A stretch of DNA of 64,000 nt from Ancylomarina subtilis (GTDB taxonomy: Bacteria; Bacteroidota; Bacteroidia; Bacteroidales; Marinifilaceae): NCBI RefSeq assembly GCF_004217115.1, contig NZ_SHKN01000001.1, positions 434,001-498,000 of the forward strand, read 5' to 3'. Made by a program: the position numbers and the translations under genes. The notes under the pieces were generated by a model that saw only the letters and a list, made by a program, of their open reading frames with translations, was not told the origin of the DNA and did not search any database. This document shows positions 1 to 64,000 of the stretch, in pieces. The number at the start of each line of letters is the position of its first letter. Position 1 is the stretch's first letter.

Positions 1-2
1 CC

Positions 3-3000
3 ACAGCCTCCTTATTCGATGGTCATGATGCTTCCATTAATATCATGCGGCGTATTCTCCAGGCTTCAGGAGCGGAAGTGATTCATCTTGGACACAATCG
101 TTCGGTTCAGGAGATAGTCGATTGTGCTATTCAAGAAGATGTTCAGTCAATCGCTGTAACATCTTATCAGGGAGGGCATAATGAGTTTTTTAAATACATG
201 AGAGATTTATTGCTTGAGCGAGATTCCGGACATATTCGAATCTTTGGCGGCGGCGGTGGTGTGATTCTCCCTTCTGAAATTGAAGAACTGGAAGCTTATG
301 GTATTTCTAAGATTTATTCACCTGATGATGGGCGTGTATTAGGTTTACAGGGGATGATCGATCATTTGCTTGAGAACTGTGATTATCCTACGGGTAAAGA
401 GGTCGGTTTTTCTCTTGATGAGTTAAATAAAACCAATCATTCTTCTTTGGCCAAGATGATCTCTGCTGTAGAGAATTATCCGGAAATGGTTTTTGATTTA
501 ATGGAGAAGCTGAGAGTCGAAGAAAAGAAATCCAATTCTGTAATTCTTGGTATTACAGGCACAGGAGGCGCAGGGAAGTCTTCATTGATAGATGAGATCA
601 TTCGTCGTTTTTTGGAGGTTTATCCCGATAAGGAACTGGCTATTATATCGGTGGATCCTTCGCGTCGTCGTACAGGTGGGGCACTTCTGGGAGATCGTAT
701 TCGGATGAATTCGGTGCATTCCCATCGGGTTTACATGCGTTCTCTAAGTACGCGTCAATCCAATCTTGCCTTATCCAAACACATTAAGGATGTGCTTTGT
801 ATCACGAAGCATGCCGGTTTCGATCTGATTATTCTGGAAACTTCGGGTATTGGTCAGTCTGATACAGAGATTATCGATCATTCGGATTGTTCACTTTATG
901 TGATGACGCCTGAGTTTGGTGCGGCCACCCAGCTTGAGAAAATTGATATGCTGGACTATGCCGATTTAATAGCCATTAATAAATCGGATAAGCGGGGGGC
1001 TTTGGATGCTTTACGCGATGTGAGAAAGCAGTATCAACGGAATCATTTATTATGGGAATCTGAGCTTGAGAGTATGCCTGTTTATGGAACGGTCGCTTCC
1101 CAATTTAACGACCCTGGTGTAAATGAACTTTTCATATCCATTTGTGAGAAATTGAATGCGATTAGCTCGGGTAAATTTGATCTGAGTGGAGCAAATAAAT
1201 TGGGCGTTAGTGAAAAGATTCAAGTGATTCCTCCATCGCGTGTGCGTTATCTTTCAGAGATCTCAGAAACGGTTCGATTGTATAATAAACGCAGCGAAGA
1301 GCAATCAAAAATAGCTGATAAATTGTATTCGCTACAAAAATCAAGAGAAACCATTCATTCGAGAGGTAAAGAAGAGAAGCATTTGTTCGGAAAATTAGAT
1401 CATTTAATTGGAGAATATGAAGAGAAACTGGACAGAGAAAACCTGAAGATATTAAACAATTGGCCAGAGAAGGTGAAACGGTTTTCGAATGATTATTATA
1501 CCTACCAGGTGAGAGGAAAAGATTTTAAGATTGAAACAAAAGGGGAAACCTTATCTCATAATAAAATACCTAAAATTACTTTACCCAAATACCGTTCGTG
1601 GGGGGATATTCTGAAATGGAATTTAAGAGAAAATGTGCCCGGTGAATTTCCGTATGCTGCAGGTGTTTTCCCGTTTAAGCGTGAGGGAGAAGATCCGACG
1701 AGGATGTTTGCTGGTGAAGGTGGTCCCGAAAGAACCAATAAGCGATTTCATTATCTTTCAAAAGGGATGCCGGCCATTCGTTTGTCAACTGCCTTTGATT
1801 CGGTGACCCTTTATGGAGAAGATCCACACGCACGTCCTGATATTTATGGGAAGATTGGGAATGCTGGCGTTTCTATAGCTTGTCTGGATGATGCGAAAAA
1901 ATTGTATTCCGGTTTTGATTTGATGTCACCCATCACTTCTGTATCGATGACCATTAATGGTCCTTCGGCAGCAATGGTTGCCTATTTTATGAATGCAGCT
2001 ATTGATCAGCAATGTGAATTATACATCAAAGAGAGGGGATTAGAGAAGTCAGTTGAAGAAAAACTTGAAGAGATATTTAAGGCACGAAAAGCCAAACGAC
2101 CAAGCTATCAAGGACAGCTTCCTGAGGGAAATAACGGACTTGGCCTAATGCTGTTGGGGGTGACCGGGGATATGGTTTTACCTGATGAGGTTTATCAAAA
2201 GATAAAGGTAGAAACCATGAGCCGAGTGCGTGGTACCGTACAGGCCGATATTCTGAAGGAAGACCAGGCACAGAATACCTGTATTTTTTCAACGGATTTT
2301 TCATTAAAGTTGATGGGAGATATTCAGGCTTATTTTATTGATCATGAAGTTCGAAATTTCTATTCGGTTTCTATTTCGGGCTATCACATTGCTGAAGCGG
2401 GTGCTAATCCTATCAGTCAGTTGGCTTTTACATTAGCCAACGGTTTTACCTATGTGGAGTATTACCTTTCACGGGGAATGGATGTGAATGCTTTTGCACC
2501 CAACCTTTCTTTTTTCTTCTCAAATGGTATCGATGCCGAATACGCCGTTTTAGGACGCGTTGCTCGTTTGATCTGGGCAAAGGCCATGAAGTTTAAATAC
2601 GGAGCTGACGAACGCTCTCAGAAGCTGAAATACCATATTCAGACTTCAGGAAGATCCCTGCATGCTCAGGAAATGGATTTTAATGATATTCGAACCACTT
2701 TGCAGGCACTTTATGCTATTTACGACAATTGCAATTCTCTGCACACCAATGCTTACGATGAGGCCTTAACGACACCAACTGAGGAGTCGGTTCGGCGCGC
2801 TATGGCTATTCAGTTGATTATCAATCATGAATTAGGCCTGGCTATCAATCAGAATCCTATGCAGGGCTCCTTTATCATCGAGGAACTGACCGATTTGGTT
2901 GAAGAAGCTGTATTGCTTGAATTTGATCGAATTTCAGAACGTGGCGGTGTATTGGGTGCGATGGAGACCATGTATCAGCGAAATAAGATTCAGGAAGAGT

Positions 3001-3329
3001 CGCTTTATTACGAACGACTTAAAAATTCAGGTGATTTGCCTATTATTGGCGTGAATACTTTCCTTTCAAGTACGGGATCACCAACCGTTATTCCCGAAGA
3101 GGTGATTCGAGCAATTAAGGAAGAGAAAGAATACCAGATTGCATCGATAGAAGGCTTGCATGAAACCTATAAGAAAGAAGCAGCCAGGAGTTTATTGGAA
3201 CTAAAGGCGAAAGCTACAGGCAATCAGAATATTTTTGAAACCCTTATGGATGCGGCTAAGTATTGCTCCATTGGTCAAATTACTCATGCGCTCTTCGAAG
3301 TGGGTGGTAAGTACCGTAGGAATATGTAA
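3..3329 (+). CDS. icmF: Fused B12-dependent acyl-CoA mutase, IcmF type (5' partial)
   Basis: Adenosylcobalamin-dependent isobutyryl-CoA/n-butyryl-CoA mutase fused to its own G-protein chaperone. The reading frame is open to the left edge: the codons before the ATG at 45 read [14 protein letters not shown], which is the cobalamin-binding motif with the cobalt-ligand His at 24-26, so the true start lies outside the window. Counting from the ATG at 45, the B12 domain runs to about residue 120, a MeaB-like GTPase carries the P-loop GTGGAGKSS at 172-180, and the mutase barrel starts near residue 525 and ends at the stop. The domain order B12-GTPase-mutase is specific to IcmF. Only some tens of residues should be missing. 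The exact acyl-CoA substrate cannot be proved from sequence alone; related fused mutases use other acyl-CoAs. Confidence 0.93.
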
Positions 3330-3368
3330 TTGGTCATATTGCCAAGTTTATAATCTGTACAAAAACAA

Positions 3369-3400
3369 AATCCCAAGCAGTTATTGTTCTGCTTGGGATT
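3369..3400. terminator. Hairpin terminator between convergent genes
   Basis: AATCCCAAGCAG pairs perfectly with CTGCTTGGGATT around an 8-nt loop. It sits between the end of icmF (+) and the next gene on the minus strand, so it probably serves both. Confidence 0.8.
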
Positions 3401-3440
3401 CTGTTTAATAATCTTTTATGGATTTTTTTGTGTCAAAAAC

Positions 3441-3998
3441 TTAATCCTTTTTCAATTCTTTAGCCTTTTTGATTTTGTCTTCCAGATCTTTAACACTTTT
3501 TTCAGCCTGATCAATCTTGTCCTTTCTTTCCTTGTATTGTTTTTCAGAAATCTTTTTTTCCTTTTTGTTTTTTTCGAGTTGTTCCTTCGACTTTTTAATT
3601 TTTTCCTTTGCTGTCTTTATTTTATCGTTTTTTTCTTTAATCGTTTTATTAAGCTCTTCAGTTTTTTGTTCCTTTAGCAGCTTAGCCTGACGAGCTCTTT
3701 CCTGTCCAAATTCTTTCCCTTTTAAGGTTTTATTTTTACCGTAAGCATGTCCTTCTTTATCCATTTCGGATTTAAGCTCTTTTTTATTAGCTTTCATTTT
3801 GTCTTTTTCGACTTGTCCTTTTTTTTCCAGATGTTCTTTTTTCTCTTTACTCATTTTCTGTAAAGAGTCTTTTTTCATCTTCACTGCTTTTTCAGTTTTT
3901 GCTTTTACCTTTTTGTCTTTTCCCTTTTGAGCAAGTGTTAGTTGGCTTGTGCAAACCATTAGAAAAAAAGATAACAGGATTATCATACACTTTTTCAT
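3441..3998 (-). CDS. Secreted Lys/Glu-rich coiled-coil protein
   Basis: Unrecognised 185-residue protein. Residues 1-23 form a typical Sec signal peptide (MKKCMIILLSFFLMVCTSQL, then TLAQ), so the mature chain is periplasmic or surface-exposed. The rest is almost entirely K, E, D and Q with few hydrophobics and repeated KEK/KKxKE patterns, giving long charged helices or coiled coil throughout. No catalytic motif is visible. It lies 28 bp downstream of a small lipoprotein gene on the same strand and may be co-transcribed with it. The low-complexity composition means homology cannot be judged by eye; a structural or envelope-stress role is only a guess. Confidence 0.75.
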   Translation of the reverse strand: MKKCMIILLSFFLMVCTSQLTLAQKGKDKKVKAKTEKAVKMKKDSLQKMSKEKKEHLEKKGQVEKDKMKANKKELKSEMDKEGHAYGKNKTLKGKEFGQERARQAKLLKEQKTEELNKTIKEKNDKIKTAKEKIKKSKEQLEKNKKEKKISEKQYKERKDKIDQAEKSVKDLEDKIKKAKELKKD

Positions 3999-4026
3999 AG
4001 TCGTTTGGATTTAGATTATAATTCGT

Positions 4027-4236
4027 CTAATAATTCATCAACTTCTTTGGCGCTTTATCGATATCATCCTTAGCTTTTTCTAATTGATGGGTGATAGAGT
4101 CGATTTGATTGATTTCGTTTGTTGAATTCTCTACTTTGGGAGCAGCTGTCGTATTTTTTTCAGTTTTCGTTTTTTTCTCAGCACAGGCGAATAAGAACAG
4201 GGACGAAATAGCCATAATAAAAAAGGTTTTTTTCAT
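4027..4236 (-). CDS. Small lipoprotein, 69 aa
   Basis: Short lipoprotein: a signal sequence MKKTFFIMAISSLFLFAC ends in the lipobox LFAC, so Cys18 should be lipidated. The mature part of about 50 residues is polar and Lys/Glu/Asn-rich, with a predicted helix around ITHQLEKAKDDIDKAPK. The function is unknown. It is transcribed towards the Lys/Glu-rich secreted protein 28 bp downstream and has a terminator-like hairpin on its upstream side that ends the preceding minus-strand gene. The signal peptide and lipobox make it a credible real gene despite its length. Confidence 0.75.
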   Translation of the reverse strand: MKKTFFIMAISSLFLFACAEKKTKTEKNTTAAPKVENSTNEINQIDSITHQLEKAKDDIDKAPKKLMNY

Positions 4237-4304
4237 AACTCAGGATTTAAATGATTTTAGGAATGAATTAAAGTTAATGAAAAAGTAGTGATTATCAGTA
4301 AATA

Positions 4305-4342
4305 AAGAATCCCAACCTGCAATTCAGCAGGTTGGGATTCTT
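4305..4342 (-). terminator. Rho-independent-like hairpin
   Basis: AAGAATCCCAACCTGC pairs with GCAGGTTGGGATTCTT around a 6-nt loop, just past the stop of the beta-barrel protein gene on the minus strand. The stem is 16 bp and perfect. Confidence 0.8.
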
Positions 4343-4360
4343 AGTTTATTTTAATTTTGA

Positions 4361-4828
4361 TTAGAATATATATCGGACTGATAGGGCAAAACCATCCCCC
4401 CATAGTCCTGAATAACCAATTAGGTTTAAGGCTGGTTTCCAGTCCACACTTAAATTAATCGGAATTTCACGAATATTATATTCCAAACCTAAGATTCCGT
4501 CTAATCCAAGCACAGTGTAGTTCTTGCCATCGTCACCCCAATGTGCATGATCACCATCCCAAAAGCCGATATGACCACCAAAGCCGTAATACCAGTTAAA
4601 ACCAGGTTCGTTAAAGGCTCGGGCGTGAATTTCATACAAACCAGTTAAGTTCAGGCCTTGCCATCTCGATGAAATAATCCCCTCAAGGGCAACATCATTC
4701 CTGATGAAATGTTTGATCGTTAATCCATTTGCTGAACCCCCTCTAATACCGATTCCCGTACCATAATCTTGTGCCTGAGCTAATGTGCCGATACAAAACA
4801 GGCAAACAATTAATAACAGTTTTTTCAT
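4361..4828 (-). CDS. Small outer-membrane beta-barrel protein
   Basis: 155 residues with a Sec signal peptide (MKKLLLIVCLFCIGTLAQAQ). The mature chain alternates polar and hydrophobic/aromatic residues in short strands (GLTIKHFIRNDVALEG, then WYYGFGGHIGFWDG) and ends in an aromatic residue (RYIF), as outer-membrane barrels do. Its length suits a small eight-stranded barrel. The family cannot be named with certainty; it resembles the many small Bacteroidota porin-like or OmpW/OmpA-barrel proteins annotated as hypothetical. It stands alone, with a strong hairpin after its stop. Confidence 0.75.
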   Translation of the reverse strand: MKKLLLIVCLFCIGTLAQAQDYGTGIGIRGGSANGLTIKHFIRNDVALEGIISSRWQGLNLTGLYEIHARAFNEPGFNWYYGFGGHIGFWDGDHAHWGDDGKNYTVLGLDGILGLEYNIREIPINLSVDWKPALNLIGYSGLWGDGFALSVRYIF

Positions 4829-4971
4829 AATTTTCAGTTAAATGTTTTTTTTTGTCTAAATGTAAAAGTAAACAATTTTGAATCTTTATGCATAAACTAT
4901 TTGACGGCGGAAATATTGTGGACTAACTATTATTTCTGAGACGAATCATCTTGGATTCTATTTTTTAGAGA

Positions 4972-5631
4972 CTAAAGTTCGATTGCTTCGAGCTCAGTTT
5001 CTGAAAAAGGCTCAAATTCCGGATTATCATTAAGAGTGATGACTGGATTGTAGTTTTGAACCTTATAATGCTGATTAAAACGTTTCTTTAAGCTTTTAAT
5101 TTGGTCTATACTGTGAAGTCCCTTTACGATGGTTGTTCTGAATTCGTATTCAATATGCGATTTCTCGATAAGACTTATGGATTCCAAAACGTTCTTGTAG
5201 GTCTCTTCGTTTAAGGCGTGGCCAACCCCATGTTTATAGTTCTGGAATTCCAAAACATGTTTAATATCCATAGCAATAGAATCAATCAGTTTGTTTTTTA
5301 TAAGATACTTAATCTGATTGGGATAGGTTCCATTACTATCTAACTTGACCTTCAGTCCCAGATTTTTAATTTTACGAATGAAGTCAGGCAAATCGTTGTG
5401 TATACAGGGTTCACCACCTGTGATGCAAACGGCATTTAATAAGTGTTGGTACTTTTGCCAATAAGCAAATAGTTCATTTTCCTCATAACATGAGCTAAAT
5501 TTTTCGGGTAAGACCAGATCGGGATTATGACAGTACGCACAGCGAAAATTACAGCCCTGTGTAAAAACCACAGAGCTGATATTTCCAGGATAGTCGATAA
5601 GACTTTGTTTTTTGAATCCTGCTATTTTCAT
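4972..5631 (-). CDS. nrdG: Anaerobic ribonucleotide reductase activating protein
   Basis: Radical SAM enzyme that uses a 4Fe-4S cluster and S-adenosylmethionine to install the glycyl radical on NrdD. The cluster motif CNFRCAYC (CxxxCxxC) lies at about residues 27-34, preceded by the IDYPG segment typical of this family, and a GGEP motif binds SAM further on. The 219-residue length fits the NrdG type found in Bacteroidota (PflA-like, longer than E. coli NrdG). It lies 12 bp after nrdD on the same strand, so the two are co-transcribed and share the cobalamin riboswitch upstream of nrdD. Confidence 0.93.
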   Translation of the reverse strand: MKIAGFKKQSLIDYPGNISSVVFTQGCNFRCAYCHNPDLVLPEKFSSCYEENELFAYWQKYQHLLNAVCITGGEPCIHNDLPDFIRKIKNLGLKVKLDSNGTYPNQIKYLIKNKLIDSIAMDIKHVLEFQNYKHGVGHALNEETYKNVLESISLIEKSHIEYEFRTTIVKGLHSIDQIKSLKKRFNQHYKVQNYNPVITLNDNPEFEPFSETELEAIEL

Positions 5632-5643
5632 TGAGATAAGAGT

Positions 5644-7788
5644 TTAAATAAGTTCAATTTCTTCTACTTCAATCATCTTATCAAAGAGTTTTCTGTCATG
5701 GTATTCAGCTCGCTTGCCATTGTTCCATTGATCAACGGGACGCAAATAGCCCACAATGCGGGAATAGACTTCACAGATATTATGCTTCCCTACGTCCTCA
5801 CATTTGGGGCAAGTTTTGTGCTCACCGTAGATGTAGCCATGCTCGGGACAGATACTGAATGTGGGAGACAGGGTAAAGTAGGGCAGTTTGAAGTTTTCAC
5901 AAATGGTTTTGGCTAATTTTTTTACGGATTCGGGAGGCAATTGGCTTTCGCCCACAAAGGTATGGAATACGGTTCCACCTGTGTATTTGGTTTGCAAACT
6001 GTCTTGCAGTTCCAGAGCTTCAAAAATGTCGTCGGTATAGCCCACGGGCAATTGGGTGGAGTTGGTATAATAAGGCGCCGCGTCTTGTTCTTTCACCTGG
6101 TTTTCGTTGGCCACAATAATATCCGGGAATTCCTTCTTGTCGAGTTTAGCCAATCGGTAGGTTGTTCCCTCAGCAGGTGTGGCTTCCAAATTGTAGATGT
6201 GTCCTGTTTCTTCCTGGAACTCTTGCAATTTATCACGCATAAAGTCCATGATTTTTACTGCAAAAGCATGTCCTTCCTTGGTTGTGATATCTGTTCCAAG
6301 GAAATTCAGCAGCAATTCATTCATGCCCACCAGACCTATGGTCGAGAAATGATTGTCCCAGTAGGCGCCATTCTTCTTGCGGATGTTTCGCAGATAGAAC
6401 TTGGAATAGGGATATAAACCATTTTCGGTGAGTTGTTCGATCACTTTACGTTTAATCTCCAGACTGTCCTTAGCCAGACCCATCAATTTGTCAACTCTTT
6501 GCAGAAGTTCGTCTTCGTTTTTCGATTCGTAAGCCAGGCGTGGCAGGTTTAGTGTCACCACACCCACAGAACCCGTTAGAGGATTGGCACCAAATAAACC
6601 GCCACCACGTGATTTCAATTCGGTGGTATCCAGACGCAAACGGCAACACATCGAACGTACATCGTCGGGTGACATATCGGAATTCACAAAATTTGAGAAA
6701 TAGGGAATGCCATACTTGGCTGTCATCTCCCAAATGGGCTGACGGTATTCGTTATTCCAGTCGAAATCTTTGGTGATGTTATAGGTCGGTATAGGGAATG
6801 AGAATATACGACCGCAGGCATCGCCCTCAGTCATCACTTCAGCAAAGGCTTTATTGAAGATATCCATTTCGTGCTGGTAGTCGCCATAAGTCGTTTCCTG
6901 CAATTCACCGCCAATAATCACAGCTGTGTCCTTCATGTTGTTGGGAATCTCCAAATCGAGGGTGATATTGGTAAAGGGGGTTTGAAACCCGACACGGGTG
7001 GGCACGTTCATATTAAAGACAAACTCCTGAAGTGCCTGTTTGACTTCCTTGTACGACAAATTGTCGTGACGAATGAAGGGTGACAGATAGGTGTCAAAAT
7101 TAGAGAAGGCTTGGGCTCCGGCAGCTTCGCCCTGCATGGTATAAAAGAAATTGACGATCTGTCCCAGTAGGGTTCTCAGGTGTTTGGCAGGTTTGCTTTC
7201 AACCTTGCCCGGTACGCCTTTAAATCCAATTCGAATAATTTCCTGCAAATCCCATCCCACACAATAGACACTTACAAAGCCCAGGTCGTGAATGTGGAGT
7301 TTGCCTTGCTTGTGCGCCTGACCAATTTCGGTTGGATAAATTTTATTTAGCCAGTATTGCGAGCTGATGATTGTGGAAATGTGTTGATTCATCCCCTGCA
7401 ATGAGTAGGATGAATTGGCACTCTCTTTAATTCGCCAGTCGTTATTGTTTAGGTAATCATCGATGATATCGATATTCGAAAAGAGCTCTTTTACATCCCT
7501 GATGCCCTCGTGTTGTTTTCGATAAATAATATAAGCCTTGGCAGCCTGATAGTGTTTCTGCTCGAAGAGTTCAAACTCGACAGCATCCTGAATGTCTTCG
7601 ACACTGGGGGCATCCGTTTTAAGTTTTGCAATAACACTTTTCGTGATTTGATCGGCAAGGGCTCGGTTGGGCGAACCAACGGCACGTAAGGCTTTGAATA
7701 CGGCAAAGGCAATTTTTTCCGATTCGAAGGCGACGATTCGACCGTCGCGTTTTTGTACTGTTTTAATAGCACCATTAATTTTCATCAT
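5644..7788 (-). CDS. nrdD: Anaerobic (class III) ribonucleoside-triphosphate reductase
   Basis: Makes deoxynucleotides from ribonucleoside triphosphates without oxygen, using a glycyl radical made by NrdG. An ATP-cone regulatory domain opens the protein (KRDGRIVAFESEKIAFAV, residues about 13-100). The catalytic barrel follows. Near the C-terminus come a four-Cys zinc site (CPEHG...CPKC) and the glycyl-radical motif RIVGYLRP with Gly680. The 714-residue length is normal. The gene is preceded by a cobalamin riboswitch on the same strand, which implies repression when B12 is plentiful and points to a B12-dependent class II reductase elsewhere in the genome. Confidence 0.96.
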   Translation of the reverse strand: MMKINGAIKTVQKRDGRIVAFESEKIAFAVFKALRAVGSPNRALADQITKSVIAKLKTDAPSVEDIQDAVEFELFEQKHYQAAKAYIIYRKQHEGIRDVKELFSNIDIIDDYLNNNDWRIKESANSSYSLQGMNQHISTIISSQYWLNKIYPTEIGQAHKQGKLHIHDLGFVSVYCVGWDLQEIIRIGFKGVPGKVESKPAKHLRTLLGQIVNFFYTMQGEAAGAQAFSNFDTYLSPFIRHDNLSYKEVKQALQEFVFNMNVPTRVGFQTPFTNITLDLEIPNNMKDTAVIIGGELQETTYGDYQHEMDIFNKAFAEVMTEGDACGRIFSFPIPTYNITKDFDWNNEYRQPIWEMTAKYGIPYFSNFVNSDMSPDDVRSMCCRLRLDTTELKSRGGGLFGANPLTGSVGVVTLNLPRLAYESKNEDELLQRVDKLMGLAKDSLEIKRKVIEQLTENGLYPYSKFYLRNIRKKNGAYWDNHFSTIGLVGMNELLLNFLGTDITTKEGHAFAVKIMDFMRDKLQEFQEETGHIYNLEATPAEGTTYRLAKLDKKEFPDIIVANENQVKEQDAAPYYTNSTQLPVGYTDDIFEALELQDSLQTKYTGGTVFHTFVGESQLPPESVKKLAKTICENFKLPYFTLSPTFSICPEHGYIYGEHKTCPKCEDVGKHNICEVYSRIVGYLRPVDQWNNGKRAEYHDRKLFDKMIEVEEIELI

Positions 7789-7888
7789 GTCTTAAATTTT
7801 AAATTAAAGAATTAATGGTAGCTGGGGGTAGAATACAAGAAAGCAGTAAAGTCTTCCTAAGCTTTTTCTCCCGAAAGCTACGAATTAC

Positions 7889-8036
7889 GATCAAAAATGA
7901 CAGGTCTTCCGGCTTATTGCATTTTACTTGGCCTTCCCATACGCTTGAGGCAGACAGTGGCTTTTTAATAAGTAAAACCTAATTGCAATTTACGGCTGCG
8001 GGGACAGCTACTGATTTTAACAGTATTCCCTTGATC
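7889..8036 (-). promoter_or_regulatory. Cobalamin (B12) riboswitch
   Basis: Read on the minus strand, the leader holds the conserved cobalamin aptamer parts in order: closing stem GATCAA/TTGATC (8031-8036 with 7889-7894), GGGAAT, the CTGTCCCCGC segment with a GTAA nearby, GCCACTG, GGGAAGGC and the B12 box AAGCCGGAAGACCTGTC at 7899-7915. About 100 nt follow before the nrdD start, containing alternative hairpins (AGCTTT/AAAGCT at about 7860-7879, and a GTAGCT/AGCTAC pair) but no obvious terminator, so control may act on translation. It controls nrdD-nrdG. Confidence 0.93.
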
Positions 8037-8223
8037 AATTTTGCTTTATAAAAGTAGAATGAAAATTGATATTCTAAATGAAAAAATCATTATAGTTATT
8101 AAGAAGTAATGAACAATGGTCATTTTGTTTGGTGATCTTAAGGTTTTGGATTTGTTTAAATGTATTATTTAAATTCAATCCTTTTTTTGGATAGGGCAAG
8201 ATCGGGAGCAGTGTAAAAAAAAA

Positions 8224-8251
8224 ATCCCGACTTGCCAAAGTAAGTCGGGAT
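8224..8251 (-). terminator. Rho-independent terminator
   Basis: ATCCCGACTT pairs with AAGTCGGGAT and is followed on the minus strand by a run of about nine T. It ends the S9 peptidase transcript. Confidence 0.88.
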
Positions 8252-8276
8252 ATCATTGTCTTATCAGTTATTAAAG

Positions 8277-10790
8277 CTATTTGTTGCTGGGCTGATCTTT
8301 TTGCATTTCGACATAATCAGCAGACGATCTGAAATCACCGATCAGATATTTACAGAAATATTCACCACGCAGCCAGAACGAGTATTCGCTCATATTACCA
8401 AAACCATGACGTTGGCCAGGGTATAAGAAGAAATCGAATCGTTTGTTTGCCTTAATTAGGGCATTGGCCATTCTGATGCTGTTGGCAGGATGAACATTGT
8501 TATCGATATCACCGGTAACAATCATCAATTTCCCTTTCAGGTTCTTAGCCAGGCTAGGGTTGGTGTCAATCTTGTATTGGAAAGTGGTATCACCTTTTTC
8601 GCTCACAACTTCTTTCACACCATGATGTGTTTCACTCCACCAGCGGTTGTAAATATTGTTATCGTGGTTCCCCGCGGCAGATACCGCTACTTTAAAGAAA
8701 TCAGGATAAACCAACATAGCCGCCGTTGACATGAATCCACCCCCTGAGTGACCGTAAATTCCGACTTTATTGATATCAATAAAACTGTATCTGTCAGCCA
8801 ATTGTTCGATACCCACTTTTTTGTCCTCCAAACCATAATCTCTTAGGTTGCCATAACCGTAGTTGTGATACCACTTAGATCGGGCAGGATGACCGCCACG
8901 GTTACCCATTGTCACTACAATAAAGCCTAATTGAGCCATACGGTCAGCTCTATCCATACGCACTGAGAAACTTTTGTAAACCGCTTCAGTTTGAGGTCCT
9001 GGATAAACGTAAGTTAGGATTGGGTACTTTTTATTAGGATCGAAATCGAATGGCTTGTACATTACGCCGTAAATATCAGTTACGCCATCGCCTGCTTTTA
9101 CTTTAAAAGTCTCAGGGAATTTATAACCTGTCTCAAATAAGCGAGTTAAATCAGTTTCTTCAAGATCCATCAATTTCGTTCCTCTTGAATTGTAAAGTGC
9201 AGAAACAGGAGCAGAGTCAACTCTTGAAGAGTTATTTACAAAGTAGTGAGTTTGATCATTCAAATTTACTTTGTGATCGAAATCACCCTTATTAAGAAGT
9301 TTTAAACCTGTACCGTCAAAATTCACACGGTAAAGATGCGAGTAATAAGGGTCTTCACCTTTTTCGCGAGCATTCGCTGTAAAATAAAGGACACGGTTTT
9401 GCTCATCGATGCCCTGAATTCCGTCACAGTGCCATGGACCTGAAGTAATTTGGTTCTTTAGTTTTCCTTGACCATCGTAAAGGTAAAAATGAGCCCAGCC
9501 ATCGCGTTCTGACCAATGGATCATTTCTTTTCCGTTATTTACCAATGCGAAAGGACTTCTGCCTTCGATATAAGTGTTTAAGCGTTCTTCTATAAGGATA
9601 TTAACTTCACCGGTTGTGGTGTTAGCCGTACAGATATCCACACGTTTCATATCACGGCTAGTGCGTTTGAAATAAAGCAAATCACTTCCCTTATTCATCC
9701 ATTTCGAGAATTTGACATCATCAGCCTCGTTACGCTTCTTTCTTGGAGCGGTCAAAATTGAAAGGGTCTGATCCTTGAACGCATTTGCTTTAACTTTGAC
9801 CGCTTTTTTGCTTTCCCAGTCGAAAATTTGAAGCTCGTACTGAGGAGCTTCTTTCTCGCCAGCCATGTGGTATTTATAGCTTTCCAAAGTCGGACGACCT
9901 TTAGCTACTGAATTGATAACCCAAAGATCTTTCACTTCACGCTCATCTTCACGCGTAAGAGCAAATTTCTTTGAATCAGAAGAGAAGGTGACATAAGCCT
10001 CTTTTCTTTTATCCTTTTCTTCTTCTTTTTCTCTATTGGTTTTACCATAAGAGTTGGTGCCGTAACAGTAGTGCTCAATACCATCAGTGGTTAGCTGGTG
10101 CTCTACAATGGTTGAGTCCTTTTCATTCTTCTGAGCTTTCTTGTAGTTTTCAGCATCCATCCAATATAGGTTGTGATGCTTAGCAAAAATCACATATTTC
10201 TGGTTTGGTGCTACAGATGCCCACTCTTTTTGTTCAAGGGGCTTTTCAAAATCATCAAGCAAATTCAGTTTTTCTGAAGCCAATGTGTATTCGAAATGCC
10301 ACACTTTAGCAACCATTTTATTTTTTGAATCTTTCTTCTTTTCACCGTCCTTTTTTTCTTCCTGCTTGTCGCCCTCTTCATCTTTATCTTCTTCTTCAAC
10401 CAGCTTACTCTTTACCTGAAACTGAAGAACTGTTTCATTTTTGATGAATTTAATTTTATCAATGTAAAGGTGTTGGGCATCGAATGGATCACCCGTCAGG
10501 CGACTCATATCAGAAGCCATTTTAACCACATCGAACAATTTGTTTTTTGTGTTTTTTACAGGATCGACCAAATAGTAAAATTGTCCCTCCGGAGTACGGT
10601 AGGTGTACCAGAATTTTTCACTGTTTTTTAGCCAGTGTGGTTTTACACTGGTCGAGAAGACCATTTTTTTCAATCGGTTTGGCGAAAATTTAGCCGCCAA
10701 TTCAAAGTTTGCTTTTGTCACAGGCGTTTCCTGTGCAAATACACCAATTCCTATCAAAACGAGTAGGAGTGAGAGTAGGTTTCTTTTCAT
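8277..10790 (-). CDS. Secreted S9 family peptidase, DPP-IV-like
   Basis: Serine peptidase of the prolyl oligopeptidase/dipeptidyl peptidase IV group, 837 residues, exported by a Sec signal peptide (cleaved after about VFAQ). The N-terminal two thirds form the beta-propeller; a Lys/Glu-rich insertion (EEEDKDEEGDKQEEKKDG region, about residues 130-160) is a family-variable loop. The alpha/beta-hydrolase domain carries the nucleophile in GHSGGG (about residue 680), the Asp in GDIDNN (about 767) and the His in GQRHGFG (about 795), so the triad is intact. Such enzymes remove dipeptides from proline-containing peptides in the periplasm. The gene stands alone and has an unusual structured leader ending 27 nt before its start. 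Confidence 0.93.
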   Translation of the reverse strand: MKRNLLSLLLVLIGIGVFAQETPVTKANFELAAKFSPNRLKKMVFSTSVKPHWLKNSEKFWYTYRTPEGQFYYLVDPVKNTKNKLFDVVKMASDMSRLTGDPFDAQHLYIDKIKFIKNETVLQFQVKSKLVEEEDKDEEGDKQEEKKDGEKKKDSKNKMVAKVWHFEYTLASEKLNLLDDFEKPLEQKEWASVAPNQKYVIFAKHHNLYWMDAENYKKAQKNEKDSTIVEHQLTTDGIEHYCYGTNSYGKTNREKEEEKDKRKEAYVTFSSDSKKFALTREDEREVKDLWVINSVAKGRPTLESYKYHMAGEKEAPQYELQIFDWESKKAVKVKANAFKDQTLSILTAPRKKRNEADDVKFSKWMNKGSDLLYFKRTSRDMKRVDICTANTTTGEVNILIEERLNTYIEGRSPFALVNNGKEMIHWSERDGWAHFYLYDGQGKLKNQITSGPWHCDGIQGIDEQNRVLYFTANAREKGEDPYYSHLYRVNFDGTGLKLLNKGDFDHKVNLNDQTHYFVNNSSRVDSAPVSALYNSRGTKLMDLEETDLTRLFETGYKFPETFKVKAGDGVTDIYGVMYKPFDFDPNKKYPILTYVYPGPQTEAVYKSFSVRMDRADRMAQLGFIVVTMGNRGGHPARSKWYHNYGYGNLRDYGLEDKKVGIEQLADRYSFIDINKVGIYGHSGGGFMSTAAMLVYPDFFKVAVSAAGNHDNNIYNRWWSETHHGVKEVVSEKGDTTFQYKIDTNPSLAKNLKGKLMIVTGDIDNNVHPANSIRMANALIKANKRFDFFLYPGQRHGFGNMSEYSFWLRGEYFCKYLIGDFRSSADYVEMQKDQPSNK

Positions 10791-10817
10791 GTGTCTGTAG
10801 TTTGTTTTTCATTTACC

Positions 10818-10885
10818 ACATGGAAGTCGCTTGTATTAGTTATCACCTTTTGTATAAAAAGGCTTGCTAATGGCTCGTTTCATGT
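10818..10885 (-). promoter_or_regulatory. Structured leader element, copy A
   Basis: A 68-bp imperfect hairpin upstream of the S9 peptidase. On the minus strand it reads ACATGAAACGAGCC ... GCGACTTCCATGT: the outer stem ACATG/CATGT encloses an internal loop (AAACGA facing GACTTC), and an inner stem CCTTTT/AAAAGG caps it. A second copy lies before the OsmC gene with compensating base changes and the same 27-nt distance to the ATG. A second small hairpin (AATCTCTC/GAGAGATT, 10912-10932) lies just upstream. The RNA class is not known to me. Confidence 0.6.
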
Positions 10886-11119
10886 TAGTTGGTTTATTTA
10901 TTGAGTTGTCCAATCTCTCTTTGTGAGAGATTCTCATTTAAGCCCGCTAAAATAGATAACTGCCCAACATAAAACACTAACAAAGTTCAGTTTTCGATAA
11001 AAAATAGAATTGGCGGGATAAACAAGAAATTTTTTGAAATTTCGTAGAAATTATATACTGACAGTATCTTTTTAACTGACTTTTCTAAATCTATTTTATC
11101 GCCATACATAAAAGTTTAA

Positions 11120-11395
11120 TTGATATTGAAGCAGGCTTTTAATAATTTTATATATGTGGGTGAATCAGTGAACATACAAAAGGCTATTTTTCAGCATATC
11201 AAAGGTATTTTTCCACCAAACTTATCCTTTATTCATGAAATTGCCCAAGTGCTCGGAATAAGTTACGAGAGTTCTTATCGTAGAATTCGAAGTGATAAAG
11301 TATTGTCCTTTGAGGAGCTTTACAAGTTGTGTGCTCATTTTAGAATATCCGTTGATTCTTTTTGTGGTGCCCCAATCAACAAAGTGGTTTTGTAG
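11120..11395 (+). pseudogene. Truncated helix-turn-helix regulator
   Basis: The 91-residue frame from a TTG codon contains an HTH domain (NIQKAIFQHIKGIFPPNLSF, then IHEIAQVLGISYESSYRRI, then LSFEELYKLCAHFRISVDSF) that matches the start of long Bacteroidota regulators of about 300 residues. The protein then stops at INKVVL, where the larger effector part should begin, and the downstream 300 bp holds no continuing frame. It is probably the surviving N-terminus of a decayed regulator. A small intact HTH protein is the alternative, but the atypical start codon and decayed surroundings argue for a remnant. Confidence 0.6.
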
Positions 11396-11619
11396 AACCG
11401 GAAAGTATTTGTGTTAGGTTAAAGCGTTTTGGGAACGATTTGCCTAAGCTTACCCTTTCTGCGTTAGTTTGCTTTTGTTTTATTTTGCTGTATAACAATA
11501 TGCAAGCCTTTCGTAAAACGAAAGAAGGATTTGTATATGCCCGTGGATGATATGCGAAAGCATCGTAATTTAGTAATGGAAAGCAGATATGTTTTTGTGT
11601 TATATTGCTAATAACAAAA

Positions 11620-11712
11620 ATGATGGAGTGCGATTCGAAAAAGGATTTTAAACATCTCTTGCAAAAGGAGAAATCGGTGCGTCAGCATATTTTTAGTCTT
11701 AAAATAAGTTAG
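11620..11712 (+). pseudogene. Short remnant reading frame, 30 codons
   Basis: A frame opening MMECDSKKDFKHLLQKEKSV and stopping at TAG after 30 codons. It looks like the charged N-terminus of a longer helical protein. It has no recognisable family and lies between two other broken frames, so it is best read as part of the same decayed region. Confidence 0.3.
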
Positions 11713-11753
11713 AGAAAATTACCAGAGGATTTGCACTTGCTTAGTTCGTTAGT

Positions 11754-11921
11754 ATGACTACCTTAGTTGGATTGCATTTGGTCTTTTCGGTAGGATTGGT
11801 CAGTCTTTTTTAATGGAACTGGATTGCGGCGGGCATCATTGCAGGAATAATTTCTGCATTCATTTCTTATGGTCTGGTGAAAAAGATCATAAGAAAAAGG
11901 AACGGACTTGTTGTTAATTAG
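11754..11921 (+). pseudogene. Small membrane protein interrupted by an in-frame stop
   Basis: The frame begins MTTLVGLHLVFSVGLVSLF, meets TAA at 11811-11813 and continues in the same frame as WNWIAAGIIAGIISAFISYG, then LVKKIIRKRNGLVVN and TAG. Without the stop it would be a 55-residue protein with two hydrophobic segments and a basic C-terminus, a plausible two-helix membrane protein. The single nonsense codon is the visible lesion; a sequencing error cannot be excluded. Confidence 0.5.
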
Positions 11922-12062
11922 TAATACCGATTGTATCAACTTAGTGGGCTATCCTTCGACTTGCTCAGAATAGCTTCCTATTTATTACATCGGCATTAGA
12001 CTGGGTTGTTTTTGCTCGCGATGGCTTACTAATTATTCAAAATGGTATAATACAAAGAAATT

Positions 12063-12860
12063 ATGAAAGAAAATAAATACGCACTGATAACAGGAGCAAG
12101 CAAAGGATTAGGTAAAGCATTGACTTTGGAATTGGCTTCGGAAGGGATTAATGTTCTTTTAGTTGCTTTACACGGGGAGGGGTTGCCAGAACTGAGTGCC
12201 CAAATAAAAAACCGATTTGGGGTTGAAGTTGATTATCTTGAAATTAATTTGAGAGACTCTTCTGCTGTTCATGAAATTGCCGATTGGTCAAATAAAGTGG
12301 ATGTAAGCATACTGATTAACAATGCAGGCATAGGAGGGGCAAAACCATTTGAATTGGCTGGTGTTGAGTATTTGGATGCTATGATTTCGATTAATATTAG
12401 AAGCCTGACCTTACTAACCTATTTGTTATTGCCAAATTTAAAAAAACAGCCTAAATCGTATATTCTTAATGTTGCCAGTATGGCTTCGTTTAGCCCTATC
12501 GCATTTAAAACCGTGTATCCGGCATCTAAGTCTTTTGTTTACAGTTTTTCGTGCTGTTTGAAAGAGGAATTGAAGAATACGAGTGTTTCCGTTAGTGTTT
12601 TGCATCCAGGTCCTATGAAAACAAATGCGGAGGTAAGCAAACGAATCGAATCGCAATCTTATTTGGCTAAACTAGGAGTTCAGTCTCCCGAAGAAGTTGC
12701 AGACATTGCCATTCGTAATTTAATAGGAGGGAAGACAATGATCATTCCCGGATACATGAATAAGCTTAATTGGTTGTTGATGAAGATCGTTCCCTCAAGA
12801 TTTGGAGTCCCGATAATTTCGAACATTGTAAAAAGGGAGATTGTAGCACAAGTGAAATGA
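12063..12860 (+). CDS. Short-chain dehydrogenase/reductase
   Basis: 265-residue classical SDR, a cytoplasmic NAD(P)-dependent oxidoreductase of unknown substrate. The Rossmann motif TGASKGLG is at residues 10-17, the structural NNAG (INNAGIGG) at about 85, the catalytic Ser in NVASMASF and the YxxxK pair in YPASK. It is the first gene of a three-gene plus-strand unit with a CPBP membrane protease (40 bp downstream) and an NAD-dependent epimerase. SDRs of this kind act on ketones, alcohols or lipid-derived substrates; the neighbours do not settle which. Confidence 0.9.
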   Translation: MKENKYALITGASKGLGKALTLELASEGINVLLVALHGEGLPELSAQIKNRFGVEVDYLEINLRDSSAVHEIADWSNKVDVSILINNAGIGGAKPFELAGVEYLDAMISINIRSLTLLTYLLLPNLKKQPKSYILNVASMASFSPIAFKTVYPASKSFVYSFSCCLKEELKNTSVSVSVLHPGPMKTNAEVSKRIESQSYLAKLGVQSPEEVADIAIRNLIGGKTMIIPGYMNKLNWLLMKIVPSRFGVPIISNIVKREIVAQVK

Positions 12861-12900
12861 TTGATTAACATAGAGAAAACTTATTTTTAAATTGATTGTG

Positions 12901-13620
12901 ATGTTACAAACATATTTTGACGAGATCGAGATTATTGTTGTGCTATTGTATGTTGTGCTTGGGATATCTCTTAATTCCTACCTTTTAACTTTTGCAAAAC
13001 CTTTTCGTTTTTTGCTGGCAAAATACTCTGGCGAAACAGCTGCCAGACGGAGCGTTTATCTGCAACGAATTATGGGTATGTTTTTCTATGGCATTGTGCC
13101 GCTTGCAATAGTGTTGATGCTGTTGCATGGCAGCCTTCGCGATTATGGTACTGTGCTTTCAGAGCCGCTGACAACATTGTTGTGGGGAATTCTGTTTGCG
13201 GCTATTATCATTCCGTTAACACTCTACAATGCTAAGTCACCTTCTAATTTGGCTGTTTATCCGCAAATTCGTTCAAAGAAGTGGACGTTAAGTACCTTAC
13301 TCATTAGCGGCCTAACGTGGGCTGGCTATCTGCTTTGTTATGAGTTTTTTTTTAGAGGTTTCTTACTGTTTGCCTGCCTAAGAGAATTTGGTACGGTGCC
13401 TGCAGTTGCAATTAATATGTTGATTTATTCCATAGCACATATTCCTAAAGGAAAATTAGAAACAATTGGTGCCATTCCTTTGGGATTGGTTCTTTGTGTT
13501 CTTACCATTTCAACAGAATCGATTTGGTTTGCTTTCCTGGCACATGTAATTATGGCGCTAAGCAATGAGTGGATCTCATTGTATCACAACAAGGATACGA
13601 AATTGGAAATTAAGTTTTAA
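12901..13620 (+). CDS. CPBP family intramembrane metalloprotease
   Basis: 239-residue multi-pass membrane protein with about seven hydrophobic helices. The C-terminal half carries the CPBP/Abi (CAAX-protease-like) signature: YEFFFRG (the first Glu of the usual EExxxR is Tyr here), an Asn/His helix NMLIYSIAHIPKG, and HVIMALSNEW at the end. Family members cleave or modify membrane-bound substrates with a metal held by Glu and His residues. I placed the start at the ATG at 12901; a TTG three codons upstream is possible. It lies between an SDR and an epimerase gene, with gaps of 40 and 13 bp. Confidence 0.85.
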   Translation: MLQTYFDEIEIIVVLLYVVLGISLNSYLLTFAKPFRFLLAKYSGETAARRSVYLQRIMGMFFYGIVPLAIVLMLLHGSLRDYGTVLSEPLTTLLWGILFAAIIIPLTLYNAKSPSNLAVYPQIRSKKWTLSTLLISGLTWAGYLLCYEFFFRGFLLFACLREFGTVPAVAINMLIYSIAHIPKGKLETIGAIPLGLVLCVLTISTESIWFAFLAHVIMALSNEWISLYHNKDTKLEIKF

Positions 13621-13633
13621 CACCGATACGAAA

Positions 13634-14611
13634 ATGAATATTCTGATTACAGGAGCGACTGGTTTTATAGGAACAAGGCTAACACTAAAGTTAGCAGAGG
13701 AAGGGCATTGTGTGCATGCTTTATACCGCTCGGAAGAGAAAGCCAAAGCGATTGCACACCCAAATGTAAGCTTGTTTAAGGGGGATATTACTGATTATCG
13801 GTCTATTGAAAAGGCTGTGAAATCTTGCGAAGTGATATTTCATATGGCTGCTTATGCCAGAGTTTGGGCGAAAGATTCCGATACTTTTAACAGGATCAAC
13901 GTTCAGGGAACAGTAAACGTAATGGATGCAGCCCAAAAGGAAGGTGTTCGAAAAATTGTTTTCACCTCTACAGCAGGGGTTTTGGGACCCTCTTTCGCTG
14001 AACGAGTATCGGAGAATACAGAAAGAACAACCAAGTATTTCAGTGAGTATGAAATGACCAAAGCACTGGCAGAAGAAAAGATGTCGGAATATATTCGTAA
14101 GGGGCTCGAAATTGTCGTTGTTAATCCAACCCGCGTTTACGGACCGGGAATATTAAGTGAGAGCAACGGGGTAACAAAGATGATCAAGCTGTATTTCGAG
14201 GGGAAATTCAGATGGATTCCAGGAAATGGGAAAAGCATAGGTAATTACGTTTATGTGGATGATGTTGTGGAGGGGCATATTCTGGCTCTTGAAAAAGGGA
14301 GGTCAGGCGAGAGGTATATTCTGGGGGGTCAGAACATTTCCTATAACAGTTTTTTTGAACAGTTAGCCGGGCTCACCGGACGAAAACTCAGGATGATTAA
14401 ACTGTCTCTTTCTTTGATGCTAGGTACTTCTTATTTGTTTTTGTTAAGGACAAAAATATTGGGTACTCCGCCACTTATTACACCAAACTGGGTGGAAAGA
14501 TTTCTTCACAATTGGGAGGTTTCGAGTGATAAGGCTATTAAAGAACTCGGCTATCATATAACTCCGCTGGATATTGGCTTAAGAAAAACTCTGAACTGGT
14601 TGAAAGAGTAG
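13634..14611 (+). CDS. NAD-dependent epimerase/dehydratase (extended SDR)
   Basis: 325 residues. The start MNILITGATGFIG fits the N-terminal nucleotide-binding motif TGATGFIG exactly; the frame upstream of it overlaps the protease gene and is not needed. Further features are HMAAYARVW, the Ser/Thr of TSTAGVLG and the catalytic YEMTK. It resembles dihydroflavonol-4-reductase-like/HpnA-like extended SDRs that reduce or epimerise sugars, sterol-like or ketone substrates; the substrate is not evident. It is last in the SDR/CPBP/epimerase unit and is followed by a terminator. Confidence 0.88.
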   Translation: MNILITGATGFIGTRLTLKLAEEGHCVHALYRSEEKAKAIAHPNVSLFKGDITDYRSIEKAVKSCEVIFHMAAYARVWAKDSDTFNRINVQGTVNVMDAAQKEGVRKIVFTSTAGVLGPSFAERVSENTERTTKYFSEYEMTKALAEEKMSEYIRKGLEIVVVNPTRVYGPGILSESNGVTKMIKLYFEGKFRWIPGNGKSIGNYVYVDDVVEGHILALEKGRSGERYILGGQNISYNSFFEQLAGLTGRKLRMIKLSLSLMLGTSYLFLLRTKILGTPPLITPNWVERFLHNWEVSSDKAIKELGYHITPLDIGLRKTLNWLKE

Positions 14612-14736
14612 GACAGAGCAAATTAATTACCCAAGTGAGTAAAAAAAGAAAATTTAAGTCTAATGCCAAAACTGGCTTAGGATGTTAACGTTTATAACCA
14701 TATATACTAAGTGATCGATGTTTCGAAAAATCAGGA

Positions 14737-14778
14737 GTACCAGTTCCCAATAAGTATCGGGAGCTGGTATGTTTTCTT
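14737..14778 (+). terminator. Rho-independent terminator
   Basis: GTACCAGTTCCC pairs with GGGAGCTGGTAT (one G-U pair) and is followed by GTTTTCTTTTT. It ends the SDR/CPBP/epimerase transcript. Confidence 0.8.
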
Positions 14779-14845
14779 TTTAGAGGCGATAACATTATAA
14801 TAAAATCTGAAATTACCCTTGATTAACGAATCGAATTCAACTGAT

Positions 14846-15268
14846 CTAATTAATGTGTTCCCCATTCAAAAAGAGTTGATAATTGATCTCCACAGAAGTT
14901 TGCAAGGTGATTGAAACTGAGCAATATTTTTCAAAGCTCAGGGCTGCTGCACGTATGACTTTTTCGGCAGGCATATCACCTTCCAAATAGATTTTAAGAA
15001 TCATGGCTTTAAAAGGTTTGGCTTCTCCAATTTCCCGGGTTTCGCCCTCTATTTCAACTTTATAGGATTTGATAACCTGGCGTTGTTTTTTCAGGATGTT
15101 GATGATATCAATGGCAGAACAACCGCCAACGCCCATTAGCAGGAGTTCCATTGGACTGGCTCCCTGAACATTCTCAATTGTGGAATTATCCATCAAAACG
15201 GGCACACCACTAGCCCCTTTGGCTTCCATTAAATAGTCCTCGTTTATTCTTTCAATACTTACTTTCAT
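14846..15268 (-). CDS. OsmC family protein
   Basis: 140-residue OsmC/Ohr-like protein, a cytoplasmic thiol-dependent peroxidase family. Both redox cysteines are present: one in GGCSAIDI (about residue 50) and one in KYCSVS (about residue 115). The SPMELLLMGVGGCSAIDI stretch is the YhfA/OsmC-like subtype rather than Ohr. It probably detoxifies organic peroxides or related electrophiles. The start is followed upstream by the structured leader B at a distance of 27 nt; the cysteine hydrolase gene lies further upstream on the same strand. Confidence 0.9.
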   Translation of the reverse strand: MKVSIERINEDYLMEAKGASGVPVLMDNSTIENVQGASPMELLLMGVGGCSAIDIINILKKQRQVIKSYKVEIEGETREIGEAKPFKAMILKIYLEGDMPAEKVIRAAALSFEKYCSVSITLQTSVEINYQLFLNGEHIN

Positions 15269-15295
15269 ATGTTTATAATTTTTTTTATTAAGGTC

Positions 15296-15358
15296 ATATG
15301 GAAGTCGCCAATAATCATCCCGAGTGTGAAAAGGGACTGCTCATGGCTCGTTTCATAT
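15296..15358 (-). promoter_or_regulatory. Structured leader element, copy B
   Basis: A 63-bp relative of the element at 10818-10885. On the minus strand: ATATGAAACGAGCC ... GGCGACTTCCATAT, with the outer stem ATATG/CATAT (ACATG/CATGT in copy A), GCC/GGC, and an inner TCCC/GGGA hairpin where copy A has CCTTTT/AAAAGG. It ends exactly 27 nt before the OsmC ATG. Conserved unpaired stretches (AAACGA and GACTTC) plus covarying stems suggest a regulatory RNA rather than a chance palindrome. Confidence 0.6.
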
Positions 15359-15369
15359 TCTTGTGTATT

Positions 15370-15936
15370 TTATATTGTTTTAAGCAGTTGCGCAGTGTTG
15401 ATTATCGTTGCGAATTCGTCTTTTAAATTGCAAAGCGAAATTTGGTGAATCATCTCTGCCGGGTATTTTTCACCCTTTATACCCATCCGATCAAATGTAG
15501 CTGTGGCATCTTCAATAAGAAGGGTTTCATAGCCATAATTTCCAGCCATTCGGGTTGTTGTTGATATGCAATGGTTGGTTGTCAGGCCCACAATCACCAA
15601 ATTTGTGATTCCCTTTTTCTCAAGTCTTTCTTTTAAATCAGTACCGATAAAGGCTGAGTTTACATTTTTAATGATGAGGGGCTCACCAGCCATAGGCTTA
15701 AGCTGATCACAGATTTCGAATCCTGCATGCGATTGATGTAATCGGGATTTGGGATCTTGCGAGCTATGAATAATGTGATAGATGGGAAGATCTAATTTTC
15801 GCCATACCGAAAGTATTTGAGCTGCTTTTTCTTCTGCATCTCTATTGTTTCTGTTTCCACCCCAATAGGCTTCATCATCAAAACCTTTCTGAAAATCAAT
15901 TAATAATAGAGCGGGTTTACTTTCTCTTAACTTCAT
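15370..15936 (-). CDS. Isochorismatase-like cysteine hydrolase
   Basis: 188-residue amidohydrolase of the isochorismatase/nicotinamidase fold. The catalytic Asp is in LLIDFQKGF (about residue 13), the Lys in the middle section and the nucleophilic Cys in TTNHCIS (about residue 125), preceded by the cis-peptide-type GLTT turn. These enzymes hydrolyse amides or vinyl ethers in the cytoplasm; the substrate is not clear. It lies 29 bp downstream of a LysR-type regulator on the same strand, so the regulator and hydrolase probably form an operon. Confidence 0.88.
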   Translation of the reverse strand: MKLRESKPALLLIDFQKGFDDEAYWGGNRNNRDAEEKAAQILSVWRKLDLPIYHIIHSSQDPKSRLHQSHAGFEICDQLKPMAGEPLIIKNVNSAFIGTDLKERLEKKGITNLVIVGLTTNHCISTTTRMAGNYGYETLLIEDATATFDRMGIKGEKYPAEMIHQISLCNLKDEFATIINTAQLLKTI

Positions 15937-15965
15937 TCGCGATGTTTTACGGGTTAAAAGTCAAA

Positions 15966-16859
15966 TTATTTCTTTTCTGGTATAAGGGTATTAATCAGAT
16001 TATCAAGAACCGGATTCGTATTCATATTATTCCAAACCATTTTTAAAGTTGTGCGTTGTGGGATGTCATTCAATTCGATGAATTTAATTCCCATATCGTA
16101 GCCCAATTTCAGAGATGTGGGAACGATGGCCACTCCAAATTTGTTTTCAACCAGTCTGAAAATGGAACTGGCATTAACCGTATAATGTGAAATTAGAGGC
16201 GTGAACTGACTCTGATCGAATATCTGCATCATTTTTTCGTGATAAGATTCACTATAAGAAGAATCAAAAAGAATAAAGGGTTCATCTTTGAGTTGACTTA
16301 AATTTTTAAAGTTCGATTCGTTTAGAGAATGATCCTTGGGAAGTACCAGAGAAAAGGAATCTTCGAAAACCGATTGAATACTTATACCTCTTGGGACGCG
16401 CTCCATTCTGACGAAACCCACATCGATTTCCTGATTCAATAGGGCTTGAATCTGTTTGTTATTGTCCATTTCGTTTAAATTGAAAAGAACCCGAGGATGT
16501 TTGCTTTTGTATTTTAGAAGCAGATCGGGAATAATCTTTTGCATAGCAGAGCCCACATAAGCCAGTCTAAGGTTTCCATCCAACCCGTCATTTAATAATT
16601 TGGCGTGTGCAATAACATCATCCAGTCTTTTAAAAGTATTGGTGAGTTCTTTCTGAAGATACAAACCTGCTTTAGTCAGTTCAACTTTCCGGTTATGTCG
16701 TTCAAACAAGCTAATGCCCAAGTCATTTTCCATCTGTTTGATCTGACGACTTAAGCCTGGTTGCGAAATGTAAAGGCGTTCTGCAGCCTTTCTAAAATGC
16801 AAATCCTTGGCTAAAGCCAGAAAATATTTATAATGTCGAAATTCTATTTGATTACTCAT
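15966..16859 (-). CDS. LysR family transcriptional regulator
   Basis: 297 residues, the standard LysR length. The N-terminal winged HTH (FRHYKYFLALAKDLHFRKAA, then ERLYISQPGLSRQIKQME) is followed by the periplasmic-binding-protein-like effector domain (GNLRLAYVGSAMQ, PDLLLKY). It is divergent from urocanate hydratase across a 145-bp gap that contains a TAACAA-N8-TTGTTA dyad overlapping the putative hutU promoter, so it probably controls hutU and its own operon with the cysteine hydrolase. The inducer may be a histidine-degradation intermediate, but this is inference from position. Confidence 0.92.
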   Translation of the reverse strand: MSNQIEFRHYKYFLALAKDLHFRKAAERLYISQPGLSRQIKQMENDLGISLFERHNRKVELTKAGLYLQKELTNTFKRLDDVIAHAKLLNDGLDGNLRLAYVGSAMQKIIPDLLLKYKSKHPRVLFNLNEMDNNKQIQALLNQEIDVGFVRMERVPRGISIQSVFEDSFSLVLPKDHSLNESNFKNLSQLKDEPFILFDSSYSESYHEKMMQIFDQSQFTPLISHYTVNASSIFRLVENKFGVAIVPTSLKLGYDMGIKFIELNDIPQRTTLKMVWNNMNTNPVLDNLINTLIPEKK

Positions 16860-16872
16860 AGTTATTAAATCT

Positions 16873-16917
16873 TAACAAAACTAGTATTGTTAGGTATCAA
16901 AACTAAGAATATCTTTG
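16873..16917 (+). promoter_or_regulatory. Promoter and LysR-type operator of hutU
   Basis: A Bacteroidota-type promoter ATTG-N20-TATCTTTG (16886-16889 and 16910-16917) faces hutU. The dyad TAACAA (16873-16878) N8 TTGTTA (16887-16892) overlaps its -33 element and fits a LysR T-N11-A box. Confidence 0.55.
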
Positions 16918-17004
16918 CAAATAATAAAATATATAACATCAGGTTTTAAAAGTGCCTTAACTTTAAAGACTGTAAGAATACAACACAAAACTTAAGCTAA
17001 AAAT

Positions 17005-19002
17005 ATGACGTTTCAAGAACAAATCTTACAAGGGATTCCAGCAGAATTACCTGTAAAGAAAGCTTATCCAAAGGATGCCAACCGTGCACCTAAGAGAAAA
17101 GATATTTTATCTGTTGAAGAAAAGCAATTGGCTATACGCAATGCCTTGCGTTATTTTCCAAAGCCCTGGCATAAGGAGTTAGCCACTGAATTTGCTCAGG
17201 AATTATTGGATTATGGTCGTATTTATATGTACCGTTTCAAGCCTGATTATAAAATTTATGCTCGTCCAATCGAAGAGTATCCTGCTCAGTCGCAGCAGGC
17301 TGCCGGTATCATGATGATGATGCAAAACAACCTGGATCCGGCTGTTGCTCAGCATCCTGAAGAGTTGATTACCTATGGTGGAAACGGTGCTGTATTCCAA
17401 AACTGGGCGCAGTATTTGCTAACCATGCAGTATTTGGCAACCATGACTGACGAGCAAACACTTCATATGTATTCCGGTCACCCAATGGGATTATTTCCAT
17501 CATCAAAAGGGGCACCTCGTGTGATTGTAACCAATGGTTTGGTTATTCCGAATTACTCGTCACCTGATCATTGGGAAAAATTTAATGCATTAGGTGTATC
17601 TCAGTATGGACAGATGACTGCAGGTTCTTTCATGTATATCGGTCCACAGGGGATTGTTCACGGAACAACCATTACAGTAATGAATGCTTTCCGTAAAATC
17701 TTGAAAAAAGGAGAGACGCCTGCTGGAAAGATTTTCCTAACAGCTGGTTTGGGTGGTATGAGTGGTGCTCAGCCAAAGGCCGGTAATATTGCAGGTTGTA
17801 TCACCATTGCTGCAGAAGTAAACCCTAAGGCTGCGACTAAGCGTCATGAGCAAGGATGGGTTGATATCCTAATCGACTCTATGGACGAGCTGATTGCTCG
17901 TGTAAAACAAGCTCAGGAAGCTAAAGAAGTTGTTTCAATAGCCTTTATTGGTAATGTGGTTGATGTTTGGGAGCGTTTTGATCAGGAAGATATCTTTATT
18001 CATGTGGGTTCCGATCAGACTTCACTTCATATTCCATGGACAGGCGGTTACTATCCTGTAGATACCTCTTATGAAGAATCAAACCGATTGATTCGTGAAG
18101 AGCCGGAAGTGTTTAAAGAGAAAGTACAGGCAACCTTACGTCGTCATGCGGCTGCGGTGAATAATCACACTGCTAAAGGCACATATTTCTTCGATTACGG
18201 AAATGCTTTCTTATTGGAAGCTTCACGTGCAGGTGCTGATATCATGGCAGAAAATGGCATTGATTTCAGATATAAATCATACGTTCAGGATATTTTAGGC
18301 CCAATGTGTTTCGATTATGGTTTCGGACCATTCCGTTGGGTATGTGCTTCGGGTAAGCCTGAGGATTTGGACATGACTGATGAAATTGCAATGCAGGTTC
18401 TAACAGAAATCAAAGAGAATTCTCCTGAAGAGATTCAGTTGCAGATGCAGGATAATATCACTTGGATTAAAGAAGCAAAACAAAACAAGATGGTTGTGGG
18501 ATCTCAGGCTCGTATTTTATATGCCGATGCCGAAGGACGCTCGAAAATTGCTGAAGCCTTTAATAATGCCATTGCTGCCGGTAAGATTGGACCTGTTGTA
18601 TTGGGTCGTGATCATCACGATGTGAGTGGAACTGACTCGCCATACCGTGAAACATCAAACATTTACGATGGTTCTAAGTTTACAGCTGATATGTCGATTC
18701 ACAATGTGATTGGTGACAGCTTTAGAGGCGCAACCTGGGTATCTATCCACAATGGTGGTGGTGTAGGTTGGGGCGAAGTCATGAACGGTGGTTTCGGTAT
18801 GTTACTTGACGGAACACCAGAAGCGGATGCCCGTCTTAAAAGCATGTTGTTTTACGATGTAAACAATGGTATTGCCCGTCGTTCATGGGCGAGAAACGAT
18901 GAGGCCATGTTCGCTATCAAGCGTGAGATGGAACGTCGTCCTGACCTAAAGGTGACTTTGCCTAACCTTGTTGAAGATGATTTGTTAGCTGATCTTTTTT
19001 AA
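17005..19002 (+). CDS. hutU: Urocanate hydratase
   Basis: Converts urocanate to imidazolone propionate, the second step of histidine degradation, using tightly bound NAD+. The 665 residues are close to the long eukaryote-like urocanase form (about 670) rather than the roughly 555-residue proteobacterial form. Family motifs are plain: GLGGMSGAQPKA for NAD binding (about residue 248), the HYPVD-like GGYYPVDTSYEE, FDYGFGPFRWVCASG with the conserved Cys (about 450) and GRDHHDVSGTDSP near the C-terminus. No other hut genes lie in the window. A LysR gene is divergent. The cell also has a full his biosynthesis operon, so synthesis and breakdown must be balanced. Confidence 0.96.
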   Translation: MTFQEQILQGIPAELPVKKAYPKDANRAPKRKDILSVEEKQLAIRNALRYFPKPWHKELATEFAQELLDYGRIYMYRFKPDYKIYARPIEEYPAQSQQAAGIMMMMQNNLDPAVAQHPEELITYGGNGAVFQNWAQYLLTMQYLATMTDEQTLHMYSGHPMGLFPSSKGAPRVIVTNGLVIPNYSSPDHWEKFNALGVSQYGQMTAGSFMYIGPQGIVHGTTITVMNAFRKILKKGETPAGKIFLTAGLGGMSGAQPKAGNIAGCITIAAEVNPKAATKRHEQGWVDILIDSMDELIARVKQAQEAKEVVSIAFIGNVVDVWERFDQEDIFIHVGSDQTSLHIPWTGGYYPVDTSYEESNRLIREEPEVFKEKVQATLRRHAAAVNNHTAKGTYFFDYGNAFLLEASRAGADIMAENGIDFRYKSYVQDILGPMCFDYGFGPFRWVCASGKPEDLDMTDEIAMQVLTEIKENSPEEIQLQMQDNITWIKEAKQNKMVVGSQARILYADAEGRSKIAEAFNNAIAAGKIGPVVLGRDHHDVSGTDSPYRETSNIYDGSKFTADMSIHNVIGDSFRGATWVSIHNGGGVGWGEVMNGGFGMLLDGTPEADARLKSMLFYDVNNGIARRSWARNDEAMFAIKREMERRPDLKVTLPNLVEDDLLADLF

Positions 19003-19023
19003 AGATTAGTTTTGTGTAAAGGG

Positions 19024-19060
19024 AAAATGGGTTTAGGTACGTTCTGAGCCCATTTTTATA
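19024..19060 (+). terminator. Terminator after hutU
   Basis: AAATGGGTTTAG pairs with CTGAGCCCATTT (two G-U pairs), followed by TTATACC. A second hairpin, AATCCCGGC/GCCGGGATT, follows at 19083-19110. Confidence 0.75.
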
Positions 19061-19270
19061 CCTTTCTAAAATTTTAAGAATTAATCCCGGCTGGTTTTCT
19101 GGCCGGGATTATTATTTATATGCATTCTAACTTGCTCATACAGGACTGTTTGACATGATTAAACCTGCATTTTTTAATAAAATATTGATGAAATTGGCGT
19201 AAATTTAGAAGTGATTCATCCTCGATAAAGCATTTAATAAAAAACAATATTCACTCAATATTTTAAAATT

Positions 19271-19792
19271 ATGCTTATTCAAAAACAATTTTCGATGAGA
19301 TGGCTAACGGTGGTATTGATGATGTGCCTCGTATTTAGCGTGAATTCCTGTAAGAATGATGATGATGATAATGGTGACAATGCGACACCATCCCATGTTG
19401 GAACCTGGCAGTTACTTGATGATGGAGGACTTGAAAAACAAGTTCTGGTCATCACCGAAAGCACATTTAAAATGACCGCGTCAGTATATATTGAAGATGA
19501 ATGGGTCGATTTTATGATTGTTGAAGGTAGCTATTCGGTAGATGGAAATATTTTTATGCTTACGATTACCAGGCTTGGAGTGATTGCTGATGAGGAGACC
19601 TATGAAATGGTTTATTTTACCCCTGATGATCTCGAAGAATGGGAATTGCTTTTAGAAGAAGAATTTGAAATGGAAGATCATTTTGAAGCCAAATTTGTGG
19701 TTTCAGGTAATAAACTGACCATCATAACCGATGATAATGATGATGGTGTTTTTGATCCTATTGAAGAAGGGGAGACTTTTACCAAGCTTTAG
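19271..19792 (+). CDS. Lipocalin-like lipoprotein
   Basis: 173-residue lipoprotein. A hydrophobic signal (WLTVVLMMCLVFSVNSC) ends in the lipobox VNSC, followed by an acidic Asp/Asn-rich linker (NDDDDNGDN). The body begins HVGTWQLLDDGG and continues in alternating beta strands, as in the lipocalin-like domains common in Bacteroidota surface lipoproteins. The C-terminus contains DDNDDGVFDPIEEGE, an acidic loop that could bind calcium. The ATG at 19271 gives an eight-residue leader before a second Met; either start keeps the signal peptide. Monocistronic, with its own terminator. Confidence 0.8.
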   Translation: MLIQKQFSMRWLTVVLMMCLVFSVNSCKNDDDDNGDNATPSHVGTWQLLDDGGLEKQVLVITESTFKMTASVYIEDEWVDFMIVEGSYSVDGNIFMLTITRLGVIADEETYEMVYFTPDDLEEWELLLEEEFEMEDHFEAKFVVSGNKLTIITDDNDDGVFDPIEEGETFTKL

Positions 19793-19863
19793 TAGAAGGA
19801 ATCATAAATCGTATAAAATCAGGATTTGGTTCAATTTGATTGAGACCGGTTTGCCCAAAATAG

Positions 19864-19899
19864 AAAGTGGACTCAGATATGTTCTGAGCCCACTTTTCT
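19864..19899 (+). terminator. Terminator after the lipocalin-like gene
   Basis: AAAGTGGACTCAG pairs with CTGAGCCCACTTT (one mismatch), followed by TCTGTTT. It resembles the hutU terminator in its CTGAGCCCA arm. Confidence 0.75.
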
Positions 19900-19972
19900 G
19901 TTTGTGATAATGGGAGAGGGAATCGCTTTTCATTTTAAATCTTGATCGACTTGTAAGGTCTAAAACTATCGT

Positions 19973-20048
19973 TAATGGTCTTGCTAATTTTGTGGGCGAT
20001 TCAAAGAGTTGTCTTATCTACCGACCGAAAGGAAATCACGAAACGAAG
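19973..20048 (+). repeat. 76-bp dispersed repeat, copy 1
   Basis: The block TAATGGTCTTGCTAA ... GTGGGCGATT ... AGTTGTCTTAT ... ACCGACCGAAAGG ... ATCACGAAACGAAG recurs at 43301-43376 in the same orientation with roughly 85% identity by eye. It is noncoding in both places. Its nature is unknown. Confidence 0.7.
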
Positions 20049-20186
20049 GAATTATTGTTCAACTTTAGGATTTTTTCCACACATCTGTATTTTTCATAAA
20101 TAAACTTTTATTATGACAATAAAAAATCTTAACTTTTGCGTCACCAAAGAATTATAAGAAAACCCAAACCCTAAAAAAACTTTTAT

Positions 20187-21722
20187 ATGAACAATGAATT
20201 TTCAAGAAGAGAGTTTATCCGAACAGGATCTGTCTCTCTTGCGGGAATGGCAATTTTACCCTCATTCTTAAGTCTGGGATGTAATCGTATTACTGAACAA
20301 TCGGGCTTAGAGGAGTATTACGCTCATTTTAATGTTGACAGAGAAATGCTGCAAAAAGTTATGGCTGAAGCCTTATCAAGAGGAGGAGATTATTGTGATC
20401 TGTATTTCGAACATTCTCTTTCAAACAATGTTGGGCTTCAGGATAAGCAAGTAAATAGTGCTGGATCCAACATTGACTATGGTGTAGGAGTACGTGTATT
20501 GAAAGGAGATCAGACCGGTTATGCTTTCTCAGAAGAGATTACTTTAGATGCTATGAAGAAAGTAGCAAAAACTGCAGCTAGTATTGCAAATGAAAACAAA
20601 AAGTTTCCACCTATTAATTTGCAGGAAAGGGTACATCCTGAGTTCTGTAAGATTAAAACGTCCTGGGAGGATGTATCCATCAAACAAAAAATCCCATATC
20701 TCCAAAAATTGAACGATAAGGTTTTCAGTTTGGATGATAAAGTAGCTAAGGTTCAGGTTTATCTGAACGATAGTTCTTCATATATTCTTTTTGCGAATTC
20801 AGAAGGTGTGGTCAGTTTTGATTATCGCCCTATGGTTAGTTTTATTGCTGTTTGTGTGATGGAAAAAGGTGATAGACGAGAAGATTTCTTTGCATCACGT
20901 TCCATGAGAATAGGCTATGAATATATAAATGAAGAACTTTTGGATGAAATAGCGAATGAAGTGGTAGAGGGCGCCAATAAACAATTTGAAGCTGTAAAAC
21001 CCAAAGCAGGTCAGATGGAAGTTGTTTTAGCTGCAGGCGGATCTGGTATTTTATTGCACGAGGCTATGGGTCATGCCTTTGAAGCTGATTTTAATCGCAA
21101 GGGAACATCAATCTTTAGTGATAAAATGGGGCAAAAGGTTGGAGAAGACTTTGTGAACATCATTGATGATGGAACAAATCCAAATTATAGGGGAACTCTG
21201 AATATTGATGACGAGGGAATCCTTACCCAAAAAACAAAGATGGTGGAAAATGGTGTGTTAACCAGTTATCTGCACGATAGAATTAGTGCAAAACATTATA
21301 ATGTGGCGCCAACAGGAAATGGGCGTCGTGAGTCCTTCCGATATGCACCAATTCCTCGTATGAGGAATACATACATGGAAGCTGGCCCTCACAGCAGAGA
21401 AGATATTATTTCAAGTGTAAAGGATGGTATCTATGTCGACACATTTACGAACGGACAAGTTCAAATTGGAGCCGGTGATTTTACGTTCTATGTGAAATCG
21501 GGTTATTTAATTGAAAATGGTAAACTGACCCAACCGATAAAAGATGTCAATCTGATTGGTAATGGGCCTGAAGCTCTTCGCCAAATCTCAATGGTAGGTA
21601 ATGATTTGAAAATTGATTGTGGTACAGGAACCTGTGGTAAGGGAGGACAAGGTGTCCCCGTTTCTATGGGATTGCCAACAGTTAAAGTAACACAGCTAAC
21701 TGTTGGTGGTACGAATGCTTAA
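20187..21722 (+). CDS. tldD: TldD family metalloprotease with a Tat-type lipoprotein signal
   Basis: 511-residue TldD homologue, partner of the TldE-type protein encoded 45 bp downstream; together such pairs form a heterodimeric Zn protease that degrades unfolded peptides. The Zn motif HEAMGH with the following Glu-containing helix (HAFEADF) is near residue 292. Unusually, the N-terminus reads SRREFIRTGSVSLAGMAILP and then SFLSLGC: a twin-arginine motif, a hydrophobic stretch and a lipobox-like Cys. Classical TldD is cytoplasmic, so this copy appears to be exported. The start at 20187 puts the RR motif at residues 7-8, as expected for Tat substrates. Confidence 0.88.
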   Translation: MNNEFSRREFIRTGSVSLAGMAILPSFLSLGCNRITEQSGLEEYYAHFNVDREMLQKVMAEALSRGGDYCDLYFEHSLSNNVGLQDKQVNSAGSNIDYGVGVRVLKGDQTGYAFSEEITLDAMKKVAKTAASIANENKKFPPINLQERVHPEFCKIKTSWEDVSIKQKIPYLQKLNDKVFSLDDKVAKVQVYLNDSSSYILFANSEGVVSFDYRPMVSFIAVCVMEKGDRREDFFASRSMRIGYEYINEELLDEIANEVVEGANKQFEAVKPKAGQMEVVLAAGGSGILLHEAMGHAFEADFNRKGTSIFSDKMGQKVGEDFVNIIDDGTNPNYRGTLNIDDEGILTQKTKMVENGVLTSYLHDRISAKHYNVAPTGNGRRESFRYAPIPRMRNTYMEAGPHSREDIISSVKDGIYVDTFTNGQVQIGAGDFTFYVKSGYLIENGKLTQPIKDVNLIGNGPEALRQISMVGNDLKIDCGTGTCGKGGQGVPVSMGLPTVKVTQLTVGGTNA

Positions 21723-21767
21723 TGAAGCATTAGAGTTTACTTTTAATCAATTTAAAAAGAAGTTTCG

Positions 21768-23084
21768 ATGAAAGACAATAAAAAAATGGAATTGGCCCAA
21801 TGGGCTTCCAAATATGCCAAAGAAAATGGCGCAAAAGAAGTTTCAGTTTCGGTTTCTGATTCTAAGGAATCGGAAGTAGAAGTCAGAAAGCAAAAAATAG
21901 AAAAAATACAGGAATCAATCCAAAGTGGATTAAGCCTTAAGCTTTATGTGAACGGAAAATACTCGACACATTCCACGAATCGACTTGACAAGAATGATCT
22001 TGAGAAATTTATCAAGGAGGCTATCCTGGGAACGAATTATTTAGCTGAAGATCAATACCGTTCTTTACCCGATCGTCATCTTTGTTATGATGGGACCGAA
22101 AAGGATTTGAAACTTTTTGATTCGCGTTATGATTCAATTGATCCTCGTCAGAAAATTGATTTGGCAATGCAAGTTGAGGCTGAAACAACAGGTATGGATG
22201 AACGAATTATTAGCGTTAGCGGATCTTATAATGATGGATCTTACCGTAGTTATTTAGTGTTGAGTAATGGTGTTGAGGGTTTCAAAGAATCAACATCATA
22301 TTCTGTTAGCGCAAGCGCATCTATAAATGGTGGAGATAGTCGTCCAAGTGATTATCATTATAAAACCGCAAGATTTTGGGATCAATTATCAGGAGAAGGT
22401 GTTGGGAAATATGCCGTTGAAAGAGCTTTAAGGAAAATTGGAGCCAAAACAATTAAGTCGGGAAAAATGCAAATGCTGATTGAAAATAGATCAGTAGGCC
22501 GTGTACTGAGTTCTCTTCTTCAACCGATGTATGCTTATAATATTCAGCAAAAAAGATCCTTTTTAGATGGAAAGATTGGTCATAAAATTGCTTCTGATTT
22601 ATTGAGTATTACCGATAATCCATTTATTGAATCAGGACGCAATTCGCGATTGTATGATAGGGATGGTTTGGCTGCTCGTAAAATGACGGTCATAGAGAAT
22701 GGTATACTTCAAACTTATTATATTGGTGATTATTACGGTAAGAAGTTAGATATGGAACCAACTTCAAGCTCGGCATCTAATCTGATTTTTGAACCGGGAG
22801 ATAAAGACTTATCAGCCTTGACCAAAGAGATGAATGAAGGTATTTTGGTAACGGGTTTTAACGGAGGTAATTCAAATTCTGCAACGGGTGATTTCTCGGT
22901 TGGCGTAGAGGGGTTTTATGTTAAAAAAGGAGAAATGCTTCATCCTGTATCGGGTATGAACATTTCCGGAAATCACAAAGAAATTTGGAATAATCTAGTT
23001 GCCATTGGTAACGATCCATTAACAGATCGTGGCTGGCAAACACCAAGCATGATGTTTGAAGGTATTGGTTTCAGTGGATTATAA
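21768..23084 (+). CDS. tldE: TldE/PmbA family protease subunit
   Basis: 438 residues, homologous to TldE/PmbA, the subunit without the zinc motif that pairs with TldD. The N-terminal domain (AKENGAKEVSVSVSDSKESE) and the C-terminal beta-rich domain ending NLVAIGNDPLTDRGWQTPSM are typical. No signal peptide is visible (it starts MKDNKKMELAQWASKYAKEN), in contrast to the upstream TldD. Co-transcribed with tldD and followed by a strong terminator. The pair resembles TldD/E proteins that process peptides such as microcins or CcdA in enterobacteria; the substrate here is unknown. Confidence 0.88.
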   Translation: MKDNKKMELAQWASKYAKENGAKEVSVSVSDSKESEVEVRKQKIEKIQESIQSGLSLKLYVNGKYSTHSTNRLDKNDLEKFIKEAILGTNYLAEDQYRSLPDRHLCYDGTEKDLKLFDSRYDSIDPRQKIDLAMQVEAETTGMDERIISVSGSYNDGSYRSYLVLSNGVEGFKESTSYSVSASASINGGDSRPSDYHYKTARFWDQLSGEGVGKYAVERALRKIGAKTIKSGKMQMLIENRSVGRVLSSLLQPMYAYNIQQKRSFLDGKIGHKIASDLLSITDNPFIESGRNSRLYDRDGLAARKMTVIENGILQTYYIGDYYGKKLDMEPTSSSASNLIFEPGDKDLSALTKEMNEGILVTGFNGGNSNSATGDFSVGVEGFYVKKGEMLHPVSGMNISGNHKEIWNNLVAIGNDPLTDRGWQTPSMMFEGIGFSGL

Positions 23085-23102
23085 TATTTGAATAATAAGC
23101 TT

Positions 23103-23134
23103 AAAGAGCCCTGTCAGTTTGATAGGGCTCTTTT
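23103..23134 (+). terminator. Rho-independent terminator
   Basis: AAAGAGCCCT pairs with AGGGCTCTTT, followed by TGTTG. It ends the tldD-tldE transcript. Confidence 0.85.
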
Positions 23135-23137
23135 GTT

Positions 23138-23273
23138 GCTGATAACGGTAAATTGTATGAGTAGTGCCGAATTTCGAAGCTCTTTCTTGTCGAACCGAGA
23201 TGAGCTTTGATACGAGAACCGAAGCTCAAATTACGCACATCACTCGGCATTACTTATACAAAATGTTGGCTGC
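23138..23273 (+). repeat. attC-like imperfect hairpin, left boundary of the defence-like cassette
   Basis: TTGTATGAGTAGTGCCGA (23153-23170) pairs with TCGGCATTACTTATACAA (23244-23261). Outside this, GCTGATAAC (23138-23146) pairs in seven of nine positions with GTTGGCTGC (23265-23273). The layout (outer boxes ending AAC/GTT, unpaired bases, imperfect long stem) recalls integron attC sites, though the boxes do not match the strict consensus. It lies 10 bp from the stop codon of the helicase gene. A related element is at 35430-35520, and the box ACGTTGGCTGC recurs inverted at 28573-28583. Confidence 0.5.
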
Positions 23274-23283
23274 TGGGTGCATT

Positions 23284-25878
23284 TTACGCCAACTTACTAA
23301 CCTCATCTATTTCTACATAATACTTCTTTTTATCTCGCTTCATATCTTTTAACAATTGTCCTTTGTTGTATCCAGATAATAAATCATTTTCTATGATAAG
23401 GTGTTTTTTAAAATGTTTAAATATGGTATTTGCCGTATGTCTTGATAATCCAATATTTTGTAGCCCTATCACAATAGAATGCCTAGTTCCATATTCTAAA
23501 TATGTAGCCCAGTTTATTCCTGCCTTTTCTTCTCCTAAAAAATGCACTAACAATTGATGATAATGGTTAAAATATCTTTCAAGTTTAAATCTTAAACTTG
23601 ATTCAATATCTTCCAAAAGTGAGTTAATCTCAATATTAATATGCAAAGGGTTATCAATATCAAATAAAACAGATGATTTTGGATCTCTTGTTAGCCATAT
23701 ATCTTCACCTCGTTCATGCTTTCTTTCAAGCCTTTCATTTATGATTAGATTTAAGGGAGTATCAGATATCCACTTATTCATTAAAAAAGCCCAATATTTT
23801 AATCTTGCATTGGGGTTACCATTAGATGAACAGAATCCTTTTTCATTGATTTTCCATTCATACCATTCTTGAAAGTTCTCTAGTTGACTAAGAATATTGT
23901 CGTAACCAACTTGAGGTAATTTAAATTGAGTTGGATTGTCTTTAATTTTATAATAAATCTCTCTTTGGATTTTGAGACTTAATGATTTGTACGAAGTCAA
24001 TACGGATAGAGGTACATCTTTTACCTTATCCGCATTTTTCTTAGCTAATTCTATAATCTTATCATGATTTAATTTGACAAACTCTCTTAACAAAAAACTT
24101 TCATTATAATTATCAAATCTCATTGTATCAATGGTGATTATATTAGCTATATACTCTAATATTTTTTGTTCTTTTTTAGTGTCCTTGATACCATTTTTTA
24201 AAACTTCCTCAATTGCTTTAAGATTTTTCTGTACTCTAGTTAAAACTATTGGAGTAGCTTTTGTTTGTTCTTTTTTTAATATATCTAAACTGACAGTATT
24301 TTCTGAATTGATGTAACAAAAAACGTTTCCTGAAAATTCCTTCATAAAACGACCTGCTCGACCAGCTAAGTTCCAAAAATTAATAGACTTTGAAGAATTA
24401 TTAATATTATTGGCATCCTTAGCTGTTTTAAATCTTTCCTTCCCAGGAATAATAAATATATTTCTAATAGGCATATTTACACCTTCCAACAAAGTTGAAG
24501 TAGAGAATAAAAATTTGATTTTTCTTTTTCTAAATAAATCTTCAACTATATTGCGCACAGCTTGCGGCAATTTTCCATGATGATAAGCCACTCCCTTTTT
24601 TAAGAATTTTCGCAAATAATACTCATCATGAATATAATCTTTAATAATCCGTCTTGCTCTTTTAATTTCATCACATTGCTCAACATCTTCAAGAATATCA
24701 TAGAATTCCTTTGCATTATCCACGACTAATCTAGGACTATTACAATAAATTAAATTTGAATCTCTAGATTCTCCAATTTTATAGATTGAATTTAGAATAT
24801 CAGAGCAATACTTCTTATTAATTTTTGATAATTCTATATAGTTACCCCCTTCATTGTACTTCACACTTGATTTTGATGTATCAATTAAATAAAAATTTTG
24901 CGATACAGGAGTCTCAATAGTAGAATAACTATTTGATTCTGACAAGTGAAATAGTTTTAAAAATGTTTCTGGATTTGCAATATTTGGTGATGCAAAAAAC
25001 ACTCTCATTTTTGGAAATTTCTTCAATGCAATATCAATTGCTGAGTATTCTGTAATTGCCCTATCATCATTGCTTGTCAATTTATGGGCTTCATCAACGA
25101 ACAAAATATCAATCGAAGGACTACCATTTTGAGAAAGGTAACTATGTAATCGTTCTGGAGTTAAAACAAATATATTATTCTCTTCAGCTTCAACATTAAT
25201 ACTCTTGACTACATTGGAGTTTGTATAAATCTTAAAATTATTATCCTTTAAGAGATCCCCAAATTCCGCATGAAGTTCTTGAGAAAATTGAGTAATTAAC
25301 GCTCTACTTGGAACAATAACTACCAAAATTTTTACTTTTTTGTCAATTATTTGTTTTTCAATAAATTTTTGTATCAAAAATGATTTTCCCATTGAAGTTG
25401 GGCCTGAAAAACTGAAACAATTAGCCGAAAACATTTTTGTAAACAAATCATACTGGGAATCTGTAAATAATTTTTTCCCATCTGGTGTTATATGGCTCTC
25501 AAGTTTTATATTCTTTTCTAGTTCACGATCAAAAGGTAGTTCTGCTTTATCTTTTAATAAGTCACTAGAAGCAAACAAACCAAGTTTTATAAAAACAGCA
25601 TATGCAACCCTTAAGTATCTCTCGTCATCTTTATAAGAATCATATAAAAGACTAATGATTGAATAAGCTTTATTTCTTGCTATTGATTCCGTTGAATTGG
25701 ATAATATATCAATAAATCTTAATATGTCTGAAAATTCCTTATTTGTAAGTTCTATATTATTTCCTTGTCCAAATAAGGAATTGGAATAAAGCAAAATTAT
25801 TTTTTCATTTAATTCCTTAAAATAACCATCAACTAAAACATCTTCAGCTAATTTATTACCAAATCTGTTCATCTTCAT
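23284..25878 (-). CDS. Ski2-like DEAD/DEAH-box helicase (HamB-like)
   Basis: 864-residue superfamily 2 helicase. Walker A is GPTSMGKS (159-166), motif Ia VPSRALI (189-195), then LTPERL (239-244) and the Walker B box DEAH (262-265). The second RecA domain has LLEGVNMP and NLAGRAGRF (motif VI), the pattern of Ski2-like enzymes. A helical N-terminal region precedes the motor, and a long C-terminal region without recognised domains follows. It is the last gene of a three-gene unit and overlaps the protease gene by 4 bp. The size and the partner suggest HamB, the helicase sensor of Hachiman defence. Another Ski2-like DNA or RNA helicase is possible. Confidence 0.8.
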   Translation of the reverse strand: MKMNRFGNKLAEDVLVDGYFKELNEKIILLYSNSLFGQGNNIELTNKEFSDILRFIDILSNSTESIARNKAYSIISLLYDSYKDDERYLRVAYAVFIKLGLFASSDLLKDKAELPFDRELEKNIKLESHITPDGKKLFTDSQYDLFTKMFSANCFSFSGPTSMGKSFLIQKFIEKQIIDKKVKILVVIVPSRALITQFSQELHAEFGDLLKDNNFKIYTNSNVVKSINVEAEENNIFVLTPERLHSYLSQNGSPSIDILFVDEAHKLTSNDDRAITEYSAIDIALKKFPKMRVFFASPNIANPETFLKLFHLSESNSYSTIETPVSQNFYLIDTSKSSVKYNEGGNYIELSKINKKYCSDILNSIYKIGESRDSNLIYCNSPRLVVDNAKEFYDILEDVEQCDEIKRARRIIKDYIHDEYYLRKFLKKGVAYHHGKLPQAVRNIVEDLFRKRKIKFLFSTSTLLEGVNMPIRNIFIIPGKERFKTAKDANNINNSSKSINFWNLAGRAGRFMKEFSGNVFCYINSENTVSLDILKKEQTKATPIVLTRVQKNLKAIEEVLKNGIKDTKKEQKILEYIANIITIDTMRFDNYNESFLLREFVKLNHDKIIELAKKNADKVKDVPLSVLTSYKSLSLKIQREIYYKIKDNPTQFKLPQVGYDNILSQLENFQEWYEWKINEKGFCSSNGNPNARLKYWAFLMNKWISDTPLNLIINERLERKHERGEDIWLTRDPKSSVLFDIDNPLHINIEINSLLEDIESSLRFKLERYFNHYHQLLVHFLGEEKAGINWATYLEYGTRHSIVIGLQNIGLSRHTANTIFKHFKKHLIIENDLLSGYNKGQLLKDMKRDKKKYYVEIDEVSKLA

Positions 25879-27422
25879 ATAGAGTTTAAAAATTCTGTTG
25901 AAAAAGCACTAACATCCTCAAAAGGCACTAGATATAAGTTAATTTCAGATTCTGAGAGTTCTTTTTGCTTCAATTTTTCTGAAATTTTACCTAGTATATT
26001 TTCTATCATTGTCTGTATTTCTCCATATATATGGTTCTTGTATCCTTTTTTTATTTTTTTAAATTTCTTAACATCTGCATTAAAACCTACAAATACTCCA
26101 AACGAGTTATATATTTCTAATTCATCATCCTCTTTATCAGGTATTATTAGTCTCTTTAAACTATTATAAGTATCGCAATCATATGATGAACTTGCAATAC
26201 TATTTGACATTAACATATTAGGTGTAAGACACTTATTTTCATTTTTAGAAATAAAATCCAAGCTATCCAATATTGCTTTATTAATATCACAATTCATCGC
26301 ACCATTACTATGTACTAATGTGTAAGAATTATCATCCTGTATTTTAATATGTACACTACTAAAGGAGTTATCTATTTCTATTTTTGAAAATAATTTTGGA
26401 GCTTTCAAATCTGCCTCCAAGAAGCTAAAAATAAAAAGTTCCGCAGCTTTCTCTTCTGATTGATATTCCTCCATTTTTCTAGTAGCAATTCTATCACGCT
26501 TTCCAGTAAGTTTTCGTGCCTCATAGTCTGAATTTTCACTATCTGACAAAGAAAAATATCGGATATTTTCTATCAATCTATCTTTTAAAAGTTCTGTATC
26601 TAAATTTCTACCATCAAGTTTAATACAAAATAAATTTAAGGTAGAATCCTCAACAGTATAGGTTTTAATCTTCTCAAAGCAATCTAGAAATTCCTTATTT
26701 ATTCTAGTTTTAATAAACTGTGAGTTATCTTCTATTGCTAAATTTCCTAGACCTTTTTCTATAAGAAATTGGTTAATGTGATCATCAATAATGACACCTT
26801 TTCCATTGGCTGAATTTTGTGTGTCAGTATATATTCCAATCAAATATTTATTCTCACCAAAAATACCTGCACCGGAAAATCCTTTTATATTATCCTGACT
26901 TGATGATTGGAGATCTGCTGTTGCATTAGATTCTATTGGTAACCACATCTTTCCACTTTCTCTGACTATCTTTGAAGCCTCTTTGAAATGAAATTGCGTA
27001 ATTTCCGATGCATCATTAATTTGAGGGAATCCCCAGCCATCAATATTATCGAATTGTTTTTTATCTGTAAAATCAGGAGTAGGAATGTTGTCAATGTCTA
27101 GCTTTGGAACACTGACAATTGCAAAATCTCGATCCTCAATAAAGAATACCTTACAATCTTTTCCTTTCAATTGAATTAAAGGATTTTCAGGATGATCAAT
27201 GACTAATTTTGCTATGGTATAGTCAGGCTTAGGACAGGTATCACAAATGTATTTTTTACACTCTCTTGCATCCTTACGACAGATACAATGCTTTGCTGTA
27301 AATATTAGGTCATAGTCATATTCTTTTGTTGGGTAGATAACTCCTGAACCATAGTTTTCTTCTCCTTTCTTTCTGTACGAATTAATCCGTACAGCTAATA
27401 ATTCACCAATTTTAGTCTCCAT
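25875..27422 (-). CDS. Trypsin-like protease fused to a HamA-like (DUF1837-type) domain
   Basis: 515 residues in two parts. Residues 1-220 look like a chymotrypsin-fold serine protease: His45 in FTAKHC, Asp99 in DRDFAIV and Ser183 in GFSGAG form a plausible intact triad. A Cys cluster (C46, C48, C55, C60, C63) follows the catalytic His. Residues about 255-515 resemble the HamA C-terminal domain: EEKAAELFIFSFLE (323-336), KLFSKIEID, SSVHIKI, and a closing INLYLVPFED. The acidic and Lys residues expected of a HamA nuclease core are not evident around LVHSNGAM (369-376), so the nuclease may be dead and the protease the effector. No signal peptide. The HamA assignment is made by eye and needs a profile search. 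Confidence 0.6.
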   Translation of the reverse strand: METKIGELLAVRINSYRKKGEENYGSGVIYPTKEYDYDLIFTAKHCICRKDARECKKYICDTCPKPDYTIAKLVIDHPENPLIQLKGKDCKVFFIEDRDFAIVSVPKLDIDNIPTPDFTDKKQFDNIDGWGFPQINDASEITQFHFKEASKIVRESGKMWLPIESNATADLQSSSQDNIKGFSGAGIFGENKYLIGIYTDTQNSANGKGVIIDDHINQFLIEKGLGNLAIEDNSQFIKTRINKEFLDCFEKIKTYTVEDSTLNLFCIKLDGRNLDTELLKDRLIENIRYFSLSDSENSDYEARKLTGKRDRIATRKMEEYQSEEKAAELFIFSFLEADLKAPKLFSKIEIDNSFSSVHIKIQDDNSYTLVHSNGAMNCDINKAILDSLDFISKNENKCLTPNMLMSNSIASSSYDCDTYNSLKRLIIPDKEDDELEIYNSFGVFVGFNADVKKFKKIKKGYKNHIYGEIQTMIENILGKISEKLKQKELSESEINLYLVPFEDVSAFSTEFLNSI

Positions 27423-28530
27423 AGGTTAGAGTGATTTTGTTATTTTTTCTTTCAGGAAAATAAAAATTCCTAAAATCTTCTTTCTTGAAAATCTCTCTTA
27501 TCTTACTATTATCATTAGTAAAATAGAAATTCACATTTTCTTTTCCGTAGTGATTAATAATTAAAGCAAGAGTTTCCTTATTTGGATGTCTATGAGATTC
27601 GTTTGCATTCGCAGATATTACAAACTTTGAACAATCAATTAATTCTAACAACTCTTTAGTTATATTATTTTTGCTACCATGATGAGCCAATTTCACAAGG
27701 TCAAATTTATGTTTTGACTCATTATTCTTTAATTGTGACTCGAGAGAGTTTCGAATTACCTCGGGATGTGAATCAGCAAGTAGCAAGGCTTTATAATTTC
27801 CCATCACCTTTTCTTTTATATCTTCTGATTGAACAATTATAGGTTCCTCATAAATCAAAGCAATACTAGCACCATTTGTTTCTGAGTCATCCTTTCCAAG
27901 ATTTTTGAACTTAAAATCTTTAAATAATATTGAGTAATCATATGATTTATCCTTAGAAGATGACTTTTGAGATGCTTTTTTTAATTTTTTCTTTTCTTTC
28001 TCCCAAAACTCTTGCAACTTCTTAACTTTTTCAATTGTAGGAGATAAAACCGTTAACTTTGCTTTACCAATAATAATTTCATCACCAGCTAAATAAATTT
28101 TCCGATCCCATTTCTCGTTATTATCCTCAAGCATATCTGTTAATCGCTTATCTTGTCCATAACTTGACTTAGCGGCGCCTTTAGATTTTCTAACAACTGA
28201 ATAATTTTCTCTATTTTGAGATTCACTCTCAGTCAATTGAGAAATATATTTCTCGGCATGGAAGACATATTTTTTAATATTCCTTTCAATGCTTTCATCA
28301 CCTACAAGATTTAATATTCCACCTATATGATCATCATCACTATGTGTAACAACAACCAGATCTAAAAAATTATTTTCATTTTCTTTTAAAACAGAATAGA
28401 TTTCTTTGACAAACCGAGAGTTGATTATCTTATTTCTCTCTACTCCACCATCAATAAGAATGTGCTTATTCTCATTAATAGTTTGTATTAAAATAGCATC
28501 CCCATTTCCTACATTTATAAAATTTATCAT
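27412..28530 (-). CDS. MBL-fold hydrolase, ComEC/Rec2-like
   Basis: 372-residue metallo-beta-lactamase-fold protein. The metal-binding motif HSDDDHIGG is at 63-71, preceded by ILIDGG, and further ligand segments follow (LLLADSH, VKLAHHGS, ESHRHPN), the pattern of the soluble ComEC-type MBL domain. The mid-section is Lys-rich and variable. I chose the ATG at 28530 (MINFINVGNGDAILIQ), the expected start of this family; the open frame extends 96 bp further but runs through a hairpin element. First gene of the cassette; it overlaps the protease gene by 11 bp. In a conflict system it might hydrolyse a nucleotide or nucleic acid. Confidence 0.8.
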   Translation of the reverse strand: MINFINVGNGDAILIQTINENKHILIDGGVERNKIINSRFVKEIYSVLKENENNFLDLVVVTHSDDDHIGGILNLVGDESIERNIKKYVFHAEKYISQLTESESQNRENYSVVRKSKGAAKSSYGQDKRLTDMLEDNNEKWDRKIYLAGDEIIIGKAKLTVLSPTIEKVKKLQEFWEKEKKKLKKASQKSSSKDKSYDYSILFKDFKFKNLGKDDSETNGASIALIYEEPIIVQSEDIKEKVMGNYKALLLADSHPEVIRNSLESQLKNNESKHKFDLVKLAHHGSKNNITKELLELIDCSKFVISANANESHRHPNKETLALIINHYGKENVNFYFTNDNSKIREIFKKEDFRNFYFPERKNNKITLTYGD

Positions 28531-28572
28531 CTCAACTTGAATAATTCTTTCGCAATTGGGCTGCCCAACCTT

Positions 28573-28628
28573 GCAGCCAACGTAAAAGTGTTTTATCCGT
28601 CCAATATGGCAGGATAAGAACAACACTT
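28573..28628 (-). repeat. attC-like hairpin, right boundary of the defence-like cassette
   Basis: AAGTGTTTTATCC (28586-28598) pairs with an arm at 28611-28628 that carries three or four extra bases, an imperfect stem with bulges. On the minus strand it is followed by ACGTTGGCTGC, matching ATGTTGGCTGC of the left element (23263-23273) but in inverted orientation, so both boxes point into the cassette. Confidence 0.45.
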
Positions 28629-28630
28629 AA

Positions 28631-29677
28631 ATAAGAGTCACTAAAATTAAAAATTAAATGAAGTAAACAGTATTCAGACCGGAAGTAAAATTATAAAGAG
28701 ATGTAAAATAGAATCACTCTTCATAATGATGGCATAAATGTCAAATTGAAATGGGGAAGAATCAAAAAATAAAAGGCATTTTGCGTTTTAGTTTGGGCTC
28801 AAATCGTTTTGCAAAAGAGCATTTACGTTTTGCAAAAGAGAAAAATAGACTCAAAAAGGGTCTTTTTCGCTTTGTAAAAGGACCAAAATGAATTGAAAAC
28901 AGTCTTTTGCAAACTGTAATGGGCATTTTGCGTTTTGTAAAATGCATTTTACAAAAGGCAAAAAAATGAAATTTGGCCTAAAAAGACTTACACGGCCATT
29001 TTTTCAAAAATGGACAAACGAGTTTGAAAGGTCAATAAAATCAGATTATTAGGGGGGAGTAATTAAGAATGGTTAATTAACTAAATATTTTAAACACGAA
29101 AAATGTCATTTTTCACAAAATAACAGGCAAAAGGACGCAACAGCTTATTTTTAAAGGCATCCATAAAGCTTATTCACCCACATAAATCCTTGGCATTTTC
29201 CCTGTTTACGGAGCTTTCATAATTTAACAAAACGCAGATATGCAAAATAAAAAGCAGCCTAAACTACTTTAATAAAATCGCGGATAGCCAGGATAAATTT
29301 TGCTTCTTCAAGCCTTGTGTTTTCGCAATCTTTTGTGGGTATAAAACTAAAGGTTTAGATCATATGGGCTTATGAAGCAAAAAGGAAACACCAGCCCGTC
29401 TTACTACGACAGCATCTCGGCAACACTTCGACTACGCTCAGTGCGGCGTCTCGATATAACAGCTCAGGAACCGGGAGGGGGGTACTGTTAGCCCAATTCA
29501 AGTCGGGCAAAACACGGGTTGTAGTCATACTCTAATATTTAGAGCTTGCTCATAATCAGGGAATGACAATTCAATTATCTACGCATTTATTTCCTAAGGG
29601 GGGCCTGAGTGCGTTATTCCGGATTTTTAGAAGGAAAGGGTGGTGATCGTTTTTTTCGCTTTGATTCAAAATCAAAT
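28631..29677. other. Gene-free AT-rich stretch with short palindromes
   Basis: No gene is convincing here. From 28780 to 28960 the palindrome TTTTGCAAAA and variants recur (28807-28816, 28828-28837) and end in a 24-bp perfect palindrome. The stretch 29400-29530 carries a CTTCGACTACGCTCAG-type sequence of the kind dispersed in Bacteroidota genomes, probably decayed mobile or repeat material. Confidence 0.5.
28933..28956. repeat. 24-bp perfect palindrome
   Basis: TTTTGTAAAATG is followed directly by its reverse complement CATTTTACAAAA with no loop, so it could be a dimeric protein-binding site or a cruciform. It closes a cluster of shorter TTTTGCAAAA palindromes. Confidence 0.7.
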
Positions 29678-29965
29678 TAGCTCCTCTAAAATTTAAATTT
29701 GTTGCTTTAAAATTGAAATCACTTGCTCTAAAATTTCAATAAGTTGTTTCAAAATTCAAATAACCTGCACTAAAATCCTGATTAGTTGCTTTAAAATTGA
29801 AATTACTTGCTTTAAAATCTTAGTCAGTTGTCTTCAAATTGAAATCACTTGCTCTAAAATCTTAGTAAGTCGTTTCAAAATCTAAATAACCTATTCTAAA
29901 ATTCTGATTAGTAGTCTTAAAATTTAAATTACTTGCTTCAAAATCTTAGTCAGGAGTTTAAAATT
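29678..29965. repeat. Degenerate tandem array, ~21-bp unit, about 14 units
   Basis: Units of the type ACTTGCTCTAAAATTTCAAT repeat every 20-23 bp, each with a central C/T-T-AAAAT core. A higher-order period of about 126 bp is visible: the block at about 29711 (ACTTGCTCTAAAATTTC...) is matched by the block at about 29847 (ACTTGCTCTAAAATCTT...). There is no spacer variation as in CRISPR and no open frame across the array. Confidence 0.8.
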
Positions 29966-29987
29966 GGGGTTTGATGTTAAAAAAAAA

Positions 29988-30030
29988 AAGGATGCAATAA
30001 TGGCGTTTAAAAAAAAACTATTGCATCCTT
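29988..30030 (-). terminator. Terminator of the adenosine deaminase gene
   Basis: AAGGATGCAATA pairs with TATTGCATCCTT around a 19-nt loop; on the minus strand a T-run follows directly. Confidence 0.85.
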
Positions 30031-30039
30031 ATAAAGAGC

Positions 30040-31095
30040 TTAAATATAATCCTTATGAATTTCCAGGCCTTTTTCTTTCAGTTCCTGGCTGATTTTCTTC
30101 AACAATTTCACTTTTTGATTTAAGGGAAGAAAAGCCGATTTGAAACCATTTGTAATCAGGTATTTAATTTCTTTTGGGGAGAAATTAAATTCTTTGATTG
30201 CCAATAAATATTCGTCGGTAAGTGTGGTTTTTGAAATTAATCGATTATCCGTATTGATGGTGACCCTTAATCCCATATCGAAATAGAAGCGAATCGGATG
30301 TCTGGAATAGGATTCAATCGCTTTGGTCTGAAGATTCGAAGTAATGCACATTTCAAGAGGAATGCGGTGGTCATTCACGTAGTTTAGCAAATCACCATCT
30401 TCTTTTAGTCGGGTCCCATGTCCAATTCGATTGGCTCTCACATGGTGCAAGGCCTGATGAATGGATTCCGGTCCGTAGGCTTCACCCGCATGCACCGTTG
30501 TATTGATATTGTTATTGATGATTAGGTAAAAAGCTTCTTTATGGTCTTTGGCAGGGAAGTTCTTTTCGGCGCCAGCCAAATCGAAGCCAACAACGCCAGA
30601 GTTCTTATAAGCAACGCAAAGTTCGGCCAGTATATTGGTTGTTTCAGGGCTTAAATGACGCAGTCCGCATATGATAATTCCGATGGTAATATCAAAATCC
30701 TTTTCAGCTCTGCTCTTACCATCCAGTACGGCTTCAACCACTTTACTGAGCGATAAGCCTTTCTCAATATGAAGAATAGGAGAGAAGCGAATTTCCAGAT
30801 ATCTGATGTTTTCTTCAGCACAATCCTCTGCCAGTTCGTAAGTGGCACGCTCCAGAGCATCTTTGGTTTGAAGCACAGAACAGGTAATATCAAAGGGTCT
30901 TAAATAATCGGTAAGGCTTTTGCAATTGTGACCAACTTCTAATATTTGTTTTAATTTTTTTGGATCTTTCTCCGGTAAGTCTACCTTATTTTTATTTGCC
31001 AGATCAATAATGGTTTCAACGCGCATCGATCCATCTAAATGGCAATGAAGTTCTGCTTTGGGTAAGCTTTTAATAAATTCTCGTGTAAGTTCCAC
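30040..31095 (-). CDS. add: Adenosine deaminase
   Basis: Deaminates adenosine to inosine in purine salvage; cytoplasmic Zn enzyme of 351 residues, the usual length. Metal and catalytic motifs are all present: HCHLDGS near residue 17, VHAGEAYG near 201, RIGHGTRL near 222 and INTDNR near 279. The TDNR form, in place of TDDP, is the version common in many bacterial enzymes. No operon partner. A terminator follows it, and the repeat array lies downstream. Confidence 0.95.
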   Translation of the reverse strand: MELTREFIKSLPKAELHCHLDGSMRVETIIDLANKNKVDLPEKDPKKLKQILEVGHNCKSLTDYLRPFDITCSVLQTKDALERATYELAEDCAEENIRYLEIRFSPILHIEKGLSLSKVVEAVLDGKSRAEKDFDITIGIIICGLRHLSPETTNILAELCVAYKNSGVVGFDLAGAEKNFPAKDHKEAFYLIINNNINTTVHAGEAYGPESIHQALHHVRANRIGHGTRLKEDGDLLNYVNDHRIPLEMCITSNLQTKAIESYSRHPIRFYFDMGLRVTINTDNRLISKTTLTDEYLLAIKEFNFSPKEIKYLITNGFKSAFLPLNQKVKLLKKISQELKEKGLEIHKDYI

Positions 31096-31352
31096 TCTTT
31101 AATTATTTCGTTAATAGAAAATTGTAAAATTTCTAGTAATAAAATGGTTGTGAAATCAAGACTGCCAGCCGATATAAGTTGACGATTGTCTTTAATTCTC
31201 TACAAAGATATCACTAAATTTTAAAATGATAGAGTCATTCTAAATTGGATGCTTCTTTCAGCTTTTATTTGTTACAAGCTCTTGCATAATTGAATAAAAG
31301 AGAGCAAATTGCGTGGACGAATTTCTAACCAACTTAAAGCCCTGATCTCATT

Positions 31353-31934
31353 ATGAAACCTTATACTCTGCTCTTTTTACTGTGTGCCTGTTTGTTTGCT
31401 TGTTCAAAACCCCAATATCCCATTGTTGAAATAGAAACGGCTTTGGGTTCCATCGAACTGGAAATTTATGAAAACGAAGCCCCTGTTACAGCCAAGCATT
31501 TTTTAGCCAATGTCGATCAGAATATTTTTGCTAAAGCTTGTTTTTACAGAGTTGTGCATCTGGACAATCAGGAGGGGAGAGATATTAAGATTGAAGTGAT
31601 ACAGGGCGGTTTATTTCACGATTCTATTGTCGACCATCTGCCAACCATCCAGCATGAACGAACCGATCAAACGGGTATTCTACACAAGGATGGGGTTATT
31701 TCGATGGCGCGTAATCAGCCGGGGTCGGCCAGTACCGAGTTTTTTATATGTGTGGGGGATCAACCCAGTTTAGATGCTGGCGGACTTCGTAACCCCGACG
31801 GAGAGGGGTTTGCGGCCTTTGGAAAAGTCATTCGCGGAATGGACGTTGTCAGGAAAATTCAAATGCAAAAGGAAAAAGATCAGATGTTGCTTAAGCGAAT
31901 TCCAATTCTTTCGATTCGGCTAATAAAGGAATAA
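31353..31934 (+). CDS. Cyclophilin-type peptidyl-prolyl isomerase lipoprotein
   Basis: 193-residue PpiA-like cyclophilin anchored as a lipoprotein: the signal ends in the lipobox LFAC (Cys17). The cyclophilin domain starts at VEIETALGSIELEIY and contains FYRVVH, the GVISMAR active-site strand, SASTEFFICVGDQPSLD and FAAFGKVIRGMDVV. It probably helps proline-dependent folding in the periplasm. Monocistronic; a hairpin separates it from the convergent GFA gene. Confidence 0.9.
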   Translation: MKPYTLLFLLCACLFACSKPQYPIVEIETALGSIELEIYENEAPVTAKHFLANVDQNIFAKACFYRVVHLDNQEGRDIKIEVIQGGLFHDSIVDHLPTIQHERTDQTGILHKDGVISMARNQPGSASTEFFICVGDQPSLDAGGLRNPDGEGFAAFGKVIRGMDVVRKIQMQKEKDQMLLKRIPILSIRLIKE

Positions 31935-31935
31935 A

Positions 31936-31959
31936 TCTCAAATGAGAATTCATTTGAGA
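31936..31959. terminator. Perfect hairpin between convergent genes
   Basis: TCTCAAATGA-GAAT-TCATTTGAGA, a perfect 10-bp stem between the cyclophilin gene and the convergent GFA gene. It has no strong T-run on either side, so terminator function is likely but not certain. Confidence 0.6.
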
Positions 31960-31965
31960 AATGAA

Positions 31966-32379
31966 TTAATTCTTATCGACTATAGGAAATTGGTCGAATT
32001 TTGGCAGAACTTCCAGTTTATTGTCCCAGTTTGCTTTGCTTTTAAAAAAGACATGAGCTTGTGGTTTTAGGGGAATATTCGTTTCAAGACAGCCTGCGGG
32101 AACGACCAGATGTTTACCGTTTATCTGAATATTAGGGAGTGCCGATCCACAATTGGGACAGAAACTTTTCATGTGGCGGGTTGACTTAAATTGGTAGGTT
32201 TTCACTTTATTTTCGCCGGACAACCATTTAATACGTGCTGTTGAAGAGAATAGATTTGCAGCGTGAGCCGAGCCGGTGTCCTTACGGCAATATTCACAAT
32301 GACAAAGAAAAAAGCTTTCAAAGTTGCCATCAATTTCGAAAGTAATATCGCCACAAAGGCATGATCCCGTATGTTTCAT
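31966..32379 (-). CDS. GFA family zinc protein
   Basis: 137-residue member of the glutathione-dependent formaldehyde-activating (GFA/CENP-V) family. All zinc-binding cysteines are seen: CLCG (about residues 7-10), CHCEYC (27-32) and CPNCG (about 74-78). Related proteins bind glutathione adducts or have no proven activity, so the role is unknown. Single gene. Confidence 0.88.
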   Translation of the reverse strand: MKHTGSCLCGDITFEIDGNFESFFLCHCEYCRKDTGSAHAANLFSSTARIKWLSGENKVKTYQFKSTRHMKSFCPNCGSALPNIQINGKHLVVPAGCLETNIPLKPQAHVFFKSKANWDNKLEVLPKFDQFPIVDKN

Positions 32380-32501
32380 AATTTGTGTTTTTTTTTAATC
32401 AAAAATATTACGATACTGTTCATAATCGTTGCATTCAAAGGTAAATTAATTACCCACGGAGGGTTTTGTTGCCTTTCGAAAAATGATTCGTAGCTACCAG
32501 A

Positions 32502-33455
32502 CTAAAACCATTTTTTTCTTTTGAAATAGATTAAAGGCAAGATAAAACTTAAAATTAGAAGTAGAAGAATAATTGGATACCCCAAAACCCATTGTAGTTC
32601 AGGCATATGTTTGAAATTCATGCCGTAAATTCCAACAATCAGAGTTGGTAGCGAAATGCAAACGGTAATGATCGTAAGGATTTTAAAAATCTTGTTTTGT
32701 TCCAACTCGATTTTACTATTGATATTTCCACTCAAGTCATCCAATCGATTGAAGTTGTATCGTAAATAGTCTGCAATGACTGTCAGGTCGTCTATTTCTT
32801 CGTTGATCTTATCGAATGAACTGTCGTTGTAGTTGTTGCTCTTTTTTAACAAAAACAGAATCCTTTGGAATTCAGAGAGGGACTCTCTAATGAGGAGATT
32901 GTTAAATTTTAACTCAGTAATGTAATCCAGATCATTCTCTTTAAACTGCTTGGATTTAAGTGTTTTCTGAAAAAGATCCTTTATTTTTTTTGAAATTAAT
33001 TCAACAATGTCCGCGTAATAATCCGAGATGACTCCAATCTGAAAAAGGAATAGCTGATGATAGGTCTCAAAAGACGTCGCCTTAAGGTTGTATATATACT
33101 GTGTTAGCTGGTTTAAACTTTCTTCTATATCCGGCGAAAGAAATGTAAATACAATATCATTTTTAATCAGAATATAAATATCCTTTTCTTCGAAGCGATT
33201 ATTGGAGGAGTAGCTTGGAATCGTGAAGTTTAAAGACAGTTGAGTATTGGACTCAATATAATGTGAACTGATTTCGATATCCTCTTTTTTACTGAAAGAA
33301 GTTAGGTCCAGATCAAATTTTTGGGCAATTGTTTCCAAATCTGAATTGAGAAAGCCTATAAACCGAATACTAAAAATTGCATTGGGTTGGTATTCAATTT
33401 CATCAACAGACGAGTAAGTTATGACATCATTGTTTTTATAGTAGATTTCAATCAT
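32502..33455 (-). CDS. corA: CorA family metal ion transporter
   Basis: 317-residue inner-membrane CorA-type Mg2+/Co2+ channel. The long N-terminal cytoplasmic part is helical and charged; two C-terminal membrane helices follow, the first ending in the signature YGMN (IVGIYGMNFKHMPE) and the second followed by the basic tail YFKRKKWF. The periplasmic loop MPELQ is a variant of the usual MPE motif. Single gene. Confidence 0.92.
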   Translation of the reverse strand: MIEIYYKNNDVITYSSVDEIEYQPNAIFSIRFIGFLNSDLETIAQKFDLDLTSFSKKEDIEISSHYIESNTQLSLNFTIPSYSSNNRFEEKDIYILIKNDIVFTFLSPDIEESLNQLTQYIYNLKATSFETYHQLFLFQIGVISDYYADIVELISKKIKDLFQKTLKSKQFKENDLDYITELKFNNLLIRESLSEFQRILFLLKKSNNYNDSSFDKINEEIDDLTVIADYLRYNFNRLDDLSGNINSKIELEQNKIFKILTIITVCISLPTLIVGIYGMNFKHMPELQWVLGYPIILLLLILSFILPLIYFKRKKWF

Positions 33456-33571
33456 CGTTATTTATTTACTTTACAATCAATGGTTTCGTCTATTCCGTTT
33501 GATACAAGACTTCAAATTTAGAACCTGCTTTTGCAAGGAACTTAATGCGATCTATTTCTAAGCTATTTTTA

Positions 33572-34555
33572 TTAAATATCTTTTTTAAGTCCAACGACTT
33601 GCACTATACCTGATTCTAAAACAAGTTTAGAAATATCGGTAAAACCTGCATGATTCATCCATTGACTGACTTCATTTTCAGAATAACAATTGCCTCCTTC
33701 AACTCCAACCAACATATTAATCGAAAAAATGGCTCCTTGTACAGGCTTTGTTTTTGCATCGTTCATGATCCAATCCTGAATGATTATTTTTCCATTGGCA
33801 TTTAAAGAATTGTAGCACTTTTTCACCAAGCCTTGATTGGTTTCGTTTGAATTGCTGTGGATGATGGCAGACAGAAAGACCAAATCGAAACCTTTGGGGA
33901 GTTCATCCTTCGTGTAGTCGCCGCTATAATGTTCAATTTTTCCTGTAAAACCTTCTTTCTCGATGATTCTCTTTGAAATGGGAACGACATTCGGCAGATC
34001 GAAAATCGCGGTTCTCAAACCTGGTTTTCTCTTTATGAATTCCATACAAAAACAGCCAGAACCACCTCCAACATCCAACACCGATTCGATATTTTGCAGG
34101 TTGATTTTTGAAACCTGAGAGGGGGCTTGCCTTTTTCCTCTATCGTGCATGGCATGGATAAATGACTCCAACCATTCATTGCCTCTTTGGTTAATTTCTG
34201 TTGATTGGGCTGGTTTTCCGGTTTTCACCACATCAGTTAGTTGACTCCAGGTATGCCACAAATGGTTCATATGCATCAAGCCACCCAAATAATTCGGGCT
34301 GTTTTTCGAAAGCAACTGATAACTCTCCTCTGAATTCCTGTAATTCCCATCGGTTTTTACCAACAGGTTTAAAGCGACCAAAGCATTCAACAGTCTTTCT
34401 GTAGCATCTTTATGAGAGTTTAAGGCATTCGAAATTTTTTCAGAGCTGTAGCAGTCCTTACCTATAAATGTGAAAAGATCTAATTCGTAAGCCGTTAACA
34501 ATATTCTGCTTTTCTGAAAAGCCATTGACACTTCTCTGAGTTCCATTGGATTCAT
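33572..34555 (-). CDS. SAM-dependent O-methyltransferase (COMT-like)
   Basis: 327 residues. An N-terminal winged-helix dimerisation domain (ILLTAYELDLFTFIGKDCYS) precedes a Rossmann-type methyltransferase domain with the SAM motif VLDVGGGSGCF (about residue 160). The layout is that of the plant caffeate/hydroxyindole O-methyltransferase family, also found in bacterial natural-product and demethylmenaquinone-like enzymes. The substrate is unknown and no biosynthetic neighbours are present. Confidence 0.85.
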   Translation of the reverse strand: MNPMELREVSMAFQKSRILLTAYELDLFTFIGKDCYSSEKISNALNSHKDATERLLNALVALNLLVKTDGNYRNSEESYQLLSKNSPNYLGGLMHMNHLWHTWSQLTDVVKTGKPAQSTEINQRGNEWLESFIHAMHDRGKRQAPSQVSKINLQNIESVLDVGGGSGCFCMEFIKRKPGLRTAIFDLPNVVPISKRIIEKEGFTGKIEHYSGDYTKDELPKGFDLVFLSAIIHSNSNETNQGLVKKCYNSLNANGKIIIQDWIMNDAKTKPVQGAIFSINMLVGVEGGNCYSENEVSQWMNHAGFTDISKLVLESGIVQVVGLKKDI

Positions 34556-34710
34556 TGGCGTTCATTTATGATGAGATTGTTATCAAACAAGTCGTTGTAA
34601 TAAATTTACTTAATTTATTCTTTTATGAAGCCTGATTTACTTAATCTTAATAAAATTTTAAGGTGTTTGGGTGATTTTTAATGTTTTGTTGGTGTTTGTT
34701 TCTGATATCT

Positions 34711-35394
34711 CTATTTTCTTAAGCGATCAAATTTTAAAACGTTGACACCTCTGTTTTTAAAACTCACGATCATACTATCCTTTGTCTTAACTGATTCTGA
34801 TAAAATCGCGTCATCTAAAAGATTAACTCTGTAATTTCGATTCTGTGCGGCTTCAACCGTACTGTTTATGCAATAAGCAGCGTCTAAACCAACGATATAC
34901 AGTTCATTTATTTTATTGTTGGATAAGATATTATCAAGTTTAGTATCTATAAACGCATCATTCTTACTTTTAACGATCTCTAAATTTGAATTTAATTTCA
35001 GTCGTTTATCAAATTTTGCTCCCGGACTCCCTTCGGCATATGAATCGTTCAGGAGATTGATTAAAGGATTTGTGATTGCACTTCTAATAAAAATAATGGG
35101 TATGTTTTGATTTTCACAATAGTCTGATACCCGGTTTATTTTGTTTATTAAGGCATCTGAATTACTGGTATAGAATGAGTTTGTCGAAATTTCGCCTGTT
35201 GTTGCTTCTTGGATATCGATAACTAAAAGGGCACAATTAGGTTCGTTGTAATTCTCTATGGGTTGCCCTTTTGAAACCACAGATGCATTTTTTTCAAAAA
35301 CGATTAGGTTGACAATTAGGATTATAACGAAAAGAATTATTACTCCAGCGATACACAGGATAATCGTTCTTAATCTTCTTTTTTTTCTAGCCAT
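34711..35394 (-). CDS. Membrane-anchored isochorismatase-like hydrolase
   Basis: 227 residues: a basic N-terminus (MARKKRRLRT), one hydrophobic helix of about 24 residues, then an isochorismatase-fold domain with the Asp in LLVIDIQE and the catalytic Cys in LDAAYCINST. Unlike the soluble paralogue at 15370-15936, this one would be tethered to the inner membrane, with the domain probably outside. Substrate unknown. The attC-like hairpin at 35430-35520 lies just upstream. Confidence 0.8.
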   Translation of the reverse strand: MARKKRRLRTIILCIAGVIILFVIILIVNLIVFEKNASVVSKGQPIENYNEPNCALLVIDIQEATTGEISTNSFYTSNSDALINKINRVSDYCENQNIPIIFIRSAITNPLINLLNDSYAEGSPGAKFDKRLKLNSNLEIVKSKNDAFIDTKLDNILSNNKINELYIVGLDAAYCINSTVEAAQNRNYRVNLLDDAILSESVKTKDSMIVSFKNRGVNVLKFDRLRK

Positions 35395-35429
35395 TTTCTT
35401 TAGTTTTCTGTTTGTTCTTCAAGGGTAAA

Positions 35430-35520
35430 TTGTATGATAAGTGGCAGACTGCGTGGTAATTTCTTGTCAAACTTTGGTTGGTACCACATTGCCTGCCATA
35501 GCTTATACAAAATATTAGCT
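35430..35520 (+). repeat. attC-like imperfect hairpin, third copy
   Basis: TTGTATGATAAGTGGCAG pairs imperfectly with CTGCCATAGCTTATACAA and is followed by AATATTAGCT. It shares the left flank GGTAAATTGTATGA, the inner TTTCTTGTC and the right flank CTTATACAAAAT with the element at 23138-23273, and like it lies a few bases after the stop of a minus-strand gene. The stems differ in sequence but keep pairing (GCCGA/TCGGC against GGCAG/CTGCC). Confidence 0.55.
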
Positions 35521-35524
35521 TGAG

Positions 35525-36781
35525 TTATTTTTTTTTCATTTTAAGCCCTTCGATTTTTTTCTTATAGAAATCGTTACCACTTAATTCTAAAGCTTTGGAT
35601 ACATATTTAATTGCATTGTTTAAGTCGCCTTTGGCTTCATAATAATCAGCCATAGAATCAAAGGCATTTGCACTTTCAGGATAATACTCAATAGCAAGTT
35701 CTAAGTACATTTTCGCCTTTTCAAACTGTTGCATATCCATATTCATATATCCTGACATATTTAACAGTTCCTCAGGATAAGGCGGTTCTGAATAAGTAAA
35801 ATGCTCTTTGAGTTTCTGTTCTCTATATCTAATTATAGCGAGAAGCTCATCTTTGGGAGTGTCAAATGAGTTTATTTTATCGGTATTTTCCATCTGATAC
35901 CATTTAAAAAGAGAGAGCAAACCATCCATGATGGAAGGAAAGGGGATTGTGCCATGTATATCGCCGGGATAAAATTTCCAGTCAAATACTAATCCGTTTT
36001 TTTTCGCATTTTGCCTAATTAAGTTCGAAAAGGCAATGTTTGAACGGGCAAACAAGCTAAAGTCAGTTGTATCTTGCATGACATTGTCCAGAGTTATCTT
36101 TGAATTTTGCATATGCAATTGCCCACTTAAAGACATAAATAAAGATTTGTTTTTATATTTCTGACCAACAAGTAATCCTTGCGCCTTTTTCAGTAGTTTT
36201 TGGTCATCCCAATCAAGACTTGGGTCTATAGCTATATAGTTGGCAAATAAAGTTGGATGATTAATTAGCATATGAATGGTGAACAAGCCTCCATATGAGT
36301 GACCAATTAATGTTCTAAAATTGGTCACCGGATATTTGTTTTCTATAAATGGAATAAGTTCTTTCTCTATAAATTGACTAAAATGATCAGCCTCTCCATT
36401 TTTTTCATTAAAAGGCATACCGTATTTTGTTGTGATGGTTGAAGTCGTCAGATCTCTTATTCTGTTTTTTTTATTCGAAATTCCTACGAGTACCATTTCA
36501 GGCGTAAAGCCACCGCTATAATAATTTTGAACATCACTGACTGTAGGAAGAAACACTTCGCCGTCTAAAATAAAAACGACAGGGTATTTTTGATTTTTCT
36601 CCGGGGTATAACTGGCAGGCAATTGCACATAAATATTTCTCGACTCGTTTAGGATTTGGGAATATAGACTATCCACAACACCAACTTTTTGCAAAAACCT
36701 TTGATTTACTTGTGCATTGATACAATTTAGGGAAAGGATCATGAGTCCTGTTGTCAATGCTATTTTTAGTCCATTTTTCAT
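35525..36781 (-). CDS. Secreted esterase-like alpha/beta hydrolase with TPR tail
   Basis: 418 residues from the ATG at 36781, where a normal signal peptide begins (MKNGLKIALTTGLMILSLNC, then INAQ); the open frame extends 25 codons upstream without support. The catalytic part resembles the esterase D/Fes/IroE group (PF00756 type): nucleophile Ser in LIGHSYGG, His in PGDIHGTIP. The C-terminal 110 residues form about two TPR-like helix pairs (AKMYLELAIEYYPESANAFD, then NNAIKYVSKALELSGN). It probably hydrolyses an ester such as a siderophore, glycan acetyl or feruloyl ester in the periplasm. Confidence 0.85.
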   Translation of the reverse strand: MKNGLKIALTTGLMILSLNCINAQVNQRFLQKVGVVDSLYSQILNESRNIYVQLPASYTPEKNQKYPVVFILDGEVFLPTVSDVQNYYSGGFTPEMVLVGISNKKNRIRDLTTSTITTKYGMPFNEKNGEADHFSQFIEKELIPFIENKYPVTNFRTLIGHSYGGLFTIHMLINHPTLFANYIAIDPSLDWDDQKLLKKAQGLLVGQKYKNKSLFMSLSGQLHMQNSKITLDNVMQDTTDFSLFARSNIAFSNLIRQNAKKNGLVFDWKFYPGDIHGTIPFPSIMDGLLSLFKWYQMENTDKINSFDTPKDELLAIIRYREQKLKEHFTYSEPPYPEELLNMSGYMNMDMQQFEKAKMYLELAIEYYPESANAFDSMADYYEAKGDLNNAIKYVSKALELSGNDFYKKKIEGLKMKKK

Positions 36782-37180
36782 TTTAGCTATTATATTTAGA
36801 TTATATTTGTCATAACTAATACTAAGGCTTGTACTTAGGTACGTAGGTGATTTCAAAGAGTCATTTTATTCACTGATCAAGGGGAGGCCATGATACAAAG
36901 TGAGTAATGAGCCAATTAAGCAAGTTGTGTTTTTTAATAACAAATACTTTAGATATTATTTGTGAGCAATAAATATACATTTTTATTTTTAGCAAAGCCC
37001 ATTTCTAAATCACGAACACATTAAAAATAGGGGAGGTGAGTCTTCTGTTTTTTTTATTGTATGAAACTTTTAAACGGCTTGTCAGGGTGCATGAGATTTT
37101 CCAGACTGGGTAGAATTGATAGAAGAAAAAATAGAGGTGTTGTGTTTTTGAATACATTAAAACTTGGTGAAAATCAAAAC

Positions 37181-37218
37181 AAAGAGGCCGTTCAAATCTA
37201 TTTTGAAACAGCCTCTTT
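37181..37218 (-). terminator. Terminator after the porin gene
   Basis: AAAGAGGC pairs with GCCTCTTT and an inner TTCAAA/TTTGAA stem extends it; on the minus strand it is followed by GTTTTGATTTT. Confidence 0.65.
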
Positions 37219-37238
37219 CTGGTAATCTTCAAATTATA

Positions 37239-38408
37239 CTAAAAAACCAGTAATGGCGAAATAATACCAATACTGAATCGTCCGGTATTTCTGTCTGCAG
37301 ATGAAAACTGAGTTTTTGAATAATTGGAGTAGTTGTATTTTCTGGCTACATAACTAGCATAAAACTTCAAGTTTAGATCTTTGAAAGGCGAATACTGTAT
37401 GGTAGGAATTAGTCCATAAGTCGTAACCAATTTCTCAGTTGAATTGCCGTTAAATTTAGCATATGTATTGTTTGTCATCACTGTTAAAAGTAAGTTAATC
37501 TTAGGTTGAATTTGATATTCTGCTCTCAACCAATGTTCAACATACTTAACATCTTCTGCCGGAGCTTGAAAGCCTGAGGCAATGATATTCGTAGCAATCC
37601 CTTTATTGTCCAAAGCTTCGAAACTGTATTGAAAATCATACATAAGAGTGAAGTCTTTTGACTGGAACTTATTACCCAATACGAAATAGTGCAACACTTT
37701 GCTCTTAGCTTCAATGAAGTAACTGTAACTATAAGCTGTTTTTAGTTTTCCTTCAAATAAGCTTCCTCTCCAGGAAGATACAAAGGCCAAAGGTGCTTTC
37801 GCAGCTTTAATCCCGGAAATATCATATCCCGCATATTGAACAGCTAAAGATTTTGTTCTCGTATTTAATGCTTGAAGACCAAATGTGTGTTTTCCGTCTT
37901 TCAAAGTATGAGAAACAGTTGCACCTATCAAATAGTTGTCGGCATATTCTATCAGATCATTGTATTCCAAGATATCAATCGGATTTAAGTCCAGCTCCAT
38001 TCCACCCCAATCAGTAGATTGTTTACCAACTGTAAGTTTAGTTTGAGGTGTAAGTGTGAAAACTAAATAAGCAAGATCAGTTGATCGACTCATATTGTCA
38101 AGATCTCCCACTTGGTGCTCGCGAGTATATCTGTCTCGAAATCTGAAGCTGACCTTTTCATGTATCTTACCTTTAATTTCCAATCGGAATTGATTGGAAG
38201 AAAAGTTAGAACTTTCATAATCTCCATCTTCAAATTTATTATCAAATGCTAAACGGGTGTTAAAAATAACATCAATATTTTTTAATAATGACTGCTTTTC
38301 TACAGGAATTAAGGACTGGTATTTGAGGTCGGATTTATTTTCTTGCTTTTGCGCAACTGCAAGAATTGGCAGCAAAAGAACTACTATATAAACAAAATAT
38401 TTTTTCAT
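37239..38408 (-). CDS. Outer-membrane porin-like beta-barrel
   Basis: 389 residues from MKKYFVYIVVLLLPILAVAQ, a clean signal peptide; the frame upstream of this Met is unsupported. The mature chain is made of alternating-residue strands rich in aromatic and Lys/Asp residues and ends ...LLVF, typical for a barrel of 14-18 strands. It resembles phosphate-selective or alginate-export-like porins of Bacteroidota, without a firm subfamily. It is the last gene of the Dcu-aspartase-asparaginase operon, so it may bring in asparagine, aspartate or C4-dicarboxylates. Confidence 0.8.
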   Translation of the reverse strand: MKKYFVYIVVLLLPILAVAQKQENKSDLKYQSLIPVEKQSLLKNIDVIFNTRLAFDNKFEDGDYESSNFSSNQFRLEIKGKIHEKVSFRFRDRYTREHQVGDLDNMSRSTDLAYLVFTLTPQTKLTVGKQSTDWGGMELDLNPIDILEYNDLIEYADNYLIGATVSHTLKDGKHTFGLQALNTRTKSLAVQYAGYDISGIKAAKAPLAFVSSWRGSLFEGKLKTAYSYSYFIEAKSKVLHYFVLGNKFQSKDFTLMYDFQYSFEALDNKGIATNIIASGFQAPAEDVKYVEHWLRAEYQIQPKINLLLTVMTNNTYAKFNGNSTEKLVTTYGLIPTIQYSPFKDLNLKFYASYVARKYNYSNYSKTQFSSADRNTGRFSIGIISPLLVF

Positions 38409-38535
38409 TTTTCCATGAATTTTATATTTATAGTATAGGCAGTTTAACGATAAGAACTCCAAATTCAATCCAAAACATAAGTTTATGAATTTAATTTTAC
38501 CACTTTTGATTGTAAACTGAAAGTGAAGGTTTTAA

Positions 38536-38565
38536 GCAAGGAGTCGTAAAAGAATGACTCCCTGC
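38536..38565. terminator. Hairpin between the asparaginase and porin genes
   Basis: GCAAGGAGTC pairs with GACTCCCTGC with one mismatch, just past the asparaginase stop. The T-run is weak, so it may reduce rather than block read-through into the porin gene. Confidence 0.5.
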
Positions 38566-38575
38566 ATTTTTAATG

Positions 38576-39655
38576 TTAATAGTTGAAAAAGTTACTTTGG
38601 ATTTTAGCACGATCACTCGTTTCCATTAAAGATAACATCAATAAAATTCGGGCCTTTTGAGGATTAAGATCATCTCCAACAACAAAACCAAGAGCAGCAT
38701 CATCTACTTCGTTAAACAATGTCGTTCTACCAGCTCCCGTTCTATTTGAACGACAAACCACAATTCCTTTTTTAGATGCTTTTTCAAGAGATTTACCAAC
38801 AGCCGCATTAAAATTACCATTACCCATACCAGCATAAACAATCCCCTTAACGTTTGTGTTTAAAAGGGCATCAACTGTAACCGGACTGGCATCGGCATAG
38901 CCGTATATAATTTCAACTTGAGGTAAAGACATCGCTTTCGTTACGTCGAATTTTTTTGCAGGATTGCGCAATGATTGGTAATAATAATTTACTTTCCCAT
39001 CATATATTAAACCAATGGGGCCGAAATTACGGGAAGCAAAAGTTGACGTACTGGTGGTAATCGTTTTTGTTACATCTCTACCATCAAAAACCAATTCATT
39101 CATTGCTACTAAAACGCCTTTCCCCTGACTTTTAGGATCTGCAGCAACGATGACTGCGTCTAACAAGTTTTTATTGCCATCTTGACTCATTGCAGTAGAA
39201 GCACGCATCGCACCAACCAATACAACTGGTTTGTCAGACAATGTTGTTAAATCAAGAAATGTAGCAGTTTCTTCCATCGTGTCGGTACCATGAGTAATGA
39301 CAATAGCGTCTGCAGAATTCTCTTTAAAAATCTCATTTATTCTTTTTGAAAGTTTTAACCAAACTTCAACGCTCATGTCCTGGCTACCAATTTTAGCAAT
39401 TTGTTCTCCTTTAATTTGGGCTATATCGTGAATTTCAGGTACAGCACTTAATAAAATATCAATCGATAATTTCCCAGCAGTATAAGCAGCTTTAGTTGCT
39501 GATTCTCCTGCACCTGCAATAGTCCCTCCAGTTGCAAGAATGGTTACTCTTGGCAATATCTTAGTCGTTTTCTTTTTAGTTTGAGCCTGCGTTTGTAATG
39601 TGAAAACAAACAAAAACAGTACGAATATGCTCTTTTTTATTAAACTCGTTTTCAT
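38576..39655 (-). CDS. ansB: Periplasmic L-asparaginase (type II)
   Basis: Hydrolyses L-asparagine to aspartate and ammonia. 359 residues with a Sec signal peptide (ending LQTQAQ), so periplasmic. The catalytic Thr pair is present: TGGTIAGAG (first Thr near residue 44) and HGTDTMEET (second Thr near residue 119, with the Asp beside it). Encoded between aspartase and the porin gene. Its product aspartate is the direct substrate of the exported aspartase upstream. Confidence 0.93.
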   Translation of the reverse strand: MKTSLIKKSIFVLFLFVFTLQTQAQTKKKTTKILPRVTILATGGTIAGAGESATKAAYTAGKLSIDILLSAVPEIHDIAQIKGEQIAKIGSQDMSVEVWLKLSKRINEIFKENSADAIVITHGTDTMEETATFLDLTTLSDKPVVLVGAMRASTAMSQDGNKNLLDAVIVAADPKSQGKGVLVAMNELVFDGRDVTKTITTSTSTFASRNFGPIGLIYDGKVNYYYQSLRNPAKKFDVTKAMSLPQVEIIYGYADASPVTVDALLNTNVKGIVYAGMGNGNFNAAVGKSLEKASKKGIVVCRSNRTGAGRTTLFNEVDDAALGFVVGDDLNPQKARILLMLSLMETSDRAKIQSNFFNY

Positions 39656-39741
39656 AATTGATAAGTTTTAAATTATTATTGGTTTTGCCGCATCTCTCAT
39701 TATTATTTTATTCCATTTGATTTATATGGCGTTCTTTACAA

Positions 39742-41229
39742 CTATTTGTTTTCATATTTTGATTTATCCAATCCTGTCATATTCTTCGGTGATAATAAGA
39801 CCTTTATTTGTTCCTCTGTAAGCAGTTTTTTCTCTCTTACCAATTCTAAAATTCCTTTACCCGTTGCTTTGGCTTCTTTGGCCAGTTCGTCACCTACATG
39901 ATGGCCCAAGACAGGATTTAAAGCGGTAACAATACCAATAGTAGTTTCTAAATTGCGTTTGTGAACATCCTTATTGACCGTGATGCCATTGACACATTGA
40001 ACTCGGAAAGTTTTTATCGTATTGGTCAGTAATTTTTGTGATTCAAAAATTGTAAGCCCCACAACGGGTTCGTATGCATTCAATTGTAAATCACCATCTG
40101 ATGCAGCAATATTTACAGTTACGTCATTCCCCATAACACGGTAGCTGACAAAAGCCATCAGTTCGGGGATTACCGGATTTACTTTCCCAGGCATGATAGA
40201 TGAACCTGGTTGTCGTGCAGGAAGGTTAATCTCAAACAAACCATTCCTTGGTCCCGATGACAGATTGATCAGGTCATTTGATATTTTCGATAGGGTTGTT
40301 GCTAAGGTTTTTAAAGCCGAAGAATACACGACAAATCCTTGTAAACAAGATGTCGCTGCAATCAAATCATCAGCATTGACCACATCATAACCCGAAATTT
40401 TTCTAAGATGTTCAATCACATATTTGTCATAACCTTTAGGTGTATTTAAACCTGTACCAATTGCAGTACCACCCATATTAAGGACCATTAGAGATTGACT
40501 TGCATGTTCTATATTAGCAATATCCCATTCCAACATTGCAGCAAAAGAATGAAATTCCTGCCCAACGGTCATAGGTACGGCGTCCTGGAATTCAGTACGA
40601 CCCATTTTCACGATATCGATATTTTCGTGCCCCAATTTCCTGAACGATTTTTTCAGTTCATTAAGTTCTTTTATTAAGCGATCATTATGCAACAACATAC
40701 CTAACTTTAATGATGACGGATATGTATCATTGGTTGATTGTGACATATTCAAATGATCATTGGGAGAAATCTTCTTATAGTTCCCTTTGGCTTGTCCGGA
40801 CTTTTCAAGTGCAATATTCGCTAATACCTCATTAACATTCATATTGGTTGATGTTCCTGCACCTCCCTGATAGAGGTCAATCTTAAACTGATCAAGAAAA
40901 TTTCCTGCAATTAATTCCTGACATGCTTCTTCGATTGGTTTCAAAATTTCAGGCTTCATTTTACCGGCTTCGGTGTTTGCCCGGGCACAAGCCAATTTCA
41001 CCATTCCCCAAGCCTTAATAAAGTCAGGATAATCATTAACATACTGGCCAGAGATATGAAAATTTTCCATTGCTCTTGCAGCTTGGGCTCCGTAGTAGGC
41101 GTCTTTAGGAACTTTTATGTCACCCAGTAAATCTGTTTCAGTTCTATACTCTTGTGAAAATCCATTCAGCATCATGCAAAAAACAAGAAGTAAGCTTAGC
41201 AAAATTGTTCGTTTATTTACATTTTTCAT
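39742..41229 (-). CDS. aspA: Aspartate ammonia-lyase, apparently exported
   Basis: Converts L-aspartate to fumarate and ammonia. The fumarase/aspartase signature GSSIMPGKVNP (SIMPGK near residue 347), TNMNVNEV and QSTNDTYPSS are all intact. The 495 residues exceed the usual 470 or so because of an N-terminal signal peptide (MKNVNKRTILLSLLLVFCMM, then LNGFSQ) before the normal start YRTETDLLGDIKVPKDAYYG. Aspartase is normally cytoplasmic, so export is unusual; with the exported asparaginase it would make fumarate in the periplasm. Operon with the Dcu carrier upstream and ansB downstream. Confidence 0.94.
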   Translation of the reverse strand: MKNVNKRTILLSLLLVFCMMLNGFSQEYRTETDLLGDIKVPKDAYYGAQAARAMENFHISGQYVNDYPDFIKAWGMVKLACARANTEAGKMKPEILKPIEEACQELIAGNFLDQFKIDLYQGGAGTSTNMNVNEVLANIALEKSGQAKGNYKKISPNDHLNMSQSTNDTYPSSLKLGMLLHNDRLIKELNELKKSFRKLGHENIDIVKMGRTEFQDAVPMTVGQEFHSFAAMLEWDIANIEHASQSLMVLNMGGTAIGTGLNTPKGYDKYVIEHLRKISGYDVVNADDLIAATSCLQGFVVYSSALKTLATTLSKISNDLINLSSGPRNGLFEINLPARQPGSSIMPGKVNPVIPELMAFVSYRVMGNDVTVNIAASDGDLQLNAYEPVVGLTIFESQKLLTNTIKTFRVQCVNGITVNKDVHKRNLETTIGIVTALNPVLGHHVGDELAKEAKATGKGILELVREKKLLTEEQIKVLLSPKNMTGLDKSKYENK

Positions 41230-41256
41230 CGTTTTGAGATTTTAAAAATGAGTTGT

Positions 41257-42585
41257 TTATGTGATATAAGTTATGAGTAAAGCAATAATGACAGCAGAAA
41301 AGGTTGTCACCAATCCGGGAACCATAAAACTGTGATTCACCAATCGGTTGCCAATTTTGGTCGTTCCGGTTTGGTCAAAGGAAATAGCAGCCAGTATTGT
41401 TCCATAGGTTGGAAGCACAAAGTATCCGTTTACGGCGGGGTATAGGGCTATTAATAGTTCAGCATCAAGCCCCAGGGCTAGTCCAACTGGCATTAAAGTC
41501 ACGACGGTAGCTGCCTGGCTAAAAAGCATAATTGATAAGGTAAATAAACCAAAACCAAACACCCATTGATAACCTTCAATGGCTTGGGAAATACTTTCAA
41601 CAATAACGAGTCGGTTTCCTTCAAAAAATGAAGAACCCAACCAGGCAATTCCTAAAATTGAAATCAGAGCCACAACACCACTCTTCATAATGCTTCCACC
41701 GACAGCCTTGCTTGCTTTTGCCTTAAAAATGACCATGATTAAGCCTCCTATAGCCAACATGATGATCATTATGGCAGGTCCCATCCCAATTTGATCTTCT
41801 GTAAGTTTTCCATCAACCATCCATTCATAAGAAGGTCTTAATTCAGGAAACATGCCAATTATAACGATCATTATAATGGCGAAAAAAAACATAAATGTAG
41901 AACCTTTGGCGTTTTTTAAAGTTTTTTTATCTGGAGTTTTGGTCGCTTCCAAGGCAATAATTTTTCCATCTTTCAATCGTTGCTGATAAATAGGGTCATC
42001 AGCTAACTCTTTGCCTTTTTTAAGAACGGTTATTGAGCCGATAACAACAGCTATTAAAGTGGAAGGAATAATGACCAGTAACATTTGAGGAAGACTCACT
42101 CCCATAACCGATAGAATACCAATCATGGCCACTGTTGAAGCAGAAATAGGGGAAGACACAAGCCCCTGCATGGCTGCAATAACCGACATGGACATTGGCC
42201 TTTCCGGTCGAATACCCGATTTTCGTGATATCTCAGCAATGATGGGTAATAATGCATAAATAACGTGTTGTGTTCCAGAAGCCAGAACAAGAATGTAAGT
42301 TACCAAAGGAGCCACAAAAGTGATGTTCTGAGGTCGTTTCCGCATGATTTTCTCTGCCATGCCTACCAGAAAATCAAGACCTCCGGCAGCCTCCATAGTA
42401 GAAAGTGCCGTAATCACGGCAAGGATCATTCCCAACACAATTACAGGGGGGCTTCCAACAGGTAATTTCAAAACAAATATAAAAATGACCAATCCGATAC
42501 CAGCCATTGTACCCATTGCGATACCACCAATTCGAGCACCAATAATTATGATTGCCAAAAAGATTATCAACTCAATCCAAAGCAT
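41257..42585 (-). CDS. Anaerobic C4-dicarboxylate transporter (DcuA/DcuB family)
   Basis: 442-residue inner-membrane carrier with about 11-12 hydrophobic helices, the normal Dcu length. N-terminal MLWIELIIFLAIIIIGARIG, then GGIAMGTMAGIGL, and the internal repeats SPISASTVAMIGIL and LPTYGTILAAISFDQTGTT are typical of Dcu antiporters, which exchange fumarate, malate or aspartate for succinate during fumarate respiration. First gene of the operon, 27 bp before aspartase. DcuA or DcuB cannot be decided by eye. Confidence 0.92.
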   Translation of the reverse strand: MLWIELIIFLAIIIIGARIGGIAMGTMAGIGLVIFIFVLKLPVGSPPVIVLGMILAVITALSTMEAAGGLDFLVGMAEKIMRKRPQNITFVAPLVTYILVLASGTQHVIYALLPIIAEISRKSGIRPERPMSMSVIAAMQGLVSSPISASTVAMIGILSVMGVSLPQMLLVIIPSTLIAVVIGSITVLKKGKELADDPIYQQRLKDGKIIALEATKTPDKKTLKNAKGSTFMFFFAIIMIVIIGMFPELRPSYEWMVDGKLTEDQIGMGPAIMIIMLAIGGLIMVIFKAKASKAVGGSIMKSGVVALISILGIAWLGSSFFEGNRLVIVESISQAIEGYQWVFGFGLFTLSIMLFSQAATVVTLMPVGLALGLDAELLIALYPAVNGYFVLPTYGTILAAISFDQTGTTKIGNRLVNHSFMVPGLVTTFSAVIIALLITYIT

Positions 42586-43589
42586 ATGATTAAGATTTAA
42601 TTAGTTATAAACTTAAATTATGTTGGTCTAATCCTTTAGATTAAAAAAAAAACGATATTTTGACACAAATAGCATTAACATTTTCTGATTGGGTTAATAG
42701 TATGAATTTGCCATTGCGACGATTTTTTTTACAGAATCTAAGGCTTTTATGAATAGTGCTTTTTTTGAGATAGGAATGCCTGTAAAAATAAATTTTCTAA
42801 TGCTCTAAAAGTTTGAATACCATAATCCAAATAATCTGCCATTCGCCTAAGAAAATATGCTTTTTTCTGGTAGTTTTTATAATTAATGTTTTTGTAAAAT
42901 TTACAATTCAAATCTTAGATATCAAGTAGATTAATAAAGCAAATTCAAGTTAAGCATTCTATGAAAAACACACAACTATTTCTTTGAACAGAGTCTGTGT
43001 CAGGGATTTAATCTTTGTTTTGAAGAGATGGCGATACAAGATCTAAAGATTGTATAATTCTCACACCCCTTAAAAAGATATGAAAATAGCGCTTACCAAT
43101 TTGTTACAAATAGGTTGGGAATCTTCGCCCTTGATTGCAAGCTAGTGCCACATTGGGGTAAAACACTAAAGATTTATTTCAGAACAAACGTATGGGAGGG
43201 AGGAGATGCTGCAAGCTTTTCAGTGAGCGCAAAAAAGAGATAGTTTATTTTTATTTTAAAATGAGAATCACGAAAATCGATACCTTTTTTCAATTGCTTG
43301 TAATGGTTTTGTTAGCTTGCGTGGGCGATTAAAATAGTTGTCTTATTACCGACCGAAGGGAGATCACGAAACGAAGTGAGTAAAACGCTAAAAAAGCAAG
43401 CTGAGTAAATTTGTTTATATTTTTTGCCATTGGGGGTACGTATGCAATTACAGAATTCAGCCTTATGCTGAATTTTTATACAATCAGCTCATATATTTTA
43501 TACTGCAAACGTGAATTTCTATTGAATTACCTGGATGATATGCTTATTTTTGTTTTTTATGTCGCAATTAGCTGTAGAATATATGTTAT
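42586..43589. other. One-kilobase gene-free stretch upstream of the Dcu operon
   Basis: No supported gene on either strand. It holds the leader of the Dcu operon near 42586-42680, a copy of the 76-bp dispersed repeat (43301-43376) and, around it, a larger stem AGCTTGC/GCAAGCT (43314-43320 and 43396-43402). A 60-codon frame at 43411-43593 looks like chance. Confidence 0.5.
43301..43376 (+). repeat. 76-bp dispersed repeat, copy 2
   Basis: Roughly 85% identical by eye to 19973-20048; the best-kept parts are GTGGGCGATT, AGTTGTCTTAT, ACCGACCGAA and ATCACGAAACGAAG. Here the repeat is enclosed by an AGCTTGC/GCAAGCT stem, so this copy may form a long hairpin. Confidence 0.7.
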
Positions 43590-43682
43590 ATGAATGACTT
43601 TAATATCGGGAAAATTGGGAGATTAATGCGCCGAGACTATCAGATAAAAGGGTTATTAACTAAATACAAAATAGGTAAAAGT

Positions 43683-44120
43683 ATGGTGGAAGAGTTTAAA
43701 ATAAGGAAGGCTGAACCAGATGAATATCCTGAAATTGAACGAATATTTGAAGCTCAGGGATTAGAGAACAATAAAACCGGAGTCAAGGTTTTTAATGGAT
43801 ATTCAGTTGAAGTGTTTGACAGGCTAATAGGTGGAGCAGAAGTGATGCTTCAAGAGGGAGAATATACTTTTTCTGTTGCTGTGATTGACGATTTTAAAGG
43901 GCAGGGCATTGGAAAATCATTATTTCAAATAGTGGAAGAAAAAATACGGAACTTAGGAGCTAAGAGGATACTGATTCAAGCAAAAGTTCCTGCTTATTGG
44001 TCAAAGTTTGGCTTTGTTGAAATTGTTGATCCTAATGATGCTCCAAAAACTTTTCGGTGCGATGGCTGTTCTCAATATGGGAAAGACTGCTTTCCAAAGA
44101 TAATGGTTTTAGATTTATGA
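43683..44120 (+). CDS. GNAT family N-acetyltransferase
   Basis: 145 residues from the ATG at 43683 (MVEEFKIRKAEPDEYPEIER), the natural start of the GNAT fold; the frame is open for 31 further codons upstream, but these resemble nothing. The acetyl-CoA pyrophosphate loop is seen in DDFKGQGIGKSLF. The end carries a small Cys motif (CDGCSQYGKDC). Probably acetylates a small molecule or an amino terminus; the substrate is unknown. Lies alone after a gene-free kilobase. Confidence 0.8.
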   Translation: MVEEFKIRKAEPDEYPEIERIFEAQGLENNKTGVKVFNGYSVEVFDRLIGGAEVMLQEGEYTFSVAVIDDFKGQGIGKSLFQIVEEKIRNLGAKRILIQAKVPAYWSKFGFVEIVDPNDAPKTFRCDGCSQYGKDCFPKIMVLDL

Positions 44121-44399
44121 TAGGTTTGATAATGGGGCAAGTCTGTGTATATTTTTATACTTATAGAAAATTAAAAAAAGATTTTAAATTATATAACCTA
44201 TTCTTTTCGGGCCTCTTAAGTAAGATTGTTATTGGGAACGTTGGCAAGGTGGTTTAGATTGCTCATTACCAATTATACATTCCCAATTCGATAAGCAATC
44301 AACGTCCAAAACTTCATTTTGTACGTTGACCTTTCGACTTTCAGCCCTTTTATTTATTTTTGCCTTTATCCTTTATCCTTTTCAACCTTATAAACCCTT

Positions 44400-45104
44400 T
44401 TATTTAATCAGCTGCTTAAAATAGCTTGGCGTATTGGCTTCAAAGGTCATTTCCTTCTTGGTATGTGGATGTCTGAGGGTTAATTTTGCAGAATGAAGCG
44501 CAAGACGTTTGATTCCCACGCTTTTTTCACCATAAACCTTATCGCCGGCTACCGGACAGCCATGTTCGGCAAAATGCACACGAATCTGGTTTTTTCGTCC
44601 CGTGTACAAACGGATCCTTAATAAGCTGAAACGTTCCGACTCTTTGATAACCTGATAACCTGTTTTGGCAAACTTGCCTTTGTCCGCATTTCTGACAGAG
44701 AAAACACGATGAATACTATTCTCTGCCAAATAAGAGGTGATGATGCCTTCTTTCTCACGCATTTTACCTTCAACTACCGCCACGTATGTCTTGCTAAAAC
44801 TCTGCCATTCATCCTGAAGGAAAAATTTTGCTTTTTCGGTTTTTGCAAAAACCAATACGCCTGAGGTATCCTTATCCAAACGGTGTACAATAAAAATTCT
44901 GTTCTTCGATTTCTGACTGCCTTTTTTCACATACTGACTTAAAAGAAAATAGGCCGTTTTCTCTCGCTCACGGGCACTGGCCATGGTTAACAAACCACTC
45001 ACTTTATTTACAACAATAATATCCTGGTCTTCGTAAAGTATCGTGAGTCCTTTAGGTTGGTATTTATTCGACGGTTTTTTATTTTTTTTCTGAATTTCTT
45101 CCAT
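44400..45104 (-). CDS. RluA family pseudouridine synthase
   Basis: 234 residues from MEEIQKKNKK (45104); a start further upstream is open but unlikely. The catalytic motif HRLDKDTSG (Asp nucleophile) is at about residues 83-91, and GRKNQIRVHFAEHG and HSAKLTLRHPHTKKEM are typical of RluA/RluC/RluD enzymes. There is no S4 domain. It isomerises uridine in rRNA or tRNA; the target base is not determinable. Single gene. Confidence 0.92.
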   Translation of the reverse strand: MEEIQKKNKKPSNKYQPKGLTILYEDQDIIVVNKVSGLLTMASAREREKTAYFLLSQYVKKGSQKSKNRIFIVHRLDKDTSGVLVFAKTEKAKFFLQDEWQSFSKTYVAVVEGKMREKEGIITSYLAENSIHRVFSVRNADKGKFAKTGYQVIKESERFSLLRIRLYTGRKNQIRVHFAEHGCPVAGDKVYGEKSVGIKRLALHSAKLTLRHPHTKKEMTFEANTPSYFKQLIK

Positions 45105-45660
45105 ATCTATAAAATATAAACACCTTTTTTTCGTGTTGCGCGCTTCAGGCAACAAGGGTGACTGGCTCGGCTTACAGTAAAATATTTTGCTTCATTAATT
45201 ATTCTGCAAAGATTACGCTTTCATTTTGTTTTTTTCTTAGAAGGATTCTAAATCAGATTAAAAAGTAAGGAAAGCTAAAATACAGTCAGAATCGAAGCAG
45301 AGGCCAAAACGAATATGGGTTCATTTAGAACCAAATTTTTAATCTAAATTCGGTTTCTGCATTAAAAATTTAGCGTACATTTGATACTATGATGTCAACA
45401 AAAACAATTACATATATTCTTTCCAAAGGTCATTTAAATCTGGATGGCCGTTTGATGTTTTTGTACATTTTTTCCGAACTCTAATTTATCCCATCCTATA
45501 GATGATTCACGGGTTTTACAAATAGCTTGTTGCTGATAACGACTATTGATAGAACAGTGTAGAATTTTCCTCTTGAAACCAAAGGTTCATTGAATGAACT
45601 GTTTGAATGTAGTGCCCTATTTTGTTTTATATGTTTAATTTTACTTAACTGATTGAATTA
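45105..45660. other. Intergenic stretch without a recognised feature
   Basis: About 550 bp between divergent genes. AT-rich, no convincing frame, no tRNA and no strong hairpin seen. It should contain the promoters of the pseudouridine synthase and radical SAM genes. Confidence 0.4.
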
Positions 45661-46899
45661 ATGGAAGCCTCAGATATTTACGACAATGACCTGATTAATA
45701 AGAATAGTCAGGATTTTATAGAATTCCCTCAAATCAAATGGTTTAATGCCTATCGTGATGAACAGTTGATCAATCGAAGAGCCGACCTGTTGGACTTCAC
45801 AAATGACAATCTGCTGTTTAAGGGGACCAAACCTTTTTATAAACAAATTTCAAAGGGCTGTAAGCTTTGCGGAGCAGGCTTCTGGAGCTGTTTGTTTATC
45901 ACGGGCAAATGCAATGCAAATTGTTTTTATTGTCCCACATCGCAAACCCACGACGATTTGCCTACGACTCAGGGCTTGAGTTTCGAATCGGCTTCGGCCT
46001 ACGCCGAATATGTCAATCATTTTAAGTTTAAAGGGGTTGGATTCAGTGGAGGAGAACCCTTCTTAGTTTATGATAGAGTAGTTGAGTTTCTGAAGAAGCT
46101 GAGAAAAAAGTGTTCTCCCGATTTGTATGTCTGGCTTTATACCAATGGAATCCTTGTTGACGAAATCAAATTGAAGAAACTGGCCTCTTTGGGTTTAAAC
46201 GAAATACGTTTTGATATAGGCGCCACAAATTTTAGTCTCGACAAAGTGAAAATGGCTAAGGGGATCATCCCCAATGTGACCATTGAAATACCGGCTATCC
46301 CTGAGGAACTGGAACGAATGAAATTGCTTTTGCCTGAGATGATAAAGGCGGGAGTGAGCAACCTGAACCTGCATCAGCTTAGACTAACCAAATACAATGC
46401 ACCTAAACTCTTAAAAAGAGACTATACTTATGTGGCTGATGAGCGACCGCTGGTTTTGGAATCGGAAATTATGGCATTGGAACTGATTAAATATGCCATG
46501 GAGGCTCATCTTGAGATGGGAATAAATTATTGTTCGTTCAACTTTAAACATCGTTTCCAGAAAGCAGGATTTCGTTCTCAAATTGCCAATGCCTTAGCCG
46601 ATGATTCCGAAATTATCAATACCAATGGTTTTGTCCGAAATCTGAAAGGGCATCACTTGAGTTACGAACGTATCTCGGTGACTGATTTTGATAATCAGAA
46701 TGGTTTAAGTTTAGATTTAAAATACAAAAAATATTCTGTGAAGCGGGATGCGATCATGAAAAATATTGAATTAAGCCCTCAGTTATTATCTGAAGTGGAA
46801 ACATTAATTAGCGAAGGCGAAACCCGAATTCCTAAGGATGAATTATTGTACAAAATTTGGCGGATGGAACATATCGAGAACAAACTTCGTAAGTTTTAA
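45661..46899 (+). CDS. Radical SAM protein of unknown function with extra cysteines
   Basis: 412 residues. The 4Fe-4S site is CNANCFYC (CxxxCxxC, about residues 84-91), followed by the SAM-binding FSGGEPFL and a TIM-barrel pattern (LYVWLYTNGILVDE, EIRFDIG). Just before the cluster lies CKLCGAGFWSC (about residues 66-76), three more cysteines that could hold another metal or structural site. The C-terminal part has no recognised SPASM Cys set. The substrate is unknown; it is not adjacent to a peptide or cofactor gene. Confidence 0.8.
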   Translation: MEASDIYDNDLINKNSQDFIEFPQIKWFNAYRDEQLINRRADLLDFTNDNLLFKGTKPFYKQISKGCKLCGAGFWSCLFITGKCNANCFYCPTSQTHDDLPTTQGLSFESASAYAEYVNHFKFKGVGFSGGEPFLVYDRVVEFLKKLRKKCSPDLYVWLYTNGILVDEIKLKKLASLGLNEIRFDIGATNFSLDKVKMAKGIIPNVTIEIPAIPEELERMKLLLPEMIKAGVSNLNLHQLRLTKYNAPKLLKRDYTYVADERPLVLESEIMALELIKYAMEAHLEMGINYCSFNFKHRFQKAGFRSQIANALADDSEIINTNGFVRNLKGHHLSYERISVTDFDNQNGLSLDLKYKKYSVKRDAIMKNIELSPQLLSEVETLISEGETRIPKDELLYKIWRMEHIENKLRKF

Positions 46900-46998
46900 A
46901 CTGGGGATTGAATTTTAAGGATTCAGTTAAATGGAACTGAAGAGGGCCTAATAAATGTTAATTCAGCCTGAATAATAGACCAAAAACTCTTTTTTTAG

Positions 46999-47029
46999 TT
47001 TGTGTTGCCAAATAAAAAGCTTTTCTTTG
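46999..47029 (+). promoter_or_regulatory. Bacteroidota-type promoter of slyD
   Basis: TTTG (46999-47002) N19 TTTCTTTG (47022-47029), close to the TTTG/TANNTTTG pair recognised by the Bacteroidota housekeeping sigma factor, 36 bp before the slyD start. Confidence 0.5.
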
Positions 47030-47064
47030 TGCAAAAATTTATCAATTATTAAAAGATTTAAGTT

Positions 47065-47592
47065 ATGACTATTGCTAAAGACAAAGTAGTATCAGTTATA
47101 TATGAGTTGAGAACTGAACTTGAAGGAGAAATCATCGAGAAAGCAGTTGCTGAAACTCCATTAACATTTCACTGTGGTGCAGGACAAATGTTAGAGAAAT
47201 TCGAAGCGAACCTAATGGGTCTTTCTGTTGGATCAGCTTTCGATTTTAAATTGGCTACTGAAGAGGCTTATGGTCTTGCTTCTGAAGAGGCTGTTATCGA
47301 TTTACCAAAGAACATTTTCGAGGTAAACGGTGAGTTCGACTCAGAAATGATTAAAGAAGGTAACGTTGTACCTATGCAAGATAGCTCAGGTCGTCGTATG
47401 AATGGTATCGTTCTTGAAATTGGCGAAACAACTGTTAAGATGGACTTCAATCACCCATTAGCTGGTGACGATTTGTTTTTCAAAGGTGAAGTTATCGAAG
47501 TGCGTGACGCAACTCAGGAAGAAATGGATGCGCTTAAAGCTGAAGCTAACGGATGTGCTCCTGGCGGATGTGGCGGCGGATGTTCTTGCTAA
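47065..47592 (+). CDS. slyD: SlyD-like FKBP peptidyl-prolyl isomerase
   Basis: 175 residues. FKBP domain split by the insert-in-flap segment (LEGEIIEKAVAETPLTFHCG ... LEKFEANLMGLSVG), then a Cys/Gly-rich tail CAPGGCGGGCSC that resembles the metal-binding tail of SlyD (shorter and without His). Helps proline-limited folding and may supply nickel. Codon use and a good promoter suggest high expression. A terminator follows. Confidence 0.9.
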   Translation: MTIAKDKVVSVIYELRTELEGEIIEKAVAETPLTFHCGAGQMLEKFEANLMGLSVGSAFDFKLATEEAYGLASEEAVIDLPKNIFEVNGEFDSEMIKEGNVVPMQDSSGRRMNGIVLEIGETTVKMDFNHPLAGDDLFFKGEVIEVRDATQEEMDALKAEANGCAPGGCGGGCSC

Positions 47593-47634
47593 TCCTCAAA
47601 TGAAATTCTCAGAGAGCTTTCTCTGAAAAGATAC

Positions 47635-47670
47635 AACCCGGAAGTCATTGACTTTCGGGTTTTCTTTTGG
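47635..47670 (+). terminator. Rho-independent terminator of slyD
   Basis: AACCCGGAAGTC-ATT-GACTTTCGGGTT, one G-U pair, followed by TTCTTTT. Confidence 0.88.
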
Positions 47671-47763
47671 GCTCTATTTTTAATCACTACATCCTCGCAT
47701 CTCCTCATCCTCGCATTTCGTGAATTGTTGTATATTTAGGCTTCATTAAAAAGGATAGGAGAT

Positions 47764-49077
47764 ATGACAAAGAAAAAAATGCCACTTTATGTGAAAATAT
47801 TAATCGGAATGGTTTTGGGTACTGTTGCAGGTCTTTTTGCCGTTAAAATGGGCTGGGATCAGTTTACCTTCAACTGGATTAAGCCCTGGGGAGCCATCTT
47901 TTTAAATCTACTGAAACTGATTGCCGTTCCTTTGATTTTTGTTTCTCTGGTAAAGGGGATTTCAAGTTTGTCAAACATCTCAAAGCTTTCTCGTATTGGT
48001 TTTAAAACCATTTCACTTTATGTGATCTCCACCGTGATTGCAGTAAGTTCAGGCCTGATTTTAGTGAATACCATACAGCCAGGCAACACCTTTCCCGAGG
48101 CGAAGAAAATAGAGCTTCAGGAGAAATACCATACAACGGTCGATTTAAAGAAAGATCAGGCTGCTAAGGTGAAAGAAGAAACGCCACTGCAATTTTTAGT
48201 TGATATGGTGCCATCTAACTTTTTTGAGGCGGCCAGCGACAATACCAAGATGTTGCAGATTATCTTTTTTGCGATTCTGTTTGGTATTGCTATGGTTTTG
48301 CTTGAAGAAAAGCAAATCGTTGTGGTGCGGGATTTCTTCAATGGTATCGATGCCATTATTCTTAAAATAATTGATCTGATCATGGCCTTTGCACCCTATG
48401 GTGTGTTTGCCCTTATTGCGGGCTTGATTGTCGATTTTTCCGGCGATGTTGATCTGTTTGCAGCATTGGGTTTGTACGCCATTACCGTGATTTTGGGTTT
48501 ATTGGTGATGATCTTTATTATTTATCCGCTTTTCTTACGCTTGTTCACGCCCGTTTCGTATCGCGATTTTTATAGGAAAATTAGTCCGGCTCAGCTTCTG
48601 GCATTTTCAACCTCTTCTTCAGCGGCAACACTTCCAGTTACACTCGATAGAGCTGAGAATCATTTAGGGGTAGCCAACGAAGTGGCTAGTTTTGTTTTGC
48701 CGGTAGGTGTAACCATCAATATGGATGGGACCAGTTGTTACCAAGCCATAGCGGCTGTATTTATTGCACAGGTATTTGATGTGCCTTTGGATATTTACGA
48801 CCAACTCATCATTGTAATGACGGCAACTTTGGCTTCTATCGGAACACCGGGAATACCAGGGGGGAGTATTGTCATGTTAATCATTGTTCTGTCATCGGTG
48901 GGTATTCCTATTGAAGGTCTTGCCTTGATTTTGGGTATCGATAGACCCCTGGATATGTTGCGAACCGTAGTGAATGTAACGGGTGACACCACCGTCGCTA
49001 CCATTGTAGCCCAATCCGAAGGGAAATTGAACTATAATCCTGAACTCATCCCTCAAACTGTTGAAGTGAAAAAGTAG
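47764..49077 (+). CDS. Dicarboxylate/amino acid:cation symporter (DAACS/GltP-like)
   Basis: 437-residue inner-membrane transporter with about eight helices and two re-entrant loops. The serine-rich loop FSTSSSAATLPVT (hairpin 1) and the signature VGVTINMDGTSCYQAIAAVF (helix 7, NMDGT) are conserved in glutamate/aspartate symporters, followed by ASIGTPGIPGGS (hairpin 2) and VNVTGDTTVATIVA in helix 8 (Asp for the substrate amino group). Probably imports glutamate, aspartate or a C4-dicarboxylate with Na+ or H+. Single gene. Confidence 0.93.
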   Translation: MTKKKMPLYVKILIGMVLGTVAGLFAVKMGWDQFTFNWIKPWGAIFLNLLKLIAVPLIFVSLVKGISSLSNISKLSRIGFKTISLYVISTVIAVSSGLILVNTIQPGNTFPEAKKIELQEKYHTTVDLKKDQAAKVKEETPLQFLVDMVPSNFFEAASDNTKMLQIIFFAILFGIAMVLLEEKQIVVVRDFFNGIDAIILKIIDLIMAFAPYGVFALIAGLIVDFSGDVDLFAALGLYAITVILGLLVMIFIIYPLFLRLFTPVSYRDFYRKISPAQLLAFSTSSSAATLPVTLDRAENHLGVANEVASFVLPVGVTINMDGTSCYQAIAAVFIAQVFDVPLDIYDQLIIVMTATLASIGTPGIPGGSIVMLIIVLSSVGIPIEGLALILGIDRPLDMLRTVVNVTGDTTVATIVAQSEGKLNYNPELIPQTVEVKK

Positions 49078-49179
49078 GATGATATAACCCGACAGAGTCG
49101 AAGACCTGTTGGTGTTAGAAAATTGAAATAAATCAATACTGTAGGTTACAAGCAAATTGATAGCCTATAAAACTATTCG

Positions 49180-49225
49180 AACCTGACAGGTTTAATTTAC
49201 ATCTCGTATATTAACCTGTCAGGTT
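49180..49225. terminator. Bidirectional terminator between symporter and his operon
   Basis: AACCTGACAGGTT pairs with AACCTGTCAGGTT around a 20-nt loop, ending both the symporter transcript (+) and the his operon (-). Confidence 0.85.
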
Positions 49226-49237
49226 TTGAGTCTAATA

Positions 49238-49855
49238 TTACTTGTGTCTTTGAGTTAATAGCTCAACCACTTCTTCGAGTTTATAGCCTTTTGCAGATAA
49301 GAGAACTAAATAGTGATACATCAGGTCAGCTGCTTCCCCCATAAATAAGTCTTTATTGTCATCTTTAGCTTCAATTACCAACTCAACAGCTTCTTCGCCA
49401 ACTTTTTGAGCAACCTTATTTATCCCTTTTTTGAACAGACTTGCGGTATACGATTTCTCTGAAAGATTGTTCTTTCTCTCTTCAATCACGTCCTGCAGTT
49501 GTAAAAGAAAATCAATTTCCGATCCCGTATTGCTTTCATTCCAACAGGTATCATTACCTGTGTGGCAAACCGGCCCCTCAGGATTAACCTTAATTAATAA
49601 GCTATCCTGATCACAATCCAAACTCATGCTGATAAAATTCAGGTAATTGCCACTGCTTTCGCCTTTTGTCCATAAACGTCCTTTACTGCGAGAGTAGAAA
49701 CAGACACGCTTTTCTTCAAGTGTTTTTTCCAGCGATGCCTTGTTCACATAGCCCAGCATCAAGACCTTCTGTGTTTGCACATCTTGAATAATGGCAGGTG
49801 CAAGGCCATCACCTTTACTGAAATCTATTTGGTTGATTAATTCGGTATAATTCAT
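49238..49855 (-). CDS. hisI: Bifunctional phosphoribosyl-AMP cyclohydrolase / phosphoribosyl-ATP pyrophosphatase
   Basis: HisIE, steps 2 and 3 of histidine synthesis, 205 residues. The N-terminal HisI part has GYVNKASLE, SRSKGRLWTKGESSGN and the Zn ligands in DCDQDSLLIKVNPEGPVC ... CW. The C-terminal HisE part has the helical KVGEEAVELVIEAK and GEAADLMYHYLVLL. Last gene of the operon, 87 bp after hisF, a gap larger than those between the other genes. Confidence 0.96.
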   Translation of the reverse strand: MNYTELINQIDFSKGDGLAPAIIQDVQTQKVLMLGYVNKASLEKTLEEKRVCFYSRSKGRLWTKGESSGNYLNFISMSLDCDQDSLLIKVNPEGPVCHTGNDTCWNESNTGSEIDFLLQLQDVIEERKNNLSEKSYTASLFKKGINKVAQKVGEEAVELVIEAKDDNKDLFMGEAADLMYHYLVLLSAKGYKLEEVVELLTQRHK

Positions 49856-49942
49856 AATTCTATTTTTTATCGATAGTCAATTCTTTAGTCGACAAATGCA
49901 ACTAAATCATTTACACATTTACTTTTTTCACTCTTTTATTAT

Positions 49943-50698
49943 TTATAATCGGACAGGAATATCTTCTGATTTTAAATAGTTTTTCAATTCGGGAATCTCA
50001 ATCTCCTTATAGTGAAAAACACTGGCTGCTAAAGCCGCATCCGCTTTCCCTTTGGTAAAAACATCAGCAAAATGGTGCATGTTGCCGGCACCTCCTGAAG
50101 CAATCAAAGGAATATTTAGCATTTCAGATATTTCAGCTAGCGCTTCGTTGGCAAAACCATTTTTAGTCCCATCATGATTCATGGAGGTAAAGAGGATTTC
50201 ACCCGCACCACGTCTTTCCGCTTCCTTCAGCCAATCGAATAGTTTAATACCAGTAGGAATCCGTCCACCGTTCAGATAGACTTCCCAACCCTCTTGAGTC
50301 TCGCAAGCATCTACGGCTAAAACCACACATTGTGAGCCAAAGCGATTCGCCAATTCCGTAATCAATTCAGGACAACGAACTGCTGATGAGTTAATGGCAA
50401 TTTTATCAGCACCTGCCTTTAGAATCTGAGCCACATCCTCGCAACTGTTGATGCCACCCCCAACGGTAAAGGGAATAGTGAGCACCTTCGCAACCTTTTC
50501 AACCAGTTCAAGTAAGGTTTTACGTTTTTCATGAGTGGCTGTAATATCCAGAAAGACCAATTCGTCGGCCCCTCGTTCCGCATAAGCTTTAGCCAACTCA
50601 ACAGGATCACCTGCATCCTTTAAATCGACAAAGTTGATTCCTTTAACAGTTCGTCCATCCTTTATATCCAGACAGGGTATAATTCGTTTTGCTAGCAT
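49943..50698 (-). CDS. hisF: Imidazole glycerol phosphate synthase, cyclase subunit
   Basis: 251-residue (beta-alpha)8 barrel; with HisH it forms IGP and AICAR from [21 protein letters not shown] holds the catalytic Asp11, AVDACETQ the second Asp (about 130), and [11 protein letters not shown] and LIASGGAG the phosphate-binding loops. Gap of 3 bp to hisA. Confidence 0.97.
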
Positions 50699-50701
50699 CG
50701 T

Positions 50702-51433
50702 TTAGAGTATAAATTCATTAACTAAATCTTCAAGTTGAATTCGATTTTCGTAGATGGCTTTCCCAATAATCACACCCGTGCAATGGGTTTCATTCAGTCC
50801 TCTTACATCTTCGAGACAGGATACACCACCACTGGCAATAAGCTGTATTTCGGGGAACTGATTTAAAATCGATTGATAGAGTTCAATAGCCGGTCCTTTT
50901 AACATCCCATCCTTTGAGATATCCGTACAAATGACTCTGCGAATTCCTTTTTTCAGATGGGTTTCAAGAAAATTGAAGAGTGCAATACCCGAATCTTTTT
51001 CCCAGCCCGATGTGGCGATGAATCCATTCTTAACATCAGCCCCTAAAATGATTCGTTCCGCACCATATTTTTCCAAACAAAGGTCAAATAGTTTAGGATC
51101 AGTCACTGCCAAGCTCCCAAGTGTAATCTGTGAAGCACCTGACTCAAAAGCCAAATCGATATCAGTCTTAGATTTCAGGCCACCGCCAAAATCAAGCTTC
51201 AAATTGGTTGTTTCACTAATCTCTCGCAAAACAGAAGCATTGCAAATATGCTTCGATCGGGCTCCTTCCAAATCGACCAGGTGCAATTGTTTGATACCAG
51301 CTTTCTCAAAAGTCCGGGCAACATTCAGAGGATTGGAATCGTATACAATTTTAGTATCGTAATTTCCTTTGGTCAATCGCACACATTGTCCGCCAATAAT
51401 GTCGATTGCAGGAATGATTTCTATCTTGTTCAT
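50702..51433 (-). CDS. hisA: ProFAR isomerase
   Basis: 243-residue barrel homologous to HisF; opens the ribose ring of ProFAR (Amadori rearrangement). Motifs: EIIPAIDIIGGQCVRL with the first catalytic Asp, FGGGLKS, and ICTDISKDGMLKG with the second Asp, then LIASGGVS. Gaps of 3 bp on both sides (hisH upstream, hisF downstream) suggest coupled translation. Confidence 0.97.
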   Translation of the reverse strand: MNKIEIIPAIDIIGGQCVRLTKGNYDTKIVYDSNPLNVARTFEKAGIKQLHLVDLEGARSKHICNASVLREISETTNLKLDFGGGLKSKTDIDLAFESGASQITLGSLAVTDPKLFDLCLEKYGAERIILGADVKNGFIATSGWEKDSGIALFNFLETHLKKGIRRVICTDISKDGMLKGPAIELYQSILNQFPEIQLIASGGVSCLEDVRGLNETHCTGVIIGKAIYENRIQLEDLVNEFIL

Positions 51434-51436
51434 GCC

Positions 51437-52027
51437 TTATAGCTTAATAAAGTTGTTTAATATTGCTTGTCCGATATCGCCTGATTTTTCAGGGTGAAAC
51501 TGGCAAGCGTAAAAGTTATCCTTCTGAAGACTGGCTGAGAAACTTTTGATATAATGCGTTTCAGCTGTAGCGTATTCGTTTAGTGGAACATAGTAGGAGT
51601 GAACAAAGTAGGCATAGCTTTCCGTTTCAATCCCTTCAAACAGTTTCCCTTTCAATTGCCTGATTTGATTCCAACCCATATGGGGGACTTTATCTTCAGC
51701 AGGGAATTTTAGCGTATTAACGGGAAAAAGACCCAGCCCTTTGGTATTGCCTTCTTCCGAATGGGCACACATAAGCTGCATCCCCAGACAAATCCCCAAG
51801 ACAGGTTGTTTAAGTTGAGGAATCAATTGATCCAAACCTGTTTCTTTTAGCTTTTTCATTGCCCAGGCTGCTTCCCCAACACCAGGGAAGATCACCTTGT
51901 CGGCTTGGCGTATGGTCTTTTCACAATTCGATATTTCAGCATTTACACCAAGACGTTCAAGAGCATATTTCACAGACTGAACGTTACCCGCTTCGTAGTC
52001 GATAATGACAATATTTTGTTTTTCCAT
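51437..52027 (-). CDS. hisH: Imidazole glycerol phosphate synthase, glutamine amidotransferase subunit
   Basis: 196 residues from MEKQNIVIIDYEAGN at 52027; the 36 codons open upstream overlap hisB in another frame and are not part of it. Class I amidotransferase: nucleophile Cys in LGICLGMQ (about residue 79), His and Glu in FHPEKSG near the C-terminus. Supplies ammonia to HisF. Confidence 0.96.
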   Translation of the reverse strand: MEKQNIVIIDYEAGNVQSVKYALERLGVNAEISNCEKTIRQADKVIFPGVGEAAWAMKKLKETGLDQLIPQLKQPVLGICLGMQLMCAHSEEGNTKGLGLFPVNTLKFPAEDKVPHMGWNQIRQLKGKLFEGIETESYAYFVHSYYVPLNEYATAETHYIKSFSASLQKDNFYACQFHPEKSGDIGQAILNNFIKL

Positions 52028-52037
52028 AAGTATCGAT

Positions 52038-53177
52038 TTATAACATGCCTTTGGTTGAGGGGAGTTGCAAATTGTTAACATCCCTTTTAATAGCCATCCG
52101 AATGGCACGGGCAAAAGCTTTAAAAATGCCTTCAATTTTGTGGTGTTCGTTTTTACCTTCAGCTTTAATGTTTAGGTTGCAAAGTGCACCATTACTAAAC
52201 GATTTAAAAAAGTGAGAAAACATCTCAGTTGGCATATTTCCAATCATTTCTCTGTTGAATTCAGCATCCCAAACCAATTCGTTTCGTCCTCCAAAATCGA
52301 GAGCCACTTGTGCCAGACAATCATCCATAGGCAAACAAAAGCCATAGCGTTCTATTCCCAGCTTATCACCCAATGCTTTTTTGAAGGCTTCGCCCAGGGC
52401 AATCCCTGTGTCTTCAATGCAGTGGTGTTCGTCTACATTTAAATCAGCAACTGTTAATATTGAGAGATTGATGCCTGAGTGTTTGAGAATCTGTTCAAGC
52501 ATATGATCGAAGAATCCCAATCCTGTGTTGATTGTCCCTTGACTTTTTCCATCCAAATCCAATTCAATTCTGATTTGTGTTTCAAGGGTATTGCGTTCAA
52601 TTAAAGCCGTCCTTTCATTTAAGCGCAAAAACTCAAATACTTGTTCCCAGGATATGGTTTGCAAAGCGATTTGTTTCTTTAAATCATTTTGATCTTCTGA
52701 TTCAGATTGATCTGCCTGAATAAAGATGGCTTTTGCATTCAGATTCCTGGCTAGCTCAACATCTGTCCAACGGTCTCCAATAACAAAGGAGTTCTCCAAG
52801 TCATACTCTTCATAAAAGTAGTGTTCTAAAAGGGCAGTGCCGGGTTTTCGAGTGGGCGCCTTGTCTTCAGGAAACGTTTTATCTATGATAATCTTATTAA
52901 AAGTGATGCCTTCGTTGGCAAAGGCTTGTATCATTTTGTTTTGGGCAGGCCAGAAATCGGCTTCGGGAAACGAATCCGTTCCCAAACCATCCTGATTGGT
53001 CACGATAACCAGCTCGAAATCGAGTTGAGAAGCAATTTTGCCTAAACCCCGAAAGACACCGGGATAGAACTCCAGCTTTTCCAGGCTGTCAACCTGAAAA
53101 TCGATGGGGGGCTCAATAATGAGTGTCCCGTCTCTGTCGATAAAGAGGACTTTCTTCTTTTGTGTGTTTGTTTGCAT
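52038..53177 (-). CDS. hisB: Bifunctional histidinol-phosphatase / imidazoleglycerol-phosphate dehydratase
   Basis: 379 residues. N-terminal HAD phosphatase with FIDRDGTLI (nucleophile Asp, residues about 12-20) and [13 protein letters not shown]-terminal dehydratase with [12 protein letters not shown] and [16 protein letters not shown], the Mn/His cluster, and [14 protein letters not shown]. The fusion of both activities is the form known from enterobacteria and Bacteroidota. Steps 6 and 8 of the pathway. Confidence 0.97.
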
Positions 53178-53185
53178 GAGTCGAT

Positions 53186-54247
53186 TTATTGGGTTTGGGT
53201 TGTAAATGTTTTTTCAAATTCTTTTAAGGCTTTAAATAAGCTTTGGTTTTCTGCCGCGGTTCCAATGCTTATTCTAAGGCAGTTTTCAAGTTGTGATATT
53301 GAGCTTCTGTTTCTGACCACAATACCCATATCAATTAATAAATTGTAAAGTTTGTTGGCATCAACGACCCGAATCAGAATGAAATTTGCCTGAGAAGGGA
53401 ATACGTTTTCTACGAAAGAAAAACGTCTGAGTTCTTTTATCATCCCATCTCTTTCTTCAATTAAGAGCCTTATTTCTGTCTGACTTTTCTTTTCATCACT
53501 TAATCGTTCAAGGGCTTTCTCCTGGCTCAGTGTATTGATATTATAGGGTGGCTTAATTTTGTTCAATACTTCAATGATTTCACAAGAGGCCATGCCTATC
53601 CCCAAACGAATTCCAGCCATGCCCCAGGCTTTTGAAAGGGTTTGCAGGATAATCAGATTAGGATACTGATCAAGCTCTTTCACCAGACTTGCATCGGCAG
53701 CAAAATCGATATAGGCTTCGTCTAAAATAATTAAGCCTTTAAAGCTTGACAGCAACTCCTCTATAATTTCCCGATCAATCAAATTACCCGTTGGATTATT
53801 CGGAGAACAGAGAAATAAAAGCTTGGCATCATTGTTTTCAAGAATGGCTTTAACATCGGGTTGAAAGTTTGCATCAAGTTTCAGATCACAAATCTTTAAA
53901 TCATTGATTTGAGCAGCAACCTGATACATGCCATAGGTCGGATTGCAAATAATAACTTTATCTTTCGATGGCTCACAAAAAGCTCTCAGGACCATATCAA
54001 TAATCTCGTCGCTGCCATTACCTAAAATCAGATTTGCCTTGCTTAGCCCTTTAATCTCTGACAAGCGTTTCTTTAAATCCCATTGTTGTGGATCAGGATA
54101 CCGATTGATTCTATTATTAAAGGGATTTTCGTTAGCATCCAGAAAGACAGAACTTGTACCGGAAAACTCGTCCCTGGCCGAAGAGTAGGGACTGAGCGTT
54201 TTCACATTTGCACGAATTAAATTTTCTAAATTGAATTTGGTATTCAT
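53186..54247 (-). CDS. hisC: Histidinol-phosphate aminotransferase
   Basis: 353-residue PLP enzyme, fold type I. PLP Lys in [16 protein letters not shown] (about residue 206); CSPNNPTGN and ILDEAYIDF carry cofactor contacts; [13 protein letters not shown] and NPTYGMY are typical HisC segments. Transfers an amino group from glutamate to imidazole acetol phosphate. Gap of 8 bp to hisB. Confidence 0.96.
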
Positions 54248-54271
54248 CTTATTTACGGTTTAAGCGTATTT

Positions 54272-55555
54272 TTAACAGGTTTTGTTTAATCGAATGCTCA
54301 CGGCATTTTTGTGAGCTTCCAATTGTTCAGCTTCAGCCATAATTTCAATGCTAGGTCCCAGGTTTTCGAGACCTTTGCGTGTAATTTTCTGAAACGTGAT
54401 ACTCTTCATAAATGAATTTAGTCCAACACCCGAATAGGATTTAGCGTATCCGTTTGTTGGAAGCGTGTGATTGGTTCCCGATGCATAATCGCCGGCACTC
54501 TCTGGTGTGTAATTGCCAATAAAGACGGATCCTGCATTCTGGATGCCATTCAATATCTCATCTTCATTCTTAACGGAAAGAATCAAGTGCTCCGGAGCAT
54601 ATTGATTGCTGATTTCAAGTGCTTCAACCGCTGATTCAACCAATATCATCTTCGAATTGTTGAGTGCTTTTGTCGCGATGGCTTCTCTTGAAAGCTTCTT
54701 CAGTTGCTTTTTTAATTCAATTTGAACAGCATCCAGTAGCTTTTCATTCCAACTCAATAAAATCACCTGGCTATCTGCGCCGTGTTCAGCCTGTGATAAA
54801 AGATCAGCGGCTACAAATTCCGGAACAGCACTCTCATCAGCCATCACCAAAACCTCCGATGGACCTGCCGGCATATCAATCGCAACACTCAATTGAATTG
54901 CGGTTTGTTTGGCAGCTGTGACGAACTGATTGCCCGGACCAAAGATCTTGTAGACAGCAGGAACTGATTCAGTTCCTATCGCCATAGCGCCTATGGCCTG
55001 AATGCCACCAATTCGAAAGACCTTTGTGATGCTGACCAGTTTGCATGCATAAAGAATCGCCGGATTAATTTGACCGTTCTTATCCGGAGGTGTACACAAG
55101 ACAATTTCCTGACAGTTCGCAATTCTAGCTGGAATGCCTAACATGAGTACTGTAGAAAATAAGGGAGCAGATCCTCCGGGGATATAGAGTCCAATCTTAT
55201 CAATAGGGGTAAATTTTCTCCAACAACTAACGCCTTCAGTAGTTTCAATAAGGTCTGATTCTATTTTTTGAGCCTTGTGAAATGTTTCGATGTTCTTAGC
55301 TGCCAATTGAATGGCTTGTTTTAATTCATCTGAAATGAATTGTTCTGAATCATCAATTTCAGATTGACTGACAGCCAATTCATCAATTTTAACTCGATCG
55401 TAAAACCAGGTGTATTTTCTTAGAGCAGCGTCACCATCGGCTTTAACTTCTTTGAAAATTTGCTTGACAACCTCTTTCATTTCCTCCAATTCAATAGTAG
55501 GACGCGCAAGAATTTGGTTCCAATCGTTTTTTTGTGGGTATTTTATAGTTTGCAT
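54272..55555 (-). CDS. hisD: Histidinol dehydrogenase
   Basis: 427 residues; oxidises histidinol twice to histidine with NAD+. Zn and catalytic motifs: LYIPGGSAPLFSTVLM, FGPGNQFVTAAK, IDMPAGPSEVLV, LLSQAEHGADSQ (Zn ligand His), QYAPEHLIL (catalytic Glu-His) and GDYASGTNHTLPT. Gaps of 19 bp from hisG and 24 bp to hisC. Confidence 0.97.
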   Translation of the reverse strand: MQTIKYPQKNDWNQILARPTIELEEMKEVVKQIFKEVKADGDAALRKYTWFYDRVKIDELAVSQSEIDDSEQFISDELKQAIQLAAKNIETFHKAQKIESDLIETTEGVSCWRKFTPIDKIGLYIPGGSAPLFSTVLMLGIPARIANCQEIVLCTPPDKNGQINPAILYACKLVSITKVFRIGGIQAIGAMAIGTESVPAVYKIFGPGNQFVTAAKQTAIQLSVAIDMPAGPSEVLVMADESAVPEFVAADLLSQAEHGADSQVILLSWNEKLLDAVQIELKKQLKKLSREAIATKALNNSKMILVESAVEALEISNQYAPEHLILSVKNEDEILNGIQNAGSVFIGNYTPESAGDYASGTNHTLPTNGYAKSYSGVGLNSFMKSITFQKITRKGLENLGPSIEIMAEAEQLEAHKNAVSIRLNKTC

Positions 55556-55574
55556 GGTCTTGTTGTTTTAAAAA

Positions 55575-56435
55575 TTAAAGAATCATTTTTCCGATTGGAA
55601 TGGTTAGGATGCCTTCAGCACCATTGGCTTTAAGCTGATCGATCACTTCCCAAAAATCTTTATCGTTGATAACGGTGTGAATAGAACTCCAACCTTCTTG
55701 CATAAGTGGCATAACTGTTGGACTTTTCATTCCTGGTAAAATGCTATTGATGGCTTCAATATTGTCGTTAGGGACGTTTAGCAACAGGTATTTGTTGTTT
55801 TTGGCAGCTAAAACAGCACGCATTCTGAATAGTAAATCAGACAGAAGTGCGTTTTTGTCCTCTGAAATGTTGACGTTCTTTACCAGACAAGCCTCGGATG
55901 AGAGAATTTCTTCAACTTCCTTAAGTCCGTTTTTGAACAGTGTACTTCCCGAGCTCACGATATCACAAATAGCATCAGAAAGGCCGATGTTTGGTGCTAT
56001 TTCTACGGAACCTGAAATAACGTGGATTTCTGAATCCAGATTGTTTCTATCTAAGAAGGCTTGCAATGAATTGGGGTAGGAGGTTGCAATTCGTTTACCA
56101 TTAAAATAGTCTAACCCCGTGTATGCTTCATCTTTGGGGATAGCCATTTTTAATCGGCACTTCGAGAAACCCAGTTTTTGCAGAATCTCAACTTCCTTCT
56201 GTTTTTCAATCACTACATTTTCGCCAACAATGGCAATATCGGCAACTCCATCTTGCACATATTGGGGAATGTCTGAATTTCTCAGATAAAGAACCTCCAG
56301 AGGGAAGTTGCGCGCTTGTGCTTTCAACTGATCTTTCCCGTTATCTATTGAGATGCCACATTCTTTAAGAATTTGAAGCGAATCGTTTTGAAGTCTTCCT
56401 GACTTCTGAATGGCAATTTTTAATCGTGTACTCAT
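55575..56435 (-). CDS. hisG: ATP phosphoribosyltransferase, long form
   Basis: 286 residues from MSTRLKIAIQKSGRL at 56435; 19 codons open upstream are leader sequence. First, committed step of histidine synthesis. The C-terminal ACT-like regulatory domain (YLLLNVPNDNIEAINSILPG, then MKSPTVMPL) shows that this is the long HisG that does not need HisZ and is inhibited by histidine. First gene of the operon, behind two attenuators. Confidence 0.97.
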   Translation of the reverse strand: MSTRLKIAIQKSGRLQNDSLQILKECGISIDNGKDQLKAQARNFPLEVLYLRNSDIPQYVQDGVADIAIVGENVVIEKQKEVEILQKLGFSKCRLKMAIPKDEAYTGLDYFNGKRIATSYPNSLQAFLDRNNLDSEIHVISGSVEIAPNIGLSDAICDIVSSGSTLFKNGLKEVEEILSSEACLVKNVNISEDKNALLSDLLFRMRAVLAAKNNKYLLLNVPNDNIEAINSILPGMKSPTVMPLMQEGWSSIHTVINDKDFWEVIDQLKANGAEGILTIPIGKMIL

Positions 56436-56485
56436 TGTGTGTTTTGTTTTTAAAAACCTGATTCCGGGAATGGGTACAAATAAGA

Positions 56486-56511
56486 ACGCCAACCTGAAAT
56501 CAGGTTGGCGT
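56486..56511 (-). terminator. Attenuator terminator, proximal copy
   Basis: ACGCCAACCTGA pairs with TCAGGTTGGCGT; on the minus strand TTCTTATTTG follows. The TCAGGT of the upstream leader (56563-56568) can pair with ACCTGA of this stem and so act as antiterminator. Confidence 0.85.
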
Positions 56512-56559
56512 GAATCGTTATAAATTTATAGCTTAAAATTTTGGCATAACAGTATCAGC

Positions 56560-56613
56560 TCACCTGAAGTAAGTAAAATGATGATGGTGATGATGCTGTG
56601 TTGTAAAATTCAT
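56560..56613 (-). CDS. hisL: His leader peptide, proximal copy (six His codons in a row)
   Basis: A 17-codon frame MNFTTQHHHHHHFTYFR ending in TGA. Six consecutive His codons make it a histidine-charging sensor: when His-tRNA is short, the ribosome stalls and the downstream TCAGGT can disrupt the terminator at 56486-56511. A pause-type stem TGTTATG/TTATAACG lies between peptide and terminator. It is 124 nt before hisG. The peptide itself is not expected to act. Confidence 0.9.
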   Translation of the reverse strand: MNFTTQHHHHHHFTYFR

Positions 56614-56687
56614 TGTTTAGAGTTTTAAAGTCTTGGGTTTAATTTGATTTTGTAATATAATTTGTTCTAGAATTGCATATAAACAAA

Positions 56688-56715
56688 AACGCCAACCTGG
56701 AATCAGGTTGGCGTT
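56688..56715 (-). terminator. Attenuator terminator, distal copy
   Basis: AACGCCAACCTG pairs with CAGGTTGGCGTT, followed on the minus strand by TTTGTTT. Nearly the same stem as the proximal copy at 56486-56511, 200 nt further upstream. Confidence 0.88.
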
Positions 56716-56754
56716 AATTGTTATGAATTTATCACTTGAGATTTTTACATAACA

Positions 56755-56814
56755 TCATCGGCTCACCTGAGGTAAGAGAAAATAATGATGATGATGTATT
56801 GCTGTAAAAATCAT
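56755..56814 (-). CDS. His leader peptide, distal copy (four His codons in a row)
   Basis: A 19-codon frame MIFTAIHHHHYFLLPQVSR ending in TGA, with four consecutive His codons. The following RNA repeats the proximal arrangement: TCAGGTGAGC (antiterminator arm), TGTTATG/CATAACA stem, terminator. It starts about 16 nt after the predicted transcription start and is the first attenuator met by RNA polymerase. Confidence 0.88.
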   Translation of the reverse strand: MIFTAIHHHHYFLLPQVSR

Positions 56815-56836
56815 AGTTTTTGCGTTTTATCTGCGA

Positions 56837-56868
56837 CAAAGATTAGTATTAATATTCGTTTAAGCAAG
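56837..56868 (-). promoter_or_regulatory. his operon promoter
   Basis: On the minus strand CTTG (56868-56865) N20 AATCTTTG (56844-56837), close to the Bacteroidota TTTG/TANNTTTG consensus and placed to start transcription just before the distal leader peptide. Confidence 0.5.
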
Positions 56869-57033
56869 TCCTAATTATTGATTTTAATTTTCTTGCCGCC
56901 TTGATATTGTCCTGTAAGACTTGTAAACACAAGGGTTTTGGCTTGTGTTTATTTTTGAAATATTTTTTTTTGAATGGTTCGAACTCAATTGTTTTAAGCT
57001 TATTTCTTTTTAGTGAACTTGTTGCATTTTTAG

Positions 57034-57041
57034 TATATTTG
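57034..57041 (+). promoter_or_regulatory. Promoter -7 element
   Basis: TATATTTG matches TANNTTTG, 39 bp before the 94-residue protein gene. The -33 element is weak (TTTT near 57008). Confidence 0.45.
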
Positions 57042-57080
57042 CATGGAATTTTGAATAAGAACCATTAATATTAAGAAACT

Positions 57081-57365
57081 ATGGCGAGTAGAAGAAAATT
57101 AAAAAAAGATATTGACTTTTTGACTTTTGAAGTTATTTCTGATTGCTACAACTATATTTACCTGCACCCGGGAAACGAAGAAAAAGTAATCGATATTATT
57201 AAAGAAACGGTTGCAAATCGTAACAAACTTGTTGCTTGCGTAAATCACCCTGACGGTAAGGATAACGCAAAAATTGTGAAAGCATATTATAAATCAATTT
57301 TCAACGATTTAATTTCGAATACGGATGCTTCATTCACAAAATTGAGTGAATTGATTAAAGCATAA
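57081..57365 (+). CDS. Conserved small helical protein, 94 aa
   Basis: 94 residues, soluble, helical and basic at the start (MASRRKLKKDIDFLTFEVIS, DCYNYIYLHPGNEEKVIDI). No signal peptide or metal motif (two isolated Cys). It looks like a family of conserved Bacteroidota hypothetical proteins, function unknown. A good promoter before it and a strong terminator after it support a real single-gene unit. Confidence 0.8.
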   Translation: MASRRKLKKDIDFLTFEVISDCYNYIYLHPGNEEKVIDIIKETVANRNKLVACVNHPDGKDNAKIVKAYYKSIFNDLISNTDASFTKLSELIKA

Positions 57366-57388
57366 GTTTTCTTAAAAGGAATAATTCT

Positions 57389-57426
57389 AATAGCTTTGCC
57401 TCCCGGGTAAAGCTATTTTTTTTTTA
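57389..57426 (+). terminator. Rho-independent terminator
   Basis: AATAGCTTT pairs with AAAGCTATT (inner GCC/GGG partial), followed by nine or more T. Confidence 0.88.
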
Positions 57427-58145
57427 TGAAGATTGAGAAGACAATTGAGCTAGAAGATTTGGGCGAATTAGTGCTTAAAAAGGATTCACGTTTTAAACGT
57501 TTATCCTTAAGAATGGCACCTAATAAAGGTATATGGCTTAATGTTCCTTATCATTTGGATTGGCAAACAGCGATTGATTTTGCCCAAAGCCATAAGGATT
57601 GGATCATAAAGAACCGATCGAAAATTCAAGTTAAGGAAAAGCAGAATCTGTTTTTCGATTCGGATACCGTATTCAAAACCAAGTACCATGAATTGAGAAT
57701 GAATCCAACTCAGGAGAATCGGGTCAGAGCTTCTGTCAAACAGGGGATCATTCAGGTCAGCCATCCCGAGAATTTTGATTTTGAGACCGAGGGGTTTCAG
57801 GATTTTATCAAACACATGATTATTGAAACACTTCGAAAGGAAGCCAAACATGTTTTACCTAAGCGTTTGGCTGAATTGGCATCTCGTTTTGGTTTTAAAT
57901 TCAATAAAGTGAGTATTCGAAATGCCAGCTCTAGGTGGGGATCGTGTTCGGGAGATAATAATATCAGTTTAAACCTGCATTTAATGCGTTTGCCTGAGCA
58001 CTTGATTGACATGGTTTTGCTTCATGAGTTGTGCCACACCATTGAAAAAAATCACTCAAAATCGTTTTGGGATTTATTGGCAAAGGTTTGTGATAAACTT
58101 CCCGAAAAGCGAAAGGAATTGAAAGCTTATTCAACATATTTGTAG
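57426..58145 (+). CDS. YgjP-like metallopeptidase (SprT/DUF45 type)
   Basis: 239 residues. Zn motif LLHELCHTIEKNHSKSFW (HExxH near residue 200, with the third His in the NHS turn), and NASSRWGSCSGDNNISLNLHL, which is the hallmark of the YgjP/DUF45 family. Probably a cytoplasmic protease or nucleotide phosphohydrolase-like enzyme; family function is poorly defined. The ATG overlaps the T-run of the preceding terminator. Gap of 26 bp to the membrane protein downstream. Confidence 0.88.
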   Translation: MKIEKTIELEDLGELVLKKDSRFKRLSLRMAPNKGIWLNVPYHLDWQTAIDFAQSHKDWIIKNRSKIQVKEKQNLFFDSDTVFKTKYHELRMNPTQENRVRASVKQGIIQVSHPENFDFETEGFQDFIKHMIIETLRKEAKHVLPKRLAELASRFGFKFNKVSIRNASSRWGSCSGDNNISLNLHLMRLPEHLIDMVLLHELCHTIEKNHSKSFWDLLAKVCDKLPEKRKELKAYSTYL

Positions 58146-58171
58146 AGAAATAGGATTAAAAAAAATAAAAG

Positions 58172-58570
58172 ATGAACAGAGAAATATATATTCTGATTGG
58201 TTTAAGCATTTTTGCTTTTTTGTTGGGTACGCAATTGAAAAAGAGGTTTTCTAAGAAACCTGTTGACACACCTAAAGTTCACAAGTCTCAACGCTCAAAA
58301 ATGGCCAGAATAGCTCAGGATAAACCTCAGGAGACCAAAAGCAAACATCCTAAAATCAAACGTTTTTTCCTTTGGCTTCAACTTGTCGTTTTGTTCTTTA
58401 TCATCATATTTATGATACCAGCTTTGTCCCGCGACATCATGGTGGCTGAGGGGAGTTACGATCAAAGTCTGATTCTAAGAATTCTGATTGTTGCTTTCGC
58501 GGTTTATACCTTATTTGTTGGTTTAAATAAGCTTTTTAAGAATAAAGGGAAGATGGGAACTGATCTATAA
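58172..58570 (+). CDS. Small membrane protein of unknown function
   Basis: 132 residues with three hydrophobic segments: IYILIGLSIFAFLLGTQL (about 5-22), LQLVVLFFIIIFMIPAL (about 69-86) and ILRILIVAFAVYTLFVGL (about 103-121). The stretch between the first two is basic and Lys/Gln-rich (KPVDTPKVHKSQRSKMARI), likely cytoplasmic. No family recognised. Probably co-transcribed with the YgjP-like gene. Confidence 0.7.
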   Translation: MNREIYILIGLSIFAFLLGTQLKKRFSKKPVDTPKVHKSQRSKMARIAQDKPQETKSKHPKIKRFFLWLQLVVLFFIIIFMIPALSRDIMVAEGSYDQSLILRILIVAFAVYTLFVGLNKLFKNKGKMGTDL

Positions 58571-58606
58571 CATATATTTTCCCTTCGTTTTGTGATATTA
58601 ATAAAG

Positions 58607-58644
58607 AGTTTATTCGTCATTTCTGATGAATAAACTTTTTTTTT
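58607..58644 (+). terminator. Rho-independent terminator
   Basis: AGTTTATTCGTCA pairs with TGATGAATAAACT (one G-U pair), followed by eight T. Confidence 0.9.
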
Positions 58645-58773
58645 GAAAAAAAAATTAAAGAGATTGACTTTTTTATCTTCAAGCTTAAATCGTTTTCGAA
58701 GAACTCTCTTTTAGTTTATAAAAAAAAACTGAGATTTTAAATGATAAATAGCATATAAGCGTCTTTATATGCA

Positions 58774-58804
58774 TTTTAAAGGAGGAAAATTTTCTGTAAA
58801 TTTG
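58774..58804 (+). promoter_or_regulatory. Promoter of the large PEPCK-like gene
   Basis: TTTT (58774-58777) N19 TAAATTTG (58797-58804), a good TANNTTTG -7 element 40 bp before the start. Confidence 0.5.
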
Positions 58805-58844
58805 GTACGGACCCGGCCTTCAAAAGCTATTTAAAACTCAAGAT

Positions 58845-61800
58845 ATGGAGAATATTAAAACAACTTATCGCGAAATCCAATCGAAAAATGGAGAGGTGGA
58901 TCAGAAAGATCTGATTCGTTACATTAATCTGCAACTCGCAGCTATGGGACAACCGATCTTTAATGAAGAAAACAACGATTTGTCTGATGTTAACTTTATA
59001 GCACTGACGGATAGTTTAATTCAGAATTATCGGGTGAAATCTCGTTTGTTAGCGGATCATCATTGCCCCGCAGATCAGAGAATTCAGAACTTTTTGAATG
59101 ACTATTTTAAAGATCTGAATAAGGAAGTCCCTCAAATTCCAACTTCGACATTTACCTTAGATCAGGAAGGAATTGCTCGCGAGTTAAGTTTGCCACCTAA
59201 TAAGAATGAATATATAACAGAACATCTCAGTTCATATCGTATTAAACAAGGCGTGCTTCATAACCCCAAACATGATAGAAGAACGACCAAAGGTTCATTT
59301 CATATTGTAGAGGGAGATTTGCCTGCACCACTTGATAAGATTGAATTGCCTAAATCAGCTTTCCTTAAGTTTTTGGATTCGGCTTTTAATCCTTCGGATG
59401 AATTAAAAACATTGCCTTTTACAGCTGCTCAGGATACCAAAGCGAAGATGATGGTTTCTCTCTTATTGCGCCCTGTTGTTTGCCCTGAAGTAAAAGGGGT
59501 GATATCAGAAAAAGCAATGGAGGTTCGTTTCTTCGTACCTGGTGCTTTTGTGAGTAATCTGGATTTTGTTGAATCGATTTTTGGAAATGCGGGTGATCCT
59601 CATTTACCATCGAACGATGCTGGTTTGGATATTGAACACTGGACTGGACATACCGGTTGTATTGTATTGGCACCACAGCTTTTGGAAATGACCAAGAAAG
59701 AGCTTGGCTTACCTCATTATGATGATGCAACAGAGCGTCAGCGCCGCGATGGTGTTTGTTGGAAAGAAGAAGGTGAACTTTATAATGGCGGACAACCTTT
59801 CAAGGTAACTTGCAGAAGTGAAGAAGGGGTTGTGATTACACTGATTGCTGATAATTACTTTGGCTATTCAAAGAAAGAAATTAAAACGCAGATTAGCTTT
59901 TCAGCAAATCTATATGGTTTAGCCGAAGAGGAGCACTCTGGAGGAGCAATTGCTTTCCCTCGTAAAAACCTGGGTGATAATTTCGACGGAACGCTTTTTA
60001 TGAATAACATTCTTAAAAAGCAGTTTAGTTTTGATGAAGTGATCAAACAATTGGGTGATTCTGTTGAGGTTAAACCTGAAGGTTACGCCATTGATAAAGA
60101 GTATGAAAATATCATCTATATCGACGGACATGCCAAAATTGATTTGTATAAGAGTACGGTGAGTTGGGTAAGAGATGGCAAAGATCAATCGATTCGTTTA
60201 TTGCCTGAACATTACTATGTGCACCCATCGGGCTACAAATTGCATATGGAAAAACACCCATCGGCTCCGTCCTGGCGTTTGGTGAGTACCTATGCTGAGG
60301 GAACTTTTTGTCACAAGCCTTGTACGGTTTCAGGAGGTGGAAAGTCTGAGATTTCGAAATCCTTATTAAATGCGATTATCTACAGTTCATTCTATATTCA
60401 GGATATGGATAAGGACTTTGATATGGCGGATCAGGTTTTTGAACATGACTATTCAAACCGATGGAAAAAACATGTGGAGCGTTCGGAACCTTCTCGTCCT
60501 TTATTAAACTCAAAACGTTCTTTAGGATCGGTGGTGAAACTATTAACACCGTCTAAATACTATACCGATGAGTACAATGCTTATTTGGCATCTATTCCGG
60601 ATCATGTAAAAGGATTGGTTTTATTTGTGAAACGATTCTATCGTGAAGGTCGTACCGGTCGTGACTGGAGAAATTATTTCTCGGTGGATATGGTGAATGG
60701 TAAAAAAGGACATGAGTTGCTTTATAACAATCGTAAGATTGTAGCCAGTTACCTGCGTGTTGGTTTTGCAACCGATAATTCATGGTTTTTGCATAAGTTA
60801 CGTCAGGACTTTATTGCTTCGGCTAAAATTCAGATGGAGGATGATATTACAGCTTCGGTTGTATTGCCTGCAAGCAGCCTTTCCTATTTGAATGAGGCTT
60901 ACGACAACAAGTCAGTAAAGCTTACAACCAACTGCGAGCGTCGTTTCTTCCAGCGTCCTGATGAAGCGGTTCACCGTGGATACGATAAGGAGGCAGAGGC
61001 CGATCTTTCGATGCGTGGTAACTTTACATCGAATTACGAACCCATGACCAAAGAGGATGGTCAGGAATTGATGGCTGATGCGATTGGTTTCGATTTATAT
61101 ACCAAGCCGATTCAGGAATTAATTCGCAGGGGAGCAACCAGCGAGAAGGATAACTATTTTATCACACCTTCGCATACACGTATTGTGAATGGCAAACCGT
61201 CACAAAACCCACGTTATTTGCAAATTCGTCCCGATTTGGTAAACCCTATCGATGATAAGTTGGCCGAAGTGGGTGTTCGCTTGTCCAGAAAAATTCCTTT
61301 GGATCAGCCGGTTCATCACCCTGTAAATGCGGTATTGCCAGGACGTCGTAACAATCCTGCGGATAAGGAAGCCGGTATTCGTGCATTGAGTGTGTATAAC
61401 CCAATTCATTATCAGGAGTTGCCTGAGTTGTTTATGGACTTTATTTGTTCACTAACGGGTAAGTCACCATCGACAACAGGTGCGGGTACTGAAGGAGCCT
61501 TAACCAAAGGACCTTTCAACATGTTGAGCCCAACCACTGATTTGAATAATGCTTTATTATCCTATATCATTACAGGCTATCAGGGGTTCTCATCAGCTGC
61601 AGGTTATGTGGGTTCTGAGAATCGTTTTGATCATGATGTTTCTCTTTTGATTCCGGAATTGTGGTGTCGTTTGAGCGAAGACAGTCGTGATCCGAAGCTT
61701 TTGATTGAAGAAGGTTCGCTTGAGAAGTTGAATGATTTTGAATATAAGGGCGAGAAAATTCAGGCAAGCCGTTTGGGCTATCGTATTACAGAAGGTTTCT

Positions 61801-62324
61801 TGTTCCGTTACCTGAATCGAATTTTCGATGAACCTCAGAATGTATTCAACGAGAGAATGCTGAAACCTGAAATTCAGGATATGGATGCTTTTGCTGATGG
61901 AATCAAGAATATCGTAGAAGCTCAGGAAAAAGTTGCGATTAACTATTTTAATGATAATAGTATTTCTGCCGCTATTCCACCATTGCAGGTGTTGTTAAGC
62001 ATTATGGCTTTCGGACAGTACGATGGTAAGGATATTAGTGATCCTGAATTGCGTCAGATGTTCGATCGTGATGTGGTAATTAATTCCGACTGGTATAAGG
62101 CTCGATTGAAGCGTAAGCAGGAGATCGATATCCAATACTACGAGAATCAGATTGATTATCTGAATCAGTTTATTGCCGATAAGAACAATACAGAATGGAA
62201 TGCGAAAATGAATCTTGAGGATCGTTTGATCAAAGCGAAATCAGATTTGGAGCATGTGAAAACCGAGGCTTATCTTCAAAGCCTGGTTGGAACCATTGGA
62301 GCGGATCCTTTGTTTAAGAAATAA
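58845..62324 (+). CDS. Large conserved protein, probable PPi-type PEP carboxykinase
   Basis: 1159 residues, soluble, single gene with its own promoter and terminator. The length and segments such as EEEHSGGAIAFPRKNLGD (about 365), CHKPCTVSGGGKSEISKSLL (about 490, a Gly-rich loop where nucleotide PEPCKs have their P-loop), GREGRTGRDW-type FYREGRTGRDWRNYFSVD and GTEGALTKGPFNMLSPT suggest the PPi-dependent PEP carboxykinase group described in Entamoeba and Propionibacterium, which is about 130 kDa. It would form oxaloacetate and PPi from PEP, CO2 and phosphate, or the reverse. My recognition rests on size and motif style, so treat it as a candidate; such proteins are often annotated as hypothetical. 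Confidence 0.6.
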   Translation: MENIKTTYREIQSKNGEVDQKDLIRYINLQLAAMGQPIFNEENNDLSDVNFIALTDSLIQNYRVKSRLLADHHCPADQRIQNFLNDYFKDLNKEVPQIPTSTFTLDQEGIARELSLPPNKNEYITEHLSSYRIKQGVLHNPKHDRRTTKGSFHIVEGDLPAPLDKIELPKSAFLKFLDSAFNPSDELKTLPFTAAQDTKAKMMVSLLLRPVVCPEVKGVISEKAMEVRFFVPGAFVSNLDFVESIFGNAGDPHLPSNDAGLDIEHWTGHTGCIVLAPQLLEMTKKELGLPHYDDATERQRRDGVCWKEEGELYNGGQPFKVTCRSEEGVVITLIADNYFGYSKKEIKTQISFSANLYGLAEEEHSGGAIAFPRKNLGDNFDGTLFMNNILKKQFSFDEVIKQLGDSVEVKPEGYAIDKEYENIIYIDGHAKIDLYKSTVSWVRDGKDQSIRLLPEHYYVHPSGYKLHMEKHPSAPSWRLVSTYAEGTFCHKPCTVSGGGKSEISKSLLNAIIYSSFYIQDMDKDFDMADQVFEHDYSNRWKKHVERSEPSRPLLNSKRSLGSVVKLLTPSKYYTDEYNAYLASIPDHVKGLVLFVKRFYREGRTGRDWRNYFSVDMVNGKKGHELLYNNRKIVASYLRVGFATDNSWFLHKLRQDFIASAKIQMEDDITASVVLPASSLSYLNEAYDNKSVKLTTNCERRFFQRPDEAVHRGYDKEAEADLSMRGNFTSNYEPMTKEDGQELMADAIGFDLYTKPIQELIRRGATSEKDNYFITPSHTRIVNGKPSQNPRYLQIRPDLVNPIDDKLAEVGVRLSRKIPLDQPVHHPVNAVLPGRRNNPADKEAGIRALSVYNPIHYQELPELFMDFICSLTGKSPSTTGAGTEGALTKGPFNMLSPTTDLNNALLSYIITGYQGFSSAAGYVGSENRFDHDVSLLIPELWCRLSEDSRDPKLLIEEGSLEKLNDFEYKGEKIQASRLGYRITEGFLFRYLNRIFDEPQNVFNERMLKPEIQDMDAFADGIKNIVEAQEKVAINYFNDNSISAAIPPLQVLLSIMAFGQYDGKDISDPELRQMFDRDVVINSDWYKARLKRKQEIDIQYYENQIDYLNQFIADKNNTEWNAKMNLEDRLIKAKSDLEHVKTEAYLQSLVGTIGADPLFKK

Positions 62325-62343
62325 GCAGACTGGATGATTATAG

Positions 62344-62383
62344 AAAAGGGGATGAACAATTAAGTTCATCCCCTTTTTCTTTG
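62344..62383. terminator. Strong terminator hairpin
   Basis: AAAAGGGGATGAAC pairs with GTTCATCCCCTTTT around AATTAA, followed by TCTTTG. It lies between the PEPCK-like gene (+) and the convergent small membrane gene (-). Confidence 0.9.
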
Positions 62384-62396
62384 TCGTAAACCGTTT

Positions 62397-62597
62397 TTAG
62401 CGTTTACGTAGAATGAGGTATAAGCCTAATATAGCCGATATAGACCCCACAACAATACTTCCAATCGAATCGTTATCTTTTTGTCCCAAAGCACGTGTGA
62501 GTTGCGATTCCAGGCTGTTGAGATGTGTAAATCCATAAACAACGAGAATAATACCCAGAATTAACAGAATGGCAGCAATGATCTTTTTAAAGTCCAT
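62397..62597 (-). CDS. DUF3185-like small membrane protein
   Basis: 66 residues from MDFKKIIAAILLILGIILVV (62597); the frame upstream of this Met is unsupported. Two membrane helices (3-23 and about 47-63) flank a polar segment with SLESQLTRALGQKDNDS, the pattern of DUF3185 proteins (length about 65, same helix-loop-helix). Function unknown. Downstream of the nucleotidase gene on the same strand. Confidence 0.75.
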   Translation of the reverse strand: MDFKKIIAAILLILGIILVVYGFTHLNSLESQLTRALGQKDNDSIGSIVVGSISAILGLYLILRKR

Positions 62598-62652
62598 AAT
62601 TGTATGTTTGATTTGTAATATTGTAAATTGTTGAAAGCATAAAGATCGCTTT

Positions 62653-64000
62653 TTAGTTTGACTCTCCAAAAATTCGTTTCACACCAGTGTAATTAATCTC
62701 TTCTTGATCTTTCAAAAAATCGATCAGGCATTCTGCAGTGGTGATGAATGCATTTTGCCCTTCATCAGTGTGATCAAAGGTGTAGGCACTCGCAATATAG
62801 GAACTCAGTCCAACTTTATACGTTTTCGTTTCATCCAATAAACTGCCGTCGTAGTTCTCCAGCTGAATTTCTCCTTGTCCCAAATAGCGATAGTTGATCC
62901 CGGCAACTTTTAAGTCGCCAAAGTTTGCACTCTTGATTAAGGAACGAATTTCGTTGCAAGTCATTTCGAACACAATTACTTCATTGTTGAAAGGGTCGAG
63001 CTCGTAAACATCTCTGATTTTGATATCGCCCATAGGTAACCAGCTGCGAATGCCGCCTGAATTTTGAAAGGCAATATCTGTCTTAACTTTCCAATTAATG
63101 GCATCGGTCATGAGCGAGCCCAATTCGTCTTTGTTGCTGAAAGGAGCCAGATTTTGAGCGATGACCTTATCTAGAGTTGAATTGTTATTGTATTCGCTCA
63201 CAAGTGCCGCAATTTCGGTATCCGTTTCGCTTAGGTTTTCCACCTCAATCAGTTTTGCCGATTTTGAAATGACAAGGCCATCTTCAATTTTAATATCGAT
63301 ACGGCCAATATAATTACCACTTGAACCGGCCTGACAGATTAAAGCCTTGTTTTGGATGTAAGGCGAACTGATAACCGAGTGTGAATGCCCGCCAATAATC
63401 AGATCAATTTCGTCGTAGGTGTCGGCCAATGTGCGGTCTGAGCCTTGTCCCAGGTGGGAGAGAACGATAAACAGGTTGTTGTCTGTTTTCAGATTGGTAT
63501 AGTCTTCTGTTGTATACTTGTAGTAAGGAAAATGAATGCCTTCAACCTTGTCGGGGTGAGTAGATGGTATGTAGCGGTCTCCAATTTTTGTTTGGGTTTC
63601 GATAAGCCCCAATACGATAATTGGAAAATCGGTTTTTGTTTTAAGGGTGATATAGGCTTTCGGTTGATTTAGGGTGGCGCTTTCAGTATCCATATTGGCA
63701 CAGATGAATGGAAAATTAGCCTGACTGATGCGTTGGTTTAAAATCGCCTGTCCGTAATCAAATTCGTGATTTCCAATGGCTGAAGCGTCAAACTTCAATC
63801 GGTTCATCAAATCGATCATGGGATAACCCTTTTCGGCATATTGATCGACAACAGGATTGCCGCTAAACAAATCGCCGGCTGATAGCAGAAAAACATTGTC
63901 GTTGTTTTCTCTCACCTGATTGATATAGGCTGCAATTTTTGGGAAATTGTTGATAGAAGCATGCAAATCGTTCATATGAAGAATGACGATGTTTTCGCTC
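62653..64000 (-). CDS. 5'-nucleotidase / UDP-sugar hydrolase family protein (5' partial)
   Basis: Binuclear metallophosphoesterase that would dephosphorylate nucleotides in the periplasm. The frame is open to the right edge: codons before the Met at 63975 read SENIVILH, completing ILHMNDLHA, the first metal-binding motif, so the real start and signal peptide lie outside the window. Further motifs: GDLFSGNP, IGNHEFDYG, LSHLGQGSD and GGHSHS. The C-terminal substrate domain begins near residue 280 (NQNLAPF-like) and includes FQNSGGIRSWL and DPFNNEVIVFEMT. At least 448 residues are visible. Confidence 0.92.
   Translation of the reverse strand, partial: SENIVILHMNDLHASINNFPKIAAYINQVRENNDNVFLLSAGDLFSGNPVVDQYAEKGYPMIDLMNRLKFDASAIGNHEFDYGQAILNQRISQANFPFICANMDTESATLNQPKAYITLKTKTDFPIIVLGLIETQTKIGDRYIPSTHPDKVEGIHFPYYKYTTEDYTNLKTDNNLFIVLSHLGQGSDRTLADTYDEIDLIIGGHSHSVISSPYIQNKALICQAGSSGNYIGRIDIKIEDGLVISKSAKLIEVENLSETDTEIAALVSEYNNNSTLDKVIAQNLAPFSNKDELGSLMTDAINWKVKTDIAFQNSGGIRSWLPMGDIKIRDVYELDPFNNEVIVFEMTCNEIRSLIKSANFGDLKVAGINYRYLGQGEIQLENYDGSLLDETKTYKVGLSSYIASAYTFDHTDEGQNAFITTAECLIDFLKDQEEINYTGVKRIFGESN

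Follow-up and report, generated by a model that had tools for sequence, protein, structure and literature searches.

The his leader region of Ancylomarina subtilis

The window analysed here is a stretch of 64,000 nucleotides from the Ancylomarina subtilis genome, with the his operon on its minus strand. The operon's first gene, hisG, is followed by hisD (TIGR00069), hisC (TIGR01141), and a bifunctional hisB (NF003937), according to profile matches. Two complete histidine attenuators had been read ahead of hisG in the initial annotation, and their leaders and terminators are found in the minus-strand sequence at exactly the coordinates that it gave. Two elements absent from it are added here, namely a strand complementary to the second terminator's 5' arm and loop (strand 5), and a promoter box that is recognizable before leader 1 only. 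In the direction of transcription, the features are as follows:

56837..56867, minus strand: putative promoter, with the -7 box TAATCTTTG at 56845-56837 and TTG at 56867-56865; placement kept in 6/6 double loci of the genus
56814-56755, minus strand: leader peptide 1 (MIFTAIHHHHYFLLPQVSR, then stop), with 4 consecutive His codons; ORF open in 6/6 genus loci
56761..56770, minus strand: unit 1 strand 2 (TCAGGTGAGC), the antiterminator 5' arm, which pairs with strand 3; covarying among 53 chosen units
56753-56748 (GTTATG) and 56725-56720 (CATAAC), minus strand: unit 1 inner antiterminator stem, from the sequence
56715-56688, minus strand: terminator 1 (strands 3 and 4) with T-tract GTTTTTGTTT; -20.3 kcal/mol, perfect stem
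56614..56687, minus strand: inter-unit linker of 74 nt, in which the strand-5 equivalent is decayed; no -7 box found
56613-56560, minus strand: leader peptide 2 (MNFTTQHHHHHHFTYFR, then stop), with 6 consecutive His codons; ORF open in 6/6 loci
56558..56567, minus strand: unit 2 strand 2 (TCAGGTGAGC), overlapping the leader 2 stop codon, from the sequence
56550-56545 (GTTATG) and 56522-56517 (TATAAC), minus strand: unit 2 inner antiterminator stem, from the sequence
56511-56486, minus strand: terminator 2 (strands 3 and 4) with interrupted T-tract GTTCTTATTT; -19.4 kcal/mol
56468-56455, minus strand: strand 5, 19 nt upstream of the hisG start codon and complementary to the 5' arm and loop of terminator 2
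55575..56435, minus strand: hisG, with its ATG at 56435; TIGR00070 (E 7.5e-57) / TIGR03455

A 50-nt stretch of the minus strand lies between terminator 2 and hisG. The antiterminator arm TCAGGTGAGC is common to both units, as had been proposed, while the inner stem described as GTTATG/CATAAC for both holds for unit 1 only; in unit 2 it is GTTATG/TATAAC, with one G-U pair. The 339-nt RNA that spans both units, leader 1 through terminator 2, has a folding z-score of -7.8 against 100 shuffles, none of which was as good, and this score together with covariation in the terminator and antiterminator rules out chance or low complexity.

No Rfam match at gathering score was found in this region, the his leader family included. 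The sole Rfam gathering-score match in the window is a cobalamin riboswitch at 7882-8054 on the minus strand (77.6 bits). Upstream of the his promoter lies a divergent 94-aa ORF (57081-57365, plus strand), which has no NCBIfam match at E<=0.001.

Structure and predicted operation of each unit

The his operon leader of E. coli and Salmonella is a leader-peptide attenuator of one unit. The Ancylomarina units resemble it in their run of His codons, their mutually exclusive antiterminator and terminator, and their position upstream of hisG, and differ in being two and in having no Rfam gathering-score match. As in any attenuator of this type, each leader is a short ORF that repeats codons for the amino acid made by the operon, here in runs of 4 and 6 His codons. 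The competing structures were examined in an alignment (A1) of 53 chosen units, in which the two window units were joined by 51 picked from 85 de-duplicated ones; the 34 omitted were mostly divergent. Pairing across these 53 units amounts to 96.7% in the terminator and 92.2% in the antiterminator, and two-sided changes are seen at 9 of the 11 terminator pairs and at 4 of the 7 antiterminator pairs, so that an antiterminator and an intrinsic terminator that exclude each other are both borne out by covarying pairs.

The effect of a ribosome on each leader was modeled by equilibrium folding with a masked footprint that ends 12 nt past the A-site codon. Pairing of strands 2 and 3 is predicted with any His codon in the A site and none is predicted with the stop codon there, in 14/14 units; a stall at a His codon frees the antiterminator strand in this model, and a ribosome at the stop codon masks it. 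With the last His codon in the A site, the edge of the footprint lies at most 2 nt from strand 2 in all 14. According to the model, this spacing is the geometry to be expected of a His-tRNA sensor. A ribosome stalled at any His codon would leave TCAGGTGAGC of that unit free to pair with the terminator 5' arm, and RNA polymerase would read on, while a ribosome at the leader stop codon would cover TCAGGTGAGC and allow the terminator to form. Transcription of hisG would require passage of both units. A possible protector helix between the His codons and GATGATG is 76% paired, with no covariation beyond that of shuffles. In the window RNA folded free of ribosomes, pairing of strands 2 and 3 amounts to 0.0 pairs in unit 1 vs 6.6 in unit 2, a contrast that rests on this protector helix and shares its lack of covariation support.

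A single attenuator at this position is not new, because Flavobacterium psychrophilum has been noted to carry, upstream of hisG, a structured 5' element that is conserved in Flavobacteriaceae and has no Rfam match, and transcriptomic clues for leader-peptide attenuation before amino-acid operons were noted as well (PMC9723704). The account of the hisG element in the portion of that paper available to us mentions neither a tandem nor a strand-5 pairing (PMC9723704).

A putative single promoter ahead of both units

The consensus of Bacteroidota promoters is TTTG/TAnnTTTG. A -7 box starts exactly 31 nt upstream of the leader-1 ATG in 6/6 double loci of the genus; the box of the window has three bases between TA and TTTG, as against two in the consensus, and that of L082 reads TAACCTTTG. 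A promoter between the units, which had been named as one observation that would overturn the series arrangement, was sought in a scan for TAnnTTTG-type boxes, and the window linker contains none. The same scan found none in the linkers of three further loci (4/6 in all), and one-mismatch boxes inside a T-tract in those of L082 and L002, with two complete units present in each case. Both units are probably carried on one transcript and act in series, because all six loci share the box at this exact distance from leader 1 and four of the six linkers have none. Transcripts that start between the units and bypass unit 1 are highly improbable; the linker is AT-rich, L082 and L002 have their one-mismatch boxes and the scan covers this box type only, but the linkers of the window and three other loci are box-free and no linker box has a position matching that of the box conserved upstream of leader 1.

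Taken together, the locus is very probably a pair of classical leader-peptide attenuators in series between one promoter and hisG, which arose by tandem duplication in the ancestor of the genus. The parts, their conservation and covariation, the fitting stall geometry, the duplication, and the box-free window linker are observed in this analysis, and we infer termination in vivo and activity of both units.

Origin of the tandem within Ancylomarina

That the pair arose by duplication had been proposed, along with a search of relatives for single or double leaders. Relatives' leaders, a unit tree, and a HisG tree agree with this proposal and confine the duplication to one genus. In a family sample of 56 genomes, 44 of which have hisG, double leader/terminator units occur in all five genomes of the window's genus, and one more Ancylomarina genome also has them. 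Among the other hisG-bearing members of the family, 38/39 have one leader (36 of the 38 with a script-found terminator), and no leader was found at the remaining hisG locus, L119. A simple pattern applied to the 80 nearest hisG loci in named genomes gave at least one His leader shortly upstream in 76, and two in three, namely L001, L002, and L003, which belong to a Marinifilaceae MAG and two Ancylomarina; in this count, His-run ORFs more than 700 nt upstream (L015, L024, L031) were excluded and L006 was judged by eye.

There are six distinct double loci in the genus, as L001/L083 and L003/L084 share their leaders and terminators. All 12 leader ORFs of these loci are open, with 4-6 His codons each. 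In a FastTree tree of units, those of the genus are separated from six single units of relatives with a support of 1.000; the clean copy-1 and copy-2 clades that this tree was meant to give were not separated. In the HisG tree, the six proteins from double loci form a 100/99 clade beside the single-leader Marinifilum and Labilibaculum. These trees suggest that the tandem is a genus-level duplication in the ancestor of the genus. The only two-sided pair difference within the genus that keeps a terminator intact is in copy 2 of L003/L084 (C-G vs T-A); the T-A state may be the older one, as related single units also have T-A.

Tandem His attenuators elsewhere in the order

A covariance model of the unit (R1), which includes the units of the window, was applied with strict filters and is insensitive to many tandems. 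In the window genome (G000), R1 gives four matches at E<=0.01 and two at E<=1e-4; the two of the four whose positions are listed are the two units, and no third unit was seen nearby among the matches of this genome. Across 295 genomes of the order, two close full-length matches on the same strand occur in the window genome, G211, and G095 among the matches listed, and at E<=1e-4 a set of 395 genomes from the phylum shows such a pair in the window genome only. Most of the other tandems found by reading were not seen as pairs among the R1 matches listed. The phylum result leaves room for more tandems, because R1 misses most of the tandems that were read.

Reading the sequence upstream of hisG in 133 of the 144 genomes with hisG in the order sample gave two units at 11 loci, one unit at 85, a leader only at 7, a terminator only at 6, and neither at 21, with 3 sequences too short. 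The tandems, which come from seven families, are L125, L126, L134, L135, L138, L146, L152, L161, L170, L179, and L209; ten were found by script, and the terminators of L161 were read by eye. With 11 further tandems in the same order, the Ancylomarina pair does not stand alone. Mapped onto a HisG tree built from 70 chosen rows, with two short ones dropped, the double state requires 7 changes, which may be gains or losses; bootstraps give 6-7, and strong branches force at least 4. The tree suggests that the tandem arose more than once. In the family of G315, two mates are single. In several of the other tandems, as judged by eye, the first and the second leader are of different types according to position, and these tandems may be older duplications. 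In L135 (genome G068), the HisG match behind the tandem leader contains one in-frame TGA, which may reflect a pseudogene or a sequencing error.

Unequal copies and the output of the pair

The two copies within Ancylomarina are not equal. In 5/6 loci, the terminator of copy 2 shows a mismatch in its stem or an interruption of its T-tract, and copy 1 has neither in 6/6. The mismatches are in L082, L083, and L085 (-13.6 kcal/mol), and the interruptions are in the window, L001/L083, and L002, with the copy-2 stem intact in the window and L084. From these sequences, the terminator of copy 2 looks weaker in 5/6 loci. Ribosome-free equilibrium folding predicts readthrough of an untranslated copy 2 in 4/6 loci, whereas for an untranslated unit 1 it is clear in 1/6 (L082) and partial in L085. 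A symmetric pair is disfavored, because of the flawed copy-2 terminators and this predicted readthrough of untranslated copy 2.

The units may set different thresholds instead of multiplying their effects, with unit 1 and unit 2 tuned differently. The window would fit this, in that its unit 1, with 4 His codons, is predicted to terminate when untranslated and its unit 2, with 6, to read through, as would the overall difference in untranslated readthrough between the copies. On the other hand, the pattern is reversed in L082, the evidence comes from equilibrium folding only, and the protector pairing shows no supporting covariation; separate thresholds are rather unlikely on this evidence. A different asymmetry is that unit 1 alone attenuates strongly, and unit 2 is a partly relaxed duplicate that mainly holds strand 3 for pairing with strand 5. 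The stem mismatches and T-tract interruptions of copy 2 are consistent with such relaxation, as is the pairing of strands 3 and 5 (3:5), computed to be more stable than the terminator in L001, L003, L082, and L085, though not in the window or L002. However, in 6/6 loci leader 2 has retained its frame, 4-6 His codons, and a spacing that suits stalling, and the copy-2 stems of the window and L084 are intact, which makes a relaxed unit 2 unlikely.

According to attenuation theory, sensitivity depends on the number and fraction of regulatory codons and on the race between ribosome and polymerase (PMC1183508). The multiplicative, sharper response that had been proposed for the two attenuators in series would follow only from independent action of the units, in which case readthrough would multiply and log-sensitivities would add. 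A race model built after Elf and Ehrenberg (PMC1183508) is a toy with self-chosen parameters that illustrates multiplication and proves nothing for Ancylomarina. The real gain from cascading will be limited by the leakiness of the terminators. As the same sensor is present twice in series, this gain could be measured by removing one copy.

In the parts of the literature available to us, the nearest tandem attenuator is that of Salmonella mgtCBR, which is described as a singular example of tandem attenuators for different signals (PMC3641672). Like the Ancylomarina operon, mgtCBR has two leader ORFs in series; its units sense different signals (ATP and Pro-tRNA), whereas those of Ancylomarina are same-codon duplicates, and its stem-loops are unlike intrinsic terminators and have additive effects, whereas Ancylomarina has intrinsic terminators (as far as the accessible text of PMC3641672 goes). 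A repeated sensor for one ligand is found in tandem homologous riboswitches, where more "digital" control is described (PMC9481103). Those systems are ligand-binding aptamers, in contrast to the ribosome-stalling leaders of Ancylomarina, and the terms "leader peptide" and "attenuator" have 0 occurrences in the text of PMC9481103. In the rimP leader of Gammaproteobacteria, a second tandem terminator lies upstream with a potential antiterminator, as here, but according to the part consulted its tandem terminators carry inverse motifs and have no leader peptide (PMC2965389). Searches of open PMC text found no title or displayed abstract with tandem His attenuators or a strand-5 pairing, and neither is mentioned in the passages of papers that were consulted.

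A fifth strand next to the hisG start

The more novel element of the locus, compared with the tandem, is the conserved, covarying strand 5 next to the hisG start. To our knowledge, strand 5 has no counterpart in the his leader of E. coli or Salmonella. Such complementarity recurs at many hisG loci throughout the phylum, for instance in L053, where GTCTGAGTAAATC pairs with GGTTTACTCAGAC. In a first set of 104 unique loci (117 rows; 7 loci without a start or terminator were skipped), the native complementarity sum is 1122, as against 761 +/- 20 with downstream stretches swapped (z 18.4, 0/20000). By the same measure, the region of the known antiterminator strand gives 929 vs 814 +/- 16. A second, order-level set gives a z of 8.2 from the 56 usable of 133 loci, the losses being 46/133 with a terminator less than 30 nt from the ATG and 31 with no terminator by script; 18 of these 56 loci reach p<=0.02, among which L249 and L141 look like chance. 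Strand 5 is not universal at hisG, as 57/104 unique loci score at least 11, and in L125 and L126 it is absent by eye.

The complementarity extends to the terminator loop. With the register set by the stem only, for which 27/104 loci qualify, loop pairing is 57%, as against 44% on permutation, and none of 20000 permutations reached the native value. Strand 5 pairs with 94% of the loop nucleotides in the 57 best loci, in a register chosen for best pairing. The distance from strand 5 to the ATG in these 57 loci is 16.7 +/- 3.1 nt (13-25, mostly 13-20), and that to the terminator is 16.9 +/- 7.7. In the 18 loci of the order set, where the contrast is less clear, the respective distances are 17.2 +/- 4.9 and 14.8 +/- 5.8.

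Within the genus, complementarity to the unit-2 arm reaches the lowest p value that the shuffle test can give (0.002) in 6/6 loci. The window strand 5 fits the unit-1 arm slightly better (15.0 vs 13.8), and in the other five loci the unit-2 arm is the better match. A counterpart after unit 1 is lost in 5/6 loci (p 0.55 for the window unit-1 arm against the linker) and is kept only in L085 (p 0.004), the first branch of the genus. From these sequences, the pattern can be read as duplication of the whole unit, followed by loss of the strand-5 copy that was no longer beside a start codon. A tandem duplication in the ancestor of the genus would have taken along the downstream strand-5 element, and would have let the unneeded copy of the gate decay.

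Since strand 5 lies downstream of the T-tract, it is unlikely to decide termination. A conserved pairing does stand beside the start codon and competes with the antiterminator strand, and the sequences are best explained by a role in the translation of hisG in which strand 3 is the shared partner. This role is suggested because strand 5 is kept before hisG in 6/6 loci and its copy after unit 1 is lost in 5/6. The terminator 5' arm and loop would then take part in three structures, namely the antiterminator, the terminator, and a further hairpin that in most cases lies 13-20 nt upstream of the hisG start and would keep leaky readthrough transcripts untranslated when histidine is plentiful. The terminator is computed to be more stable than the 3:5 pairing in 47/57 loci, the window included, so that in these computations a loop pseudoknot, or action on freshly read-through RNA, would be as likely as full replacement of the terminator. 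Many Bacteroidota hisG leaders could then be five-strand dual switches, with Ancylomarina having two terminators and a translational gate whose spare copy decayed; we put this forward tentatively, at somewhat less than even confidence.

Alternatively, and with a possibility that is real but falls short of even, the complementarity may mark a DNA operator or an mRNA-stability hairpin, given that the two segments also form an inverted repeat at the DNA level and that the order-set distances to the ATG and terminator vary about equally (18 loci). A translational gate, rather than either of these, is favored by the covariation of strand 5 with the terminator loop, by the greater variability of the terminator distance over the ATG distance in the first set (7.7 vs 3.1), and by the decay of the copy away from hisG.

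Shine-Dalgarno pairing is hardly used in Bacteroidota. Strand 5 hints that translation, too, may be controlled by what is otherwise a textbook transcription switch, and the decayed extra copy is a natural experiment that points to the site of action. Strand 5 of the Bacteroidota hisG leaders is likely worth a separate study.

Strand 5 as a general feature of attenuators is unsupported, as 0/38 testable trp and phe leaders reached p<=0.05, with downstream stretches that were often short and lowered the power. This test covered 24/30 trpE and 14/30 pheA loci of one family, presumably Flavobacteriaceae. The trpE and pheA loci (L283-L342, one family of the same class) carry attenuator-like leaders of their own: a WWW leader is present at 29/30 trpE loci, mostly with a terminator, and many of the pheA loci have a Phe-rich leader, also mostly with a terminator.
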